Shown here: in pieces, positions 1 through 43,917 of the stretch
Layout: every line of letters starts with the position of its first letter
Numbering within the stretch: position 1 is the stretch's first letter
Source of the DNA: a virus
Direction: 5' to 3' (one strand)
DNA: 43,917 bases
IMG/VR virus record: IMGVR_UViG_3300035698_006880
Coordinates: 1 to 43,917 of that record
Program-made: the position numbers and the translations under genes
The notes under the pieces: model-generated
Databases searched by the model: none
What the model was told of the DNA's origin: nothing
What the model saw: only the letters and a program-made list of their open reading frames with translations

Positions 1-131
1 GACTGAGGGAATAGCTTTTTCTCTTCTGGATTATAAAGAAACATCTTAGATAGAGCCTTAGGTGCATCGTAGAAAACCTGCTTTGGTCCCTCAAGTAGTG
101 TGTTTCCGAGGTTTTTTAGAAAGTTAGACAT
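1..131 (-). CDS. Virion-region protein, N-terminal part only
   Basis: The first 43 residues of a leftward gene cut by the window edge, starting MSNFLKNLGNTLLEG. Its ATG overlaps the stop of the lysin gene as TAATG (positions 129-133), so the two are translationally coupled. The visible part has no recognised domain. Its place after the lysin and internal virion proteins suggests another structural protein; this is inference from position only. Confidence 0.7.
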   Translation of the reverse strand, partial: MSNFLKNLGNTLLEGPKQVFYDAPKALSKMFLYNPEEKKLFPQ

Positions 132-1282
132 TACGCAATATTCAAAACGCTGCCCGTTTGCATACGCTTCGGATCTCCTGAGTAAATTTCTCCCCATCTT
201 CGCCAATCTCCCAAGAATCTCTGTGCAATTCCACCAGGAGTATCTCCAGCCCTAACGGTATATCCGCCAACTGGTGCAGAAACTCTACTTACAGAAGGTG
301 AAGTTCTAGCAGAAGTCACACTTCCAGTCATACCAGGAGCTTGACGCTGACCCTTAATTGCATTAAATGTTGGCATTTTTACTCCTCTAGTAGTAGGTGC
401 TTGATTCTGTTGTTGTGGTTGTCTAGCCTCCTCATCTTTTCGGGGAATATTTTGATCTTTTAATAATTGTGATTGCGGTGTAGTTATCTTAGCGATTTGA
501 GGGGCAAACCCAGGACTCATTGTTTGAGTAGTTGATAATCCGTTAGATTTTGCCCCAATCGCAAATTTTGCTTGAGGCAAGGCAGAACCCGCCTCTTGTT
601 CGCTCCTGAATTTAAGGCCAGGTGGAAGCCGTAAATCTTCTGCTGGTCGGTCAGTGAACTGAATAGGTTTGGTGTAATCTTGTTTAAGGTAGGCAGACGG
701 AGAAGCTATCTTGCCCCTCTCGTTTAAAATGCCTGATGGTTGAACTTCTTTTTGGGCTCCAACCTGACTTAGAATATCATCTGGAGCAACCATTGGTTGT
801 TTGTCTATTCCCACTTGTGGCTCTATTATTTCTGGTCCTTCTACTTTTAAGTCTCCCAATTTGTTATCTTGCATTATCGTTAAAATTTTATTTGAATATC
901 TCGGATCTGTTGCGTAAGGGGAATCTCCAATAGCCTTAGAAATCTTGTTAATATCACCTGTTTTAGCAGCTTCCATTACTCCTGCATACATTTCATTTTG
1001 AGAAAGTAATCTTGCGTGATCTCTAAATGATTCTTCTGGAGAGTTATATTTTCTGAAATTATCGTAAATCTGAACTGGTCCATTTCCAAAGTCTTCCCAT
1101 GTCAATAATTTTTGACTACCAGCAGATCCTTGTCCCTTAATCCCAAAGAAATTAAACCCAGGAGCAGATTGTCCATAGGCTGATTCTAACGCAGCTTGTG
1201 AGAGAATTAATGAGGCAGGAACGCCTGTTTCTTTTTCTATTTTAAGAGCAGCGTCTTTATATTGTTCAAAAAAGTTAGGCAT
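131..1282 (-). CDS. Glucosaminidase-type lysin with C-terminal LysM
   Basis: A 383-aa peptidoglycan hydrolase of the FlgJ/GH73 glucosaminidase type. Residues 1-140 hold the catalytic domain: the likely general acid Glu33 sits in QAALESAYG, followed by FNFFGIKG (43-50) and the family-typical YDNFRKYNSPEESFRDHARLL stretch. A long Pro/Gln-rich low-complexity linker follows, and the last ~45 residues form a LysM wall-binding module (GGYTVRAGDT...). No signal peptide is seen. It lies at the end of the virion operon, so it could be a virion-associated lysin used at entry or a release endolysin. I chose ATG 1282 over a TTG 12 nt upstream because that TTG falls inside a terminator hairpin. The ATG directly abuts an 8-T run and has no normal ribosome site. 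Confidence 0.85.
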   Translation of the reverse strand: MPNFFEQYKDAALKIEKETGVPASLILSQAALESAYGQSAPGFNFFGIKGQGSAGSQKLLTWEDFGNGPVQIYDNFRKYNSPEESFRDHARLLSQNEMYAGVMEAAKTGDINKISKAIGDSPYATDPRYSNKILTIMQDNKLGDLKVEGPEIIEPQVGIDKQPMVAPDDILSQVGAQKEVQPSGILNERGKIASPSAYLKQDYTKPIQFTDRPAEDLRLPPGLKFRSEQEAGSALPQAKFAIGAKSNGLSTTQTMSPGFAPQIAKITTPQSQLLKDQNIPRKDEEARQPQQQNQAPTTRGVKMPTFNAIKGQRQAPGMTGSVTSARTSPSVSRVSAPVGGYTVRAGDTPGGIAQRFLGDWRRWGEIYSGDPKRMQTGSVLNIA

Positions 1283-1307
1283 AAAAAAAACCAACCTTCG
1301 TGGTTGG
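1283..1307 (-). terminator. Intrinsic terminator/attenuator before the lysin
   Basis: On the minus strand a 6-bp stem (CCAACC/GGTTGG, 1291-1307) with a 5-nt loop is followed by eight T (1290-1283), and the lysin ATG comes next. A leftward promoter lies only ~30 nt upstream. The hairpin may terminate the long virion transcript, attenuate the lysin transcript, or both. Confidence 0.75.
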
Positions 1308-1335
1308 TAGAGTTATTCTAATACAACTAAGATTA

Positions 1336-1364
1336 ATTATATACATAAATTCATACTATTGCAA
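1336..1364 (-). promoter_or_regulatory. Leftward sigma70-type promoter for the lysin
   Basis: TTGCAA (1359-1364), 17-nt spacer, TATAAT (1336-1341), read on the minus strand. The expected start near 1329 leaves a ~45-nt leader containing the terminator hairpin. The -35 hexamer is self-complementary and also serves the rightward promoter at 1359-1387. Confidence 0.65.
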
Positions 1365-1387
1365 AACATTGGTAACTGTAGTATAGT
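1359..1387 (+). promoter_or_regulatory. Rightward promoter for the 1419 membrane-protein gene
   Basis: TTGCAA (1359-1364), 17-nt spacer, TATAGT (1382-1387), ahead of the ribosome site AGGAGG (1408-1413). It shares its -35 hexamer with the divergent lysin promoter. The -10 box is overlapped by a copy of the operator-like motif at 1381-1394. Confidence 0.65.
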
Positions 1388-1394
1388 GTCTATA
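1381..1394 (-). promoter_or_regulatory. Operator-like motif, copy A
   Basis: The minus strand reads TATAGACACTATAC. It is a near-perfect dyad (TATAG-ACA-CTATA) and covers the -10 box of the rightward promoter. Related copies lie at 2528-2541, 38381-38394 and 42882-42895, each overlapping a promoter. A repressor site is inferred. Confidence 0.5.
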
Positions 1395-1418
1395 TACAAA
1401 TATTAATAGGAGGCATCT

Positions 1419-1832
1419 ATGAAATTAAAAACTAAGTTAATAAACATTTATGGGGCACTTATTCTTCAGGGATTAGGATTAATTATTCTTGGAATTAGCC
1501 TGTATTTGGTCTGGGAAGACAATGCAGAACAACTTAGACAAATAAAGACTCTTAAGGAAAAAGTGGCTACATCTAGTGCATCCTTAAAGATTGCGGGGGA
1601 AAAATTAATTGAATCTGAAAATAAACCACCAGAAATAATTTATGAAACTATCTATCAAATGCGAGAACCAACAATTGAAGAATATGAAACATGGAGCAGG
1701 GAAAATACAATTGGATTGGCTCCCAGTAAAAGTGAGGACGGGAAGTTAAGATGTACTTTTATACCCTGTCGAATTTGCCCTATTTGCCCGATTTGCCCGA
1801 TTGATAGAACACCACTTGATCCATTTAACTAA
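1419..1832 (+). CDS. Small single-pass membrane protein with ICP repeats
   Basis: A 137-aa protein with one hydrophobic helix (about residues 10-31), a charged stretch likely to be coiled coil (35-65), then an acidic region and a cysteine-rich tail, CRICPICPICPID. The tail is encoded by three tandem 9-bp repeats (1773-1799). Strong ribosome site AGGAGG 5 nt before ATG 1419. Beside the lysin and read the opposite way, it could be a lysis accessory protein (spanin- or holin-like) on topology and position, but I recognise no family. Followed by a structured RNA/terminator. Its promoter carries an operator-like motif. Confidence 0.7.
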   Translation: MKLKTKLINIYGALILQGLGLIILGISLYLVWEDNAEQLRQIKTLKEKVATSSASLKIAGEKLIESENKPPEIIYETIYQMREPTIEEYETWSRENTIGLAPSKSEDGKLRCTFIPCRICPICPICPIDRTPLDPFN

Positions 1833-1847
1833 CTATGTTTTAATGTT

Positions 1848-1946
1848 ATTAGTGGTTAGGAATTACAAAACGAAAGAACCCTTTTGGGTGCGGTGTAGTC
1901 CACTAATGTTTTGTACTGCTACACCGGACCTAAGAGGGTTTTTTAA
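1848..1946 (+). ncRNA. Structured RNA with pseudoknot potential and terminator-like end
   Basis: The main stem is CGGTGTAG/CTACACCG (1891-1898 with 1919-1926), enclosed by AACCCT/AGGGTT (1877-1882 with 1935-1940) and followed by a T-run. The loop (1900-1915) is exactly complementary, in two 8-nt blocks, to upstream segments 1848-1855 (ATTAGTGG) and 1864-1871 (TACAAAAC). The block order makes this pseudoknotted or an alternative fold. It follows the 1419 gene and may be an elaborate terminator, a 3-prime UTR element or a processed ncRNA. Confidence 0.5.
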
Positions 1947-2000
1947 TACTCAAATTTGTGCAGAACTAGATTGAATTACGATTTCCAACTTCATATCAAT

Positions 2001-2036
2001 AAAAAAAGACCGAGGTTAATCCCTTGGTCTTTTTTT
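2001..2036. terminator. Bidirectional intrinsic terminator
   Basis: A GACCGAGG...CCTTGGTC stem (one mismatch) is flanked by a 7-A run on the left and a 7-T run on the right, so it can act on both strands. It separates the 1419 gene region from the noncoding segment to its right. Confidence 0.8.
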
Positions 2037-2039
2037 ATT

Positions 2040-2346
2040 CCCAACATCAGTACAATTGGAGATACCTGTTTGTTGGCGTCTAGCACATTATAACATATCA
2101 ACGGCCTCACTCCCCACTTGAACGTCTAACCAAGACCTCTGTTGATGGGGTGAATACCCAGACGATAACAACCGTCCTGTGACCCTATTTTGAAACAAAT
2201 AGGAGGTAGACAAAGCAAACTGTAGCTGTAAAGGCAGACCTGGGAGCAATAACAGTTTGAGATTTTCATTCGCCGTTTTTATGTTTTAGAAGACAGAAAT
2301 ATATCAAACTGCCTAATAGGGACTTTATTCCCTAAAAGCAAGAAAT
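2040..2346 (+). other. Noncoding stretch with several inverted repeats
   Basis: About 300 bases with no convincing ORF on either strand. Hairpin-forming pairs on the plus strand include CCTATTT/AAATAGG (2184-2190 with 2197-2203), AAACTGT/ACAGTTT (2217-2223 with 2252-2258) and CGTCT/AGACG (2123-2127 with 2160-2164). An AGGAGG at 2201-2206 is not followed by a start codon. It could be a structured RNA or the leader of the 56-aa gene at 2347. I match it to no known RNA class. Confidence 0.35.
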
Positions 2347-2517
2347 ATGCACTTAATCAGGAATCCACATCTTAAATTTAAGTATAAAGATAGTAAAAAT
2401 TTCAAAACATTAAGACAATTAAAACAAACTTGGTATATAGTTAAAACTACCAAGAATCCTGAAACAAAAAAAAGGGCTTTAAAACAGATTAACGAGTTAA
2501 GAAAAAAGTTAAAATAG
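2347..2517 (+). CDS. Small basic protein, 56 aa
   Basis: ATG 2347 to TAG 2515-2517. The product is strongly basic (over 15 Lys/Arg), with a helical Lys/Arg-rich second half ending KKLK. No good ribosome site is visible. Composition suggests nucleic-acid binding. The next promoter (2519-2547) begins immediately after its stop. No family recognised. Confidence 0.45.
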   Translation: MHLIRNPHLKFKYKDSKNFKTLRQLKQTWYIVKTTKNPETKKRALKQINELRKKLK

Positions 2518-2518
2518 C

Positions 2519-2547
2519 TTGTAAGTAAACAGACACTATGCTATAAT
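2519..2547 (+). promoter_or_regulatory. Strong sigma70-type promoter with operator-like motif B
   Basis: TTGTAA (2519-2524), 17-nt spacer, consensus TATAAT (2542-2547). The operator-like motif AACAGACACTATGC (2528-2541) fills most of the spacer. The -10 box ends 7 nt before ATG 2555, so the transcript would be leaderless. Confidence 0.65.
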
Positions 2548-2554
2548 ACAATAT

Positions 2555-2623
2555 ATGGGAATTATAGGAATAATTATTATTGGTTTAATCGCTGGTTGGA
2601 TTGGTGATCTTATTGAGCAATAG
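2555..2623 (+). CDS. Leaderless 22-aa hydrophobic miniprotein
   Basis: ATG 2555 to TAG 2621. It encodes a 22-residue peptide, almost entirely one Ile/Gly-rich membrane helix with a short acidic end, resembling the first helix of GlsB/YeaQ-type small membrane proteins (MGII...GLIAGW). A near-consensus promoter places the transcription start at or one base before the ATG. It converges with and overlaps by 14 nt the end of the leftward virion gene. That a real peptide is made is inferred from promoter strength and the sensible composition. Confidence 0.45.
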   Translation: MGIIGIIIIGLIAGWIGDLIEQ

Positions 2624-3950
2624 GTTCTTTGCCAACTAATCTTCGTGTTCCTTTTGGTTGATCTGGTCTTATTCCAGCCATTCCAGCTTCTTTTGCTAAT
2701 GTAGATACTATTTTCCCAGTTGCAGGTTTTTCAGCTATTTCTCCAGCTATCCCTAATCCTTTAGAAACTCCACCCAATACTTTTGGATTTCTTACAATTC
2801 TTCTTGCAACTAACATTTGTAAAATTCTTGGAAGCCCTCCTCCTGTTACCGCCCCAGTTCCAGCAGCAATAATGTCTCCCAATCCACCAATTCTTCCTCC
2901 AACAGATATACCTTCTTGCAATCCAACAATATCTGATAATTTATATAAACTCTTTAATTCTTGACCTAGTTCTGTTAAATTTCTCCCAGAGGGTGAAGTT
3001 AAGTCTCCAGTTATTTCTCTAACCACATCTTGCATAAATTGTCGTTTAACAACATTTGAAGAAACAGCTTCTCCGCCCATTAATTTAGCCCATTGGCTGT
3101 TTGGAATCTTTGTATCTAATAATCTTCGTTTTTTGGTTAATGCTCCAACATCCATTCCAGCATCTCCAACCCCACTCACTAATTGTTTATAGAATTTATT
3201 TAAAGCCTTAATCTCTGTAGCTTCTATGTCTGGATCAAGTCCAGCGATTGTTTTTTGAAAAACTCTAGCGAAATCATCGCTAGTAACAATTTTTCCACTA
3301 GCTACGGCAATATCATCAAATTCATCCTGTAAAGTTACGATTTTAGTAGCCACGTTTTCTGCAACATTTCCAGCCAATTTCTCGTCAGTAATAAACTTTC
3401 CAATAGTTTTCTTGGCTGCTTCAAAAAACGTTCGTCTCTGTGTCTTTGTTGGTCGCACGCCCGACTCTGCAACCGCTTCAGCTCCTTTTTTAAATACTTT
3501 ACCACCAGCCTCTCCTAGTGTTTTGATTATTCCCTTTCCAGCTTTGCTTGCAAGAAAAACATCTCCTAAATCTGGAGTTAGAATTTCCGCCCCCAACCCA
3601 AGAGCTAATCCACCAGCAGATTTTGGATCAACTCCCACCGCCTCTGGAACTTCTTCCATTAAGGTTTTGTGTTCTTTTACTCCTCTAACAGCTCCAACAA
3701 TGGATGGATGGATCAAACTACCTACATTAAAGTCTTTTGTTTTTCCAAATTCAAAATCCTTACCAATTTTAGGAGCTTTATAATCTCCTTTCATATATTG
3801 AGAGGATGCTTCAATCCCTCCGCCAAGTATAGAACTGGGAATATCAAGAACTCTACTAGCTCCCTCCCATGCTTTTCCCCAAAAACCCTTTTCTTTAGAT
3901 TCGGGACTTGGTTGATCTACTTGCCCTGTTTGAACTAATCTTCTAGCCAT
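2610..3950 (-). CDS. Large internal virion-type protein
   Basis: 446 aa, Ala/Gly/Lys-rich, with several amphipathic or hydrophobic stretches (AGGLALGLGAEIL near 110-125; the Gly-rich GGRIGGLGDIIAAGTGAVTG near 355-375) and long helical regions. No enzymatic motif was recognised. It lies in the block of large proteins between the fibres and the lysin, typical of podovirus internal or ejection proteins, which is inference from position and composition. ATG 3950 was chosen because AGGAG sits 5-6 nt upstream and the junction with the previous gene is TAA-T-ATG; an upstream in-frame ATG at 3965 would lie inside the preceding gene. Confidence 0.7.
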   Translation of the reverse strand: MARRLVQTGQVDQPSPESKEKGFWGKAWEGASRVLDIPSSILGGGIEASSQYMKGDYKAPKIGKDFEFGKTKDFNVGSLIHPSIVGAVRGVKEHKTLMEEVPEAVGVDPKSAGGLALGLGAEILTPDLGDVFLASKAGKGIIKTLGEAGGKVFKKGAEAVAESGVRPTKTQRRTFFEAAKKTIGKFITDEKLAGNVAENVATKIVTLQDEFDDIAVASGKIVTSDDFARVFQKTIAGLDPDIEATEIKALNKFYKQLVSGVGDAGMDVGALTKKRRLLDTKIPNSQWAKLMGGEAVSSNVVKRQFMQDVVREITGDLTSPSGRNLTELGQELKSLYKLSDIVGLQEGISVGGRIGGLGDIIAAGTGAVTGGGLPRILQMLVARRIVRNPKVLGGVSKGLGIAGEIAEKPATGKIVSTLAKEAGMAGIRPDQPKGTRRLVGKEPIAQ

Positions 3951-3951
3951 A

Positions 3952-5304
3952 TTATCTCCTCTCAAATCCTGAGTTTAAATCGTTTACATAATCTGGATCA
4001 TTAGAACTATCATATTCGTACACATTCCCCGTTGATGGATCAAGTAGTTTAACGCTTCCTTCAGTAGAAGCTTGTCCTTCTTGAGTGTAATCATTGATAA
4101 ACCAACTTGGATCTAGTCCATAGGTTTCTGCTATCTTTGTCCATTTATCTACAACTTCTTTTTGATTTGTCGATGACTGAGTATAAAGAGCTAAAGCTTC
4201 TTGTCTTAATTGTTGTCTTGTTTCTGGAGTCAACAAACCTTGACCAGTGACTTTTGCTGGAATGTTATAAAGCTGAGATAGTGCTCCAGCGGCTTCTTCG
4301 ACTGTGTCAAATTCGCCCTGAGTTACTCTATTTCCTGGATCTATCATCCTAACAAAAGCGTTAACTAAAGCCACATCTCCAACTGCTGTAGTTCCTGAAT
4401 TTGTGATTTTATTATACGAATCTTGAGTATCTCTAAATGATTCTGATTCTTTATCGTAATCTGTTCTAAATTTATCAGATTGTTCTTTTTGTTCTTCATT
4501 GATTCCTTGTTGACCACCATATTGACTCACAGCACCTAAATAATTTAATAAAGCATCCCGTTCTTTAGGATCAGTAGTTTGAAGTAGTGCCTCTAATATT
4601 TTATTAGTTTCTGGTAGCTCTGTTTCTTGCGGTACTTGTTCGGGTAATCCCATTGTTGTTCGTTCTTCTGGTCTTAAAAGGCTAGTTCCATCTGGTGAAT
4701 CAATGTCTTGTATTCCCTCAGATAAACCTAAAATATCCATAATACTTCTTGGTTGAACTGATCCTCGGGCAGCCGCATCTTTTTTAAGCTGTAGTTCTTC
4801 TCTACGGATTTTCATATCCTCTTCTCTATTTTTTCGTTCTTCTTGAAGAGATAGGATGTCCATGAATTTTGAAAGCACTGCACTCATCGCATCTTGATAG
4901 CTTTTTTCTGCTGTTCCCACAGCACCACCTGATGCTTTAGCTATATCGCCAAATCCAGAAGAAACATTCCCTAAATAATTGGCTTGATCCATCGGATTAC
5001 CAGCCCCATACCAACCGTAATTTGGAAACGGACTTTGACCTTTGTAAGTTTGTTCTAGTGCTTGATCGGCAGCGAACATTTGTTTCATTGCATCTTCTCT
5101 TTGTTGTTCCCCAGACTCTACAAACCCACTATTATATAAATTTCCAGACATTTCTTTTGCTATTTCTTGACTCTGTTGATATTCGGGGGGTGTAGTTTGA
5201 GCAGGTGCTTGCATTGTTTGATCCGCAGGAGCTCCCACCAGTGAACTGATTATATTCGGGTTATCTTCTGCGTTTTGTATTTCTGTATCCCTAACTGTTG
5301 CCAT
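3952..5304 (-). CDS. Virion-associated protein, 450 aa
   Basis: Gln/Glu/Pro-rich N-terminal half with a charged coiled-coil stretch (about 150-185, LQEERKNREEDMKIRREEL). The C-terminal domain (about 280-420) carries a pattern I have seen in uncharacterised phage virion proteins: ALVNAFVRMIDPGNRVTQGE..., then GQGLLTPETRQQLRQEA, then a TYGLDPSWF motif. Function unknown; probably internal virion or capsid-associated. Its stop is one base from the start of the next gene. Confidence 0.7.
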   Translation of the reverse strand: MATVRDTEIQNAEDNPNIISSLVGAPADQTMQAPAQTTPPEYQQSQEIAKEMSGNLYNSGFVESGEQQREDAMKQMFAADQALEQTYKGQSPFPNYGWYGAGNPMDQANYLGNVSSGFGDIAKASGGAVGTAEKSYQDAMSAVLSKFMDILSLQEERKNREEDMKIRREELQLKKDAAARGSVQPRSIMDILGLSEGIQDIDSPDGTSLLRPEERTTMGLPEQVPQETELPETNKILEALLQTTDPKERDALLNYLGAVSQYGGQQGINEEQKEQSDKFRTDYDKESESFRDTQDSYNKITNSGTTAVGDVALVNAFVRMIDPGNRVTQGEFDTVEEAAGALSQLYNIPAKVTGQGLLTPETRQQLRQEALALYTQSSTNQKEVVDKWTKIAETYGLDPSWFINDYTQEGQASTEGSVKLLDPSTGNVYEYDSSNDPDYVNDLNSGFERR

Positions 5305-5329
5305 ATTTTACTCCTTAGACTGAATAGCC

Positions 5330-6409
5330 TTATTGTTCATAAATCTTTTTTTGCATATCCATTTCTTCTTGTCTTACTCTTCTGGCTTCATCTTGACCAG
5401 CTTTATCTACTTGTGCTCCCCAAATGTCTCGTTTAACTCCGAATTTCTTCTCGGCTAAATCGCCACTTTCCTGTCTGCGTTCTCGTTCTAGTCCAAATCT
5501 TTCCTCTTCAAATCCTGTCTGCTTTTCCTCTAATCCAAATCCTCTTTGGGCCATTAACCTTGATTCTCTATTTTCTAAAGCTCTCTCTGTTATTTCTGCT
5601 CTTAAGGTTTGAGATTCACCTAATCTAGTTCTATCAGTTTGACCAAAGCCTGATTCTAAAACACCCCTACGATTTTGTTCTGTTTGTTGCTGCCCAGTTT
5701 CGGTTGGGAAAGTAATTGCTTGCTCTCTTTTTTCCTGTTCATATTCCTGACGACTCTCTCTGGTACCCTGTTGATATGTAAATTCCAATATCCGTTTAGC
5801 CAGATCTAACCGTCCTCCTGCGTAGCTTAGAAGTTTATCATAGAAAGGTTTTGAGCTTTCATAAGCTTTCTGTTGCTCTTGAACAAAATCAAATTGAAAT
5901 GATGGAAATTGAGGATAAGGAGATTCCAGATTCATATTTCCCATTGCTACTGCTGACGACATTGGCAAATTTACTTCTGGGAACGACATGGTTGAAGGCG
6001 AAGGAGCCTGATATGACATTCCTTGGGGTACATATGGATTCACAGCTCCAGTAGTAGCCATTTGCTGTTCATTACTAGGTTGATACTGGGCGTTATAGTA
6101 TTGGCTTAATCCTTGTTGTATTGGTGTTTGAGTTATCTGATTTGGTAATCCCTGATTGGGAATAGATACATTCCCACCGTAAGGTGATTGAATAGCTTGT
6201 TGAGGAATTTGAGGCGTAGGTTGTTGAGAAGTTGGAACTCCACCTAATTGTTCCTGAGTTGCATATTGAGGAGTGTTATTAGCCAATCCATACATACCAT
6301 AAAAATATGGATTAGGTTTCCAATCTAATGGCCTTTCATCTACAGATGTTGCAGTTGGGGGAATATTGCCTTTCTTTAGGTCTTCTAAAGATATTGTTGG
6401 TTGTGCCAT
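5330..6409 (-). CDS. Gln/Pro-rich virion-region protein with C-terminal coiled coil
   Basis: 359 aa. Residues ~40-150 are disordered-looking and very rich in Gln, Pro, Asn and Tyr. Residues ~200-359 are dense in Glu, Arg and Gln with short repeated FGLEEK/GFEEERFGLERER units, indicating a long helix or coiled coil. No known family. Lies among the large structural genes. Confidence 0.65.
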   Translation of the reverse strand: MAQPTISLEDLKKGNIPPTATSVDERPLDWKPNPYFYGMYGLANNTPQYATQEQLGGVPTSQQPTPQIPQQAIQSPYGGNVSIPNQGLPNQITQTPIQQGLSQYYNAQYQPSNEQQMATTGAVNPYVPQGMSYQAPSPSTMSFPEVNLPMSSAVAMGNMNLESPYPQFPSFQFDFVQEQQKAYESSKPFYDKLLSYAGGRLDLAKRILEFTYQQGTRESRQEYEQEKREQAITFPTETGQQQTEQNRRGVLESGFGQTDRTRLGESQTLRAEITERALENRESRLMAQRGFGLEEKQTGFEEERFGLERERRQESGDLAEKKFGVKRDIWGAQVDKAGQDEARRVRQEEMDMQKKIYEQ

Positions 6410-6410
6410 A

Positions 6411-6611
6411 TTATTTCCTCTTTTTTTCTTCTGCTATTTTTTTTAAATATATATCTCTCCTAATAACTGCTGGTGATTTTCCAAGCAAGTCTTCGTGCTT
6501 TAAATATCTAGGCTTATCATCTTTAAGTGCGGTAACAAACTCTTGTCGCCTATAAGGATCCTTAGAATTAGGATCATAACTTTTGTTTTTAATAGTTTTT
6601 AGTTCTCTCAT
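6411..6611 (-). CDS. Small charged protein, 66 aa
   Basis: A Lys/Arg/Asp-rich small protein (MRELKTIKNKSYDPNSK...) ending in KKIAEEKKRK. It is packed 1-2 nt from both neighbours in the structural operon. No family recognised; possibly a small virion component. Confidence 0.6.
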   Translation of the reverse strand: MRELKTIKNKSYDPNSKDPYRRQEFVTALKDDKPRYLKHEDLLGKSPAVIRRDIYLKKIAEEKKRK

Positions 6612-6613
6612 AT

Positions 6614-7570
6614 TTAAAATATATATCCTCTATTTCCTAAAGTAGAATAAGTAATTGTATATAGGGCTTTTTTATCGCTGTCACTGTCTTCTGAATAGCC
6701 AAAGTTATGTGCACCATTTCCGCCTGTTGGCTGAGTATCATTTAATAATCTTCCTCCAATTAGTCCAATTTTAGAATCCCCACTATTATTAACATAAGTT
6801 AATCCAGTTGAGTTAAAATTAACTACATTTTGTCCTGCGTTAATAGCTGAATAAGCTAAAGACCCACCATCCGCCACGGTTCTTTTAGTAAAGTCTGCAA
6901 CAGCTAGTGAACTAGTCGAAGATTGAGATGTTTGAGCTATATGAATTGAATTAGAATCAGTATTTGAATATCCAGCATTGGTAAACCAAATTCTTAATGT
7001 GCCTGAGACTGAGCTTGCACCATCGGGAATACTAGAACTATCAAATGGATAAAATATTACTGTGGTCCAATATTGGCCAGAATCAGCAGAATTATAGTCT
7101 TCTCTCATTCCCATTAAAAAACCAGTGCTATCAGAAGTATCGTCTACTGTAGTCGCATCTGCTGTTGTCTTTGCACTTGCCCATGTAGTAGTAAAATTTG
7201 ATGATTGTATTCTGCCATCACCAGAATAAGTGTTGGCTTGAATGCTTGCGTGCGGACAAAAAGCCTGTGATCCATTTGCGTAGTTGTTAATCATCCACGG
7301 AGCAAACTCTACGGGTAGATATTTGTATATTTCTTGATTTCCACCCTTAAATAAGAATATTAATTTTTCAGCAAAAAAGTCGTAAGTGTAGAATTTACCT
7401 ACACAAAAACCACCACAGTCAAAATGTATTGCATTGGGAGTTATAAATATAACTGGATATTTTTCTATTCCTTTTCCCAAAGACTCAATTTCTAAATATT
7501 TTTTACCAATATCGCTATTAGCAAGTAATAATAATTCTTCCTGATAATGTTTAAACTTGTTGTTTATCAT
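6614..7570 (-). CDS. Fibre-like protein with DNRLRE-type beta domain
   Basis: 318 aa. Residues ~1-95 are an unusual compact domain with FDCGGFCVGKFYTYDFF. From ~115 a Ser/Thr/Asp-rich beta-sandwich follows, with the hallmark FDSSSIPDGASSVSGTLRIW, as in DNRLRE/CBM96-like carbohydrate-binding domains. The same hallmark recurs in the protein encoded at 11282-11908. A role in surface or glycan binding on the virion is inferred. Starts by 4-nt overlap (ATGA) with the gene before it. Confidence 0.65.
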   Translation of the reverse strand: MINNKFKHYQEELLLLANSDIGKKYLEIESLGKGIEKYPVIFITPNAIHFDCGGFCVGKFYTYDFFAEKLIFLFKGGNQEIYKYLPVEFAPWMINNYANGSQAFCPHASIQANTYSGDGRIQSSNFTTTWASAKTTADATTVDDTSDSTGFLMGMREDYNSADSGQYWTTVIFYPFDSSSIPDGASSVSGTLRIWFTNAGYSNTDSNSIHIAQTSQSSTSSLAVADFTKRTVADGGSLAYSAINAGQNVVNFNSTGLTYVNNSGDSKIGLIGGRLLNDTQPTGGNGAHNFGYSEDSDSDKKALYTITYSTLGNRGYIF

Positions 7571-8142
7571 GTTTTTGTTACTTTCAAACTTAGTGTAACC
7601 TGAGTAATTGTTGATGCTGAGTCTACGTTAAAACCAAGAGTGTCTCCTGCTGTTATTGCTTTTGTCCAACCAGTTAGTGTGGTGTCTTGGTTCTTTTGAG
7701 CAGTGCTAATCGTTGGTTTTGCAGAAGCGGCAATTGTGTCGGCAACGGTTGGGGGGAAGTTACCGTAAGTATCTTTCCAAACGTCTATAACTATTGATCC
7801 ACTTTGATCTCCTAATACGGTCCAAGATGTAATTGTACAGGCAAATGGTATTTCTAAATATCCTTTAACTCCAGTGCTAATTGTTGTTTGGTTATCTCCT
7901 AGGACAAAAGTAATTGAACTTTTATTAATGTCATCTGACACATTTTCTGTAGCTACGGTAAGCCCAGAAGGTAAAGCTCCTTCTGCTAATTTAGACAAAG
8001 CTATAGCAGCATCAGCCGCAAGATTAGCGTTTGTAATACTCCCATTGTAATCATCATAAATATTACTAAGTTCATTGTTCCAAACCGCCGCAGTAATGGT
8101 GTTTCCCGTAACCGCTGTAGTCTGTTGAGTGAGCGTGCTCAT
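7567..8142 (-). CDS. Tail fibre/appendage-type protein
   Basis: 191 aa, rich in Thr, Ala, Ser and Asn. The N-terminal pattern TAAVWNNELSNIYDDYNGSITNANLAADAAIALSKLA is typical of short phage tail-fibre or base proteins; the rest is predicted beta structure. Good ribosome site (AAAGGAGG) before ATG 8142. A short region upstream repeats the YDDYNG coding sequence (see findings). Confidence 0.7.
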   Translation of the reverse strand: MSTLTQQTTAVTGNTITAAVWNNELSNIYDDYNGSITNANLAADAAIALSKLAEGALPSGLTVATENVSDDINKSSITFVLGDNQTTISTGVKGYLEIPFACTITSWTVLGDQSGSIVIDVWKDTYGNFPPTVADTIAASAKPTISTAQKNQDTTLTGWTKAITAGDTLGFNVDSASTITQVTLSLKVTKT

Positions 8143-8153
8143 AATAATCCTCC

Positions 8154-8182
8154 TTTACTTTTATATATATTCCCGTTATAAT
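8154..8182 (+). promoter_or_regulatory. Promoter of the plus-strand HNH gene (leaderless)
   Basis: TTTACT (8154-8159), 17-nt spacer, TATAAT (8177-8182). The -10 box ends 7 nt before ATG 8190, so transcription would begin at the start codon. Confidence 0.6.
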
Positions 8183-8189
8183 CGTCATA

Positions 8190-8807
8190 ATGACTAAAGA
8201 TTATACCGAAATGATTTATTGTGCTTGTGGATGCGGGCAAAAACGTTCTAAGTGGAGATCTAAAAATCCCTATGACCACAGAATTGCTAAATTTATTAAA
8301 GGGCATACAAATAAAGGAAAAAAACTTTCTCAATCCCATAAAGATAAAATTGGAGCTTCTAACAGTGGAAAGATGTGGTCTGAAGAACTTCGTAAACGTC
8401 ATTCTGATATCAAAAAGAAAGGTTTTGCTTCTGGAAAATATAAGCCTTATTGGAAAGGGAAAGTTCATCAAGCTTTTATTGATGGTCGCAAAAAGTGGAT
8501 CAAAAGATATAAACCTAAACATCTTAAAAAAAGAAAGAATGAAGGCCGTTATTTTCGAAAAGATGGCTATGTTAATATTTGGCATATTAAAAATAAAGGA
8601 TGGATGCTTGAACATCGTTATATTATGGAGCAACACCTCGGTAGACTTCTTACAAAAAACGAATGTGTTCATCATATAGATGGGAACAAAGCTAACAATT
8701 CTCTTGATAACTTGATATTGTTTCCTACTAAGTCTGCTCATGCTTTTTTTCATAATAAACATAATATTTCCCTAAATACTTCTCAACTTTCGCAAACGAT
8801 AAAATAA
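8190..8807 (+). CDS. HNH homing-type endonuclease inserted in tail module
   Basis: 205 aa. N-terminal zinc-ribbon-like CACGCGQ (about 11-17), a Lys-rich NUMOD-like DNA-binding middle (HTNKGKKLSQSHKDKIG), then an HNH core: EHRYIMEQHLGRLLTKNECVHHIDGNKANNSLDNLILF, with the catalytic HH and N residues present. It is read opposite to the surrounding structural genes, has its own promoter, and its 3-prime end overlaps the tubular-protein gene by 36 nt. It behaves as a free-standing selfish endonuclease between two tail genes. Confidence 0.85.
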   Translation: MTKDYTEMIYCACGCGQKRSKWRSKNPYDHRIAKFIKGHTNKGKKLSQSHKDKIGASNSGKMWSEELRKRHSDIKKKGFASGKYKPYWKGKVHQAFIDGRKKWIKRYKPKHLKKRKNEGRYFRKDGYVNIWHIKNKGWMLEHRYIMEQHLGRLLTKNECVHHIDGNKANNSLDNLILFPTKSAHAFFHNKHNISLNTSQLSQTIK

Positions 8808-10304
8808 TTCCCACTCACGAAGAGATACGTCTTCATCAGCAGTGTTGTTAGTAAAACGATATTGCATATAATAAGCTGTGCCACCAGCCCAATCTAATCT
8901 ATCCCGAGAAACTGAAGTAGCTCCAAATTTACTTGTTCCAAAAATAGCACTTCCAAACTTAGCTCCTTCTCCTGTAAGAGAAATTGTTCCCAAGTCTTCA
9001 AAAGTAAACCCATCAGGCGAATAATCTACGTCTATATCTACGTCTGCTTCTACGTCTCCTGTCATGTATAGATATTTGAATCTAGCTTTGTGTCCAGGCT
9101 GAGGAGCATACATCGGGGTATCAACTACAAAATCTATCGCTTCACCATCATCATTTGTTGATGTATCAAGATTATATGACTTTCCATTTGCTGTAGACGA
9201 GCCAAAGTAAATTGATTGAATACCTGAAATTGTTGATAAATTAAAGACGTTGGCATTAATGCCCGTTAATCTTACCCATCCTCTCGTAATTGTGTCGAAA
9301 ACCAAAACTTCATTATTGGTTGTTCCTGATGTAGTAACTGCCCACCAAATCTTTCTACCATCAAATATTCCAGCAGCTTGACTAAGCCTTCCTTTTACTA
9401 ATCCATTCATTGTTCCAGTAATATCATCAGATATAATTCCACCGTCTATGAAAAATCCTTCAGAAGTTCTTTTAATTGTTCTAAAGTGTGGAGTTTGTCC
9501 AAAGAAAGAAAGATAGTAAACATCCATTCCTGTTGCTACTACGCTTCTAATTGAATTAGTTCCAACTCCACCAGCAGCAAAGTCACCTAAGTCTCCTAGT
9601 GTAAAATCTGTTGTTCCGTATCCACTTAATGAGAATACTTTAGTTTGTTTAAATATTATTAACTCGTCTTTTAAGGCTTCTATAGCAGTAATTTCTTCGT
9701 TATCATCGGTGTTTATATCAATAAATCCATTAACGGCATCAAAGGTTTCTGGCTCATTTACATCGCTAAAATACAGCCTTGATCTATTTCCAGTCACTCC
9801 AAAAACGAAGAAGAAGTTATGCCACCATTTTCCATCTTTTCCTTTAGGCACTGCGGCTACTCCACTCGCACTTGTCCCATTGGCTGTTTTTAAAACTTCA
9901 TCTGTTCCGTTAAAAATATAAGTAGAGTTTTCAGCCATTGCAAATTGATAGTTTAAACTTGCTGTTTGAGCATCTGCATTAGTTAGCGTTGCCCAATTCC
10001 CCGATCCACTCCATCCTTCTACTATAGAATTATCGTCAGTAGCATCATTTCTAGCTCTAAGCATATACTTAGATCCGCCAGATGGCTCGTGTTTGTCTTG
10101 TCCTAAAATAGCCTTAGAAACTAGAGCATTACCAATACTTGAATATCCCTTACGTTTAACAATCTTGTTTTCTTCTACAAACCCGTTTTTAATATCGGCC
10201 ATATAAACCCTGTCTTTGCTTTTACGCAAATCTTCGGGCTTATCTTTGTCGTTATAACCTCTTATAACGTTTGTTTCTGATATTCTTCTCAAATTCTGTG
10301 CCAT
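8772..10304 (-). CDS. Tail tubular/stopper-type protein (T7 gp12-like)
   Basis: 510 aa, predominantly beta. The middle (about 200-260) holds IEALKDELIIFKQTKVFSLSGYG, followed by ...AAGGVGTNSIRSVVATGMDVYYLSFFG, a pattern common in podovirus tail tubular B/nozzle-type proteins with beta-propeller architecture. It follows the adaptor gene, the usual order for these tails. Start chosen at ATG 10304 (MAQNLRRISETN), one base after the upstream stop (TAA-T-ATG); in-frame upstream starts lie inside the previous gene. Confidence 0.75.
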   Translation of the reverse strand: MAQNLRRISETNVIRGYNDKDKPEDLRKSKDRVYMADIKNGFVEENKIVKRKGYSSIGNALVSKAILGQDKHEPSGGSKYMLRARNDATDDNSIVEGWSGSGNWATLTNADAQTASLNYQFAMAENSTYIFNGTDEVLKTANGTSASGVAAVPKGKDGKWWHNFFFVFGVTGNRSRLYFSDVNEPETFDAVNGFIDINTDDNEEITAIEALKDELIIFKQTKVFSLSGYGTTDFTLGDLGDFAAGGVGTNSIRSVVATGMDVYYLSFFGQTPHFRTIKRTSEGFFIDGGIISDDITGTMNGLVKGRLSQAAGIFDGRKIWWAVTTSGTTNNEVLVFDTITRGWVRLTGINANVFNLSTISGIQSIYFGSSTANGKSYNLDTSTNDDGEAIDFVVDTPMYAPQPGHKARFKYLYMTGDVEADVDIDVDYSPDGFTFEDLGTISLTGEGAKFGSAIFGTSKFGATSVSRDRLDWAGGTAYYMQYRFTNNTADEDVSLREWELFYRLRKLRSI

Positions 10305-10305
10305 A

Positions 10306-11019
10306 TTAAATAGTTGAATAGTTAGTAAAATCGACATCAAAACCAAGGGTGTCTATAACTTGCTTGGAATCGTCTGCAATTCTATCTTCTAGTTCTCTTT
10401 GCATCTTTTCTAATTTCATTTCAAACTCTGCGATATATTTTAGTGCCACAATTTCTTCTTGCTGACCTTTTCTTAATAGTTCTCCTGCTGCTCCCAATGC
10501 AATAATTGGTCCATATCTGTCAGGAAATGGAATATCTATTAGGTCTGTTGATTCTGCTAATTCGCTAATATTCTTGATATACCAAAGAGTTAATGCACTT
10601 ACTCCACTTTTTTCTGGAATTGGTACAAACCCAATGTTATTATTTCTAACGTAATAAGCTGGGTTTCTAAAAACAGATATTCCCAACGCACTATTGCCTA
10701 AATCTCTCAATATTGCATCTATTCTTACAGGCAAAGCTCTTCGAGGAATGCTGTTTGCATTATCTACATTGTAGTTAAGTTCCACTCTTCTAATTTTATA
10801 AAAGTCAGAGGGTAAATTATATTCTTGCTGATCTGCAACTGTGTTAGTTGTAGCTTTAACTGAGTAATAATCATCGAACACGCCCACAATAGCCGTATAA
10901 ACAGCTAGGTATTTAGCGTTAATGTCTCTATCAACTTCATCATCTGTCCAATCGGCCTGAGTCGCTTCGTCAAGATATGTCCTAGTTTTTGCTCTTAAAT
11001 AAGTTAAGTCTTTGCTCAT
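10306..11019 (-). CDS. Head-tail adaptor (T7 gp11/gp6-like)
   Basis: 237 aa starting MSKDLTYLRAKTRTYLDEATQADWTDDEVDRDIN, an N-terminal helical adaptor signature, with the loop phrase YNLPSDFYKIRRVELNY and a C-terminal helical part (FPDRYGPIIALGAAGELLRKGQQEE). This matches the general plan of podovirus adaptor/gatekeeper proteins that sit under the portal. ATG 11019 is 2 nt after the upstream stop. Confidence 0.75.
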   Translation of the reverse strand: MSKDLTYLRAKTRTYLDEATQADWTDDEVDRDINAKYLAVYTAIVGVFDDYYSVKATTNTVADQQEYNLPSDFYKIRRVELNYNVDNANSIPRRALPVRIDAILRDLGNSALGISVFRNPAYYVRNNNIGFVPIPEKSGVSALTLWYIKNISELAESTDLIDIPFPDRYGPIIALGAAGELLRKGQQEEIVALKYIAEFEMKLEKMQRELEDRIADDSKQVIDTLGFDVDFTNYSTI

Positions 11020-11021
11020 AT

Positions 11022-11285
11022 TTAACTTTCTGTCCAAGGAGTAGTTGGATTGTCTGCATCAGCATAAACCCCACCAATCACTCGATCATTAAAGTAGTAA
11101 CCCTTTTCAAGAACACTAACGTTAAATAAGATAGTATCATTGAATAAGGTTTCTGGCATTATTAAACTTCCTTCTTCTTGTACGGTATAAGTTGCCTTAT
11201 TTTCGCCTTCAATATCCCACGCAGTAGATATTTGGTCCTGATTTGTCCAGTTTGTCGTTGGTCCTGATTGTGATGTCCATGTCAT
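11022..11285 (-). CDS. Small structural protein, 87 aa
   Basis: Begins MTWTSQSGPTTNWTNQDQ with repeated W-T/N-x-Q patterns, like short virion proteins that sit beside adaptor genes. Overlaps the previous gene by 4 nt (ATGA). Function unknown. Confidence 0.6.
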   Translation of the reverse strand: MTWTSQSGPTTNWTNQDQISTAWDIEGENKATYTVQEEGSLIMPETLFNDTILFNVSVLEKGYYFNDRVIGGVYADADNPTTPWTES

Positions 11286-11908
11286 ATAAGATTTAAGAAC
11301 CCCGAACTAGGAAGGGGTGTATATGTAACTACTAGCTCTGGTTTATTAGCTTGATCTACTAAATGACCATTAATATAATTAAAAACATTCCCAGCCCCAG
11401 CAATAGGAGCGTTTGTTATATCGTGTCCCTCTAATAATCCCAAAGTTGTATTTGCTGATTTATCAACCAGCGTCAAATCGTTTAATGTCCATTCATTATA
11501 CGCAGTTGTAGATATAGTTCCTAAATCTATGGTGTTTGATTTTGCTGTAAAGGTAAAATTATTAAAATCTGCCAAAGCCACACTTGCTTCATTGGCGGGA
11601 GCAAATGGAACAGCCACTATATAATCAGCCCCATCATTATCATCATCTGCTTTTGAAGTTACATAAAATCTTAAAACCGCAGATTCAACAGTTGCCCCAT
11701 CTGGAATTGAGGAGGTATCAAATATAAAATATCCACGATATATTTGAAATTTACTTGCGTCAGAAATAAAAGATAAGGCTAACCCAATAGATCCAGTAGT
11801 TTTATGAGTAGTGGCTGTAGTTCCATCCCTAGCATCAGACCATGTAGTAGAATATGGATTAATTCTCAAACCTCCGTTTAGTGTTGGATTTACTGTTAAT
11901 ATTGCCAT
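11282..11908 (-). CDS. DNRLRE-type beta-sandwich virion protein
   Basis: 208 aa with the phrase FDTSSIPDGATVESAVLRFYV, closely matching the hallmark in the 6614-7570 protein, and a final VVTYTP strand. DNRLRE/CBM96-like domains bind carbohydrates in other proteins; here a capsid or tail decoration or receptor-binding role is inferred. Start ATG 11908 overlaps the preceding stop as TAATG, with GGAGG just upstream; in-frame starts further upstream lie inside the neighbouring gene. Confidence 0.65.
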   Translation of the reverse strand: MAILTVNPTLNGGLRINPYSTTWSDARDGTTATTHKTTGSIGLALSFISDASKFQIYRGYFIFDTSSIPDGATVESAVLRFYVTSKADDDNDGADYIVAVPFAPANEASVALADFNNFTFTAKSNTIDLGTISTTAYNEWTLNDLTLVDKSANTTLGLLEGHDITNAPIAGAGNVFNYINGHLVDQANKPELVVTYTPLPSSGFLNLI

Positions 11909-12705
11909 TATGCTTCCTCCGCTACTGCCACACAATCCCATTTTGTATCAGCACTATTATAAATAAATCCTAAATAAATGGTTTTATCTGCAACTGTTGT
12001 GGTGGGCAAAGTTACTCCTACAACTCTATAAATAGCGTTGTAAGTTAATGCCCTTCCCGTTCCATCGTCTAAAATTCTAATTATTAATCCTTGTCCGTTT
12101 ACTGGTGTGCCTGTTGGTGCTCCAAATTCGGCTGCTTCTCCCAATGCTGTAACTGTATAAATATCAGTCGTATCTCCTACTGGAGTAGGCGTTCCATCTG
12201 AAGCAATAGTATTAACTCTCTTATCAATCCTTTTATTAGTTAGGGTTTGTGTATCACTTATCCCCACAATAGCTCCAGTAGCTCCATGAGTTGTGGTGTT
12301 TGAAATGTGAGTAGTTAAATCTGATGATGCGGCTTTAGCATTCATTTGTGTTTGAATTGCTGAAGTTACTCCATCTACATATCCTAACTCTGTTGCAGTT
12401 AAAGTTCCTGGAATACCATCAAGCACATTAAGTTCTGCGACACTTGATGTTACATCACTGGCCCCATTTGCTAACGTGTGTTTATGACCAGGATCGCTAC
12501 TACTAGAGTTAGTCAACTTATATGTTAAAGAGCCCGCTACTGCTGAAGATGTTATTCCAACAGCAACTTGCAAACTTTCGATTGCATCATTTTGATAGGC
12601 TTCAAGACCAGCGTGGTCAAATGTTCCCGTAACGCTTGTGGCTGTTGGGTCTACTGGAGTGTCTAATCCAGTAGGAAAGATAGAACTTGCTGGTGTATAA
12701 GCCAT
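11908..12705 (-). CDS. Tail fibre-like protein
   Basis: 265 aa with the classic fibre repeat SSVAELNVLDGIPGTLTATELGYVDGVTSAIQTQMNAKA (about 87-125) and a linker with TQTLTNKRIDKRV (about 153-165), seen in many phage and prophage fibres. The C-terminal ~90 residues form a beta-rich head. Probably a trimeric fibre shaft plus tip. Confidence 0.75.
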   Translation of the reverse strand: MAYTPASSIFPTGLDTPVDPTATSVTGTFDHAGLEAYQNDAIESLQVAVGITSSAVAGSLTYKLTNSSSSDPGHKHTLANGASDVTSSVAELNVLDGIPGTLTATELGYVDGVTSAIQTQMNAKAASSDLTTHISNTTTHGATGAIVGISDTQTLTNKRIDKRVNTIASDGTPTPVGDTTDIYTVTALGEAAEFGAPTGTPVNGQGLIIRILDDGTGRALTYNAIYRVVGVTLPTTTVADKTIYLGFIYNSADTKWDCVAVAEEA

Positions 12706-12990
12706 TTATCTAAGCCCAATGATATACAAAATGCCAGTGGTTGAATCACCAAGGGCTGAGATCTTTGTAAATTCACAGGGATCTATTTTAAACATAGTAT
12801 CCGCTTTTAAGAAAAACGATCCACTATTGGCTGATGTATCAAATTCAATATGGACATCTTCAGTTGAATGTAGGATTACCCCTTTACATTTCACCTGAAA
12901 ATCTGCTGATGGAACAACCGTTGTGTTGCTAAAAGCAATATTTTCTTGTTCCATTGCTCTGTTTTGTGTCTCTGTTGCTGGATCTGGCAT
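12706..12990 (-). CDS. Small structural protein, 94 aa
   Basis: Beta-rich small protein (..SADFQVKCKGVILHSTEDVHIEFDTSANSGSFFLKAD..), ending LYIIGLR. It directly abuts the fibre gene. The pattern is typical of small phage decoration or neck proteins but I recognise no family. Confidence 0.6.
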   Translation of the reverse strand: MPDPATETQNRAMEQENIAFSNTTVVPSADFQVKCKGVILHSTEDVHIEFDTSANSGSFFLKADTMFKIDPCEFTKISALGDSTTGILYIIGLR

Positions 12991-12991
12991 A

Positions 12992-13606
12992 TTAATAGTT
13001 TTGATGCTTGCTCACTTTGTTTAGTGAGTAGATTTCAAATCCTCCTTTGTTATTTTCTGACTTTTGTAAATTACTACACCTAAGGTGTTCAATTTCTCCA
13101 TCTAATTGATGGATAGAAAAACCCAACTCTCTCGCCCGAAGCCCGAAGTTTATATCATGGCCCCCGTATTTGTTTGGCTTTTCGATATGTTCGAGTTTAA
13201 ATGGTTCTTCTAACCGCCAACTATAGCTAATATCAAAATATGGATCTCCCATTTTTTCAAACACCTTTTTGTGAATTAGCGTGCAACCTAGACCGCACCA
13301 TAGTAATTCACCATTCTTTCTTGTAAGCGTAGACCAACCATTTTGCATGGGGTAATCTACACAAACTATATCCTTCTGCATATTAAGCATATCTTGTATA
13401 ACACCCTCTCCGAATTTCATATCGTCTTCAACGAACAAGATATATGAAGTCGGTATTTTTAGAGCTAGTCTAACGCATTCATTGTGTGCGTCTGGTATTG
13501 GTAAACCTTCAACTATGATCGGGTCTATCAGGTTATTTTGATTTATAGATTTTAATGTGCTTGCAAAAACTAATCCTCGTGTTGGTATGACTACGCTAAC
13601 ATTCAT
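12992..13606 (-). CDS. GT-A glycosyltransferase within the virion module
   Basis: 204 aa, GT2-like fold: N-terminal MNVSVVIPTRG strand-loop, acceptor-side VEGLPIPDAHNECVRLAL, and the metal-binding acidic triplet EDD at 60-62 (ILFVEDDMKFGEG). Cytoplasmic enzyme expected to transfer a nucleotide-activated sugar; substrate unknown. It lies between capsid and fibre genes, far from the main glycosyltransferase cassette, which suggests a virion protein as acceptor (inference). An ATG at 13615 is also possible; both overlap the end of the preceding small gene. Confidence 0.75.
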   Translation of the reverse strand: MNVSVVIPTRGLVFASTLKSINQNNLIDPIIVEGLPIPDAHNECVRLALKIPTSYILFVEDDMKFGEGVIQDMLNMQKDIVCVDYPMQNGWSTLTRKNGELLWCGLGCTLIHKKVFEKMGDPYFDISYSWRLEEPFKLEHIEKPNKYGGHDINFGLRARELGFSIHQLDGEIEHLRCSNLQKSENNKGGFEIYSLNKVSKHQNY

Positions 13607-13793
13607 TACGCTCATGATAGTTTTGCTTTTCCTTATACTTATCTTTTAATCTCATTCCTGCATCGCCATCGTAAACTTTACCGTCTGGCCCTGTAGTTCG
13701 GGAATGAATCTTATCTACAGTGTTTCGGCTAAGGCCATGCTCTGCATAACCTTCCTTTTTATACTCTCGCTCTGTTATCTTTTTTGTAAACAT
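13596..13793 (-). CDS. Small basic protein downstream of capsid, 65 aa
   Basis: MFTKKITEREYKKEGYAEHGLSRNTVDK..., with TTGPDGKVYDGDAGMRLKDKYKEK towards the end. ATG 13793 was preferred to a TTG at 13817 that falls inside a stem-loop. Overlaps the glycosyltransferase start. Function unknown. Confidence 0.5.
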   Translation of the reverse strand: MFTKKITEREYKKEGYAEHGLSRNTVDKIHSRTTGPDGKVYDGDAGMRLKDKYKEKQNYHERNEC

Positions 13794-13800
13794 TTTTCGG

Positions 13801-13832
13801 AACGGGGAATGATCCAAAGACCACCCCCCGTT
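13801..13832 (-). other. Stem-loop downstream of the capsid gene
   Basis: AACGGGG/CCCCGTT, a 7-bp GC-rich stem with an 18-nt loop, 12 nt after the capsid stop. There is no T-run, so it is more likely an mRNA 3-end stabiliser or partial terminator than a full intrinsic terminator. Confidence 0.4.
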
Positions 13833-13843
13833 GTGTTCAATTT

Positions 13844-14704
13844 CTAACTTCTAACTTCGACACCGAAAGTTGTACGTAAGGCGGTAAGCCCATAAATCGC
13901 ATCAACAGTTACGATCCAAGCTAGATCTTTTTGCCAGTAAGAGGCTTGAGTTCTAGGAGAAGATTGCAACGCTAGTGCAAAGGCTTCTTTGTGGAATAGT
14001 AAGTTGTGAGTCTGGGTTGGAGTACCGACTGTGGTAGTAACCTGTGTGGTGTAGTAAGTAGGAACACCATAGATGTCTCCCCAAAGGTATCTGTTATTCG
14101 GACCTCTTTTAACTGGAGTAGCAACGTTGTAATTACCAAGATAATCGGCTTTTACAAACTTGTCTAACTTCATGATGGCGGCTTTTTGTGATGGTTTAAT
14201 CACAAAATATCTGTCCATGATTGGTGCATTAACATCGTCTAGGCGTTGAATAGCTTGAACAATAGTTGCATCAGTCATGTCAACACCGTAATTGCCAACA
14301 TCAATAGATGTTAACGAAGAATATAAACCAAGTAAGTCTGTATCTATCTGAGCTGCGATAGCATAACCAGCCTTGCTTGTGTATTCACTTCTAAGGTCAT
14401 ACTGAGATTGAACTTTAACAATATCCTCGATCTCGAAGGAAGTTTCCTTCCAGTTGTCGATTGATATTGTAGTTTCTGTTTCAGTAACGGCCTGAGTCGT
14501 TATTTCACTACCTTGAGTTTTGTCATTAGCGGTTAAATTGCTAATGTTTGGGATGTGAACAGTATCTCCTCTTTGCTTCACTAATTCGTCATATCTTTTA
14601 ACTAAGGGGGCCATAACCAATGCTGATTCGGCTGCTCTTAGTGTCTCGATTGACCATAGTTCAGGTAAGAAGACTGCTCCTGTGGTTGTAGTAATATTTG
14701 CCAT
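13844..14704 (-). CDS. Major capsid protein (HK97-like fold)
   Basis: 286 aa. It starts MANITTTTGAVFLPELWSIE, with the typical N-arm followed by KRYDELVKQRGDTVHIPNIS, an E-loop-like region, ISIDNWKETSFEIEDIVKVQSQYDLR, the spine helix GYAIAAQIDTDLLGLY, and the P-domain strand DRYFVIKPSQKAAIMK; it ends in a beta-rich A-domain. The gene is preceded by scaffold and portal, the standard order. Ribosome site GGAGGTGAATA lies within a hairpin just upstream. Confidence 0.9.
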   Translation of the reverse strand: MANITTTTGAVFLPELWSIETLRAAESALVMAPLVKRYDELVKQRGDTVHIPNISNLTANDKTQGSEITTQAVTETETTISIDNWKETSFEIEDIVKVQSQYDLRSEYTSKAGYAIAAQIDTDLLGLYSSLTSIDVGNYGVDMTDATIVQAIQRLDDVNAPIMDRYFVIKPSQKAAIMKLDKFVKADYLGNYNVATPVKRGPNNRYLWGDIYGVPTYYTTQVTTTVGTPTQTHNLLFHKEAFALALQSSPRTQASYWQKDLAWIVTVDAIYGLTALRTTFGVEVRS

Positions 14705-14710
14705 ATTGTA

Positions 14711-14731
14711 TTCACCTCCATTCAGGTGGAG
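14711..14731 (-). promoter_or_regulatory. Capsid ribosome site inside a hairpin
   Basis: The minus-strand leader contains GGAGGTGAA (14719-14711). It can be sequestered by either of two 5-bp stems (CACCT/AGGTG, 14713-14728; CTCCA/TGGAG, 14716-14731). A modest translational control or protective element of the capsid gene is possible. Confidence 0.4.
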
Positions 14732-14764
14732 TTTATAATTTTATTTATTAACGGAAAGAATTTT

Positions 14765-15493
14765 TTATTCTTGGCTCAATTGTTCCAAAATTTTACTGAA
14801 TTTTGCTGGATCTTTAGCTACCATTTCTTCATAGAACTTTCCTGCATCTGGTCCACGAAGTTTTTCACGGATAGATTCAAGCGTTAATGGTTCCTTCTTA
14901 TTAGTAGTTGCTGTTGGCTTTGTAGTAGTGAGTGGCTTTTTAGTTCCCTCACCTCTTTTTTCAGCATCTAACAATTCGTCAAAATACATATCCCGATAAG
15001 CTGCATGAAGGTTGCCTATCTGTTTTCTCCGAGCATAGTCTTCGACTTCCTCTCTGATATATTTTGGCTTGCCATCGCTACCATCGTATTGACCCTCAAG
15101 CTTGTTATGGGTTTGATTCCATTCCATTCTGAGCATCAAGTCGTTAATCTTGCGATCAACTTCTTCTCCAGTTGCGATACCACGTTCTTTAAGAACTTTC
15201 ACTGCTCTGTCTGTCTCGTCTTGAGCATATTGAGCAGGAGGTGTTGTTGGGGTTACTGCTGTGAGATCGTCTTGAGCCTGAGTTGTGATTTTATCTCGCA
15301 ATTCATTTCTCTCTTTGAGAATGCTCTTAATTCGATCTTGAGTAGAACCTTTTAAAGTTCCCCATTCAGATTCTTCTACAGTAGGTGTTGTAGTTGGCGG
15401 GTCTACATTTTTAACGCCTTCATCTACTTGAGTTTGATTTGCAGTTTGTGAAACTGGTGGAGTATCTGTCTCCGACCCTTTTACATCGGTCAT
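14765..15493 (-). CDS. Scaffolding protein
   Basis: 242 aa, highly charged and Thr/Pro-rich with no globular signature: disordered N-terminus, a coiled helix around TQDRIKSILKERNELRDKI (about 50-68), and a C-terminal helical segment (LTLESIREKLRGPDAGKFYEEM). Composition and position immediately upstream of the capsid gene fit a phage scaffold. Confidence 0.75.
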   Translation of the reverse strand: MTDVKGSETDTPPVSQTANQTQVDEGVKNVDPPTTTPTVEESEWGTLKGSTQDRIKSILKERNELRDKITTQAQDDLTAVTPTTPPAQYAQDETDRAVKVLKERGIATGEEVDRKINDLMLRMEWNQTHNKLEGQYDGSDGKPKYIREEVEDYARRKQIGNLHAAYRDMYFDELLDAEKRGEGTKKPLTTTKPTATTNKKEPLTLESIREKLRGPDAGKFYEEMVAKDPAKFSKILEQLSQE

Positions 15494-15644
15494 ATTTAAC
15501 TTTCTCGATTGCTTGAGGCAACGACTCTTTTTATAACATCAATTTAGGTTTGTGAAACCTCTAAGTACCCACATTAATCGCCTAAGTAAATCTGTGCGAA
15601 ACTTAGACAATTAGTGTGAGCACCTAGATTAAATTTTAAAAGAA
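15494..15644 (-). other. Noncoding gap with three hairpins before the scaffold gene
   Basis: About 150 nt with no ORF. On the minus strand it can form CTAAGT/ACTTAG, AGGTTT/AAACCT and TTGC/GCAA hairpins in a row ahead of the scaffold ATG. No clear promoter was found. Possibly an RNA-processing or stability region that sets capsid-module expression. Confidence 0.3.
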
Positions 15645-15881
15645 CTAGGCCATTGGAATTGGGTTTTCTTTATTTGCCCATTTTCCTAAGCCAGATTGCA
15701 CCTTTTGTTTTGGTTGATTTCCAACCACGGGAGCTGATTCTTTAATACCCCCTACGTGCATACTTCCTCGATAACTTTTACTACCAACAAAATGACCTTT
15801 GCTTTGCATCGACTTTGTGTAGCTTTTACTGTACTTTCCAGGAGGGTTTCCCTCTCCAGTTGGACTGCCTATATAAGACAT
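15645..15881 (-). CDS. Small Gly/Lys/Ser-rich protein, 78 aa
   Basis: MSYIGSPTGEGNPPGKYSKSYTKSMQSKG..., basic and low-complexity. Start ATG 15881 follows GGAGGTGAATAAT, the same ribosome-site style as the capsid gene. No family recognised; position in the capsid module suggests a minor virion or assembly protein. Confidence 0.6.
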   Translation of the reverse strand: MSYIGSPTGEGNPPGKYSKSYTKSMQSKGHFVGSKSYRGSMHVGGIKESAPVVGNQPKQKVQSGLGKWANKENPIPMA

Positions 15882-15894
15882 ATTATTCACCTCC

Positions 15895-16080
15895 TCAAAG
15901 GTTAAATCTCTTTTTATTACACTCTGCTGTTTTCTTTAAATTATCCTTTGCATTCTTTTTCATTGGAACAAACGCATAATTGAGGTCAATAGCCGTAACC
16001 TCTGGGCTTATCATTGCTATGCCCATGCCGCTATATTCCTTTTTTACTTTCTTGTAATCGTTTGCGTCAACATAAATCAT
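15895..16080 (-). CDS. Small protein, 61 aa
   Basis: MIYVDANDYKKVKKEYSGMGIAM..., with a basic C-terminus (KKTAECNKKRFNL). Packed between two small genes of the capsid module. Unknown function. Confidence 0.55.
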   Translation of the reverse strand: MIYVDANDYKKVKKEYSGMGIAMISPEVTAIDLNYAFVPMKKNAKDNLKKTAECNKKRFNL

Positions 16081-16082
16081 AT

Positions 16083-16433
16083 TTATTCAGCCTCTTCTAC
16101 TGGTTCCCATAAAACGGTAACTTGAGCACCATCTGTGTGGAAAGATCCACCATCTAGCCTCATACCTCTACAGGTTCCTTTACAAAAATCAACTTCTCTA
16201 ATGAAATCGAATCCTGCTGCGTGAGCAGCTTGTGTAATTTTTAATACTAATTCGTCTGTGGAAATTGCTCCACCTCCCATTGCAACTCTCTTATTATAAA
16301 AATAATGAATTTTCCCATCTGCGGGAGCACCAAGGATGACTTTTTTAACATAGATATCCTGACCAGCTTCACCCAAAACTTGAGCATCACTGGAAGTGTT
16401 ATCAGCAGCTACGTAAGTAACTCTATCTGCCAT
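16083..16433 (-). CDS. Small beta-rich virion-type protein, 116 aa
   Basis: MADRVTYVAADNTSSDAQVLGEAGQDIYVKKVILGAP..., predominantly beta with Gly-rich loops, ending in an acidic tail (VEEAE). The start follows AAGGTGAATAAATT. Resembles small capsid decoration or head-module proteins in style, without a recognised family. Confidence 0.55.
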   Translation of the reverse strand: MADRVTYVAADNTSSDAQVLGEAGQDIYVKKVILGAPADGKIHYFYNKRVAMGGGAISTDELVLKITQAAHAAGFDFIREVDFCKGTCRGMRLDGGSFHTDGAQVTVLWEPVEEAE

Positions 16434-16440
16434 AATTTAT

Positions 16441-16464
16441 TCACCTTCTTTCTTTATTGAGCAT
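16441..16464 (-). CDS. Possible 7-codon leader minicistron
   Basis: ATG (16464) directly after the T-run of the terminator, reading MLNKERR and stopping at TGA inside the ribosome site of the 116-aa gene. It could couple ribosome loading to that gene. Only geometry supports it. Confidence 0.25.
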   Translation of the reverse strand: MLNKERR

Positions 16465-16497
16465 AAAAAAACACGCTTCCCTTACGGAAAAACGTGC
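16465..16497 (-). terminator. Intrinsic terminator/attenuator after portal gene
   Basis: The minus strand has a GC-containing stem (CACGTTTTTCC/GGGAAGCGTG, loop GTAA, small mismatch) followed by seven T (16471-16465). A promoter lies ~20 nt upstream. It may end the portal transcript and attenuate the new one. Confidence 0.75.
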
Positions 16498-16518
16498 GGT
16501 TATCGCTCTGTTTTAACT

Positions 16519-16547
16519 ATTTAATCAAACTATCTGTTATCTGTCAA
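16519..16547 (-). promoter_or_regulatory. Leftward promoter for the capsid module
   Basis: Consensus TTGACA (16547-16542), 17-nt spacer, TTAAAT (16524-16519), starting 3 nt after the portal stop. Expected transcripts meet the terminator at 16497-16465 within ~20 nt, which implies regulated read-through. Confidence 0.5.
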
Positions 16548-16549
16548 TT

Positions 16550-18745
16550 TTACCCCAAGATGCCCATTAAATCTTCAGGACTTACAATTCCAGCAGCTCC
16601 AGGAGTTGGCATACCCGACATTCCCCCAGGTGGTTGTTGCATCTGTGGCTGCATCTGTGGCATTTGGCCCTGTGGCTGTCCTTGAGGTGGTCCACCAGCT
16701 ACTCCAGTTGATCTAGTAACTTGCTCGCTCATTCCTTTTCTTATAAATTCCTCATGTTTTGAAATATGAGCTTCTAGGAATGGGTTAGGATTAGCTCCCA
16801 ACTGTTCTTGATGGACGATACGGTGTACTTCGTGAATATCCCCTGGCATCACCATATTTATGGCGGTTTGAACATCCGTCACTTCATTTATAATCTTGAT
16901 ATTCTCTTGTTCGGCTATCTCTTCATCGCTTGGCATACCTTCTTGTGCTGGTCCGCCACGATACTTCTTCAATAAATCTTCTTGTCTGGTTTTCTCTATA
17001 ATACTATCTACATCTCCAAATTCTGCGTGCTGTAAGAAGGTTCCTTGATCTATTAGGCCAGCTTCAAACAACTCTTTTAACTTATCTAACTGAGCATCTT
17101 TAGTGTAAGCAAGCCATGATCCAACCGAGACTCTAACTTCGTTCTCTTCTCCTATTACGGCCAAATCAAACACATCGGTTCCGATCTTCACTGAGTTCTT
17201 GTTCTTTCGTTTCTCTCCTTTTCCACCAATTACAGTGAAATGCTCAGGATCTCCACCATTACCCAATGCTTTAATTATTCTTGGAATGTTGTAATTACGA
17301 CTAACTTCCTTCAGTACCTTTTTGGCTACATTAATAAGAAATTCTTCTAATGAATCAATTAATCCCTGTTGGTTGGTTGCGTCTGCACTCTTTAGTTCTG
17401 CAATACCAATTCCTGACTTTACTCCTGTTGGGATTCTTCCCATTGAGGCTTCATGTGCTCCTCCAATGTCTTCTATATATCTCATCATATTCTCTATTTG
17501 CTTAGAGTAAGAATTAGGTAGGGATTGGATATCAAGGGTAGTTACTTCAGCACCAGGGTTTTTCTCCACAATCGTACCGTGTTCGTTAGCAAACATTCTT
17601 ACACCAGAGTTCTTATCAATTACGATTCGACCTATTGCATACTTATAGTTGTATTGGAAAATAGACGATTCTAAGGCGTTAAGTACTCGATTCATTGGGA
17701 TAACGTGTTTAATCCAGCTCTCACCATAGATCTCAATTGGGTTAATATCTGCCTGATAGATTACAAATGGGAAGTCTGATCGCCTAAGTAGTTGAATTTT
17801 AAGAGGATCTTCAAGTATATCTATATAGGTAACTACTCTCATTAATATCTCGCCTAGCCTTAGTTTCTTATTGTCTTCATCATGTTCTGCTAATTCTTTG
17901 GCTAAATCTTCCTTGTTGTCCTCTGTTACTCTGATTTTGCGATAGGCTTCTTTGAGAATAACTCCATCACTAGACTCAGCATCATAGTTTTGTTTATATC
18001 TTAATGCTTGAAGTAAAAACTGTTTATATTCTGATTGAGCTTCCCTAGATTCACCAGTCGCTAATTGCTTATAAAATGTAAAACCTGGGTTGGCTTTTAC
18101 TTCTTCTAGTGGTCGTCTTACACATTTGAAACAATACTCAGCGTCTTCCGTAGAAGTAGCACTGGGATCAACATAATAATCAAAAGTATCAATTAACCAA
18201 ATAAATATCTCTCCATTTCCATTGTCTGCATCGGGATCAAATCCTATTTGCCATGGTCCACCAACTGAGTACATTAAACCTTGAATTACCGTTTCTTTTA
18301 TTAGTCTGCGTAAACCCATTTTGTCGTAGAAATAGTCTAACAATTTGCCTGAATATCTAGCATTGTTCATTGACTGCTCATTCTTGTTGTTGGGTAAAAC
18401 TTCCCACTTAGGCCTAAACGAAGTGACTTGGCTACTAATGCTACGCATTTGAGCCCACACCAAGTTAATAGGAATCTTAATCAATGATCTACCAGAAATA
18501 ATCACCGTTCTATTCGAGGGATTATATCGAGAGAATTGGTATCCTCGTCTAAATAAATCTCTTGTTAGCCATTCCCAGTCATATCTTTTACGAGACTCTT
18601 CTGCACCTTTAAACCTCTTTTTAGCAGAATGAAAGTATCGCCTGTTTTTGGCTCTAAGCACATCTTCCACTGCGTCAACTGGTTTTACTACTTTGTTTTG
18701 AATGCTATCTGGTATAGCAATTTTAGGTTCTTTTCGTACTGCCAC
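16550..18745 (-). CDS. Portal protein
   Basis: 731 aa, within the usual size of large podovirus portals. Features: the N-terminal RYDWEWLTRDLFRRGYQFSRYNPSNRTVI; the central core with LPNNKNEQSMNNARYSGKLLDYFYDKMGLRR, QIGFDPDADNG and IDTFDYYVDPSATSTEDAEYCF; and the typical helix region PSGIGIAELKSADATNQQG-like sequence (here PTGVKSGIGIAELKSADATN). The last ~70 residues are Gln/Pro/Gly/Met-rich. Forms the dodecameric DNA channel; upstream of scaffold and capsid as expected. Confidence 0.9.
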   Translation of the reverse strand: MAVRKEPKIAIPDSIQNKVVKPVDAVEDVLRAKNRRYFHSAKKRFKGAEESRKRYDWEWLTRDLFRRGYQFSRYNPSNRTVIISGRSLIKIPINLVWAQMRSISSQVTSFRPKWEVLPNNKNEQSMNNARYSGKLLDYFYDKMGLRRLIKETVIQGLMYSVGGPWQIGFDPDADNGNGEIFIWLIDTFDYYVDPSATSTEDAEYCFKCVRRPLEEVKANPGFTFYKQLATGESREAQSEYKQFLLQALRYKQNYDAESSDGVILKEAYRKIRVTEDNKEDLAKELAEHDEDNKKLRLGEILMRVVTYIDILEDPLKIQLLRRSDFPFVIYQADINPIEIYGESWIKHVIPMNRVLNALESSIFQYNYKYAIGRIVIDKNSGVRMFANEHGTIVEKNPGAEVTTLDIQSLPNSYSKQIENMMRYIEDIGGAHEASMGRIPTGVKSGIGIAELKSADATNQQGLIDSLEEFLINVAKKVLKEVSRNYNIPRIIKALGNGGDPEHFTVIGGKGEKRKNKNSVKIGTDVFDLAVIGEENEVRVSVGSWLAYTKDAQLDKLKELFEAGLIDQGTFLQHAEFGDVDSIIEKTRQEDLLKKYRGGPAQEGMPSDEEIAEQENIKIINEVTDVQTAINMVMPGDIHEVHRIVHQEQLGANPNPFLEAHISKHEEFIRKGMSEQVTRSTGVAGGPPQGQPQGQMPQMQPQMQQPPGGMSGMPTPGAAGIVSPEDLMGILG

Positions 18746-18762
18746 TTATATTTTGCACAAAT

Positions 18763-19020
18763 TTAAGAGGGGGTTTTATAAACCTTAACCTTTTGAACTT
18801 CTCCATCGTCAAATTGAAATCCTTCAACTTCGGAAAAGTCTATCGGTCTTGCATCACTAAAAGTATTCTCATTTGGGACATTTTTCATGTTGTTGGGTTC
18901 AGGTTCGACTCCCTCTCCTCCCAACGATTTAATCACTGTAGCCATTGCCTTAATCTTTTCAGCTCCAAGCTTGCCTGCGTTCTTTAACAAATATTCAACT
19001 ACTCTGTCAGTATTTTTCAT
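18763..19020 (-). CDS. Small protein upstream of portal, 85 aa
   Basis: MKNTDRVVEYLLKNAGKLGAEKIKAMATVIKSLGGEG..., an N-terminal helical part and an acidic C-terminal half (SEVEGFQFDDGEVQKVKVYK). Overlaps the preceding gene by 4 nt. Unknown function. Confidence 0.6.
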   Translation of the reverse strand: MKNTDRVVEYLLKNAGKLGAEKIKAMATVIKSLGGEGVEPEPNNMKNVPNENTFSDARPIDFSEVEGFQFDDGEVQKVKVYKTPS

Positions 19021-19283
19021 TCTGTTTCCTCAAACTTCATATAACTATCAATATCACTTAATACTCGCTTAACCCCTGCATAACGGTTTCCCTTATATGC
19101 TACCACATCTTCTGGTAATGATAATAAGAAGTTCTCTAGTTTAACTAATGCTTCATCTTTGGTAATAAATCCCTTGATAATGTCGTAAATATCTTCTCTA
19201 ACTATCTTGCCCGTATCTATAATGTCGGCTTTCACCTTTTTTTCTGCTCTCTTTGGTTCTCGTTTTTTGAGGAGTGTTGTCAT
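19017..19283 (-). CDS. Small protein, 88 aa
   Basis: MTTLLKKREPKRAEKKVKADIIDTGKIVREDIYDIIKGFITKDEALVKLENFL..., a basic N-terminus and a helical remainder. The ATG directly abuts a 7-T run of a terminator hairpin, the same layout as the lysin gene. Unknown function. Confidence 0.6.
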   Translation of the reverse strand: MTTLLKKREPKRAEKKVKADIIDTGKIVREDIYDIIKGFITKDEALVKLENFLLSLPEDVVAYKGNRYAGVKRVLSDIDSYMKFEETE

Positions 19284-19310
19284 AAAAAAACCACAACTTT
19301 TAAATCGTGG
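19284..19310 (-). terminator. Attenuator-like hairpin abutting the start codon
   Basis: On the minus strand a CCAC...GTGG stem with additional wobble pairs (19310-19291) is followed by seven T (19290-19284), and ATG 19283 comes next. A promoter lies ~60 nt upstream. Confidence 0.6.
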
Positions 19311-19370
19311 AGTTAATCCTGCTTAAAATATATCACAGTCGATTAAGTTTAACAACTAAATAGCTTGGGG

Positions 19371-19399
19371 GATTTAGACTACAGAGAGTTATTTGTCAA
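19371..19399 (-). promoter_or_regulatory. Leftward promoter ahead of the portal operon
   Basis: TTGACA (19399-19394), 17-nt spacer, weak -10 TAAATC (19376-19371). A terminator ending the upstream transcript lies just before it. The ~80-nt leader ends in the attenuator-like hairpin. Confidence 0.4.
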
Positions 19400-19401
19400 A
19401 A

Positions 19402-19417
19402 CTTAAGAAAGCTTAAG
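19402..19417 (-). terminator. Short hairpin terminator
   Basis: CTTAAG-CTTT-CTTAAG followed by TTTT on the minus strand, overlapping the stop of the two-helix membrane protein gene. Weak because it is AT-rich. Confidence 0.4.
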
Positions 19418-19607
19418 ATTGACCAGTTACAACATAGAAGAAAATCACCTTAATTAACCAGAAGATTAGGATCGTAAGTAGAGTACTTATTATGAAAATG
19501 CCGATTGGATTAAATGAGCTGGTGAAGATTGTGGAGACACAGAAGATAATATAGATAACCTTTAGTAGGCGATACCAAGATGCTTTTACCAAGTCTTCTT
19601 TTTTCAT
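19413..19607 (-). CDS. Two-helix membrane protein, holin-like
   Basis: 64 aa: short charged N-terminus (MKKEDLVKASWYR), two hydrophobic helices (about 14-30 and 34-57) separated by SSFNPIG, short tail. Size and topology match small phage holins, but many phage membrane proteins look alike. The lysin is far away, so the assignment rests on topology only. Confidence 0.5.
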   Translation of the reverse strand: MKKEDLVKASWYRLLKVIYIIFCVSTIFTSSFNPIGIFIISTLLTILIFWLIKVIFFYVVTGQS

Positions 19608-19609
19608 GA

Positions 19610-19783
19610 TTAGTTTTCTAGTTTTAATGGCTCGTATTCTGAGAGTATTTTTTCAGTTAGTTCTGATCCAGTCATTTCATGATTTATGGCGTAGGTTTTT
19701 ACTTTCTTAATCATTGTTATGGGTAGCCATGCACTAAAACGCCTCTTGGTCTTATCTTGTTTTTCGTTATATCCGTGTTTCAT
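19610..19783 (-). CDS. Ribbon-helix-helix DNA-binding protein, 57 aa
   Basis: Basic N-terminus, then RFSAWLPITMIKKVKTYAINHEMTGSELTEKILSEYE, the beta-strand, helix, turn, helix pattern of Arc/MetJ-type regulators (about 15-50). Start ATG 19783 has AAGGAG upstream; longer in-frame starts run through a terminator hairpin. A candidate transcriptional regulator; whether it binds the shared operator-like motif is unknown. Confidence 0.6.
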   Translation of the reverse strand: MKHGYNEKQDKTKRRFSAWLPITMIKKVKTYAINHEMTGSELTEKILSEYEPLKLEN

Positions 19784-19807
19784 TTTTCTCCTTTTAATAA
19801 TTAATGG

Positions 19808-19833
19808 TAAAAATGAGAGGGTGCGACCCTCTC
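19808..19833 (-). terminator. Intrinsic terminator upstream of the RHH gene
   Basis: A perfect 8-bp stem GAGAGGGT/ACCCTCTC with a CGC loop (19815-19833), followed by ATTTTTA on the minus strand. It ends the terminase-region transcript or attenuates the RHH gene. Confidence 0.75.
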
Positions 19834-19901
19834 TCAAAGACCCTGTAATATTTCAACAGGTAAAGTAATTATTTTAATTATAACATAATTTTTTAAGTTC
19901 T

Positions 19902-20054
19902 TTATGAATCTTCTTTGCCATCTTCAAACAGCTCCATCATTTTCTTACTAGGTTCTGGGGGGTTTTCAATCAAATCAATAACTTTCTCCATGCTTTCGTT
20001 TGTTACTGTGATAATAGCTCCCGTATCGTATGGGTTAAAAGGTTGTTTGTTCAT
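19902..20054 (-). CDS. Small protein, 50 aa, antitoxin-tail-like
   Basis: MNKQPFNPYDTGAIITVTNESMEKVIDLIENPPEPSKKMMELFEDGKEDS pattern (described, not fully quoted elsewhere). The ENPPEPS...LF element resembles the C-terminal tail of DUF1778-type antitoxins, but the DNA-binding ribbon is absent. ATG overlaps the previous stop (ATGA). An RHH gene follows downstream. Function unproven. Confidence 0.55.
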   Translation of the reverse strand: MNKQPFNPYDTGAIITVTNESMEKVIDLIENPPEPSKKMMELFEDGKEDS

Positions 20055-20257
20055 AGCCTGTTATTTACTCTCTTCCTATAAATCTTCTTAGAACTACCTA
20101 GAAACTCTCCCATATCTACTATTCCATGATTAATTCTGATAACAAAAGATACATCTCCAAAACCAGAAGTGGCTTGTACTCTCTTAATCTCATTCTCTAA
20201 GTCGTAGAGATATGGGTAGTGTTCCTTGAGGTAATCGAATATATCTTTATTTATCAT
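20051..20257 (-). CDS. Small protein, 68 aa
   Basis: MINKDIFDYLKEHYPYLYDLENEIKRVQATSGFGDVSF..., helical then beta, ending HGIVDMGEFLGSSKKIYRKRVNNRL. One nt after the terminase nuclease stop and overlapping the 50-aa gene. Small proteins of this style often follow terminase genes; function unknown. Confidence 0.6.
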   Translation of the reverse strand: MINKDIFDYLKEHYPYLYDLENEIKRVQATSGFGDVSFVIRINHGIVDMGEFLGSSKKIYRKRVNNRL

Positions 20258-20258
20258 A

Positions 20259-21143
20259 TTAAAAAAAGTCCATTATGCCAGTCTCAGCTAGTGTAGACTG
20301 ACTAATATCTTCCCCTTCTGGCCTACCATCTCGGTAACGCCTTTGTTGATCGCTCATTTCTGTAATCTCATTGGTTGATTGTGTCTGTCCTATTATAGTA
20401 AACATTTCAGTTGCAAGATAGCGAGCTGCATCGAATATATGCTCATAGTAGCCTTCTTTCTCGTAGAACTCCTTTTGCTCTTTTCCTTCTGCTATATCAG
20501 GATAATGCAAGCCTCCTTTGAAACCATCAATCGAATCTGTTTGATCTGGGTTAACTAATAGTCCAACCTTGCCATCTGCTCGCATGGCTAGCTTCTGTCT
20601 GATAATCTCAGCTCCTTGTTTAATTGGTTGCTTACGGTGTTGAGGATGAATGTCCATTGCGTTAAGGATTTGAATTGATGTTACTTCGCTCTTATCACTA
20701 ACCTGAGTACCAGCAGGATCACAAGCATCTATGTATTTAGCTCCTGGATACTCTGCAAAACAATATCTTTTAACCCTGGACCCAAAGACTCTAATCCCCT
20801 CATCCTTGCCCAATATAACCTTCATCCATCCCCATTGATCGAACTGATTCAATCTAGTTATCAAACAACAGGGCCGATGAAAGCCAAAGTCCCAAGCACG
20901 ATATAACACTTCTCCTTTATGATATTCAGTCTTGCCAATGTTGTACTCTTTAAACTCAGGGAAGAATGGCTTGCCAGCATAGGTTGAATAATCAATCTCG
21001 TACTCTCTTAACCAGCCACGCTCTGTCATTCCTTGCATAGCTTTATCCACCCATTCCTTAGTGTTCTTATCAGGATCAGCGGTGTAATGACAACGCACTA
21101 CTGTAAACTTATTTATTTGGTTTCTTGTTACGGGCAGGATCAT
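20259..21143 (-). CDS. terL: Large terminase, nuclease half
   Basis: 294 aa carrying the RNase H-like terminase nuclease: linker RCHYTADPDKNTKEWVDKAMQGMTERGW (18-44), first acidic residue in YRAWDFGFHRP (Asp85), second in YIDACDPAG (Asp139/Asp142), third in EHIFDAARY (Asp238). It has no ATPase motifs; those are on the separate polypeptide at 21630-22355. The ATG (21143) lies within the end of the zinc-finger gene and within a 17-bp repeat. Cuts concatemeric DNA during packaging, presumably after assembling with the ATPase half. Confidence 0.8.
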   Translation of the reverse strand: MILPVTRNQINKFTVVRCHYTADPDKNTKEWVDKAMQGMTERGWLREYEIDYSTYAGKPFFPEFKEYNIGKTEYHKGEVLYRAWDFGFHRPCCLITRLNQFDQWGWMKVILGKDEGIRVFGSRVKRYCFAEYPGAKYIDACDPAGTQVSDKSEVTSIQILNAMDIHPQHRKQPIKQGAEIIRQKLAMRADGKVGLLVNPDQTDSIDGFKGGLHYPDIAEGKEQKEFYEKEGYYEHIFDAARYLATEMFTIIGQTQSTNEITEMSDQQRRYRDGRPEGEDISQSTLAETGIMDFF

Positions 21144-21534
21144 TTTTAACTTTCTTTTTAACTGTTTTACCTACTAGGTTCATGACTATCCTCTTGGCAA
21201 CCTGCTTTCTACAGGCATTACACCAAGCAACCACGGTTGTCTTGCTTGGAGTTGGCATTCCTCCTAAATGAATAGTTTCTAATGGCTCACCACACTCACA
21301 TCTACCTACATATAAATACTCCAACGCTGGAGGGATAAAACTACGAGGTTCGGGTTTAGGTGTTCGCCTAGACCCAGGAGGCACCAATGGCTTCACTTCC
21401 TCCAGCGGTGGAGCAACTATATCTTGTGGTTCTGATACTTTAGGCTTGCAGGTTTTAGAGTGAGCTTTATAACTTGCGTAATCTGCAAATTCTACCCCAC
21501 AACTTAAACATAACCAGCCTTTTTTCTTATTCAT
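21109..21534 (-). CDS. Zinc-finger protein inserted between terminase halves
   Basis: 141 aa. The N-terminal finger CLSCGVEFADYASYKAHSKTC (about 9-29) is C2HC-like. A Pro-rich linker follows, then a second zinc site (CECGEPLETIHLGG...WCNACRK, about 79-110). The basic tail KKKVKNDPARNKKPNK overlaps the nuclease-half start by 35 nt. No nuclease motif was recognised. The gene is flanked by near-identical 17-bp repeats (21126-21142, 21589-21605), consistent with insertion into a formerly continuous terminase. Confidence 0.65.
   Translation of the reverse strand: MNKKKGWLCLSCGVEFADYASYKAHSKTCKPKVSEPQDIVAPPLEEVKPLVPPGSRRTPKPEPRSFIPPALEYLYVGRCECGEPLETIHLGGMPTPSKTTVVAWCNACRKQVAKRIVMNLVGKTVKKKVKNDPARNKKPNK
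21126..21142. repeat. Direct repeat flanking the zinc-finger gene, left copy
   Basis: TGTTACGGGCAGGATCA, matching 15 of 17 positions with 21589-21605. It lies at the join between the zinc-finger gene and the terminase nuclease half. Confidence 0.5.
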
Positions 21535-21588
21535 ATCTTATAATCTTTTCATTAACTTTTTAACGTCTTCTCTGTTGTGAGCAAAAAG

Positions 21589-21605
21589 TGTCACGGGTAG
21601 GATCA
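21589..21605. repeat. Direct repeat flanking the zinc-finger gene, right copy
   Basis: TGTCACGGGTAGGATCA, in the 95-nt gap between the terminase ATPase half and the zinc-finger gene. Possible target-site duplication or recombination scar. Confidence 0.5.
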
Positions 21606-21629
21606 GAATTATCAAGTCTTAATTTAGTC

Positions 21630-22355
21630 CTATATTTTGTCCGACTTTAATAAATAAAAGAACTCTTTAAAATTGGGTGATGATACCCCTATAAATGCTC
21701 CTCCACCTGTAATCGTAGGTTTAGCAGCAGTATAGGCTTCTTCAGCTTTCTCTTGAAAGGCCATTTCATCACTGAAGATCCTTGATGCTGTGTATTGTCT
21801 TAATATATCAGATCCTTGAGGAGTGCCTTGAATAATACTGTTACGCTTGCCAAATCCTAGCTTTAGATATGAGGGAGGATCGGCAGGATAAGCCTGTTTT
21901 ATGAACTCGGGCAGATGCTCATAAATAAACTTAGCTCTATCAACGTTGGCGTTTGCATCTACTTCCTTTTTAGATTGAAAGAAGATTCTCCTCCCATCAT
22001 GAAACATAGCATCCCACAAATGACAGGCACACATTATCCAAGTAACCATCATCTGTCTAGATTTCTCTACTAATAGTAATGGTTCGTTTAGAAAATGATC
22101 TGCTAGCTCCCTTAGATAAGGTTTGTGCATAGGAAGCTTCTTAATTGGATTAACCTTATCATGCTCATCCAAAGTAAAGACTAAATCAGCTAAGAAATAA
22201 TGTAAGTTATCACCAGCTTTTTTGGTTTTAGCTTGCATTACTTTTAACGATAGTTGCGTCTTCTGCTGTGGATTTAGTTTCTCTAGTTTCTTTAATAATT
22301 CCTCCTTGGTTATTCCCGCTAAGGAGTCCAAGGATTGATTCGGCAAGTTGTTCAT
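21630..22355 (-). CDS. terL: Large terminase, ATPase half
   Basis: 241 aa with the packaging motor: Walker-A variant EKSRQMMVT (97-105), Walker B RIFSDEMAF (192-200, with catalytic Glu197) and the coupling-type SSPN (225-228). It stops shortly afterwards (..FFYLLKSDKI), where a normal large terminase continues into its nuclease. Start 22355 overlaps the small terminase by 128 nt; ATG 22238 (MQAKTKK), which overlaps by 11 nt, is an equally possible start and would lose only a helical extension. Confidence 0.8.
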   Translation of the reverse strand: MNNLPNQSLDSLAGITKEELLKKLEKLNPQQKTQLSLKVMQAKTKKAGDNLHYFLADLVFTLDEHDKVNPIKKLPMHKPYLRELADHFLNEPLLLVEKSRQMMVTWIMCACHLWDAMFHDGRRIFFQSKKEVDANANVDRAKFIYEHLPEFIKQAYPADPPSYLKLGFGKRNSIIQGTPQGSDILRQYTASRIFSDEMAFQEKAEEAYTAAKPTITGGGAFIGVSSPNFKEFFYLLKSDKI

Positions 22356-22617
22356 TGGTTATATTTATAATATTTAACTGCTTAGTTTCTGACTTTATAT
22401 CTTGTTGTGGCATTCCATCCATATAACTCCAAATTAATTTCATGGCTGTAATATCACCCTCTAAAGCTTTCTTTAATATGTTTTTACCCAAGGCATCTTT
22501 AACTTCTGGTTTGGACTTTAACATTCCTTGAAACCAATCAGTTATAGAATAACCTTTTTTAGGTCTTCCATTAGGGTTTCCTGATTGTCCTGGTTTAAAT
22601 GATGCTGGTGTTCCCAT
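22228..22617 (-). CDS. terS: Terminase small subunit-like protein
   Basis: 129 aa beginning MGTPASFKPGQSGNPNGRPKKG, the signature opening of many phage small-terminase-like proteins, followed by helical DNA-binding and oligomerisation segments (TDWFQGMLKSKPEVKDALGKNILKKALEGD). Immediately upstream of and overlapping the large terminase. Expected to recognise phage DNA and regulate the motor. Confidence 0.75.
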   Translation of the reverse strand: MGTPASFKPGQSGNPNGRPKKGYSITDWFQGMLKSKPEVKDALGKNILKKALEGDITAMKLIWSYMDGMPQQDIKSETKQLNIINITNEQLAESILGLLSGNNQGGIIKETRETKSTAEDATIVKSNAS

Positions 22618-22624
22618 ATTGCTG

Positions 22625-23788
22625 TTAATCTGCTGTTTTATTAATATAGTTATTATATCTTTTCCTTATAACATCAACATATTTAGGATCTAATTCCATC
22701 ATATAACAAGTTCTATCTGTTTGTTCACAAGCTATTAGTGTAGTTCCAGTACCACCAAATAAATCAATTACTGACTTACAAAAATCCATCTTCTTAATAA
22801 TCCAAACTGGAAATGCAACTGGAAATCCTGCCTTATGTACTTTTGCGTAATCATTTCCAGAGTTATTTTCCGTTTCAATAACATTTGGATACTTACCTTG
22901 CCAACTACAAGGAAAGCCCCTTGACTTATTATCCTTAGAAAAAGCAAATACATATTCCCACTTTGTACTAAATGTACCTGGATTTATGTGTGGTGGAGCA
23001 ATAGACTTATTCCATACCAAAATATCTTTTATATAATCACGCATTTGTGTTTGAAAATCTATTAAAGCAATTTTATTGCTCTCTAAAATACCAAGATTAA
23101 CAAATGAAAATGTAGAATACTCAAGTGAGTTCAATGTAGTTGCAACTAAAAATGAAACATATTCTAATTCTGATTTGTTGTCTCCATCATTTTCATAAAA
23201 ATTACCTCGTATATTTTTGCCTGCATTATATGGCGGTGATGTGAAACTAATATCAACCTTCTTCCCGTCCATTAACTTCTCCACATCCTCGATATTGGTT
23301 GCGTCTCCGCACATTAATCTATGCCTACCTAACTCATATACTTCACCCAACTTACTATCTGATTCACCCTCTGCTACTGGAGGTGCTTCATCTTCCTCAA
23401 CTTTTTTATATTTATCCAATAACTCCTCAATACTAGTTAGTTTCCCTAGGTCTACCTTATAATCTCCTAAATCTATATCGGGAATGCTCATAATTAACTC
23501 AGTTAGTTTGTCTTCATCGTAGTAACCAGCTCTATCGTTATCAGCTAAAGCATATTTTAATTTCTCTTCATCCGTTGGAGCAACAACAACGCTTGTTGGC
23601 ACATCTTTTATCCCTAATTCTCTACAAGCTACCAATCTCATATTGCCCCCAAGTACAGTGCCGTCATCAGTAATTATGAATGGTTTAAATACACCCAATT
23701 CCTTAATTAAATTCTTTAATCGTTCAACCCCTTCAGGTTTAATCCCTCGAGGATTCTTCTTCCAGTTCTTTAACTTGCTGATATTCAT
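22625..23788 (-). CDS. ParB-like domain fused to DNA methyltransferase
   Basis: 387 aa. Residues 1-100 are ParB/sulfiredoxin-like (KKNPRGIKPEGVERLKNLI, then DGTVLGGNMRLVACRELG). Residues ~150-387 are an amino-methyltransferase with catalytic TSPPY at 183-187 preceding the AdoMet-binding FGGTG at 344-348, the order of beta-type N4-cytosine/N6-adenine enzymes. No partner restriction gene is seen, so it probably protects phage DNA or marks it. This fusion is common near phage terminase genes. Ribosome site AAGGA before ATG 23788. Confidence 0.85.
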   Translation of the reverse strand: MNISKLKNWKKNPRGIKPEGVERLKNLIKELGVFKPFIITDDGTVLGGNMRLVACRELGIKDVPTSVVVAPTDEEKLKYALADNDRAGYYDEDKLTELIMSIPDIDLGDYKVDLGKLTSIEELLDKYKKVEEDEAPPVAEGESDSKLGEVYELGRHRLMCGDATNIEDVEKLMDGKKVDISFTSPPYNAGKNIRGNFYENDGDNKSELEYVSFLVATTLNSLEYSTFSFVNLGILESNKIALIDFQTQMRDYIKDILVWNKSIAPPHINPGTFSTKWEYVFAFSKDNKSRGFPCSWQGKYPNVIETENNSGNDYAKVHKAGFPVAFPVWIIKKMDFCKSVIDLFGGTGTTLIACEQTDRTCYMMELDPKYVDVIRKRYNNYINKTAD

Positions 23789-23801
23789 TTAGTAATCCTT
23801 T

Positions 23802-24059
23802 TTATTTGATAGTCTCCTTAGGAGTCTCACTATTTGTTTTCTTTTCTTCTTTAACCTCGAGAGTTTCTGCTTCATTAACGTAGTATTCTTTTTTAGTGAG
23901 GTCATACTTTGCCTCTTCTCCTGTGCCAAATTCTCTGCCGATAGTTTGTTCAGCAATTTCTTTGACCCAGTTTCTAATTATTAATTCGTGAAAGGCTATA
24001 ATCTGTAAATGAAATCTTAGTCCTTTCATTTGGTTTTCTGTAAACTTATGTGTTTTCAT
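23802..24059 (-). CDS. Small phage protein, 85 aa
   Basis: MKTHKFTENQMKGLRFHLQIIAFHELIIRNWVKEIAEQTIG..., an N-terminal helical part and a charged C-terminal tail (EEKKTNSETPKETIK). Overlaps the upstream 58-aa gene. No family recognised. Confidence 0.6.
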   Translation of the reverse strand: MKTHKFTENQMKGLRFHLQIIAFHELIIRNWVKEIAEQTIGREFGTGEEAKYDLTKKEYYVNEAETLEVKEEKKTNSETPKETIK

Positions 24060-24222
24060 GTTCCTCCATTTTGGCTCTCGCCATTTGATAATGATATTTG
24101 CTACAAAACTTTCCAGTACAAGGGCCAGAGTTTACCACATAGATTTGATCTCTTGCTTTGTTGCAAAAATCACACCTGCGTTTAGTCTTATGCCACATAC
24201 CTAATATAACTTCTTCTGTCAT
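24046..24222 (-). CDS. Small zinc-binding protein, 58 aa
   Basis: MTEEVILGMWHKTKRRCDFCNKARDQIYVV..., with CDFC and a second pair (CTGKFC) forming a probable treble-clef or zinc-ribbon. ATG 24222 overlaps the stop of the membrane-protein gene (ATGA). Function unknown. Confidence 0.55.
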   Translation of the reverse strand: MTEEVILGMWHKTKRRCDFCNKARDQIYVVNSGPCTGKFCSKYHYQMARAKMEEHENT

Positions 24223-24377
24223 AATATCTCCTCATAAAGAAATCCTAATGGTATCCACCCAAAAACTAACCAAAGAGTTCCAGCCATAGTCCATCTCTCA
24301 ATGTCATAAGCTAAACCATAGAATATTGGGCCGATATAAAATATAAAAAGTAGAACCACTAAAAATGGTTTATTCAT
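24219..24377 (-). CDS. Small two-helix membrane protein, 52 aa
   Basis: MNKPFLVVLLFIFYIGPIFYGLAYD... then TMAGTLWLVFGWIPLGFL; two hydrophobic helices joined by a short charged loop (DIER). Couples by ATGA to the glycosyltransferase at 24374-25417. Possibly a membrane anchor or holin-like protein; unassigned. Confidence 0.5.
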   Translation of the reverse strand: MNKPFLVVLLFIFYIGPIFYGLAYDIERWTMAGTLWLVFGWIPLGFLYEEIL

Positions 24378-25417
24378 AATAATCCTTGTAAAAATATTCT
24401 AACTTCTTGCTCTTCTCTCTTGTAGTCCACTGCCTGTCTGAATCTATCGGTTACATTATCGCACATCTGTTTATAGGCAGGGTTATCCATACTTTTAATT
24501 ATATCACAAGCCTGATGTATCGAAACCCTATCTAAGTCTATCCCTGTTACCATATGAGTGAGTAAATTGCTTGCTAACTTGTTTACATATTGGCTACTCC
24601 TATAGAGTACTGGCTTACCTACTGCAAACCAATCATGAATCACATGGCCAAATCCGTCTCCTTGTCCTTTGAGGTGAACACCAAACTTACAGCATTGCAT
24701 TGTTTTAGCTACATCTTTTTGTTTGGTAATTATTCCATCACGACAACTAATTCCATAACTCTTAAACTCATACTCTGGCATTAGTTTCTCTAGCTCCTGA
24801 AAATACTCCCAATCTCTTTTGTGTATGTCGTGTTCGGGTAAACAATTAACAAATGAATACATCTTGTTTGACTCCACTGGCTGACCTGGTTTAAAAATAT
24901 TAAGGTCAATGTTCTGGTGATAAAAAACTGCGTTCTTACTTGTCGGCACTTTAATTGGTATGGTGCTAGACATTAGATTATCTATTAAACTCCAATCACA
25001 AGGCCATTCATTCCCAAACTGAACTACAAACTTACAACCTTTTTCTTGTGCTAACTTTTTATAACATCCAATGTTCCCATAATAAGAAGCTATAACAACA
25101 CCTATGTCTCGAGCTATAAACTGATCGTAGGTTAATGCTTGTTCGTTTTTGAACTCATTTTCAATTACATAATAATTGTCTACTGTTTCAATTACATTAT
25201 TTCTTGGTCCCATTTTAGTGGGGACGGTGTTTCTTACCTGGAGATACTGCTTAATTGTATCTGGATGATTTTTATATATCTCAGCGTTCTTCCAATAACC
25301 TTTTTCAAACCAATCTACTCCAATGGGCCTGAATAGTTTATGACCCAATCTGTCTTCTAATAATATTTGTAATGACTTATACAAAATCTGATGATGTATG
25401 TCTACAAAGATGTCCAT
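24374..25417 (-). CDS. GT-B glycosyltransferase
   Basis: 347 aa. The C-terminal half has the GT-B nucleotide-sugar-binding pattern KDVAKTMQCCKFGVHLKGQGDGFGHVIHDWFAVGKPVLYRSS (about 235-275), with the His/Gly/Asp loop and a Pro-Val strand. The N-terminal half is the acceptor Rossmann domain. Cytoplasmic, sugar and acceptor unknown. It is the last glycosyltransferase of the cassette and overlaps the methyltransferase before it by 16 nt. Confidence 0.7.
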   Translation of the reverse strand: MDIFVDIHHQILYKSLQILLEDRLGHKLFRPIGVDWFEKGYWKNAEIYKNHPDTIKQYLQVRNTVPTKMGPRNNVIETVDNYYVIENEFKNEQALTYDQFIARDIGVVIASYYGNIGCYKKLAQEKGCKFVVQFGNEWPCDWSLIDNLMSSTIPIKVPTSKNAVFYHQNIDLNIFKPGQPVESNKMYSFVNCLPEHDIHKRDWEYFQELEKLMPEYEFKSYGISCRDGIITKQKDVAKTMQCCKFGVHLKGQGDGFGHVIHDWFAVGKPVLYRSSQYVNKLASNLLTHMVTGIDLDRVSIHQACDIIKSMDNPAYKQMCDNVTDRFRQAVDYKREEQEVRIFLQGLL

Positions 25418-26373
25418 TTTATTGGTTTCATTTTACTAAACAATCTATTTAACCTGTTAATATCGCTTTTGTCTCCATAATCTTTAATACTTTTGTATCG
25501 AGGAACGTCTTTAGCCATGTAATCTATAGCCTTTAATCCTGTTGATGTTACAAGTAAATTCCAAGGTCTAACGTCTGATTTAAACTCTAAACACTTATAA
25601 GCCGCTGAAGCTTGAACTTGCCACCATCTTGGCTCAGGCCACACAATATTAAAATGTAGTAAGTTCCAAACATTCACTCCTCTAATTATATTTTTATCAT
25701 TAATTCTCTCTCCCTCAATCTTAAACTTATGTCTGTCTAGGTGTGAAACTCCAAAGAATGCGTCTAGGTTTTCCCTGGGTTTTCCCCATGTTTTCCACAT
25801 TTCTCTTTTAGTTCCTTTTAAATGAGAGTAGGTTTCTCCCAGTTTCATAGCTGTGCCTTCTCCCCTTACTATGTCTTGAGCTAGTTTAATCGCATCACCC
25901 CCACAAGCATTATCTTCGTTAGCTAAATCATTGATTGTAATATAAGTTAATTTCTTGATTGCTTCCCATACCCATGGCAAATCCTCTACGGAAAAATGGT
26001 GTAAGACCGCCAAGTTTAAAATCACATCAAACAACTCTACGTGCTTTGACCATTTAACTAAGTCATTTTTGGTTAGTCTGTGCTGACAAAGGACCACGTT
26101 ATATATTCCATCTTCCTTATACATTTTCTTTTGGATCTCACAGCTAATTGGATCTGATTCAAATGAAACTACAAGAGAGTCTGGATAAGTTGTGGCGATC
26201 TTTTTAGTGAAGAATCCTTGAGCTGAACCAATATCTAACACTACACTATGAGGATCTATTTGTCCCTTAATTAAGCGCCATCTTTCATCACAATCTCTCT
26301 GTCCACGCCAATATTGGCCTTTGTGTCTAATGTCTTGATAAATTTCGTCTAGTTGTTTAACTAAATTGTCCAT
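25402..26373 (-). CDS. AdoMet-dependent methyltransferase
   Basis: 323 aa, class I fold with motif I VLDIGSAQGFFTKKIA (45-60), acidic motif II (VVSFESDP) and LNLAVLHHF as post-II/IV region. Trp-rich C-terminal half (NLLHFNIVWPEPRWWQ). Among glycosyltransferases, so a sugar or glycan methylation is most likely; FkbM- or DNA-specific motifs are absent. Substrate unknown. Confidence 0.7.
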   Translation of the reverse strand: MDNLVKQLDEIYQDIRHKGQYWRGQRDCDERWRLIKGQIDPHSVVLDIGSAQGFFTKKIATTYPDSLVVSFESDPISCEIQKKMYKEDGIYNVVLCQHRLTKNDLVKWSKHVELFDVILNLAVLHHFSVEDLPWVWEAIKKLTYITINDLANEDNACGGDAIKLAQDIVRGEGTAMKLGETYSHLKGTKREMWKTWGKPRENLDAFFGVSHLDRHKFKIEGERINDKNIIRGVNVWNLLHFNIVWPEPRWWQVQASAAYKCLEFKSDVRPWNLLVTSTGLKAIDYMAKDVPRYKSIKDYGDKSDINRLNRLFSKMKPIKWTSL

Positions 26374-26779
26374 AATATTTCATTAAATGATAACATCTTC
26401 GGCAAAACCCATGTGATTTCCATTTTGAATCTTCACCACACATTAAACATGGATGATGATATTTTTTTATATGTATCAAGCTGTGTTGTCTATTTCCGTT
26501 AACTATTTCTAAATTTTCAATTCTATTATCATTTTTAACACCATTTATATGATGTACAAACTCTTTCCGCCTCAATTTCCTGTCTAATTTTTCTTCCATT
26601 ATTAATCTATGTTCATATGCAAATTTATTGCCTCCTAGGTTAACCAAAATATAACCAGTAGGAATCTGATGTTTACCACCTTTCCACAATGGAGAATTAC
26701 TTTGCCACAACTTCTTTCGAAGATTATTATACCTTTCCTTTTTTTTCTGTTCTGGTAATTTAACGATTAAATCTTTCAT
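26357..26779 (-). CDS. HNH endonuclease within the glycan cassette
   Basis: 140 aa. A Lys-rich N-terminus, then TGYILVNLGG..YEHRLIMEEKLDRKLRRKEFVHHINGVKNDNRIENLEI, the HNH core with its HH/N/N residues, and a C-terminal zinc ribbon (CLMCG...CRRC). ATG 26779 overlaps the previous stop (ATGA), so it is translated as part of the operon. Probable mobile homing endonuclease. Confidence 0.8.
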   Translation of the reverse strand: MKDLIVKLPEQKKKERYNNLRKKLWQSNSPLWKGGKHQIPTGYILVNLGGNKFAYEHRLIMEEKLDRKLRRKEFVHHINGVKNDNRIENLEIVNGNRQHSLIHIKKYHHPCLMCGEDSKWKSHGFCRRCYHLMKYYGQFS

Positions 26780-27570
26780 TTGAAAAATTTGTCCCACTTT
26801 TCATCTGGCTTGGGTAAAATTGCCTTTAATTCTCTACATAATTTTAGATGTCTTTCGTCTTGAAGCACATCTACTTGCATACTCCAATGATTATAACTAC
26901 TAAAGATATCTGGTCTGTATATAACGTAATTTTCATCTTTAAAACACAAATAGTTTTGATTTACTCCACCTAAATGAAATGCTTGATCCCAGTCCTTAAA
27001 ACCAATATCTTGTAGATAAACAGGAGTAATGCCTAAATCAAGCACATCTCTTACCACTAAACCAAAATGATCGGCTCCAAGTTCTTGACTAGCTGAAAAG
27101 TTCTTCTTTGTTTTTTCAAGTAATTCTCTTTTAATAAACCAAAGTGATGGGTGAACATACGATCTTGTTAAATATCCTTGATGTGGCTGACTTCCTTGCT
27201 CGGCCTTCCAACCAAAATGATCTGTAGTTTTCATCAAGTCTTCAATCGTTGCCCAAAGTCTCTCCCAATCATCTGTAAAAAAGTCTTGTTCAATAGAACA
27301 TACCCACTCACTGTCAGATAGTTCAAGCATTCTATTAGTAGCAACATTTCTCCAGTCTTGCTTTCCCCAATCTAGTGGATCTGAATCCATAAACGTAATA
27401 TCTAGGTCTTTTAATGATTCGTGGATAAAGTGATCGAAGTACGGAAATCTGTTGTGTTCAGAAAATAGAATAATTACTTTTCCAAACTGCTGTCTGTATA
27501 AGTTTAAAAAGTTTCTAAACGTTGGATAGTCGCAATGCTTTATCCAACAAATAAGTAAATCAGGTTTCAT
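26776..27570 (-). CDS. GT-A-type glycosyltransferase, tandem paralogue 1
   Basis: 264 aa. Starts MKPDLLICWIKHCDYPTFRNF; carries QDWRN (71-75) and the acidic metal-site triplet in CSIEQDFF (EQD 94-96), then FHLGGVNQNY near 203-212. The same landmarks occur in the neighbouring 27560-28264 protein, so they are tandem duplicates. Sugar and acceptor unknown. Confidence 0.7.
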   Translation of the reverse strand: MKPDLLICWIKHCDYPTFRNFLNLYRQQFGKVIILFSEHNRFPYFDHFIHESLKDLDITFMDSDPLDWGKQDWRNVATNRMLELSDSEWVCSIEQDFFTDDWERLWATIEDLMKTTDHFGWKAEQGSQPHQGYLTRSYVHPSLWFIKRELLEKTKKNFSASQELGADHFGLVVRDVLDLGITPVYLQDIGFKDWDQAFHLGGVNQNYLCFKDENYVIYRPDIFSSYNHWSMQVDVLQDERHLKLCRELKAILPKPDEKWDKFFK

Positions 27571-28264
27571 AAAACTCCTTTAAATCTATGATTGGATGTC
27601 TTAAAAATTCGCCCATCTTTTTCATTAGTTCTTTATTAAAATTCCGCCAATCTTCCGATTGAGTCAATCTATTTGATAATTCAAGGTATTGTTTAAATAT
27701 TTGAGGTTGATACCAATTACTTTCTAATCTAAAGTTCTGAGTTAGTCCAGCTAAGTGATACCATTTTGGCACAAATACATCATCTAAAATTCCCCACTTA
27801 CCAATTGCTTCAAGCTCTTTGCCGAACTTATAAAAGTGATCTCCCACGTCTTTATCTACACTAAAATCTCTTGAGGTGCGTAATATTGCTTGCTTCTTAA
27901 CCAGCAGGCAAGCAGGGTGAAATCTATTTCCATCTCTAAATCCTACCGTGTTGAGGTTAGAATTTAACAATGCTTCAAAAAACATCGGTACAACTAAAAA
28001 ATCTTGCTCTAAAAACAATATCCTATCTGCTTTACTATGCTTTACCGCTACGTTTAAAGCAGCGTTTCTCCAGTCTCTACCATCATCTTCATAGTTTTCA
28101 ATTATCGTTGGGTCGGCAATAAATGGCTCATAAGTTTTATCACTAGCTGATTGAGTTCTAACAATTATTACCTTCTCAAATAAGCCTCTATCTTGATTGA
28201 TTCGCCACCTAAACCAAGGATAGTCAATGTCTTTGGGCCAGCAGCAGATGATGTCTGTTGTCAT
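27560..28264 (-). CDS. GT-A-type glycosyltransferase, tandem paralogue 2
   Basis: 234 aa. Starts MTTDIICCWPKDIDYPWFRW; shares RDWRNAALN (63-71), FLEQDF (84-89; EQD 86-88) and YHLAGLTQNFR with the adjacent paralogue. Shorter C-terminus. Overlaps its downstream neighbour by 11 nt and the upstream gene by 4 nt. Confidence 0.7.
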   Translation of the reverse strand: MTTDIICCWPKDIDYPWFRWRINQDRGLFEKVIIVRTQSASDKTYEPFIADPTIIENYEDDGRDWRNAALNVAVKHSKADRILFLEQDFLVVPMFFEALLNSNLNTVGFRDGNRFHPACLLVKKQAILRTSRDFSVDKDVGDHFYKFGKELEAIGKWGILDDVFVPKWYHLAGLTQNFRLESNWYQPQIFKQYLELSNRLTQSEDWRNFNKELMKKMGEFLRHPIIDLKEFYET

Positions 28265-29241
28265 ATTCGCATTAATTCATTATAAATCAACTTCTTTTTA
28301 TTAATATTGTTCTTATCTAAATTAGCTCTTACGACTAGTTGATTAATTCCCAAGTTATAGTCAATTCTTAAATCATCAAATCCCTTAATCGTTTCAACAG
28401 CTATGCTCCAAAAGGCCGCCCTTGTTTCCATTTCTAACATAGCAGATTCATTCCCTGTATCGGGAACTTGTCCGCTTAAATAAGCTCCCAGCCCTGATGA
28501 TAAACTCCCCCCATGAACCCATCTCATTGGCTGTCTCCAATTCATTTCCCCCTTCTCTTTGTTTGATACCTCATAAGGATCAGCATGATTTTGAGGAACA
28601 TCAAAGAACTTGAGTCCCATAGCCCTGAGCTGCACACAAGCCCACACAAAGGTATCGCCATGGTTATCGACTTTAAAAATGTGATCCAATTTATCACAAT
28701 ACTTATTTGCGGGCCATGTATAAGAGGCAAAGTTTAAGTCAGTTTTCAATAAATCTTCTCGCTTACAGAAAAAGAAGTTAGGCCAAAAGTTTGGACCCCT
28801 ATCCCCATACCCCGAGTAATTTAATCCATATTTCTTTTTACTAGCTAAAGCCACTTCATCGCCACAACTAAATCTAGGAGAACCACCAGCGTCATATTCT
28901 CCAGACTCAATCTTTTTAAAACACTCGTCAACAATTCCCTGTGAAAATATAAAGCCATCGTCCTCTAATAACATTACTGAGTCCTCTTGAGAACAATGAG
29001 TCATTTGAGTTATGGGAGCACCGTTGCCAATTCCTTTTTGATGATAAATAAACCTAACCTTTGGATCTCTTACAACACGATCAAGAAATTCAGCCATCAC
29101 ACCTTGTCCAACCCCACTATGGTTGTTATAACAAATCCAAAACTTATCTACTTCGTCATACCATCGTTCTTTAAAAAACTTATACGCTAATAAAGCGATA
29201 AATGGATCTCCTCCTGCACTCATGAAAATTGCTCTACTCAT
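28261..29241 (-). CDS. GT-A-type glycosyltransferase
   Basis: 326 aa. Metal-site motif LLEDDGFIF (EDD 93-95), followed by ...GDRGPNFWPNFFFCKRED and a C-terminal WVHGGSLSSGLG. The fold order is that of GT-A enzymes that use divalent metal. Part of the ATGA-linked glycosyltransferase run. Confidence 0.7.
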   Translation of the reverse strand: MSRAIFMSAGGDPFIALLAYKFFKERWYDEVDKFWICYNNHSGVGQGVMAEFLDRVVRDPKVRFIYHQKGIGNGAPITQMTHCSQEDSVMLLEDDGFIFSQGIVDECFKKIESGEYDAGGSPRFSCGDEVALASKKKYGLNYSGYGDRGPNFWPNFFFCKREDLLKTDLNFASYTWPANKYCDKLDHIFKVDNHGDTFVWACVQLRAMGLKFFDVPQNHADPYEVSNKEKGEMNWRQPMRWVHGGSLSSGLGAYLSGQVPDTGNESAMLEMETRAAFWSIAVETIKGFDDLRIDYNLGINQLVVRANLDKNNINKKKLIYNELMRI

Positions 29242-29375
29242 ATTTTTATTATTTGCCTCTCTTCAAAAAATTGATTAATGGCATTGGTTAGTTCTGATCT
29301 GTATTTGTTTAAGTCTTGAAGCTTCTTATCGTCCTTTTTGCTGTGTTCGTTTCGCTGTACTTTATCCACTAACAT
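29238..29375 (-). CDS. Short ORF, likely truncated gene remnant
   Basis: MLVDKVQRNEHSKKDDKKLQDL... (45 aa) ends with an ATGA overlap to the glycosyltransferase start. The same frame stays open ~65 nt further upstream, to the end of the HNH gene, with plausible protein sequence (GEYINKTIGTLIDELG) but no start codon. This suggests that the HNH gene at 29431-29946 replaced its 5-prime end. Confidence 0.4.
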   Translation of the reverse strand: MLVDKVQRNEHSKKDDKKLQDLNKYRSELTNAINQFFEERQIIKI

Positions 29376-29430
29376 AAAAATCTTAATATTGGTTACGCCC
29401 AGCTCGTCAATTAATGTTCCAATTGTTTTA

Positions 29431-29946
29431 TTAATATACTCCCCTTTTCTTTATCTTGTCATATTGTAGGTGGCATTTTGGACATAAAGATGCCCAATCT
29501 CCAATATCTTCAAGATAATAACCACTAATATTTGCCCAATGAAATCTTGTTGATTGATGTTTTAAATTAAAACTACAACAATTAGCTTTTCCTAATAAAC
29601 CTTCTATTCTACGATGTTTAGCTCTGTATCCTATATTACTAAATGCACCCTTCCATAAATAACTTTTTTCTCTTTTATGCATTTCACTCAATCTTTTTCT
29701 CAAATCTATATTTTCATAAGCTTTCTTAACAGAGATCGACATTTTTTTCTTAGTTTTGTTTGAATGAATTTGTACCCCTTTCTTTCCTTTATTCCAAGGT
29801 TTTCGTCCTTTTGCAAAAGTATTTCCAATCATCCTTTTTTTAGTAATCTTTCCCTTGCATTTTTTAGAGCAATAAATAGAAGTTTTCTCTCGATAGTCAT
29901 GTACTTGATATTTTTTCTTGCAAATTTTACAAATTAAATCAATCAT
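29431..29946 (-). CDS. HNH endonuclease with NUMOD-like region
   Basis: 171 aa. N-terminal zinc site CKICKKKYQVHD...YCSKKC, a Lys-rich NUMOD3-like middle (RKPWNKGKKG...TKKKMSISVKKAYEN) and an HNH-type end (FHWANISGYYLEDIGDWASLCPKCHLQYD). Joined by ATGA to the glycosyltransferase at 29943. Probable selfish homing gene. Confidence 0.75.
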   Translation of the reverse strand: MIDLICKICKKKYQVHDYREKTSIYCSKKCKGKITKKRMIGNTFAKGRKPWNKGKKGVQIHSNKTKKKMSISVKKAYENIDLRKRLSEMHKREKSYLWKGAFSNIGYRAKHRRIEGLLGKANCCSFNLKHQSTRFHWANISGYYLEDIGDWASLCPKCHLQYDKIKKRGVY

Positions 29947-30812
29947 AGCCCGTGATATTCATTAACTTTATTAACGTATTTCAAAAATGACTCAGCTTCT
30001 ATTCCCATATCCTCTAGCAACCCAAAAACCCTATCTTCTATAGATGGTCTTATTTGCATTAACCAATACCACGCCAAGTGCCTTAGTATTTCTTGTTGTG
30101 GTTGGTTTTTAATATAGTCAAAGTATGTTTTCTTATCTCCTTGTAATTTAGTAGTTAAAAGATAGGGAATCGTACTTCCTGCCCTAACATGATAATAGCC
30201 TAAGTTTTTACCCTTCTCTGTTGGTTCTTGATTGAAGTATATACTTGTTTTGTCTTCTTCTATTTCGTAAGGTTTTAATCCATCATTTAACATTGCCTCT
30301 GTTAATTTGCCTAATGTTTCATGTTCGGGCATATTTGGCCCCCACTCTACGTCTAAATAGTTCATTAAGGTTTCTTTTTTAGCTGCAAACCAATAAGGAC
30401 AAAACTTATTCCCACCATTTAGCTTGTCGGTTTTGTAAGTTCCACATGAGTCATAAATAGAAACTACGTCAAAATCGTTAAGTTTATCAAAAGTGTTCTT
30501 AATTACTCCTTTTTTATATACAACCATATCATTGTCCATAAATAAAACGTGTGATTCGGCAACTTCTGGCAAGATTTGTTTGTAAGCATCGTAATAACGA
30601 AGACTAGGGTTTGTATTCATTATCTTAATTTTTTTATTCTTTCTTATTCTTGTGTGAAAATTCCAATTAGAGTCTAATAAATACAATCTGTCTACTTCTT
30701 CTCCCCAAATCTCTCTAAAATTCTGATAAAAAAAGACCGATAGTGCATTAAAATACTTATGCACATACATTGGGCAATAATTATGAAAGGCTACGATTAC
30801 AGCGTTAGACAT
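29943..30812 (-). CDS. GT-A glycosyltransferase with DND motif
   Basis: 289 aa. Metal-site VLFMDNDMVVYKKG (DND 93-95), upstream YYDAYKQILPEV, and a C-terminal half with YYHVRAGSTIPYLL. Resembles GT8/GT2-like glycosyltransferases. Substrates unknown. Overlaps the epimerase by 8 nt. Confidence 0.7.
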   Translation of the reverse strand: MSNAVIVAFHNYCPMYVHKYFNALSVFFYQNFREIWGEEVDRLYLLDSNWNFHTRIRKNKKIKIMNTNPSLRYYDAYKQILPEVAESHVLFMDNDMVVYKKGVIKNTFDKLNDFDVVSIYDSCGTYKTDKLNGGNKFCPYWFAAKKETLMNYLDVEWGPNMPEHETLGKLTEAMLNDGLKPYEIEEDKTSIYFNQEPTEKGKNLGYYHVRAGSTIPYLLTTKLQGDKKTYFDYIKNQPQQEILRHLAWYWLMQIRPSIEDRVFGLLEDMGIEAESFLKYVNKVNEYHGL

Positions 30813-31881
30813 ATTCTTTCACCATGCTTCTGATACCCTCTTCAAAGGAGATTTTAGGCTCCCATTCGAGAATATCTTTAATTTTACTAATGCTAGAAAT
30901 ATAAACATCTTGGTCTGCTGGTCTTTTGTCTTCAAATTTAAGATCACACTTCTTACCTGTTAACTCTTTAATTAATTGAATTGCTTCTAAAAGTGAATAA
31001 GTGTTTTCTGGACCACCACCCAAAGTAAATATTTCACCATTACATTTGTCAATATTCTCTAGGGCATCAAGATAGGCTCTAGCCGTATCTCTACCGTCTA
31101 AAACGTCTCTAACTTGCTTACCCGTACCAAATAAAGTGATCGGTTCTTCTTTTAAAATTCTTCTAATAAACCAATCTACCCATGCTTGATTCTCTACACC
31201 CTTTTGAAATAGCCCGTAGATACAAGACATTCTGAATATAACTACAGGAATCCCAAATTGAAGATGATACTCTTGAGTGTAAAGCTCACCGCAAAGTTTA
31301 CTTATCCCATACATACTGTGAGAATGTTTACAGAACCCTGACACTGGATAATTCTCATTAATTGCTTGGGGAGTAACGTCTAATATTGTTTTATCAGACT
31401 CAACGTCAACTCCAACAATTTCTCTTAGAAAATTAGCAGAGTTTACATTCTCCCACACAAGCCTATTATTCTTAGCTCTCGTGGGCAACTCATTCATCTT
31501 ATCGCTATAAACTTTGTTGGTGCTTGCGTACAAATAAGGCACATCTAATTTCCTAGCTAAATTCAAACTGTTTACTGTGCCTCCCGTATTCGTCTCAAAA
31601 TCATAAACTGGAAATTCAATTGATTTTAATACTGAGGGGTTGGCAGCAAAGTTAATAATTGCATCTACTTTTGGTATCTTTTCAAAGTCTCCCGCTTTTC
31701 TCACATCTCCCCAAACAAACTTATATTTATCCTTATACTTCTCTTCCATGTGGGTTAGGTTATTCTTAACTTCATTTCTTGAAAGATTATCAAAAGCCAC
31801 AACATTATGACCTCGATTAATCGCTTCTATGGCTAAATTTGTTGAAATGAAGCCACATCCGCCTGTTAATAAAATCTTCAT
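30805..31881 (-). CDS. CDP-paratose 2-epimerase-like nucleotide-sugar enzyme
   Basis: 358 aa extended short-chain dehydrogenase. The NAD motif is TGGCGFIS (6-13; third Gly replaced by Ser), with FDNLSR acidic end, TNKVY (121-125), catalytic YGISK (Tyr191/Lys195) and FRMSCIYG (216-223), the last two near the family-typical EEPITLFGTGKQVRDVL. TNKVY together with FRMSCIYG is characteristic of RfbE-type CDP-paratose 2-epimerases. It probably makes or interconverts a deoxysugar nucleotide used by the neighbouring glycosyltransferases. The exact substrate cannot be fixed. Confidence 0.75.
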   Translation of the reverse strand: MKILLTGGCGFISTNLAIEAINRGHNVVAFDNLSRNEVKNNLTHMEEKYKDKYKFVWGDVRKAGDFEKIPKVDAIINFAANPSVLKSIEFPVYDFETNTGGTVNSLNLARKLDVPYLYASTNKVYSDKMNELPTRAKNNRLVWENVNSANFLREIVGVDVESDKTILDVTPQAINENYPVSGFCKHSHSMYGISKLCGELYTQEYHLQFGIPVVIFRMSCIYGLFQKGVENQAWVDWFIRRILKEEPITLFGTGKQVRDVLDGRDTARAYLDALENIDKCNGEIFTLGGGPENTYSLLEAIQLIKELTGKKCDLKFEDKRPADQDVYISSISKIKDILEWEPKISFEEGIRSMVKEYV

Positions 31882-32525
31882 AAAAGATCCTCCTTATGTT
31901 TCTTATATGCCCCCCAAAGCCCTCGGGGTGTTGGAAATGCAAATGGTTTTAATTCATAACCTAATATATATCTATTTTTAATTATTGAAGGGAAAGCCCC
32001 AAAAGGCCAATGGGCAAACTCGGGATGATCTGGATTCTTGTTACCCTGACTGCACCCACGATGTAAGTCATGGATAAAAATGAACCCACCTGGTTTTAAA
32101 TTATCATAGAATTTTACAAGCTCACGGTAACGTAAGTTTGGTTCTGAATCAAGGAAAATGATGTCATATTTATCTTTAGTCTCAAAATCTAATGATGAAA
32201 TTTGATTTACAGTAATCCAATCTTGTAGCCCCAATTTTGTCCATCTTTCCTTACTTGTTTGTATATGTTGAAGCTCGATCTCTATGGTAGTTAAATGTCC
32301 AAATCCATTTTCTTTTAATCCGACCGCCATATAAGCAGAACTCCAGCCCTTATAAGTTCCAGTTTCTAAAATTCTTTCTGGCTTCATTACTCTGACTAAA
32401 CCATAAAGAAATTCTCCACACTCACATTCAATAGATCCATCGTTATGTCTAGAGTATTTAGATCCAACACATTCTTCTGTAATTCCCTCGCTTGGATCTA
32501 ATTCTAAAAATTTATCTGTAATCAT
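31878..32525 (-). CDS. O-methyltransferase (Methyltransf_24-like)
   Basis: 215 aa, class I AdoMet fold: motif I ILETGTYKGWSSAYMAVG (52-69), acidic TTIEIE, and DIIFLDSEP as metal/catalytic strand, then LKPGGFIFIHDLHRG. Typical of small-molecule or sugar O-methyltransferases. Between the epimerase and an HNH gene, so glycan methylation is plausible. Confidence 0.7.
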   Translation of the reverse strand: MITDKFLELDPSEGITEECVGSKYSRHNDGSIECECGEFLYGLVRVMKPERILETGTYKGWSSAYMAVGLKENGFGHLTTIEIELQHIQTSKERWTKLGLQDWITVNQISSLDFETKDKYDIIFLDSEPNLRYRELVKFYDNLKPGGFIFIHDLHRGCSQGNKNPDHPEFAHWPFGAFPSIIKNRYILGYELKPFAFPTPRGLWGAYKKHKEDLL

Positions 32526-33094
32526 AACTTTTTTCTAATTTCGGGATATAGTTTGGTTGCTAATCCCCAAAATTCTTTGTCATATTTACAATGACATTTT
32601 CTACATAATGCTATCCAATCATTAACATCTCTAATATATTGATGGCTTTTATTCGCCCATTCAATTTTATTAGTTGTACTACACTTTTCGCATTTAATTG
32701 GCTTTCCCTTTCTACTTCTAACCCAATCGTGCAGAGCATGATACCCAACATCTCCAGCCTTCCAGTTATAGCTTTTATCTCCATAATGGCCTTTTGATAT
32801 TTTTTCCCTAGTCTCATTAGAGTGTTTAGAGCCCATCTTAGCTTTGCTAATATTTTTTTTCCATGCATTAGAAAAAGGGGGTCTTTTTTTTCCTTTTCTA
32901 ACTAAGCTCATTTTTTTCTTAGTTTCTTCTGAAAGTGGTCTACCTTTTAATGATTGGCTTATCTTCTTTTTAGTTTCTTCAGAAAGGTGCTTACCAAGCC
33001 AATACTTATATCCTTTATGTCCTTTTTTAAACTCTGTCTTTGGACTGTTATGTTTACCTTTTAAAGATCCACTTAATTTTATATTTTTTACCAT
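32522..33094 (-). CDS. HNH endonuclease with NUMOD3 repeats
   Basis: 190 aa. Several NUMOD3-type repeats (LSEETKKKISQSLKGRPLSEETKKKMS...) followed by a zinc/HNH core CEKCSTTNKIEWANKSHQYIRDVNDWIALCRKCHCKYD. It has its own -10 box (33101-33106) 6 nt before the ATG, so it can be expressed leaderless. It couples to the O-methyltransferase by ATGA. Confidence 0.8.
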   Translation of the reverse strand: MVKNIKLSGSLKGKHNSPKTEFKKGHKGYKYWLGKHLSEETKKKISQSLKGRPLSEETKKKMSLVRKGKKRPPFSNAWKKNISKAKMGSKHSNETREKISKGHYGDKSYNWKAGDVGYHALHDWVRSRKGKPIKCEKCSTTNKIEWANKSHQYIRDVNDWIALCRKCHCKYDKEFWGLATKLYPEIRKKL

Positions 33095-33100
33095 TCTTCT

Positions 33101-33106
33101 ATTATA
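33101..33106 (-). promoter_or_regulatory. -10 box of the HNH gene (leaderless)
   Basis: TATAAT on the minus strand, overlapping the stop of the upstream glycosyltransferase and ending 6 nt before ATG 33094. No good -35 was found. Confidence 0.45.
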
Positions 33107-34123
33107 CTAAATCTTGTTAAAGAATGCACGCCATTCTGAAAGAATTGTGTTTTTTCCAAACACTTCTTCAGCTTTAGCCCGTGATTGAATACTAATTTTT
33201 TTAGCTAACTTTTCATCATTAAATAGTAATTTAATATAAATCTTTGCCTCCTCAACATTCTTGGCAATAAAGCCAGTTTCTCCATGATCTATTAAATTAG
33301 GAATTTCGTAAATTTGATAAGAAGGGAATCCACTCATCCAAATATCGCCTCCAAAAGCTACAACAGGTATTCCAGTCATCCACGCCTCAATAAAGCTTAA
33401 GCTGTAAGATGCGGGCCATGTCCCTGCGTAAAGAAATGCTCTGTTGTCTCTTAAAATTCCCTTTTGATTATCGTAGCTCACTTGTCCGCCGTTTAAATTC
33501 CCCAAGTCTGCATTGCCATTGCCGTATACCTTAGCTTGAAAACCACTCATGGCTTCTATAATTGGTTTATAATAACAGCTTGCTCCTCTTCCTCTTAATG
33601 ATTGAGTAAAATTGATTACTTGTTTGTTTGCTCCAACCCATCCGATATATTCATTTGGATCTTTGTAAAATCTAATCATTGCACTTGCCCCAATATAATC
33701 TGGCATCTTCTGTTCCATAGGTGAGTATCTAACAACCTTCAAACCCTGATCGTATAAGTGTTTCATCTGTCTCTCATTTTCAGGACTAGATTGCCCAATG
33801 GTTCTCCAAATTACTTTCTTGTGTTTAATATTAGGCCAGTTCTGCATAAGGATTTCAACATCTCCTCTGCCTCCCATTACAAAAATTACATCAAATTGCT
33901 CGATTATATTTTTAGACATTTCTGTTTTGGGAAATTTACTTGCTATCTCAATTAGGCCAGGATAGTGTTTAAGCCCTGGAATACCTGGTCTGTGTAGTTG
34001 TGGATTTCCAACAGGATCACTATAAGCTCCTTGATAAGAAAAACAGTCATACCCCATTTCGGTAAACAATTTAATCTCATCATATTCTAAAACTTGATGG
34101 ATACTAAGATATAAGATTCTCAT
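33107..34123 (-). CDS. GT-B glycosyltransferase (GT4-like)
   Basis: 338 aa. C-terminal Rossmann domain with NRAFLYAGTWPASYSLSFIEAWMTGIPVVAFGGDIW (about 236-270) and a later LIDHGETGFIAKNVEEAKIYIK, the GT4 donor-site layout. N-terminal half is the acceptor domain. Sugar unknown. Confidence 0.75.
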   Translation of the reverse strand: MRILYLSIHQVLEYDEIKLFTEMGYDCFSYQGAYSDPVGNPQLHRPGIPGLKHYPGLIEIASKFPKTEMSKNIIEQFDVIFVMGGRGDVEILMQNWPNIKHKKVIWRTIGQSSPENERQMKHLYDQGLKVVRYSPMEQKMPDYIGASAMIRFYKDPNEYIGWVGANKQVINFTQSLRGRGASCYYKPIIEAMSGFQAKVYGNGNADLGNLNGGQVSYDNQKGILRDNRAFLYAGTWPASYSLSFIEAWMTGIPVVAFGGDIWMSGFPSYQIYEIPNLIDHGETGFIAKNVEEAKIYIKLLFNDEKLAKKISIQSRAKAEEVFGKNTILSEWRAFFNKI

Positions 34124-35043
34124 AAAAGCATTTTCTGAGCCAACCTTTTTCTGGAAATTTCTATATATTCAGAGTTTAATTCTATACCTATATAATTTCT
34201 ACCTAGTTTTTGAGCCACTAATCCAGTAGTACCAGCACCAAAGAATGGATCTAAAACCACGCCATCTTTGGGACACCCAGCTTTAATTGGAGTTTGACAT
34301 AGCTTCTCTGGATAGGTGGCAAAGTGGGCTTCCTTAAATGATTTGGTTGTTATAGACCAGACAGTTCTTTTGTTACGATTAGGGTATTTTTTACCAGTTA
34401 ATTTTCTAAAATTTTGTTTTATATATTTATCTGCATATTCATTTTCTCTTCTTCCTCCAGTTCTTTGCCTTTTTCCTGTATAAGACTCTGGATCAATAGA
34501 TGGTTCTGTTTGCTGCTCAAAACAATACTTCTTATTTTTACTAAAGAAAAACAGTTTCTCAAAGTCTACCGTAAACCTATCTTTAACACTTGAAGGCATA
34601 CAATTAGGCTTGTGCCAGATAATCTCGTTTCTTAATATCCAGCCACGATTAGTCATTTCTATAGCAAAACGAGAGGGGATTTGAAGTAAACACTTACTTG
34701 GCATTTTACTAGCTCTAGCAGTACCATTTGGCATTACATAAACCTGTTTAGAGTTTTTTACATACTCTCCTACATCAACATTTTTACAAGTACCATTACC
34801 ACTACCACCATAAGTATCACCCATATTCACCCAGCAAGTACCTTCTTTTTTTAATACTCTTTTAACTTCATCAAAAATACTACAAAGTTTATTTATATAT
34901 TCTTGGAATGTTGGTTCTAATCCTAATTGTCCATCTACCCCATAATCTCTTAATGCCCAATAAGGAGGGGAAGTCATACACATATCTACTGATTCAGATT
35001 CTATGGTTTTAAGTTGAGATAATGCGTCACCGTGCAATATCAT
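34120..35043 (-). CDS. Orphan DNA amino-methyltransferase
   Basis: 307 aa. Catalytic TSPPYW (24-29) near the N-terminus and AdoMet motif DPFFGAGTTGLVA (265-277) near the C-terminus: beta-class N4-cytosine/N6-adenine order. The phrase TSPPYWALRDYGVDGQLG is typical of phage and plasmid orphan methyltransferases. No restriction partner, so self-protection or DNA marking. Overlaps both glycosyltransferase neighbours by 4 nt. Confidence 0.85.
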   Translation of the reverse strand: MILHGDALSQLKTIESESVDMCMTSPPYWALRDYGVDGQLGLEPTFQEYINKLCSIFDEVKRVLKKEGTCWVNMGDTYGGSGNGTCKNVDVGEYVKNSKQVYVMPNGTARASKMPSKCLLQIPSRFAIEMTNRGWILRNEIIWHKPNCMPSSVKDRFTVDFEKLFFFSKNKKYCFEQQTEPSIDPESYTGKRQRTGGRRENEYADKYIKQNFRKLTGKKYPNRNKRTVWSITTKSFKEAHFATYPEKLCQTPIKAGCPKDGVVLDPFFGAGTTGLVAQKLGRNYIGIELNSEYIEISRKRLAQKMLL

Positions 35044-36173
35044 AAATTTTGATAAATATTTTCTAATCTTTTTAACATTTTATTACCTACTGCCTCATAA
35101 GAAAAAGTGTTCTGAGCCAGTGTAAAAGCTTTTGTTGCTTTTTCTTGTGCTAGTGGCTGATGTTCATAAACATAACGCATATTTCTTTTTAAATCACCAA
35201 CATCTACCTGTGCCCATTTTTGATCGTTAGTATACCAACGCATCATTTCCATATTAAAAACTGGAATCATGTCATATCTTACCAAATAAGCCTCTTCATC
35301 AGTTAAGTATTCATTTACTCCCCCAAGATTGGTTGATATTACTGGCTTATTCATCACCATTGCTTCAACAATGGGAATAGACCAACCCTCTCCTCTATGG
35401 CTACTTACAAAACAATTACCAGTAGCATGAAGACGGATCAGGTCCGCCTTGCTTAATAGTTCAAATGAAATATATATAGGGGGAAAATAGTCTAAGTCTA
35501 AGTCTTCTTTTAGTTTATTAATGTCGTAAGTGATTTGATTCAGCTCTTGTGGATCAAAAAACTCCTTATAAGTCTTAATCAATAGTCCAACATTGTCTCG
35601 TCTTCCAAATTCAGTTAGATAGGATTTTAAAAGTGATCTCCAATCCTTTCTTTCTATCCATTGGAATATTGAGTAAAACATATATGAATGAACAACTGCG
35701 TTCCCTTTCCATCTTATCCTTTTGGGTTTGCCAGTCATATCTATATCTATGGCTTCTGGAATTACGTAAATTGGTCTTTTAACCCCAGAATTTTTAAATA
35801 CTTTTTTATGATATTCAGTTGAAGTCCAAATCTCGTCCATGAGATTAGCTGACCATACAAACGCTTCGTGTAGTTTATCTGTCTGCCACATCAGCCTGCC
35901 GATATGGTATTTACAAGGTTCTAAATAACGAAGGTACATATCTGGCGTACAGTGCAAGATTTTAATATCATAGTTTTTATCTAGTCCATGATATTTCTGT
36001 GCTGTTTTTAGTCCCCTACCATAATCGGCCCGCTTACTAAGAGCTCCTGTAAGTTGAGTAATAAGATCAACTTCGGCATTGTTAAGTGCCATAATATCGT
36101 TACGATTGGCCTCCCCATATCCACTGTAGTCGGCCCAATTCCCCGCATAACAAACGCTATATTTTGATGACAT
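35040..36173 (-). CDS. GT-B glycosyltransferase (GT4-like)
   Basis: 377 aa. N-terminal YAGNWADYSGYGEANRNDI loop typical of GT4 acceptor/glycine region; donor domain with CFVSSHRGEGWSIPIVEAMVMNKPVISTNLGGVNEYL (about 270-306). Clear retaining GT-B enzyme. First glycosyltransferase of the cassette after the small 83-aa gene. Confidence 0.8.
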   Translation of the reverse strand: MSSKYSVCYAGNWADYSGYGEANRNDIMALNNAEVDLITQLTGALSKRADYGRGLKTAQKYHGLDKNYDIKILHCTPDMYLRYLEPCKYHIGRLMWQTDKLHEAFVWSANLMDEIWTSTEYHKKVFKNSGVKRPIYVIPEAIDIDMTGKPKRIRWKGNAVVHSYMFYSIFQWIERKDWRSLLKSYLTEFGRRDNVGLLIKTYKEFFDPQELNQITYDINKLKEDLDLDYFPPIYISFELLSKADLIRLHATGNCFVSSHRGEGWSIPIVEAMVMNKPVISTNLGGVNEYLTDEEAYLVRYDMIPVFNMEMMRWYTNDQKWAQVDVGDLKRNMRYVYEHQPLAQEKATKAFTLAQNTFSYEAVGNKMLKRLENIYQNL

Positions 36174-36408
36174 CTAAAAATTCTCCTTGTTCTGAATAAT
36201 GAGTTTGGCTTGGAATCACCGCTTCTGCTCCGCCAAGATCATACAATTGGTTATAATCGCCACCCTTAACGCCTTTGTCAGCTTTGTGAAATCCCTGTTG
36301 TAACAAACGCTTTACGTCTTCTGGTTTATTTACTTTTATGGCCCTACCTCGCTTATTCCATAAAATAACCGTTTCAAATTTGGGATCTTTAAACTTGAGT
36401 CCATCCAT
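36157..36408 (-). CDS. Small protein heading the glycan cassette, 83 aa
   Basis: MDGLKFKDPKFETVILWNKRGRAIKVNKPEDVKRLLQQGFHKADK... Basic middle, acidic end. It is the first gene after a terminator and an extended -10 promoter that would give a leaderless transcript. Unknown function. Confidence 0.55.
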   Translation of the reverse strand: MDGLKFKDPKFETVILWNKRGRAIKVNKPEDVKRLLQQGFHKADKGVKGGDYNQLYDLGGAEAVIPSQTHYSEQGEFLDVIKI

Positions 36409-36415
36409 AGTTGAT

Positions 36416-36424
36416 ATTATAACA
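36416..36424 (-). promoter_or_regulatory. Extended -10 promoter of the glycan cassette
   Basis: TGT-TATAAT on the minus strand (TG at 36424-36423, TATAAT 36421-36416), ending 7 nt before ATG 36408. No convincing -35, as usual for extended -10 promoters. It probably starts the ~12-kb glycosyltransferase operon with a leaderless first gene. Confidence 0.55.
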
Positions 36425-36436
36425 GTAAAGGAAGAA

Positions 36437-36455
36437 GGGGAGGTTCACCCTCCCC
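36437..36455 (-). terminator. Hairpin terminator after the replication block
   Basis: GGGGAGG/CCTCCCC with a 5-nt loop, followed on the minus strand by a pyrimidine-rich TTCTTCCTTT. Moderately strong; separates the KOW-gene transcript from the glycan-cassette promoter. Confidence 0.6.
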
Positions 36456-36469
36456 AACTTCGAGAAGCG

Positions 36470-36670
36470 TTATTTATTAGCTTCTTCCTCTTCCTTTTTT
36501 CTGGCTTCGCAGAGCTTGACCAATTCATTTCTGAATCCGTCAGTGTTCATTAAAGCTTGCTGCACAATTTCACTGTGCACTTTAAGATTACCCTCGCCAT
36601 CCATGGCGTAGTCCTTGATTAAGGCTACTTTGGGTTGAAGTAGATTTTGGAATACAGTCTTTGCAGACAT
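36470..36670 (-). CDS. Nested downstream gene, 66 aa
   Basis: MSAKTVFQNLLQPKVALIKDYAMDGEGN..., in the same frame as the KOW gene, preceded by AAAAAGGAGG and CATC before ATG 36670. This is the same ribosome-site wording as the 37-aa gene at 42713-42826. Probably translated on its own as well as (or instead of) the fusion. Function unknown. Confidence 0.5.
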   Translation of the reverse strand: MSAKTVFQNLLQPKVALIKDYAMDGEGNLKVHSEIVQQALMNTDGFRNELVKLCEARKKEEEEANK

Positions 36671-37069
36671 GATGCCTCCTTTTTGTAATTTTATAACCTT
36701 ACTAACTAATTTTAAGTCTCTGCTTCGATAAGTATTACTATAACCACCTCTAAACTTAACTCTCCACCATCCAGATCCATCTGTCCCAATTATCTTTCCA
36801 GTAATGGATTCTGCTTGATAATAATATTCACTATCTTTTCTAATTCTAACTTTATCGCCTTTTTTCATAATTTTCTCATTACTAATTAATTTAACATCTT
36901 TTGGATTAATTAATTGATCAAAAGATATACCGTCTGGTTTCCCCCTTACTTCAATGCGAGAATATAAAAATCCACAGCTTATGTGTTTAACTGTACAAAT
37001 TGTTCCAATTTTATGATAATGTTTTGGACTACTGTTTCCTGTTATTCTTACTTTGTCTCCTATTTTCAT
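36470..37069 (-). CDS. Tandem KOW/SH3-like protein fused to downstream domain
   Basis: 199 aa. Two tandem modules begin MKIGDKVRI and MKKGDKVRI (about 1-65 and 67-125), each with SH3/KOW-like beta pattern, then a 66-aa helical domain starting at Met134. That domain has its own strong ribosome site (AAGGAGG) inside the frame, so the two-module gene seems to run on into a separate gene for lack of a stop codon. KOW-like modules suggest RNA, ribosome or RNA-polymerase contact; unproven. Confidence 0.55.
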   Translation of the reverse strand: MKIGDKVRITGNSSPKHYHKIGTICTVKHISCGFLYSRIEVRGKPDGISFDQLINPKDVKLISNEKIMKKGDKVRIRKDSEYYYQAESITGKIIGTDGSGWWRVKFRGGYSNTYRSRDLKLVSKVIKLQKGGIMSAKTVFQNLLQPKVALIKDYAMDGEGNLKVHSEIVQQALMNTDGFRNELVKLCEARKKEEEEANK

Positions 37070-37266
37070 AATTCTTTCATTAATTTTATAACTTCTGCTT
37101 TTGCTTCATCTATGTGTTCCTCATATAAATCTGGGTAGTCATCATCTCCGTATTGAGGATAAAGTTCCATTATTATTTCCATGAGTAAATCTTCTATTTT
37201 GTCTTTTACTCCCTCGTTGTCAGGTTTATAAACGTCTAGTGGTATACAATTTGGAAACTTACTCAT
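37066..37266 (-). CDS. Small acidic protein, 66 aa
   Basis: MSKFPNCIPLDVYKPDNEGVKDKIEDLLMEIIMELYPQYGDDDYPDLYEE..., strongly acidic and helical. Coupled to neighbours by short overlaps. Unknown. Confidence 0.55.
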   Translation of the reverse strand: MSKFPNCIPLDVYKPDNEGVKDKIEDLLMEIIMELYPQYGDDDYPDLYEEHIDEAKAEVIKLMKEL

Positions 37267-37603
37267 CTAATTTCTCTTTAACGTGATTTATAACTTTTTC
37301 CATGTATTCTTTATAAAAATCTTCAAAGTCTTTTTTCAAATTTGACTGCTTCCACCAAACGAATAAAACGGCACGTAATCGTTGTGAGGGTGATTTGTGA
37401 TGTAAACTACCCTTAACCACTAATTCCTCTGCTCTTGGTTCGTCTAGTGGCGAAATTAACACGTTTAAGTTTTGACTTTGTAGCTTCATTAACTCTACTT
37501 TTTCAAGTTCTGTAAGTTCTGGAGTTGCTATTCTTAAACCTAGCGATCCATCTTTTTTAAATGATCCGCTAGTAATAATTGCTTCTAGTTTTATTGCTTT
37601 CAT
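37259..37603 (-). CDS. Conserved-type phage protein near annealase, 114 aa
   Basis: Contains GSLGLRIATPELTELEKVELMKLQSQNLNVLI and the C-terminal KSPSQRLRAVLFVWWKQ...DFEDFYKEYMEKVINHVK, a pattern I associate with uncharacterised proteins next to phage annealing/recombination genes. Probably in DNA metabolism; function unknown. Confidence 0.6.
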   Translation of the reverse strand: MKAIKLEAIITSGSFKKDGSLGLRIATPELTELEKVELMKLQSQNLNVLISPLDEPRAEELVVKGSLHHKSPSQRLRAVLFVWWKQSNLKKDFEDFYKEYMEKVINHVKEKLDE

Positions 37604-37604
37604 A

Positions 37605-38105
37605 TTATTTGTTTAACCAACATTTTTCTTTACAAAACCATTTTGAAGTTTTTGGATTATGAATCATTTCTGCCCCACACTTTGAGCAAGGATTTTGACT
37701 CATAGCTCTGTCATAAACATCGCCCTTAACGTCTGGCTTATAATGAGTGGTTTTGTTAATCTCATCTACGCTTGCGATACTTTCAATTACTCCAATTCCC
37801 ATCATGGCTAATGCTCGTCCTACTGCTGAAGTCTCACAATTTTCTAAAGCTGCTGTTTTGTTAACCATTCCTTCTCCCCATCTAGCTTGAGAGTAACCAG
37901 TAAAATATCTATCAGGATTGGCTACATCTGGAGTTGCTTTAGCTTTGCATACCAATAATTCATCAGCTAAATTTGAGTTTATAAGATGAGTAATGATACT
38001 TCCGTTTTTATAAGCTTCATTGAAGTAAAGCACTCTGTCTGAAACCAAGATATATTTTTTACCCTTAATATCTATTGCTTTTGATTTTAAACTTTTATCT
38101 GACAT
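37605..38105 (-). CDS. Rad52/Sak-like ssDNA annealing protein
   Basis: 166 aa. KGKKYILVSDRVLYFNEAYKNGSI (early strand-helix), GYSQARWGEGMVNKTAALENCETSAVGRALAMMGIG, and a C-terminal zinc ribbon CSKCGAEM...WFCKEKC. The ALENCETSAVGRALAMMGIG block is typical of phage annealing/recombination-mediator proteins. Start ATG 38105 with AGAGG upstream leaves an 11-nt gap from the previous gene. Likely acts in recombination-dependent replication. Confidence 0.65.
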   Translation of the reverse strand: MSDKSLKSKAIDIKGKKYILVSDRVLYFNEAYKNGSIITHLINSNLADELLVCKAKATPDVANPDRYFTGYSQARWGEGMVNKTAALENCETSAVGRALAMMGIGVIESIASVDEINKTTHYKPDVKGDVYDRAMSQNPCSKCGAEMIHNPKTSKWFCKEKCWLNK

Positions 38106-38116
38106 GATACCTCTTT

Positions 38117-38350
38117 CTATTTCTTGTCCTTCCTCCATTTTTTAAACTCAGGATATGCTACATCCAAACCCGCCCTTGTTAAGCTAACTCCTTTTGCAAT
38201 CTGTTCGATTGTAAAGCTTTCTAACATCACCTTCATCAAAGACACAATGCGGACTCGTTGTGTCTCTGTCCTTTTGTCGGTGTATTTCTTGATAGCAAGA
38301 TTTAGCTTATTAAAATCTGCCATTACTTTGTTTGTTTTTAATTTATTCAT
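38117..38350 (-). CDS. Small putative HTH regulator, 77 aa
   Basis: Basic helical protein; the second half FTIEQIAKGVSLTRAGLDVAYPEFKKWRK reads like a helix-turn-helix recognition region. Its promoter gives a leaderless transcript (-10 ends 6 nt before ATG), and the operator-like motif overlaps the -35. A self-regulating repressor is a reasonable hypothesis, not shown. Confidence 0.5.
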   Translation of the reverse strand: MNKLKTNKVMADFNKLNLAIKKYTDKRTETQRVRIVSLMKVMLESFTIEQIAKGVSLTRAGLDVAYPEFKKWRKDKK

Positions 38351-38356
38351 AAAGAA

Positions 38357-38385
38357 ATACTAACATAAACCTATTCGTTTGTAAA
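38357..38385 (-). promoter_or_regulatory. Promoter of the 77-aa putative regulator
   Basis: TTTACA (38385-38380), 17-nt spacer, TAGTAT (38362-38357), ending 6 nt before ATG 38350. The -35 hexamer is part of operator-like copy C. Confidence 0.55.
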
Positions 38386-38394
38386 GTGTCTATT
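38381..38394 (-). promoter_or_regulatory. Operator-like motif, copy C
   Basis: Minus strand AATAGACACTTTAC, identical over 15 nt (with the following A) to copy D at 42882-42896. Overlaps the -35 of the regulator promoter. Confidence 0.55.
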
Positions 38395-38759
38395 TATATT
38401 GATTTACTAATAATATAACAAATATTTTCTTTGTGATTAAATAATACAAAATTTGCATAACAAATTGATCCATCGCTATTGTTTTCTGAAATAGCTACTC
38501 TGTATGGCCACAATTCTTCTTTGTATCTAATATTTTTTTCTTTGTAATAATAAGTCGTTTTGTTTCCTTTTCTTGTAATAACTTTATTTGGTTCCTCTGT
38601 AAGTTTACTTATTACACTGTTAGCATTTACAAACTTTTCAAACCCCACCTTAACTTGATCCCATTTATTAGAATACTTTGATTTTTTAATACGAATATTT
38701 TTTTGACTAACATCTTCATCTTTAATTTTTCCCTGTAAAATTTGAGATATTGATTTCAT
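38394..38759 (-). CDS. Unrecognised protein, 121 aa
   Basis: MKSISQILQGKIKDEDVSQKNIRIKKSKYSNKW..., a basic N-terminus and a beta-rich C-terminal half. Ribosome site AAGGAG lies in the end of the replication-initiator gene. Possibly a replication accessory protein, by position only. Confidence 0.55.
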   Translation of the reverse strand: MKSISQILQGKIKDEDVSQKNIRIKKSKYSNKWDQVKVGFEKFVNANSVISKLTEEPNKVITRKGNKTTYYYKEKNIRYKEELWPYRVAISENNSDGSICYANFVLFNHKENICYIISKSI

Positions 38760-38760
38760 T

Positions 38761-39450
38761 TTAAACTCCTTGTCTTTCTCTTAATAATTGACTAACACTT
38801 ATTTTTGGAACTTCTGAATATTTCTGTTTACACTTTTCCCTATCAGACCTTACCCAATTTCTCAACGCTGCCGTATAGTCTTTATATTTTTTACCCTTAG
38901 AAATGGTCCAGTCAATCATCTTTGCGTAAGTTTCTTTTACAAAACTAACTGAAACGTTAAATTGTTCAGCAATTTCTATAAAGTTTTTTTCGTTTGGCTT
39001 CTTTCTGATTTCTGATTTATGATTTCTGATTTCTGATTTATGGTTTATAGTACCTATCCAATGGGTATTGATAGGGGTATTTATACCTCTATTTTTAATG
39101 TTAATATACCAATCTTTAATAGGGTCACTCATTTCTTTGATAAGTTTTGCTTTAGCAATCTCATTTTTATCTCCAGTATACTTTTCATACCGACTTGCAT
39201 TTACCAAATAAACATAATTATTCTTAAAAAGAATTTTCCCCGTAGACTGTATTTTATCCTTAAACGATCCAATAATACCCCTATCCACACCAGTATCAAA
39301 AATTATCTCTCTTTCTGTAATCTCGTAGCAATGAATAATATTCACTCTTTCGTTTGTTAAAAAATAAGCAAATAATAATTTTTCAGTTGGAGTTAGATCA
39401 ACAAAGAAACTGTCTTTCCAAATCTTTGTGTGAATAATTCGAGTTTTCAT
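38761..39450 (-). CDS. Replication initiator-like protein (winged helix N-terminus)
   Basis: 229 aa. N-terminal winged-helix pattern HTKIWKDSFFVDLTPTEKLLFAYFLTNERVN...YEITEREI, a basic linker that includes the repeated HKSEIRN/HKSEIRK, and a C-terminal helical domain ending in ...ALRNWVRSDREKCKQ. This resembles DnaD/phage O-type origin-binding proteins. The repeated linker is encoded by tandem 21-bp repeats that could be origin iterons. Start ATG 39450; its leader is strongly structured. Confidence 0.6.
   Translation of the reverse strand: MKTRIIHTKIWKDSFFVDLTPTEKLLFAYFLTNERVNIIHCYEITEREIIFDTGVDRGIIGSFKDKIQSTGKILFKNNYVYLVNASRYEKYTGDKNEIAKAKLIKEMSDPIKDWYINIKNRGINTPINTHWIGTINHKSEIRNHKSEIRKKPNEKNFIEIAEQFNVSVSFVKETYAKMIDWTISKGKKYKDYTAALRNWVRSDREKCKQKYSEVPKISVSQLLRERQGV
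39002..39043. repeat. Tandem 21-bp repeats inside the initiator gene, candidate origin
   Basis: Two copies of a 21-bp unit (39002-39022 and 39023-39043) that differ only at the last base. Each unit contains TTTCTGA twice. The position inside the initiator-like gene recalls lambda O, where the origin iterons lie within the initiator coding region. Candidate initiator-binding sites. Confidence 0.5.
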
Positions 39451-39562
39451 GGTCCCCCAATATTAAGGTCGGCGGGCAACCGACCATCGGAAGAAGAACG
39501 GATACCCGCCTACGTTAATAATCAATTGATTTTTTGAAGAAATTGTTCCGATGGATTTACCA
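39451..39562 (-). ncRNA. Structured 5-prime leader of the initiator gene
   Basis: About 110 nt between the expected start (~39563) and ATG 39450. It can form three competing stems: TTCCGATGG/CCATCGGAA (39546-39554 with 39484-39492), GGCGGG/CCCGCC (39471-39476 with 39505-39510) and GGTCGG/CCGACC (39467-39472 with 39480-39485). The start region GACCAT can also pair with ATGGTC upstream. The overlapping pairings suggest a pseudoknot or an on/off switch controlling initiation of the replication gene. Confidence 0.5.
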
Positions 39563-39569
39563 TAATTTC

Positions 39570-39598
39570 AATATGTACTATTTTACGAGTTTTTGCAA
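39570..39598 (-). promoter_or_regulatory. Leftward promoter of the replication block
   Basis: TTGCAA (39598-39593), 17-nt spacer, CATATT (39575-39570). It precedes the structured leader of the initiator gene. Confidence 0.5.
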
Positions 39599-39610
39599 AC
39601 GAAGCTTTAT

Positions 39611-39641
39611 AATACAAACAGCTCCTAAGAGTAAGGAGCTG
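39611..39641 (-). terminator. Terminator of the amidoligase operon
   Basis: A perfect 8-bp stem CAGCTCCT/AGGAGCTG (39619-39641, 7-nt loop), followed on the minus strand by TTTGTATT. It lies ~55 nt after the 100-aa gene and separates the amidoligase operon from the replication promoter. Confidence 0.65.
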
Positions 39642-39696
39642 AATGTGAGGCATCATGTATACAAGACTTACCTCATTATATATTAAACATGAAGTT

Positions 39697-39999
39697 TTAA
39701 ATACCCAACTTAGTCTTGTTTCTGTAGACTAATCTAATAGCAGTTCTCGAGGCTCTTTGACGAACTCCTGACGGTCTACTTCCTCCATCGAAAGCACTTA
39801 ATGGAGAATCTGGCTCGTTGATATAGTAAGATAAAGCAGCCAGATCTTTTTCGTGAATTGGAGCGTTTAAATTATCTGTGCGACTCCTAGCTCCAAGCGT
39901 CTTTTTATTAGCCTCATACTGTGCGTACATTTTGGCTAATTCTTCCGCTGACATAAATCTTTCTAAAACAGCAAGTGAAAATACTTTTTGTGATGACAT
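39697..39999 (-). CDS. 100-aa protein at the end of the amidoligase operon
   Basis: MSSQKVFSLAVLERFMSAEELAKMYAQYE..., helical N-terminal half; the second half (ALSYYINEPDSPLSAFDGGSRPSGVRQRASRTAIRLVYRNKTK) is Arg/Ser-rich. Ribosome site AAAGGAGGTGAATA resembles that of the capsid gene. Position directly after the amidotransferase suggests a shared pathway, possibly as a substrate or adaptor. No family recognised. Confidence 0.55.
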   Translation of the reverse strand: MSSQKVFSLAVLERFMSAEELAKMYAQYEANKKTLGARSRTDNLNAPIHEKDLAALSYYINEPDSPLSAFDGGSRPSGVRQRASRTAIRLVYRNKTKLGI

Positions 40000-41190
40000 T
40001 TAATATTCACCTCCTTTCCTTGAATTTTGTTTAGCAACTGTCCATTTATGGGTTTGTTCAAGAATAATTTGATCCAACATTGGCACCGAGTAATAAAAGT
40101 AAGTTGGTTCGTCAACATAAGTCTCGTTATGACAACGATTACAAATCGGTCTTTCTGAGCTCTTAGAAATCCAGGCTGGAGCAATAATATATCCTCTTTC
40201 ATTTATAAATAGTTTTCCGCATAGCTCACAACCACAGAAAATCCTACAATAAATATCAATATCAGTTAAAAAGATAGGTTCATCAACCTCTTCTACAATT
40301 TCTTCTACAACCTGCAAATCTCGACCATTATCAATTACTTCTTCAACAGGTAATCTCTCTTGTTCCTTGTAGTTTGGATCTTTTATCCACTTCATTCTTT
40401 TACGATTCCACGTCCAGCCCTTTTCACCATAATGACTTACAAAGTTCTTTGTTACAGTTCTTGTTTTTGCCACCTGATACTCTTTAAAGTTAACAGGAGT
40501 ACTATTAAATTTTAAAGAATCTTTCAAAACATAGACAAAATCTTCATTGGGTTCAAACATAAAATAATCATCATGCCTTAAAATTGCTCTTAGTAAAATT
40601 CTTAAAGCAATTTCTGTAGAGGCCCAAAAGACGGTCCCCAATTCCTCAACCCTAGCAAAGTGCAGAGGATTTGTGTGTCTTACAAAATACATCTCCCTAG
40701 AATTAGGCAAATGATTCCATGTAATTGCAAAATGTCCTCTTAACTTAGCAAAGCTTCTTTTGTAATTATTCCTATATTTATTTAAGAGTTCAAAAATTAC
40801 CTCACTATCTACTTCTACCTTGCTATTTATTTGTAGGTAATTTGATACCCAACCATTATGAGCACCCACCACAACCCCCTTAGTAAATGGATGAGCGTTT
40901 TTATGGGAAACTACACCAGTAGTAGCAAGGCGAGTGTGACCAATAATAACGTCTGGTCTTTCATAAAGCAGACTAAGAAACTTAGGATTACTAACTAGAT
41001 CTGTAGCTGTCCACGCTCTCTTAAATGTCTTTACATACTTACGCCCTTTATTTCCAATACAAGCAATACCAGCAGACTGATCTCCTCTTTCCTGCATGGC
41101 TATAGCCAACCCCTCGATGATGGCATTTCTCTTTCTTATCTCTCCCCGATTCAAGTTCTTATTAGAATAGCAACCAAATAAACCGCACAG
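40000..41190 (-). CDS. Class II glutamine amidotransferase with CUG start
   Basis: 396 aa if started at CTG 41190. The product then begins (M)-CGLFGCYSNKN, placing the N-terminal nucleophile Cys at position 2 as in all class II GATases. Other family landmarks: QERGDQSAGIA, GHTRLATTG (substrate-binding Arg), GAHNG (oxyanion Asn/Gly) and EVDSEVIFELL (conserved Asp). A C-terminal zinc-ribbon-like CGCELCGKLF...CNRCHN follows (about 310-345). GAGAGG lies 6 nt before the CTG; an in-frame stop upstream and no ATG/GTG/TTG before the Cys leave CTG as the only sensible start. Expected to release ammonia from glutamine for a partner enzyme; the neighbouring amidoligase is the obvious partner. Confidence 0.8.
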   Translation of the reverse strand: MCGLFGCYSNKNLNRGEIRKRNAIIEGLAIAMQERGDQSAGIACIGNKGRKYVKTFKRAWTATDLVSNPKFLSLLYERPDVIIGHTRLATTGVVSHKNAHPFTKGVVVGAHNGWVSNYLQINSKVEVDSEVIFELLNKYRNNYKRSFAKLRGHFAITWNHLPNSREMYFVRHTNPLHFARVEELGTVFWASTEIALRILLRAILRHDDYFMFEPNEDFVYVLKDSLKFNSTPVNFKEYQVAKTRTVTKNFVSHYGEKGWTWNRKRMKWIKDPNYKEQERLPVEEVIDNGRDLQVVEEIVEEVDEPIFLTDIDIYCRIFCGCELCGKLFINERGYIIAPAWISKSSERPICNRCHNETYVDEPTYFYYSVPMLDQIILEQTHKWTVAKQNSRKGGEY

Positions 41191-41241
41191 ATTTACCTCT
41201 CTTTCTTTTGATTAGTTAATAATGTAAACAATCCACACATT

Positions 41242-42723
41242 TTAGAACGTCCTTCCTGAAATTCTTCTCTCTCGCTGTCCTAGGCTTACTTCTTTTCTTC
41301 TAGTTTGATCTCTTTTAAAGCCATTAATCCTTGAAGTTATATATCTACTGACAGGATCTTTTAACTCTAGGGTTTTAAAAACTTTATCTAGTGTTTCATC
41401 ATTAAAATCAGCTTGAGCAATTGACTTAATTACATCATCGTCATATTTTTCAACAGCATAATCAACAACAGAGGTAATAAGAGAGGCCCAATTAAAAATC
41501 TTTTTTGGATCAATTGTTCCTGCGTGATGTCTAAACTCAACCGTTTTACGATAATATATAGAGTGAATGTTAAGACCATAATATCTAGTATCATCTTGGT
41601 GGTGACGCATCCTGCTTGCCACACCACTAGAAGAACTTGATTTATACCACTTTTTTTCAAAGTCATAATCATACTTTTTAATCTTCATTACTCCATCAAA
41701 ACTATCAAAGCCATACCCTTTAGTTAGGGGATAACAATAACGATTTCCTCTCCTAGATAGTGGATTCATAGCAAAAAACATTTCCTCTATGGCAAATACC
41801 GTTCTAAATAGGTTAACTCTAAGTTGATGTTTTGCAAACAAATCTTTAGCAGCAATATGAACGTGTAGGCCACAAGATGAGTTAATCCGAAACCCTGCTT
41901 CAGTTAAGGTTTTGCAAACTTTCTTTATATGATTTTCAAACGCCAAGCCTTTTCTTGGACAAGTCAAAACTTCAGTTGGTTCTTTTCCCGATAAACTTGC
42001 ATCATCTTTAACTCCACAACCTAAGTTTTTCCTATCATTAACATCTAGGAATTTATATCTACTTCCCCCAACACACTCTAGCTCACAGCCCACAAGTCTA
42101 TCTGTGGTGATTAACTTCCCTTTAGTTACTGTAATTCTAGGAGAGGCAAAGTTAATTGTGGCCTCACATCTATGTCCATCGCTTTTACAATAAGGACAGG
42201 TATTATAATCACAAAACCTACAACGAGTCTGCTTATTTTTAAAAAAGTACTTACTACAATAGTCGCAATGTCTTAGCTCGTTAGCACAGGAACCGCAGAG
42301 TTTATGTTCTACCTTATCTATGGTGTAAGATTTTATGCTGACGCAATAATTCTTACAAAGAGTGCATTGTTTAATATCTACGCCAACAAGACACTTTGGA
42401 CAATAGTGACGAAACGAATAACCACTGAAAACTTTTTTACAAAGACTCCTTTTGACAATCTCACTACACTTTTTACACCTTCTATAAAGCTGAGTCGCAC
42501 AATGATTACAAAATTTAGTATGAGGAAGTTTTGTCTCCCAAGCCTTTATATGAATACGATAACCTCTCTCACATTTATCACATTTTTTGGACAAATGACT
42601 CTCTGGTTTTCCCATATGAAGACACTCTCCAGGAAACACAGACTTCCAATCCACTCCACCAGACTCATCGTGATACTCCACGGAAGGAGCAGACATAACA
42701 ATCTCCTCTACATTAATCGGCAT
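41242..42723 (-). CDS. Zinc-ribbon amidoligase (COOH-NH2 ligase family)
   Basis: 493 aa. Residues ~34-186 contain about five zinc-ribbon/treble-clef pairs (CDKC...FCNHC, CKKC...YCPKC, CTLC...CGSC, CDYC...CRFC, CPYC...). Residues ~205-425 match the putative amidoligase family related to glutamine synthetase and gamma-glutamylcysteine ligase: GCELE (212-216), CGVKDDASL (236-243), EVLTCP (251-256), the metal-site GLHVHI (285-290) and TVEFRHHAGTIDPKKIFNW (394-412). Such enzymes join carboxyl and amino groups using ATP. Upstream ribosome site AAGGAGG. Substrate unknown; ribbons suggest a nucleic-acid or protein partner. Confidence 0.8.
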   Translation of the reverse strand: MPINVEEIVMSAPSVEYHDESGGVDWKSVFPGECLHMGKPESHLSKKCDKCERGYRIHIKAWETKLPHTKFCNHCATQLYRRCKKCSEIVKRSLCKKVFSGYSFRHYCPKCLVGVDIKQCTLCKNYCVSIKSYTIDKVEHKLCGSCANELRHCDYCSKYFFKNKQTRCRFCDYNTCPYCKSDGHRCEATINFASPRITVTKGKLITTDRLVGCELECVGGSRYKFLDVNDRKNLGCGVKDDASLSGKEPTEVLTCPRKGLAFENHIKKVCKTLTEAGFRINSSCGLHVHIAAKDLFAKHQLRVNLFRTVFAIEEMFFAMNPLSRRGNRYCYPLTKGYGFDSFDGVMKIKKYDYDFEKKWYKSSSSSGVASRMRHHQDDTRYYGLNIHSIYYRKTVEFRHHAGTIDPKKIFNWASLITSVVDYAVEKYDDDVIKSIAQADFNDETLDKVFKTLELKDPVSRYITSRINGFKRDQTRRKEVSLGQRERRISGRTF

Positions 42724-42826
42724 ACCTAACCTCCTTCTCTATCTCTTCGAGGTTTGAAAGTTCTTGTTCGTAATTAATTTGGGGGAGAATAAAATCTAAG
42801 AAATCTATTGCCTCAATAGTTGTCAT
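42713..42826 (-). CDS. 37-aa acidic peptide heading the amidoligase operon
   Basis: MTTIEAIDFLDFILPQINYEQELSN..., rich in Glu/Asp and helical, ending EEIEKEVRYAD. Strong ribosome site AAGGAGGCATC before ATG 42826; overlaps the amidoligase start by 11 nt. Its place and acidic side chains make it a candidate peptide substrate or regulator of the ligase (inference). Confidence 0.5.
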   Translation of the reverse strand: MTTIEAIDFLDFILPQINYEQELSNLEEIEKEVRYAD

Positions 42827-42854
42827 GATGCCTCCTTGAAATTGATAATAGCTT

Positions 42855-42883
42855 ACTTTACATAAATTACACCACCCTGTCAA
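42855..42883 (-). promoter_or_regulatory. Leftward promoter of the amidoligase operon
   Basis: Consensus TTGACA (42883-42878), 17-nt spacer, TAAAGT (42860-42855); a start near 42848 leaves a ~20-nt leader with AAGGAGG. The -35 touches operator-like copy D. Confidence 0.65.
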
Positions 42884-42895
42884 TAGACACTTTAC
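42882..42895 (+). promoter_or_regulatory. Operator-like motif, copy D, between divergent promoters
   Basis: AATAGACACTTTAC on the plus strand. It overlaps both the leftward -35 and the rightward -35 (TTTACA 42891-42896), so one bound regulator could control both directions. Confidence 0.6.
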
Positions 42896-42919
42896 AGCTA
42901 TTAGTTTTTGATGTATAGT
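42891..42919 (+). promoter_or_regulatory. Rightward promoter of the 42929 gene
   Basis: TTTACA (42891-42896), 17-nt spacer, TATAGT (42914-42919), ending 9 nt before ATG 42929, so the mRNA is leaderless or nearly so. Confidence 0.6.
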
Positions 42920-42928
42920 AAACACAAT

Positions 42929-43150
42929 ATGAAACAACTACCTAAATTCACCGATACACACTGGGATTGGTTAGAAGAATACTTAGAAGAAGTTAAAATT
43001 GAACTTAGGAGAGGTGGTAAGACTTATAAACTCCCAGGTAAAATTCTTGTTGATATTTTAAAAGGTATGAAAAAAAGCTATCGCAAACAATCCAAACACC
43101 ATCAAACATTTGGCACTAAGATTAATAAAAATGGAATAACCAATTTATGA
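42929..43150 (+). CDS. Small basic protein, 73 aa
   Basis: MKQLPKFTDTHWDWLEEYLEEVKIELRR..., helical N-terminal part then Lys-rich. ATG 42929 chosen because the promoter -10 lies immediately before it. Divergent from the amidoligase operon with a shared operator-like site, a typical regulator position, but no DNA-binding domain is recognised. The frame continues past its TGA into an HNH-like fragment. Confidence 0.5.
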   Translation: MKQLPKFTDTHWDWLEEYLEEVKIELRRGGKTYKLPGKILVDILKGMKKSYRKQSKHHQTFGTKINKNGITNL

Positions 43151-43306
43151 AAGAGATATGAATGGTCAAGAAAAAACCATATTATAAGTAGAAAAAGGGC
43201 TGATTGGCAACAACTATGCAGGGGATGTCATATGAGATATGATTATAAAAACGGACTAAGAGCACTACCGTATTCTAAAAAGAAACATGCCAAGAAAACC
43301 ATCTAA
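43151..43306 (+). pseudogene. HNH-like fragment in frame after a TGA
   Basis: After the TGA at 43148-43150 the same frame continues with YEWSRKNHIISRKRADWQQLCRGCHMRYDYKNG, the second half of an HNH/zinc endonuclease, to TAA 43304. There is no start codon before the HNH motif and the upstream Cys pair is missing. It is most simply a broken HNH gene joined to the 73-aa frame. Confidence 0.45.
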
Positions 43307-43664
43307 AAAAACTCTCAAAGCAAAATGTGATCGTTTATTTTCACAATTAATAAGATCTATAGAAAAATGCGAGTGGTGCAATAGAGAGAATCTTAGACTA
43401 GAAGCTGCACATATTTTTAGTAGGAGATACCTTAATACTAGGTGGTCAAAATTAAACTGTATAAGTTTATGCTCGGCATGTCATCGTAAGGCCCATGATA
43501 AGCCAGTAGAATTTGTTGAGTGGCTTAGGGAGCATCTAGGAATCGAAGTCTACGAAGAATTACGCAGAGAAAGTCAAAAAATAAAGAAGATGACCGAATC
43601 TGATTATTTAGAATTAATAGAAAAATTAAAGGAAAAAAATGAAACTAGAGAAAATATGTTTTAG
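43287..43664 (+). CDS. NinG/HNH-like nuclease
   Basis: 125 aa: basic N-terminus, CEWCNRENLRLEAAHIFSRRYLNTRWSKLNCISLCSACHRKAHD (about 28-71) with the two Cys pairs and HNH-type His residues, then VEFVEWLREHLG and a charged helix. This is the layout of NinG/Rap-type or free HNH nucleases involved in phage recombination or packaging. Overlaps the following gene by 26 nt. Confidence 0.75.
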   Translation: MPRKPSKKTLKAKCDRLFSQLIRSIEKCEWCNRENLRLEAAHIFSRRYLNTRWSKLNCISLCSACHRKAHDKPVEFVEWLREHLGIEVYEELRRESQKIKKMTESDYLELIEKLKEKNETRENMF

Positions 43665-43821
43665 TTGTCCGCCAGAAGTACAAAAAGCTTGTGCTAATGC
43701 CCTGCCTCAACTAGGTGGTACTGTGTGTGATATTTTAAAAGAAGGAGACATTACTTTAAAACAAAGAGATGGCCATGTAACTGTAAGCGATGGTGAAGTT
43801 ACTTTAACAGTGAGGGATTAA
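43639..43821 (+). CDS. Small protein, 60 aa
   Basis: MKLEKICFSCPPEVQKACANALPQLGGTVCDILKEGDITLKQRDGHVTVSD..., ending in a short beta-rich stretch. Unknown. Ribosome site AAAGGAAA upstream. Confidence 0.55.
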   Translation: MKLEKICFSCPPEVQKACANALPQLGGTVCDILKEGDITLKQRDGHVTVSDGEVTLTVRD

Positions 43822-43917
43822 CTTCCCAACCTCACATTCCTAATCGTAAATTCAACTCCATGAAATTCTCTATCTACTGTTCCATCAGGTTTTAATTCCC
43901 ACTCGTTAATTGGAGGA
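43818..43917 (-). CDS. C-terminal end of a leftward gene
   Basis: The last 32 residues of a gene entering from the right edge (..NEWELKPDGTVDREFHGVEFTIRNVRLGS), converging on and overlapping the 60-aa plus-strand gene by 4 nt. Too short to identify. Confidence 0.5.
   Translation of the reverse strand, partial: PPINEWELKPDGTVDREFHGVEFTIRNVRLGS

Follow-up and report, generated by a model that had tools for sequence, protein, structure and literature searches.

Pairs of an amidoligase and a class II glutamine amidotransferase (GATase) are already known in phages. The two genes are neighbors in LUZ24-like phages (tf, BroderSalsa and UFV-P2, the last with one gene between ORF23 and ORF25), in Zobellviridae, in the crAss-like phage cr108_1, in Arthrobacter phage Ottawa and in others, and they are usually accompanied by genes for a COOH-NH2 ligase, an ATP-grasp enzyme and a gamma-glutamyl cyclotransferase (GGCT). 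Seven further phage regions that we inspected were, by annotation, mostly of this cassette type or of an amidoligase plus GGCT type. The larger cassette has been predicted to modify peptidoglycan against superinfection (PMC5498523, PMC10580990, PMC11945000, which cite Iyer 2009 and Hardies 2013); in the literature searched, we found neither an experimental test of the function of the phage pair nor an assayed phage amidoligase. A cellular system that works in a comparable way is MurT-GatD of Staphylococcus aureus, which is reported to be a two-protein ligase/glutaminase pair able to amidate carboxylates of peptidoglycan in a glutamine-dependent manner (PMC3267633).

We analyzed a 43.9-kb virus record with 36% GC (43,917 nucleotides, hereafter the window), which may be a fragment of a larger genome, a point that bears on any absence of companion genes. 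Its genes, mostly on the minus strand, include portal, coat-protein, terminase-like and DnaD-like genes. A leftward operon occupies the right end (39697-42826, minus strand), in the order 37-aa peptide, amidoligase, GATase and 100-aa protein; all four open reading frames given in the initial annotation were recovered at their coordinates. The features, in the direction of transcription, are as follows.

42855 to 42883, minus strand: candidate sigma-70-like promoter, TTGACA-17-TAAAGT, with a consensus score of 10/12
42716 to 42826, minus strand: acidic peptide of 37 aa, encoded by the leading gene of the operon, with its own ribosome-binding site (AGGAGGCATC-ATG)
41242 to 42723, minus strand: zinc-ribbon amidoligase of 493 aa, with a CxxC array at residues 48-179 and a GS/GCS-like amidoligase domain at residues ~207-485
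41193 to 41240, minus strand: 15-codon ORF, MCGLFTLLTNQKKER and stop, directly upstream of the GATase in another frame, mimicking the GATase N-terminus
40000 to 41190, minus strand: class II (Ntn) GATase, with a probable CTG start, a Cys2 nucleophile and a C-terminal CxxC pair (residues 321 and 350)
39697 to 39999, minus strand: 100-aa orphan protein after the GATase, an ORF call
39619 to 39641, minus strand: terminator-like hairpin from a scan, 8-bp, CAGCTCCTTA..TAGGAGCTG then TTTGTATTAT

The junctions are tight: the 37-aa ORF and the amidoligase gene overlap, stop on start, and the 100-aa gene has its start next to the stop codon of the GATase. The only junction that neither abuts nor overlaps is a gap of ~50 nt upstream of the GATase, which contains the 15-codon ORF. 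The operon had been described as having one promoter and one terminator; candidate sites lie at the places claimed and are plausible, although the totals in the region do not exceed chance (11 promoter-like sites versus 13.5 in shuffled sequences, and 2 terminator-like sites versus 1.7). Neither an Rfam search of 38500-43917 for RNA elements nor a search for tRNA genes gave any match.

The family assignments made for the two enzymes were borne out by profile searches. The amidoligase matches PF12224 (Amidoligase_2, residues 264-418) with E=3.3e-20 and 73.4 bits, against a curated cut-off of 22, and the PHROGs amidoligase family phrog_2443 with E=1e-25. Its AlphaFold model (pLDDT 78.8) matched 1tt4 and YbdK (1r8g) with Z-scores of 14.3 and 14.1 in a fold search, followed by a plant glutamate-cysteine ligase (13.1) and many glutamine synthetases (~13). 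These matches lie within residues ~200-490, with Z of 12-14 and rmsd of 3.8-4.7 over ~230-250 residues, and phage amidoligases in BFVD match the model as well. The window ligase shares the fold of YbdK and of plant glutamate-cysteine ligase (GCS2 family), at identities of 12-13% and 10%, respectively. To our knowledge, neither of these enzymes has zinc ribbons or a GATase partner. An alignment of 46 sequences has eleven invariant residues (E214, E216, D241, S243, E251, H287, H289, R380, N385, E396 and R398), all of which are present in the window ligase, so that the family pattern ExE, DxS, E, HxH, R-Y-x3-N, EFR is complete; the GCELE, GLHVHI and TVEFRHHAGT motifs pointed out earlier fall on these conserved columns. 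The ExE, E, HxH, R and ExR residues resemble those that bind metal, ATP and phosphate in glutamine synthetase. We conclude that, on the modeled structure, the window ligase is a member of Amidoligase_2 with the glutamine synthetase/GCS fold and a predicted amide-forming activity.

Ahead of this domain, nine CxxC motifs within residues 48-179 would make about four to five zinc ribbons, in keeping with the roughly five originally proposed. A PDB search with a profile of the ligase alignment matched zinc-finger and LIM proteins through the CxxC region, with no amidoligase among the matches listed. We did not adopt a LIM-domain label for the array, as these matches are weak and driven by composition. 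The literature search gave no published mention of a LIM domain in a phage amidoligase. The CxxC pattern of the ribbons is of low complexity and could have a purely structural role.

The second enzyme matches PF13522 (E=4.5e-13, 49.8 bits versus a cut-off of 27), with profile matches down to 6e-23 and fold matches down to 7e-14 to the GlmS/PurF class; judged by its sequence and fold, it is a class II (Ntn) glutamine amidotransferase of that class. Its C-terminal CxxC pair is similar to those in other phage GATases, and the C-terminal region of its model has pLDDT under 50. Residues C2, R87, H111, N112 and G113 are invariant in the family alignment, when numbered from a CTG codon at 41190. It should be noted that the catalytic Cys2 of the initial annotation depends on this start: the ORF finder places the start at a TTG at 41154, downstream of the Cys codon, and such a protein would lack the nucleophile. 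The CTG is preceded by a good Shine-Dalgarno sequence (AAGAGAGG). Among relatives, the start codon is ATG in 40 of the 41 readable cases and ATT in the remaining one (a Klebsiella phage); CTG 41190, although an unusual codon, is the likely start. We also considered a programmed -1 frameshift from the small upstream frame (MCGLFTLL) into the GATase; no canonical slippery heptamer was seen by eye, and the shift would bury the second Cys, and therefore the CTG start is preferred. The 15-codon ORF itself may be a scar, a leader or a recoding signal.

The 37-aa peptide of the operon has no match in Pfam or PHROGs, the 100-aa protein has no family match in Pfam, PHROG or PADLOC, and neither had a detectable relative in the amidoligase loci collected by that stage, so that the suggestion that one of them is the substrate found no support. 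Nor did the analysis give any support for the suggested early expression of the operon. A related possibility is that the amidoligase acts, in the manner of RiPP synthesis, on a small peptide encoded with it (the 37-aa peptide here, a ~50-aa LLGxCGExH peptide in relatives). A small ORF does stand just upstream of the first amidoligase both in the window and in 14 of the loci of the zinc-ribbon type defined below, and the small ORFs of those 14 loci make up a single conserved family; however, the ~50-aa peptide of the relatives has the appearance of a membrane peptide and has no counterpart in the window, while the 37-aa peptide is without relatives in the collected loci. We regard this role as improbable.

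Compared to the LUZ24/phiEco32/RIO-1-type cassettes, the window shares an Amidoligase_2 gene beside a class II GATase gene (as in tf_21/tf_22 and BroderSalsa), and several GATases of those phages end in a CxxC pair, as the window GATase does. Two differences stand out. Those cassettes contain a COOH-NH2 ligase, an ATP-grasp enzyme and GGCT, none of which gave a match at E<=1 in a six-frame search of the window with home-made profiles, which distant homologues could escape. The N-terminal zinc-ribbon array of the window amidoligase is found in no isolate-phage amidoligase translated here. Closest in arrangement is Arthrobacter phage Ottawa, in which genes 65-66 encode an amidoligase and then a GATase, adjacent and in the same order as in the window, and the annotation within 5 kb lists none of the three companion enzymes; unlike the window pair, neither Ottawa protein has zinc ribbons. 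The initial description of the zinc array and the stand-alone phage setting as unusual is accordingly an overstatement as regards the setting: the pair itself is common in phages, and only its combination of zinc ribbons with a lack of the remaining cassette enzymes is unusual.

These comparisons bear on the main rival explanation, in which the pair amidates or extends the peptide stem of a peptidoglycan precursor, in the manner of MurT-GatD, and thereby excludes superinfecting phages or protects the cell, with the ribbons only stabilizing the complex. The prediction published for the larger cassette is in its favor, as are the MurT-GatD precedent for amidation of peptidoglycan by a ligase and a glutaminase, and the glucosaminidase-family lysin and sugar-modifying genes that the window also encodes. 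That prediction, however, concerned cassettes with the three companion enzymes, which are not detectable in the window, and a CxxC array is unexpected in an enzyme acting on lipid II. In addition, MurT-GatD consists of a Mur-ligase-fold protein and an amidotransferase of class I rather than class II, and these proteins are unrelated to Amidoligase_2 and the class II GATases. We consider the cell-wall role possible, though rather unlikely, and the peptide-substrate, counter-defense and metabolite roles less likely than that.

We define a zinc-ribbon amidoligase/GATase subtype by at least three CxxC motifs N-terminal to the amidoligase domain and an adjacent GATase with C-terminal CxxC; the window pair fits this definition, with nine motifs in the ligase and, in the adjacent GATase, CxxC at residues 321 and 350. 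In the counts that follow, zinc type refers to amidoligases with the N-terminal array, and to their loci, whether or not a GATase is present. Searches of viral_contigs with single window proteins found no close relatives; an alignment used as query gave matches. The alignment had the zinc-type window ligase as its lead sequence, and proportions among the loci gathered with it are biased for this reason; N-terminal zinc-ribbon arrays were present in 22 of the 80 best IMG/VR amidoligase loci, which end at contig ends. A GATase was found in 21/22 of the zinc-type IMG/VR loci versus 21/58 of the others (Fisher p 8e-7), and within 600 nt of 35/37 zinc-type amidoligase genes versus 29/83 other amidoligases; two or more C-terminal CxxC motifs were seen in 22/24 GATases of zinc-type loci versus 7/55 elsewhere. 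These associations are phylogenetically non-independent and rest on few independent events: on supported branches of the amidoligase tree, the zinc/GATase association is represented by 3 independent pairs (sign test p about 0.5), and the zinc label changes about 6 times, with at least 3 changes forced. The window ligase is a long branch with no supported place among the zinc-type proteins of the tree. The 14 best matches of the window GATase are all of zinc type, the nearest (L049) having 39% identity.

Zinc-type loci of uncultured phages (L017, L018, L021, L023-L027, L031, L041, L049, L063, L069, L071 and L084) resemble the window in that a CxxC array is fused to Amidoligase_2 beside a GATase, mostly with C-terminal CxxC. 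Further zinc-type loci are L046, L061, L076 and the Manatee Spring metagenome phage MW202637. Many zinc-type loci form a triplet (zinc amidoligase A, GATase, 95-aa protein, zinc amidoligase B), with the conserved ~50-aa peptide (LLGxCGExH) encoded ahead of it; the window differs from them in having a single amidoligase, and small ORFs that are unrelated to the ~50-aa peptide and the 95-aa protein. The cassette companions, searched with home-made profiles, are absent from all zinc-type loci except two, L076 with all three and L061 with the ATP-grasp gene; the zinc type and the cassette type are therefore linked. No ORF fusing the amidoligase and GATase domains was found. The survey thus agrees with what had been predicted for this pair: it recurs in other phages, both enzymes keep their catalytic residues (the ligase in the 46-sequence alignment; the GATase C2, R87 and H111-N112-G113), and neither a fold mismatch, nor loss of catalytic residues, nor a lack of co-conservation was seen.

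The zinc type is also found outside phages. In two Candidatus Omnitrophota MAG contigs (L097 and L102), a zinc-ribbon pair, with the amidoligase followed by the GATase as in the window and with six CxxC motifs, lies beside radC and near TraG/VirD4- and TraC-like genes; the alignment to the window covers the ribbons and the ligase, and the pair sits in a conjugative element, whereas that of the window is in a phage. In the plasmid collection, three unannotated gut records match the ligase domain or its neighborhood only. As the Omnitrophota setting is not a phage one, the pair might modify a host defense or DNA-processing protein and assist the establishment of mobile elements generally. There are, however, only two related contigs, the proximity of radC is suggestive at most, and the PADLOC search gave one marginal match (Cas11a), which we judge meaningless, and nothing else. 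We hold a counter-defense role to be quite unlikely in itself; it is nevertheless compatible with the glutamine-dependent amidation of a macromolecule that we set out next. Taken together, the zinc-equipped pair of enzymes recurs, as a subtype, in uncultured phages and a mobile element, and this subtype seems to be undescribed: we found no published description in the literature searched, with Iyer 2009 outside its reach.

The reading that we prefer, with about an even chance of being correct, is that the operon encodes a glutamine-dependent amide-forming pair acting on a macromolecular carboxylate, in which the zinc ribbons of both proteins would join the partners to each other or to the target. 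The predicted steps are as follows: (i) the GATase would hydrolyze glutamine at Cys2, supplying ammonia or another amine; (ii) ammonia would pass from the GATase to the ligase; (iii) the GS/GCS-like amidoligase would activate the carboxylate with ATP, probably as an acyl phosphate, and then form the amide; (iv) the ribbon array of the ligase, together with the C-terminal ribbon of the GATase, would keep ligase and GATase in contact and/or dock them on the target. The target would be a macromolecule found in the cytoplasm of the host, a protein being the most likely and a cell-wall precursor another possibility. Alternatively, the product could be a small metabolite, either an amide or a gamma-glutamyl compound, or the pair could scavenge nitrogen, with the ribbons being structural. 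The nearest solved fold, YbdK, is glutamate-cysteine ligase-like, and GGCT lies near non-zinc amidoligases in 17/157 loci, both of which are consistent with such a role; however, GGCT was not found in the window, and the zinc array with matching ribbons on the GATase favors macromolecular docking, and we think little of this possibility. A more specific proposal, which we hold to be unlikely, is that this is a distinct, undescribed two-component system of mobile elements for amidating macromolecules, in which ribbons on both enzymes recruit a specific host protein for takeover or for disarming of defense. The modification in that case, for which phages offer no demonstrated precedent, would be the amidation of a carboxylate of the protein or a gamma-linked ligation to it.

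Many phages carry amidoligase/GATase pairs, the function of which, in the literature searched, is a matter of prediction only. The zinc-equipped form narrows this question to two proteins, and it suggests a docking part that may be usable as bait for the target. The presence of the pair in a conjugative element, as well, suggests a function in mobile elements generally, and not one in the phage virion or in lysis.

Two amidoligases, A and B, flank a class II glutamine amidotransferase (GATase) gene and a gene for a 95-aa protein in the triplet modules, and some zinc-type loci (those whose amidoligase carries an N-terminal zinc-ribbon array) encode a further small peptide:

L017 1044-1193, L018 960-1145, L031 2523-2753 and 11 other zinc-type loci: peptide of about 50 aa, 5' of amidoligase A
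L018 4222-4524, L049 4208-4486 and 13 other loci: 95-aa protein, with the GATase on one side and amidoligase B on the other

The shorter peptide, which is conserved among these loci but absent from the window, has an LLGxCGExH motif and a hydrophobic tail; no Pfam or PHROG family was found for the members scanned. The conserved 95-aa protein contains a KRAKKNPF motif, and a family search gave no convincing match.

In two Omnitrophota MAG contigs, the zinc-ribbon amidoligase/GATase pair (L097 5929-8215; L102 5189-7560) lies beside radC and close to conjugation genes (TraG/VirD4-like, TraC-like). Other window genes include the following, the last possibly serving glycosylation of the surface or of DNA:

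22625-23788, minus strand: DNA methyltransferase with a ParB-like N-terminal part
34120-35043, minus strand: second DNA methyltransferase
30805-36173, minus strand: clustered nucleotide-sugar epimerase, methyltransferase and two glycosyltransferase-like genes

Ahead of the window GATase, we found an ORF that mimics the GATase N-terminus:

41193-41240, minus strand: 15-codon ORF, MCGLFTLLTNQKKER and stop, with its own AGGAAGG site

It ends 2 nt before the CTG start of the GATase and is identical to the GATase start at 24/45 nt (chance about 1e-4); it could be a leader peptide, a recoding signal, or the scar of an old duplication.

In the Klebsiella phage KpnP_VR7901 (L007), the deposited GATase start (locus 5028) leaves out the catalytic Cys:

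4965-5027: probable missed 5' part of the GATase

The true start is likely ATT; thus, where a phage GATase uses a rare start codon, its annotation may in some cases be wrong.
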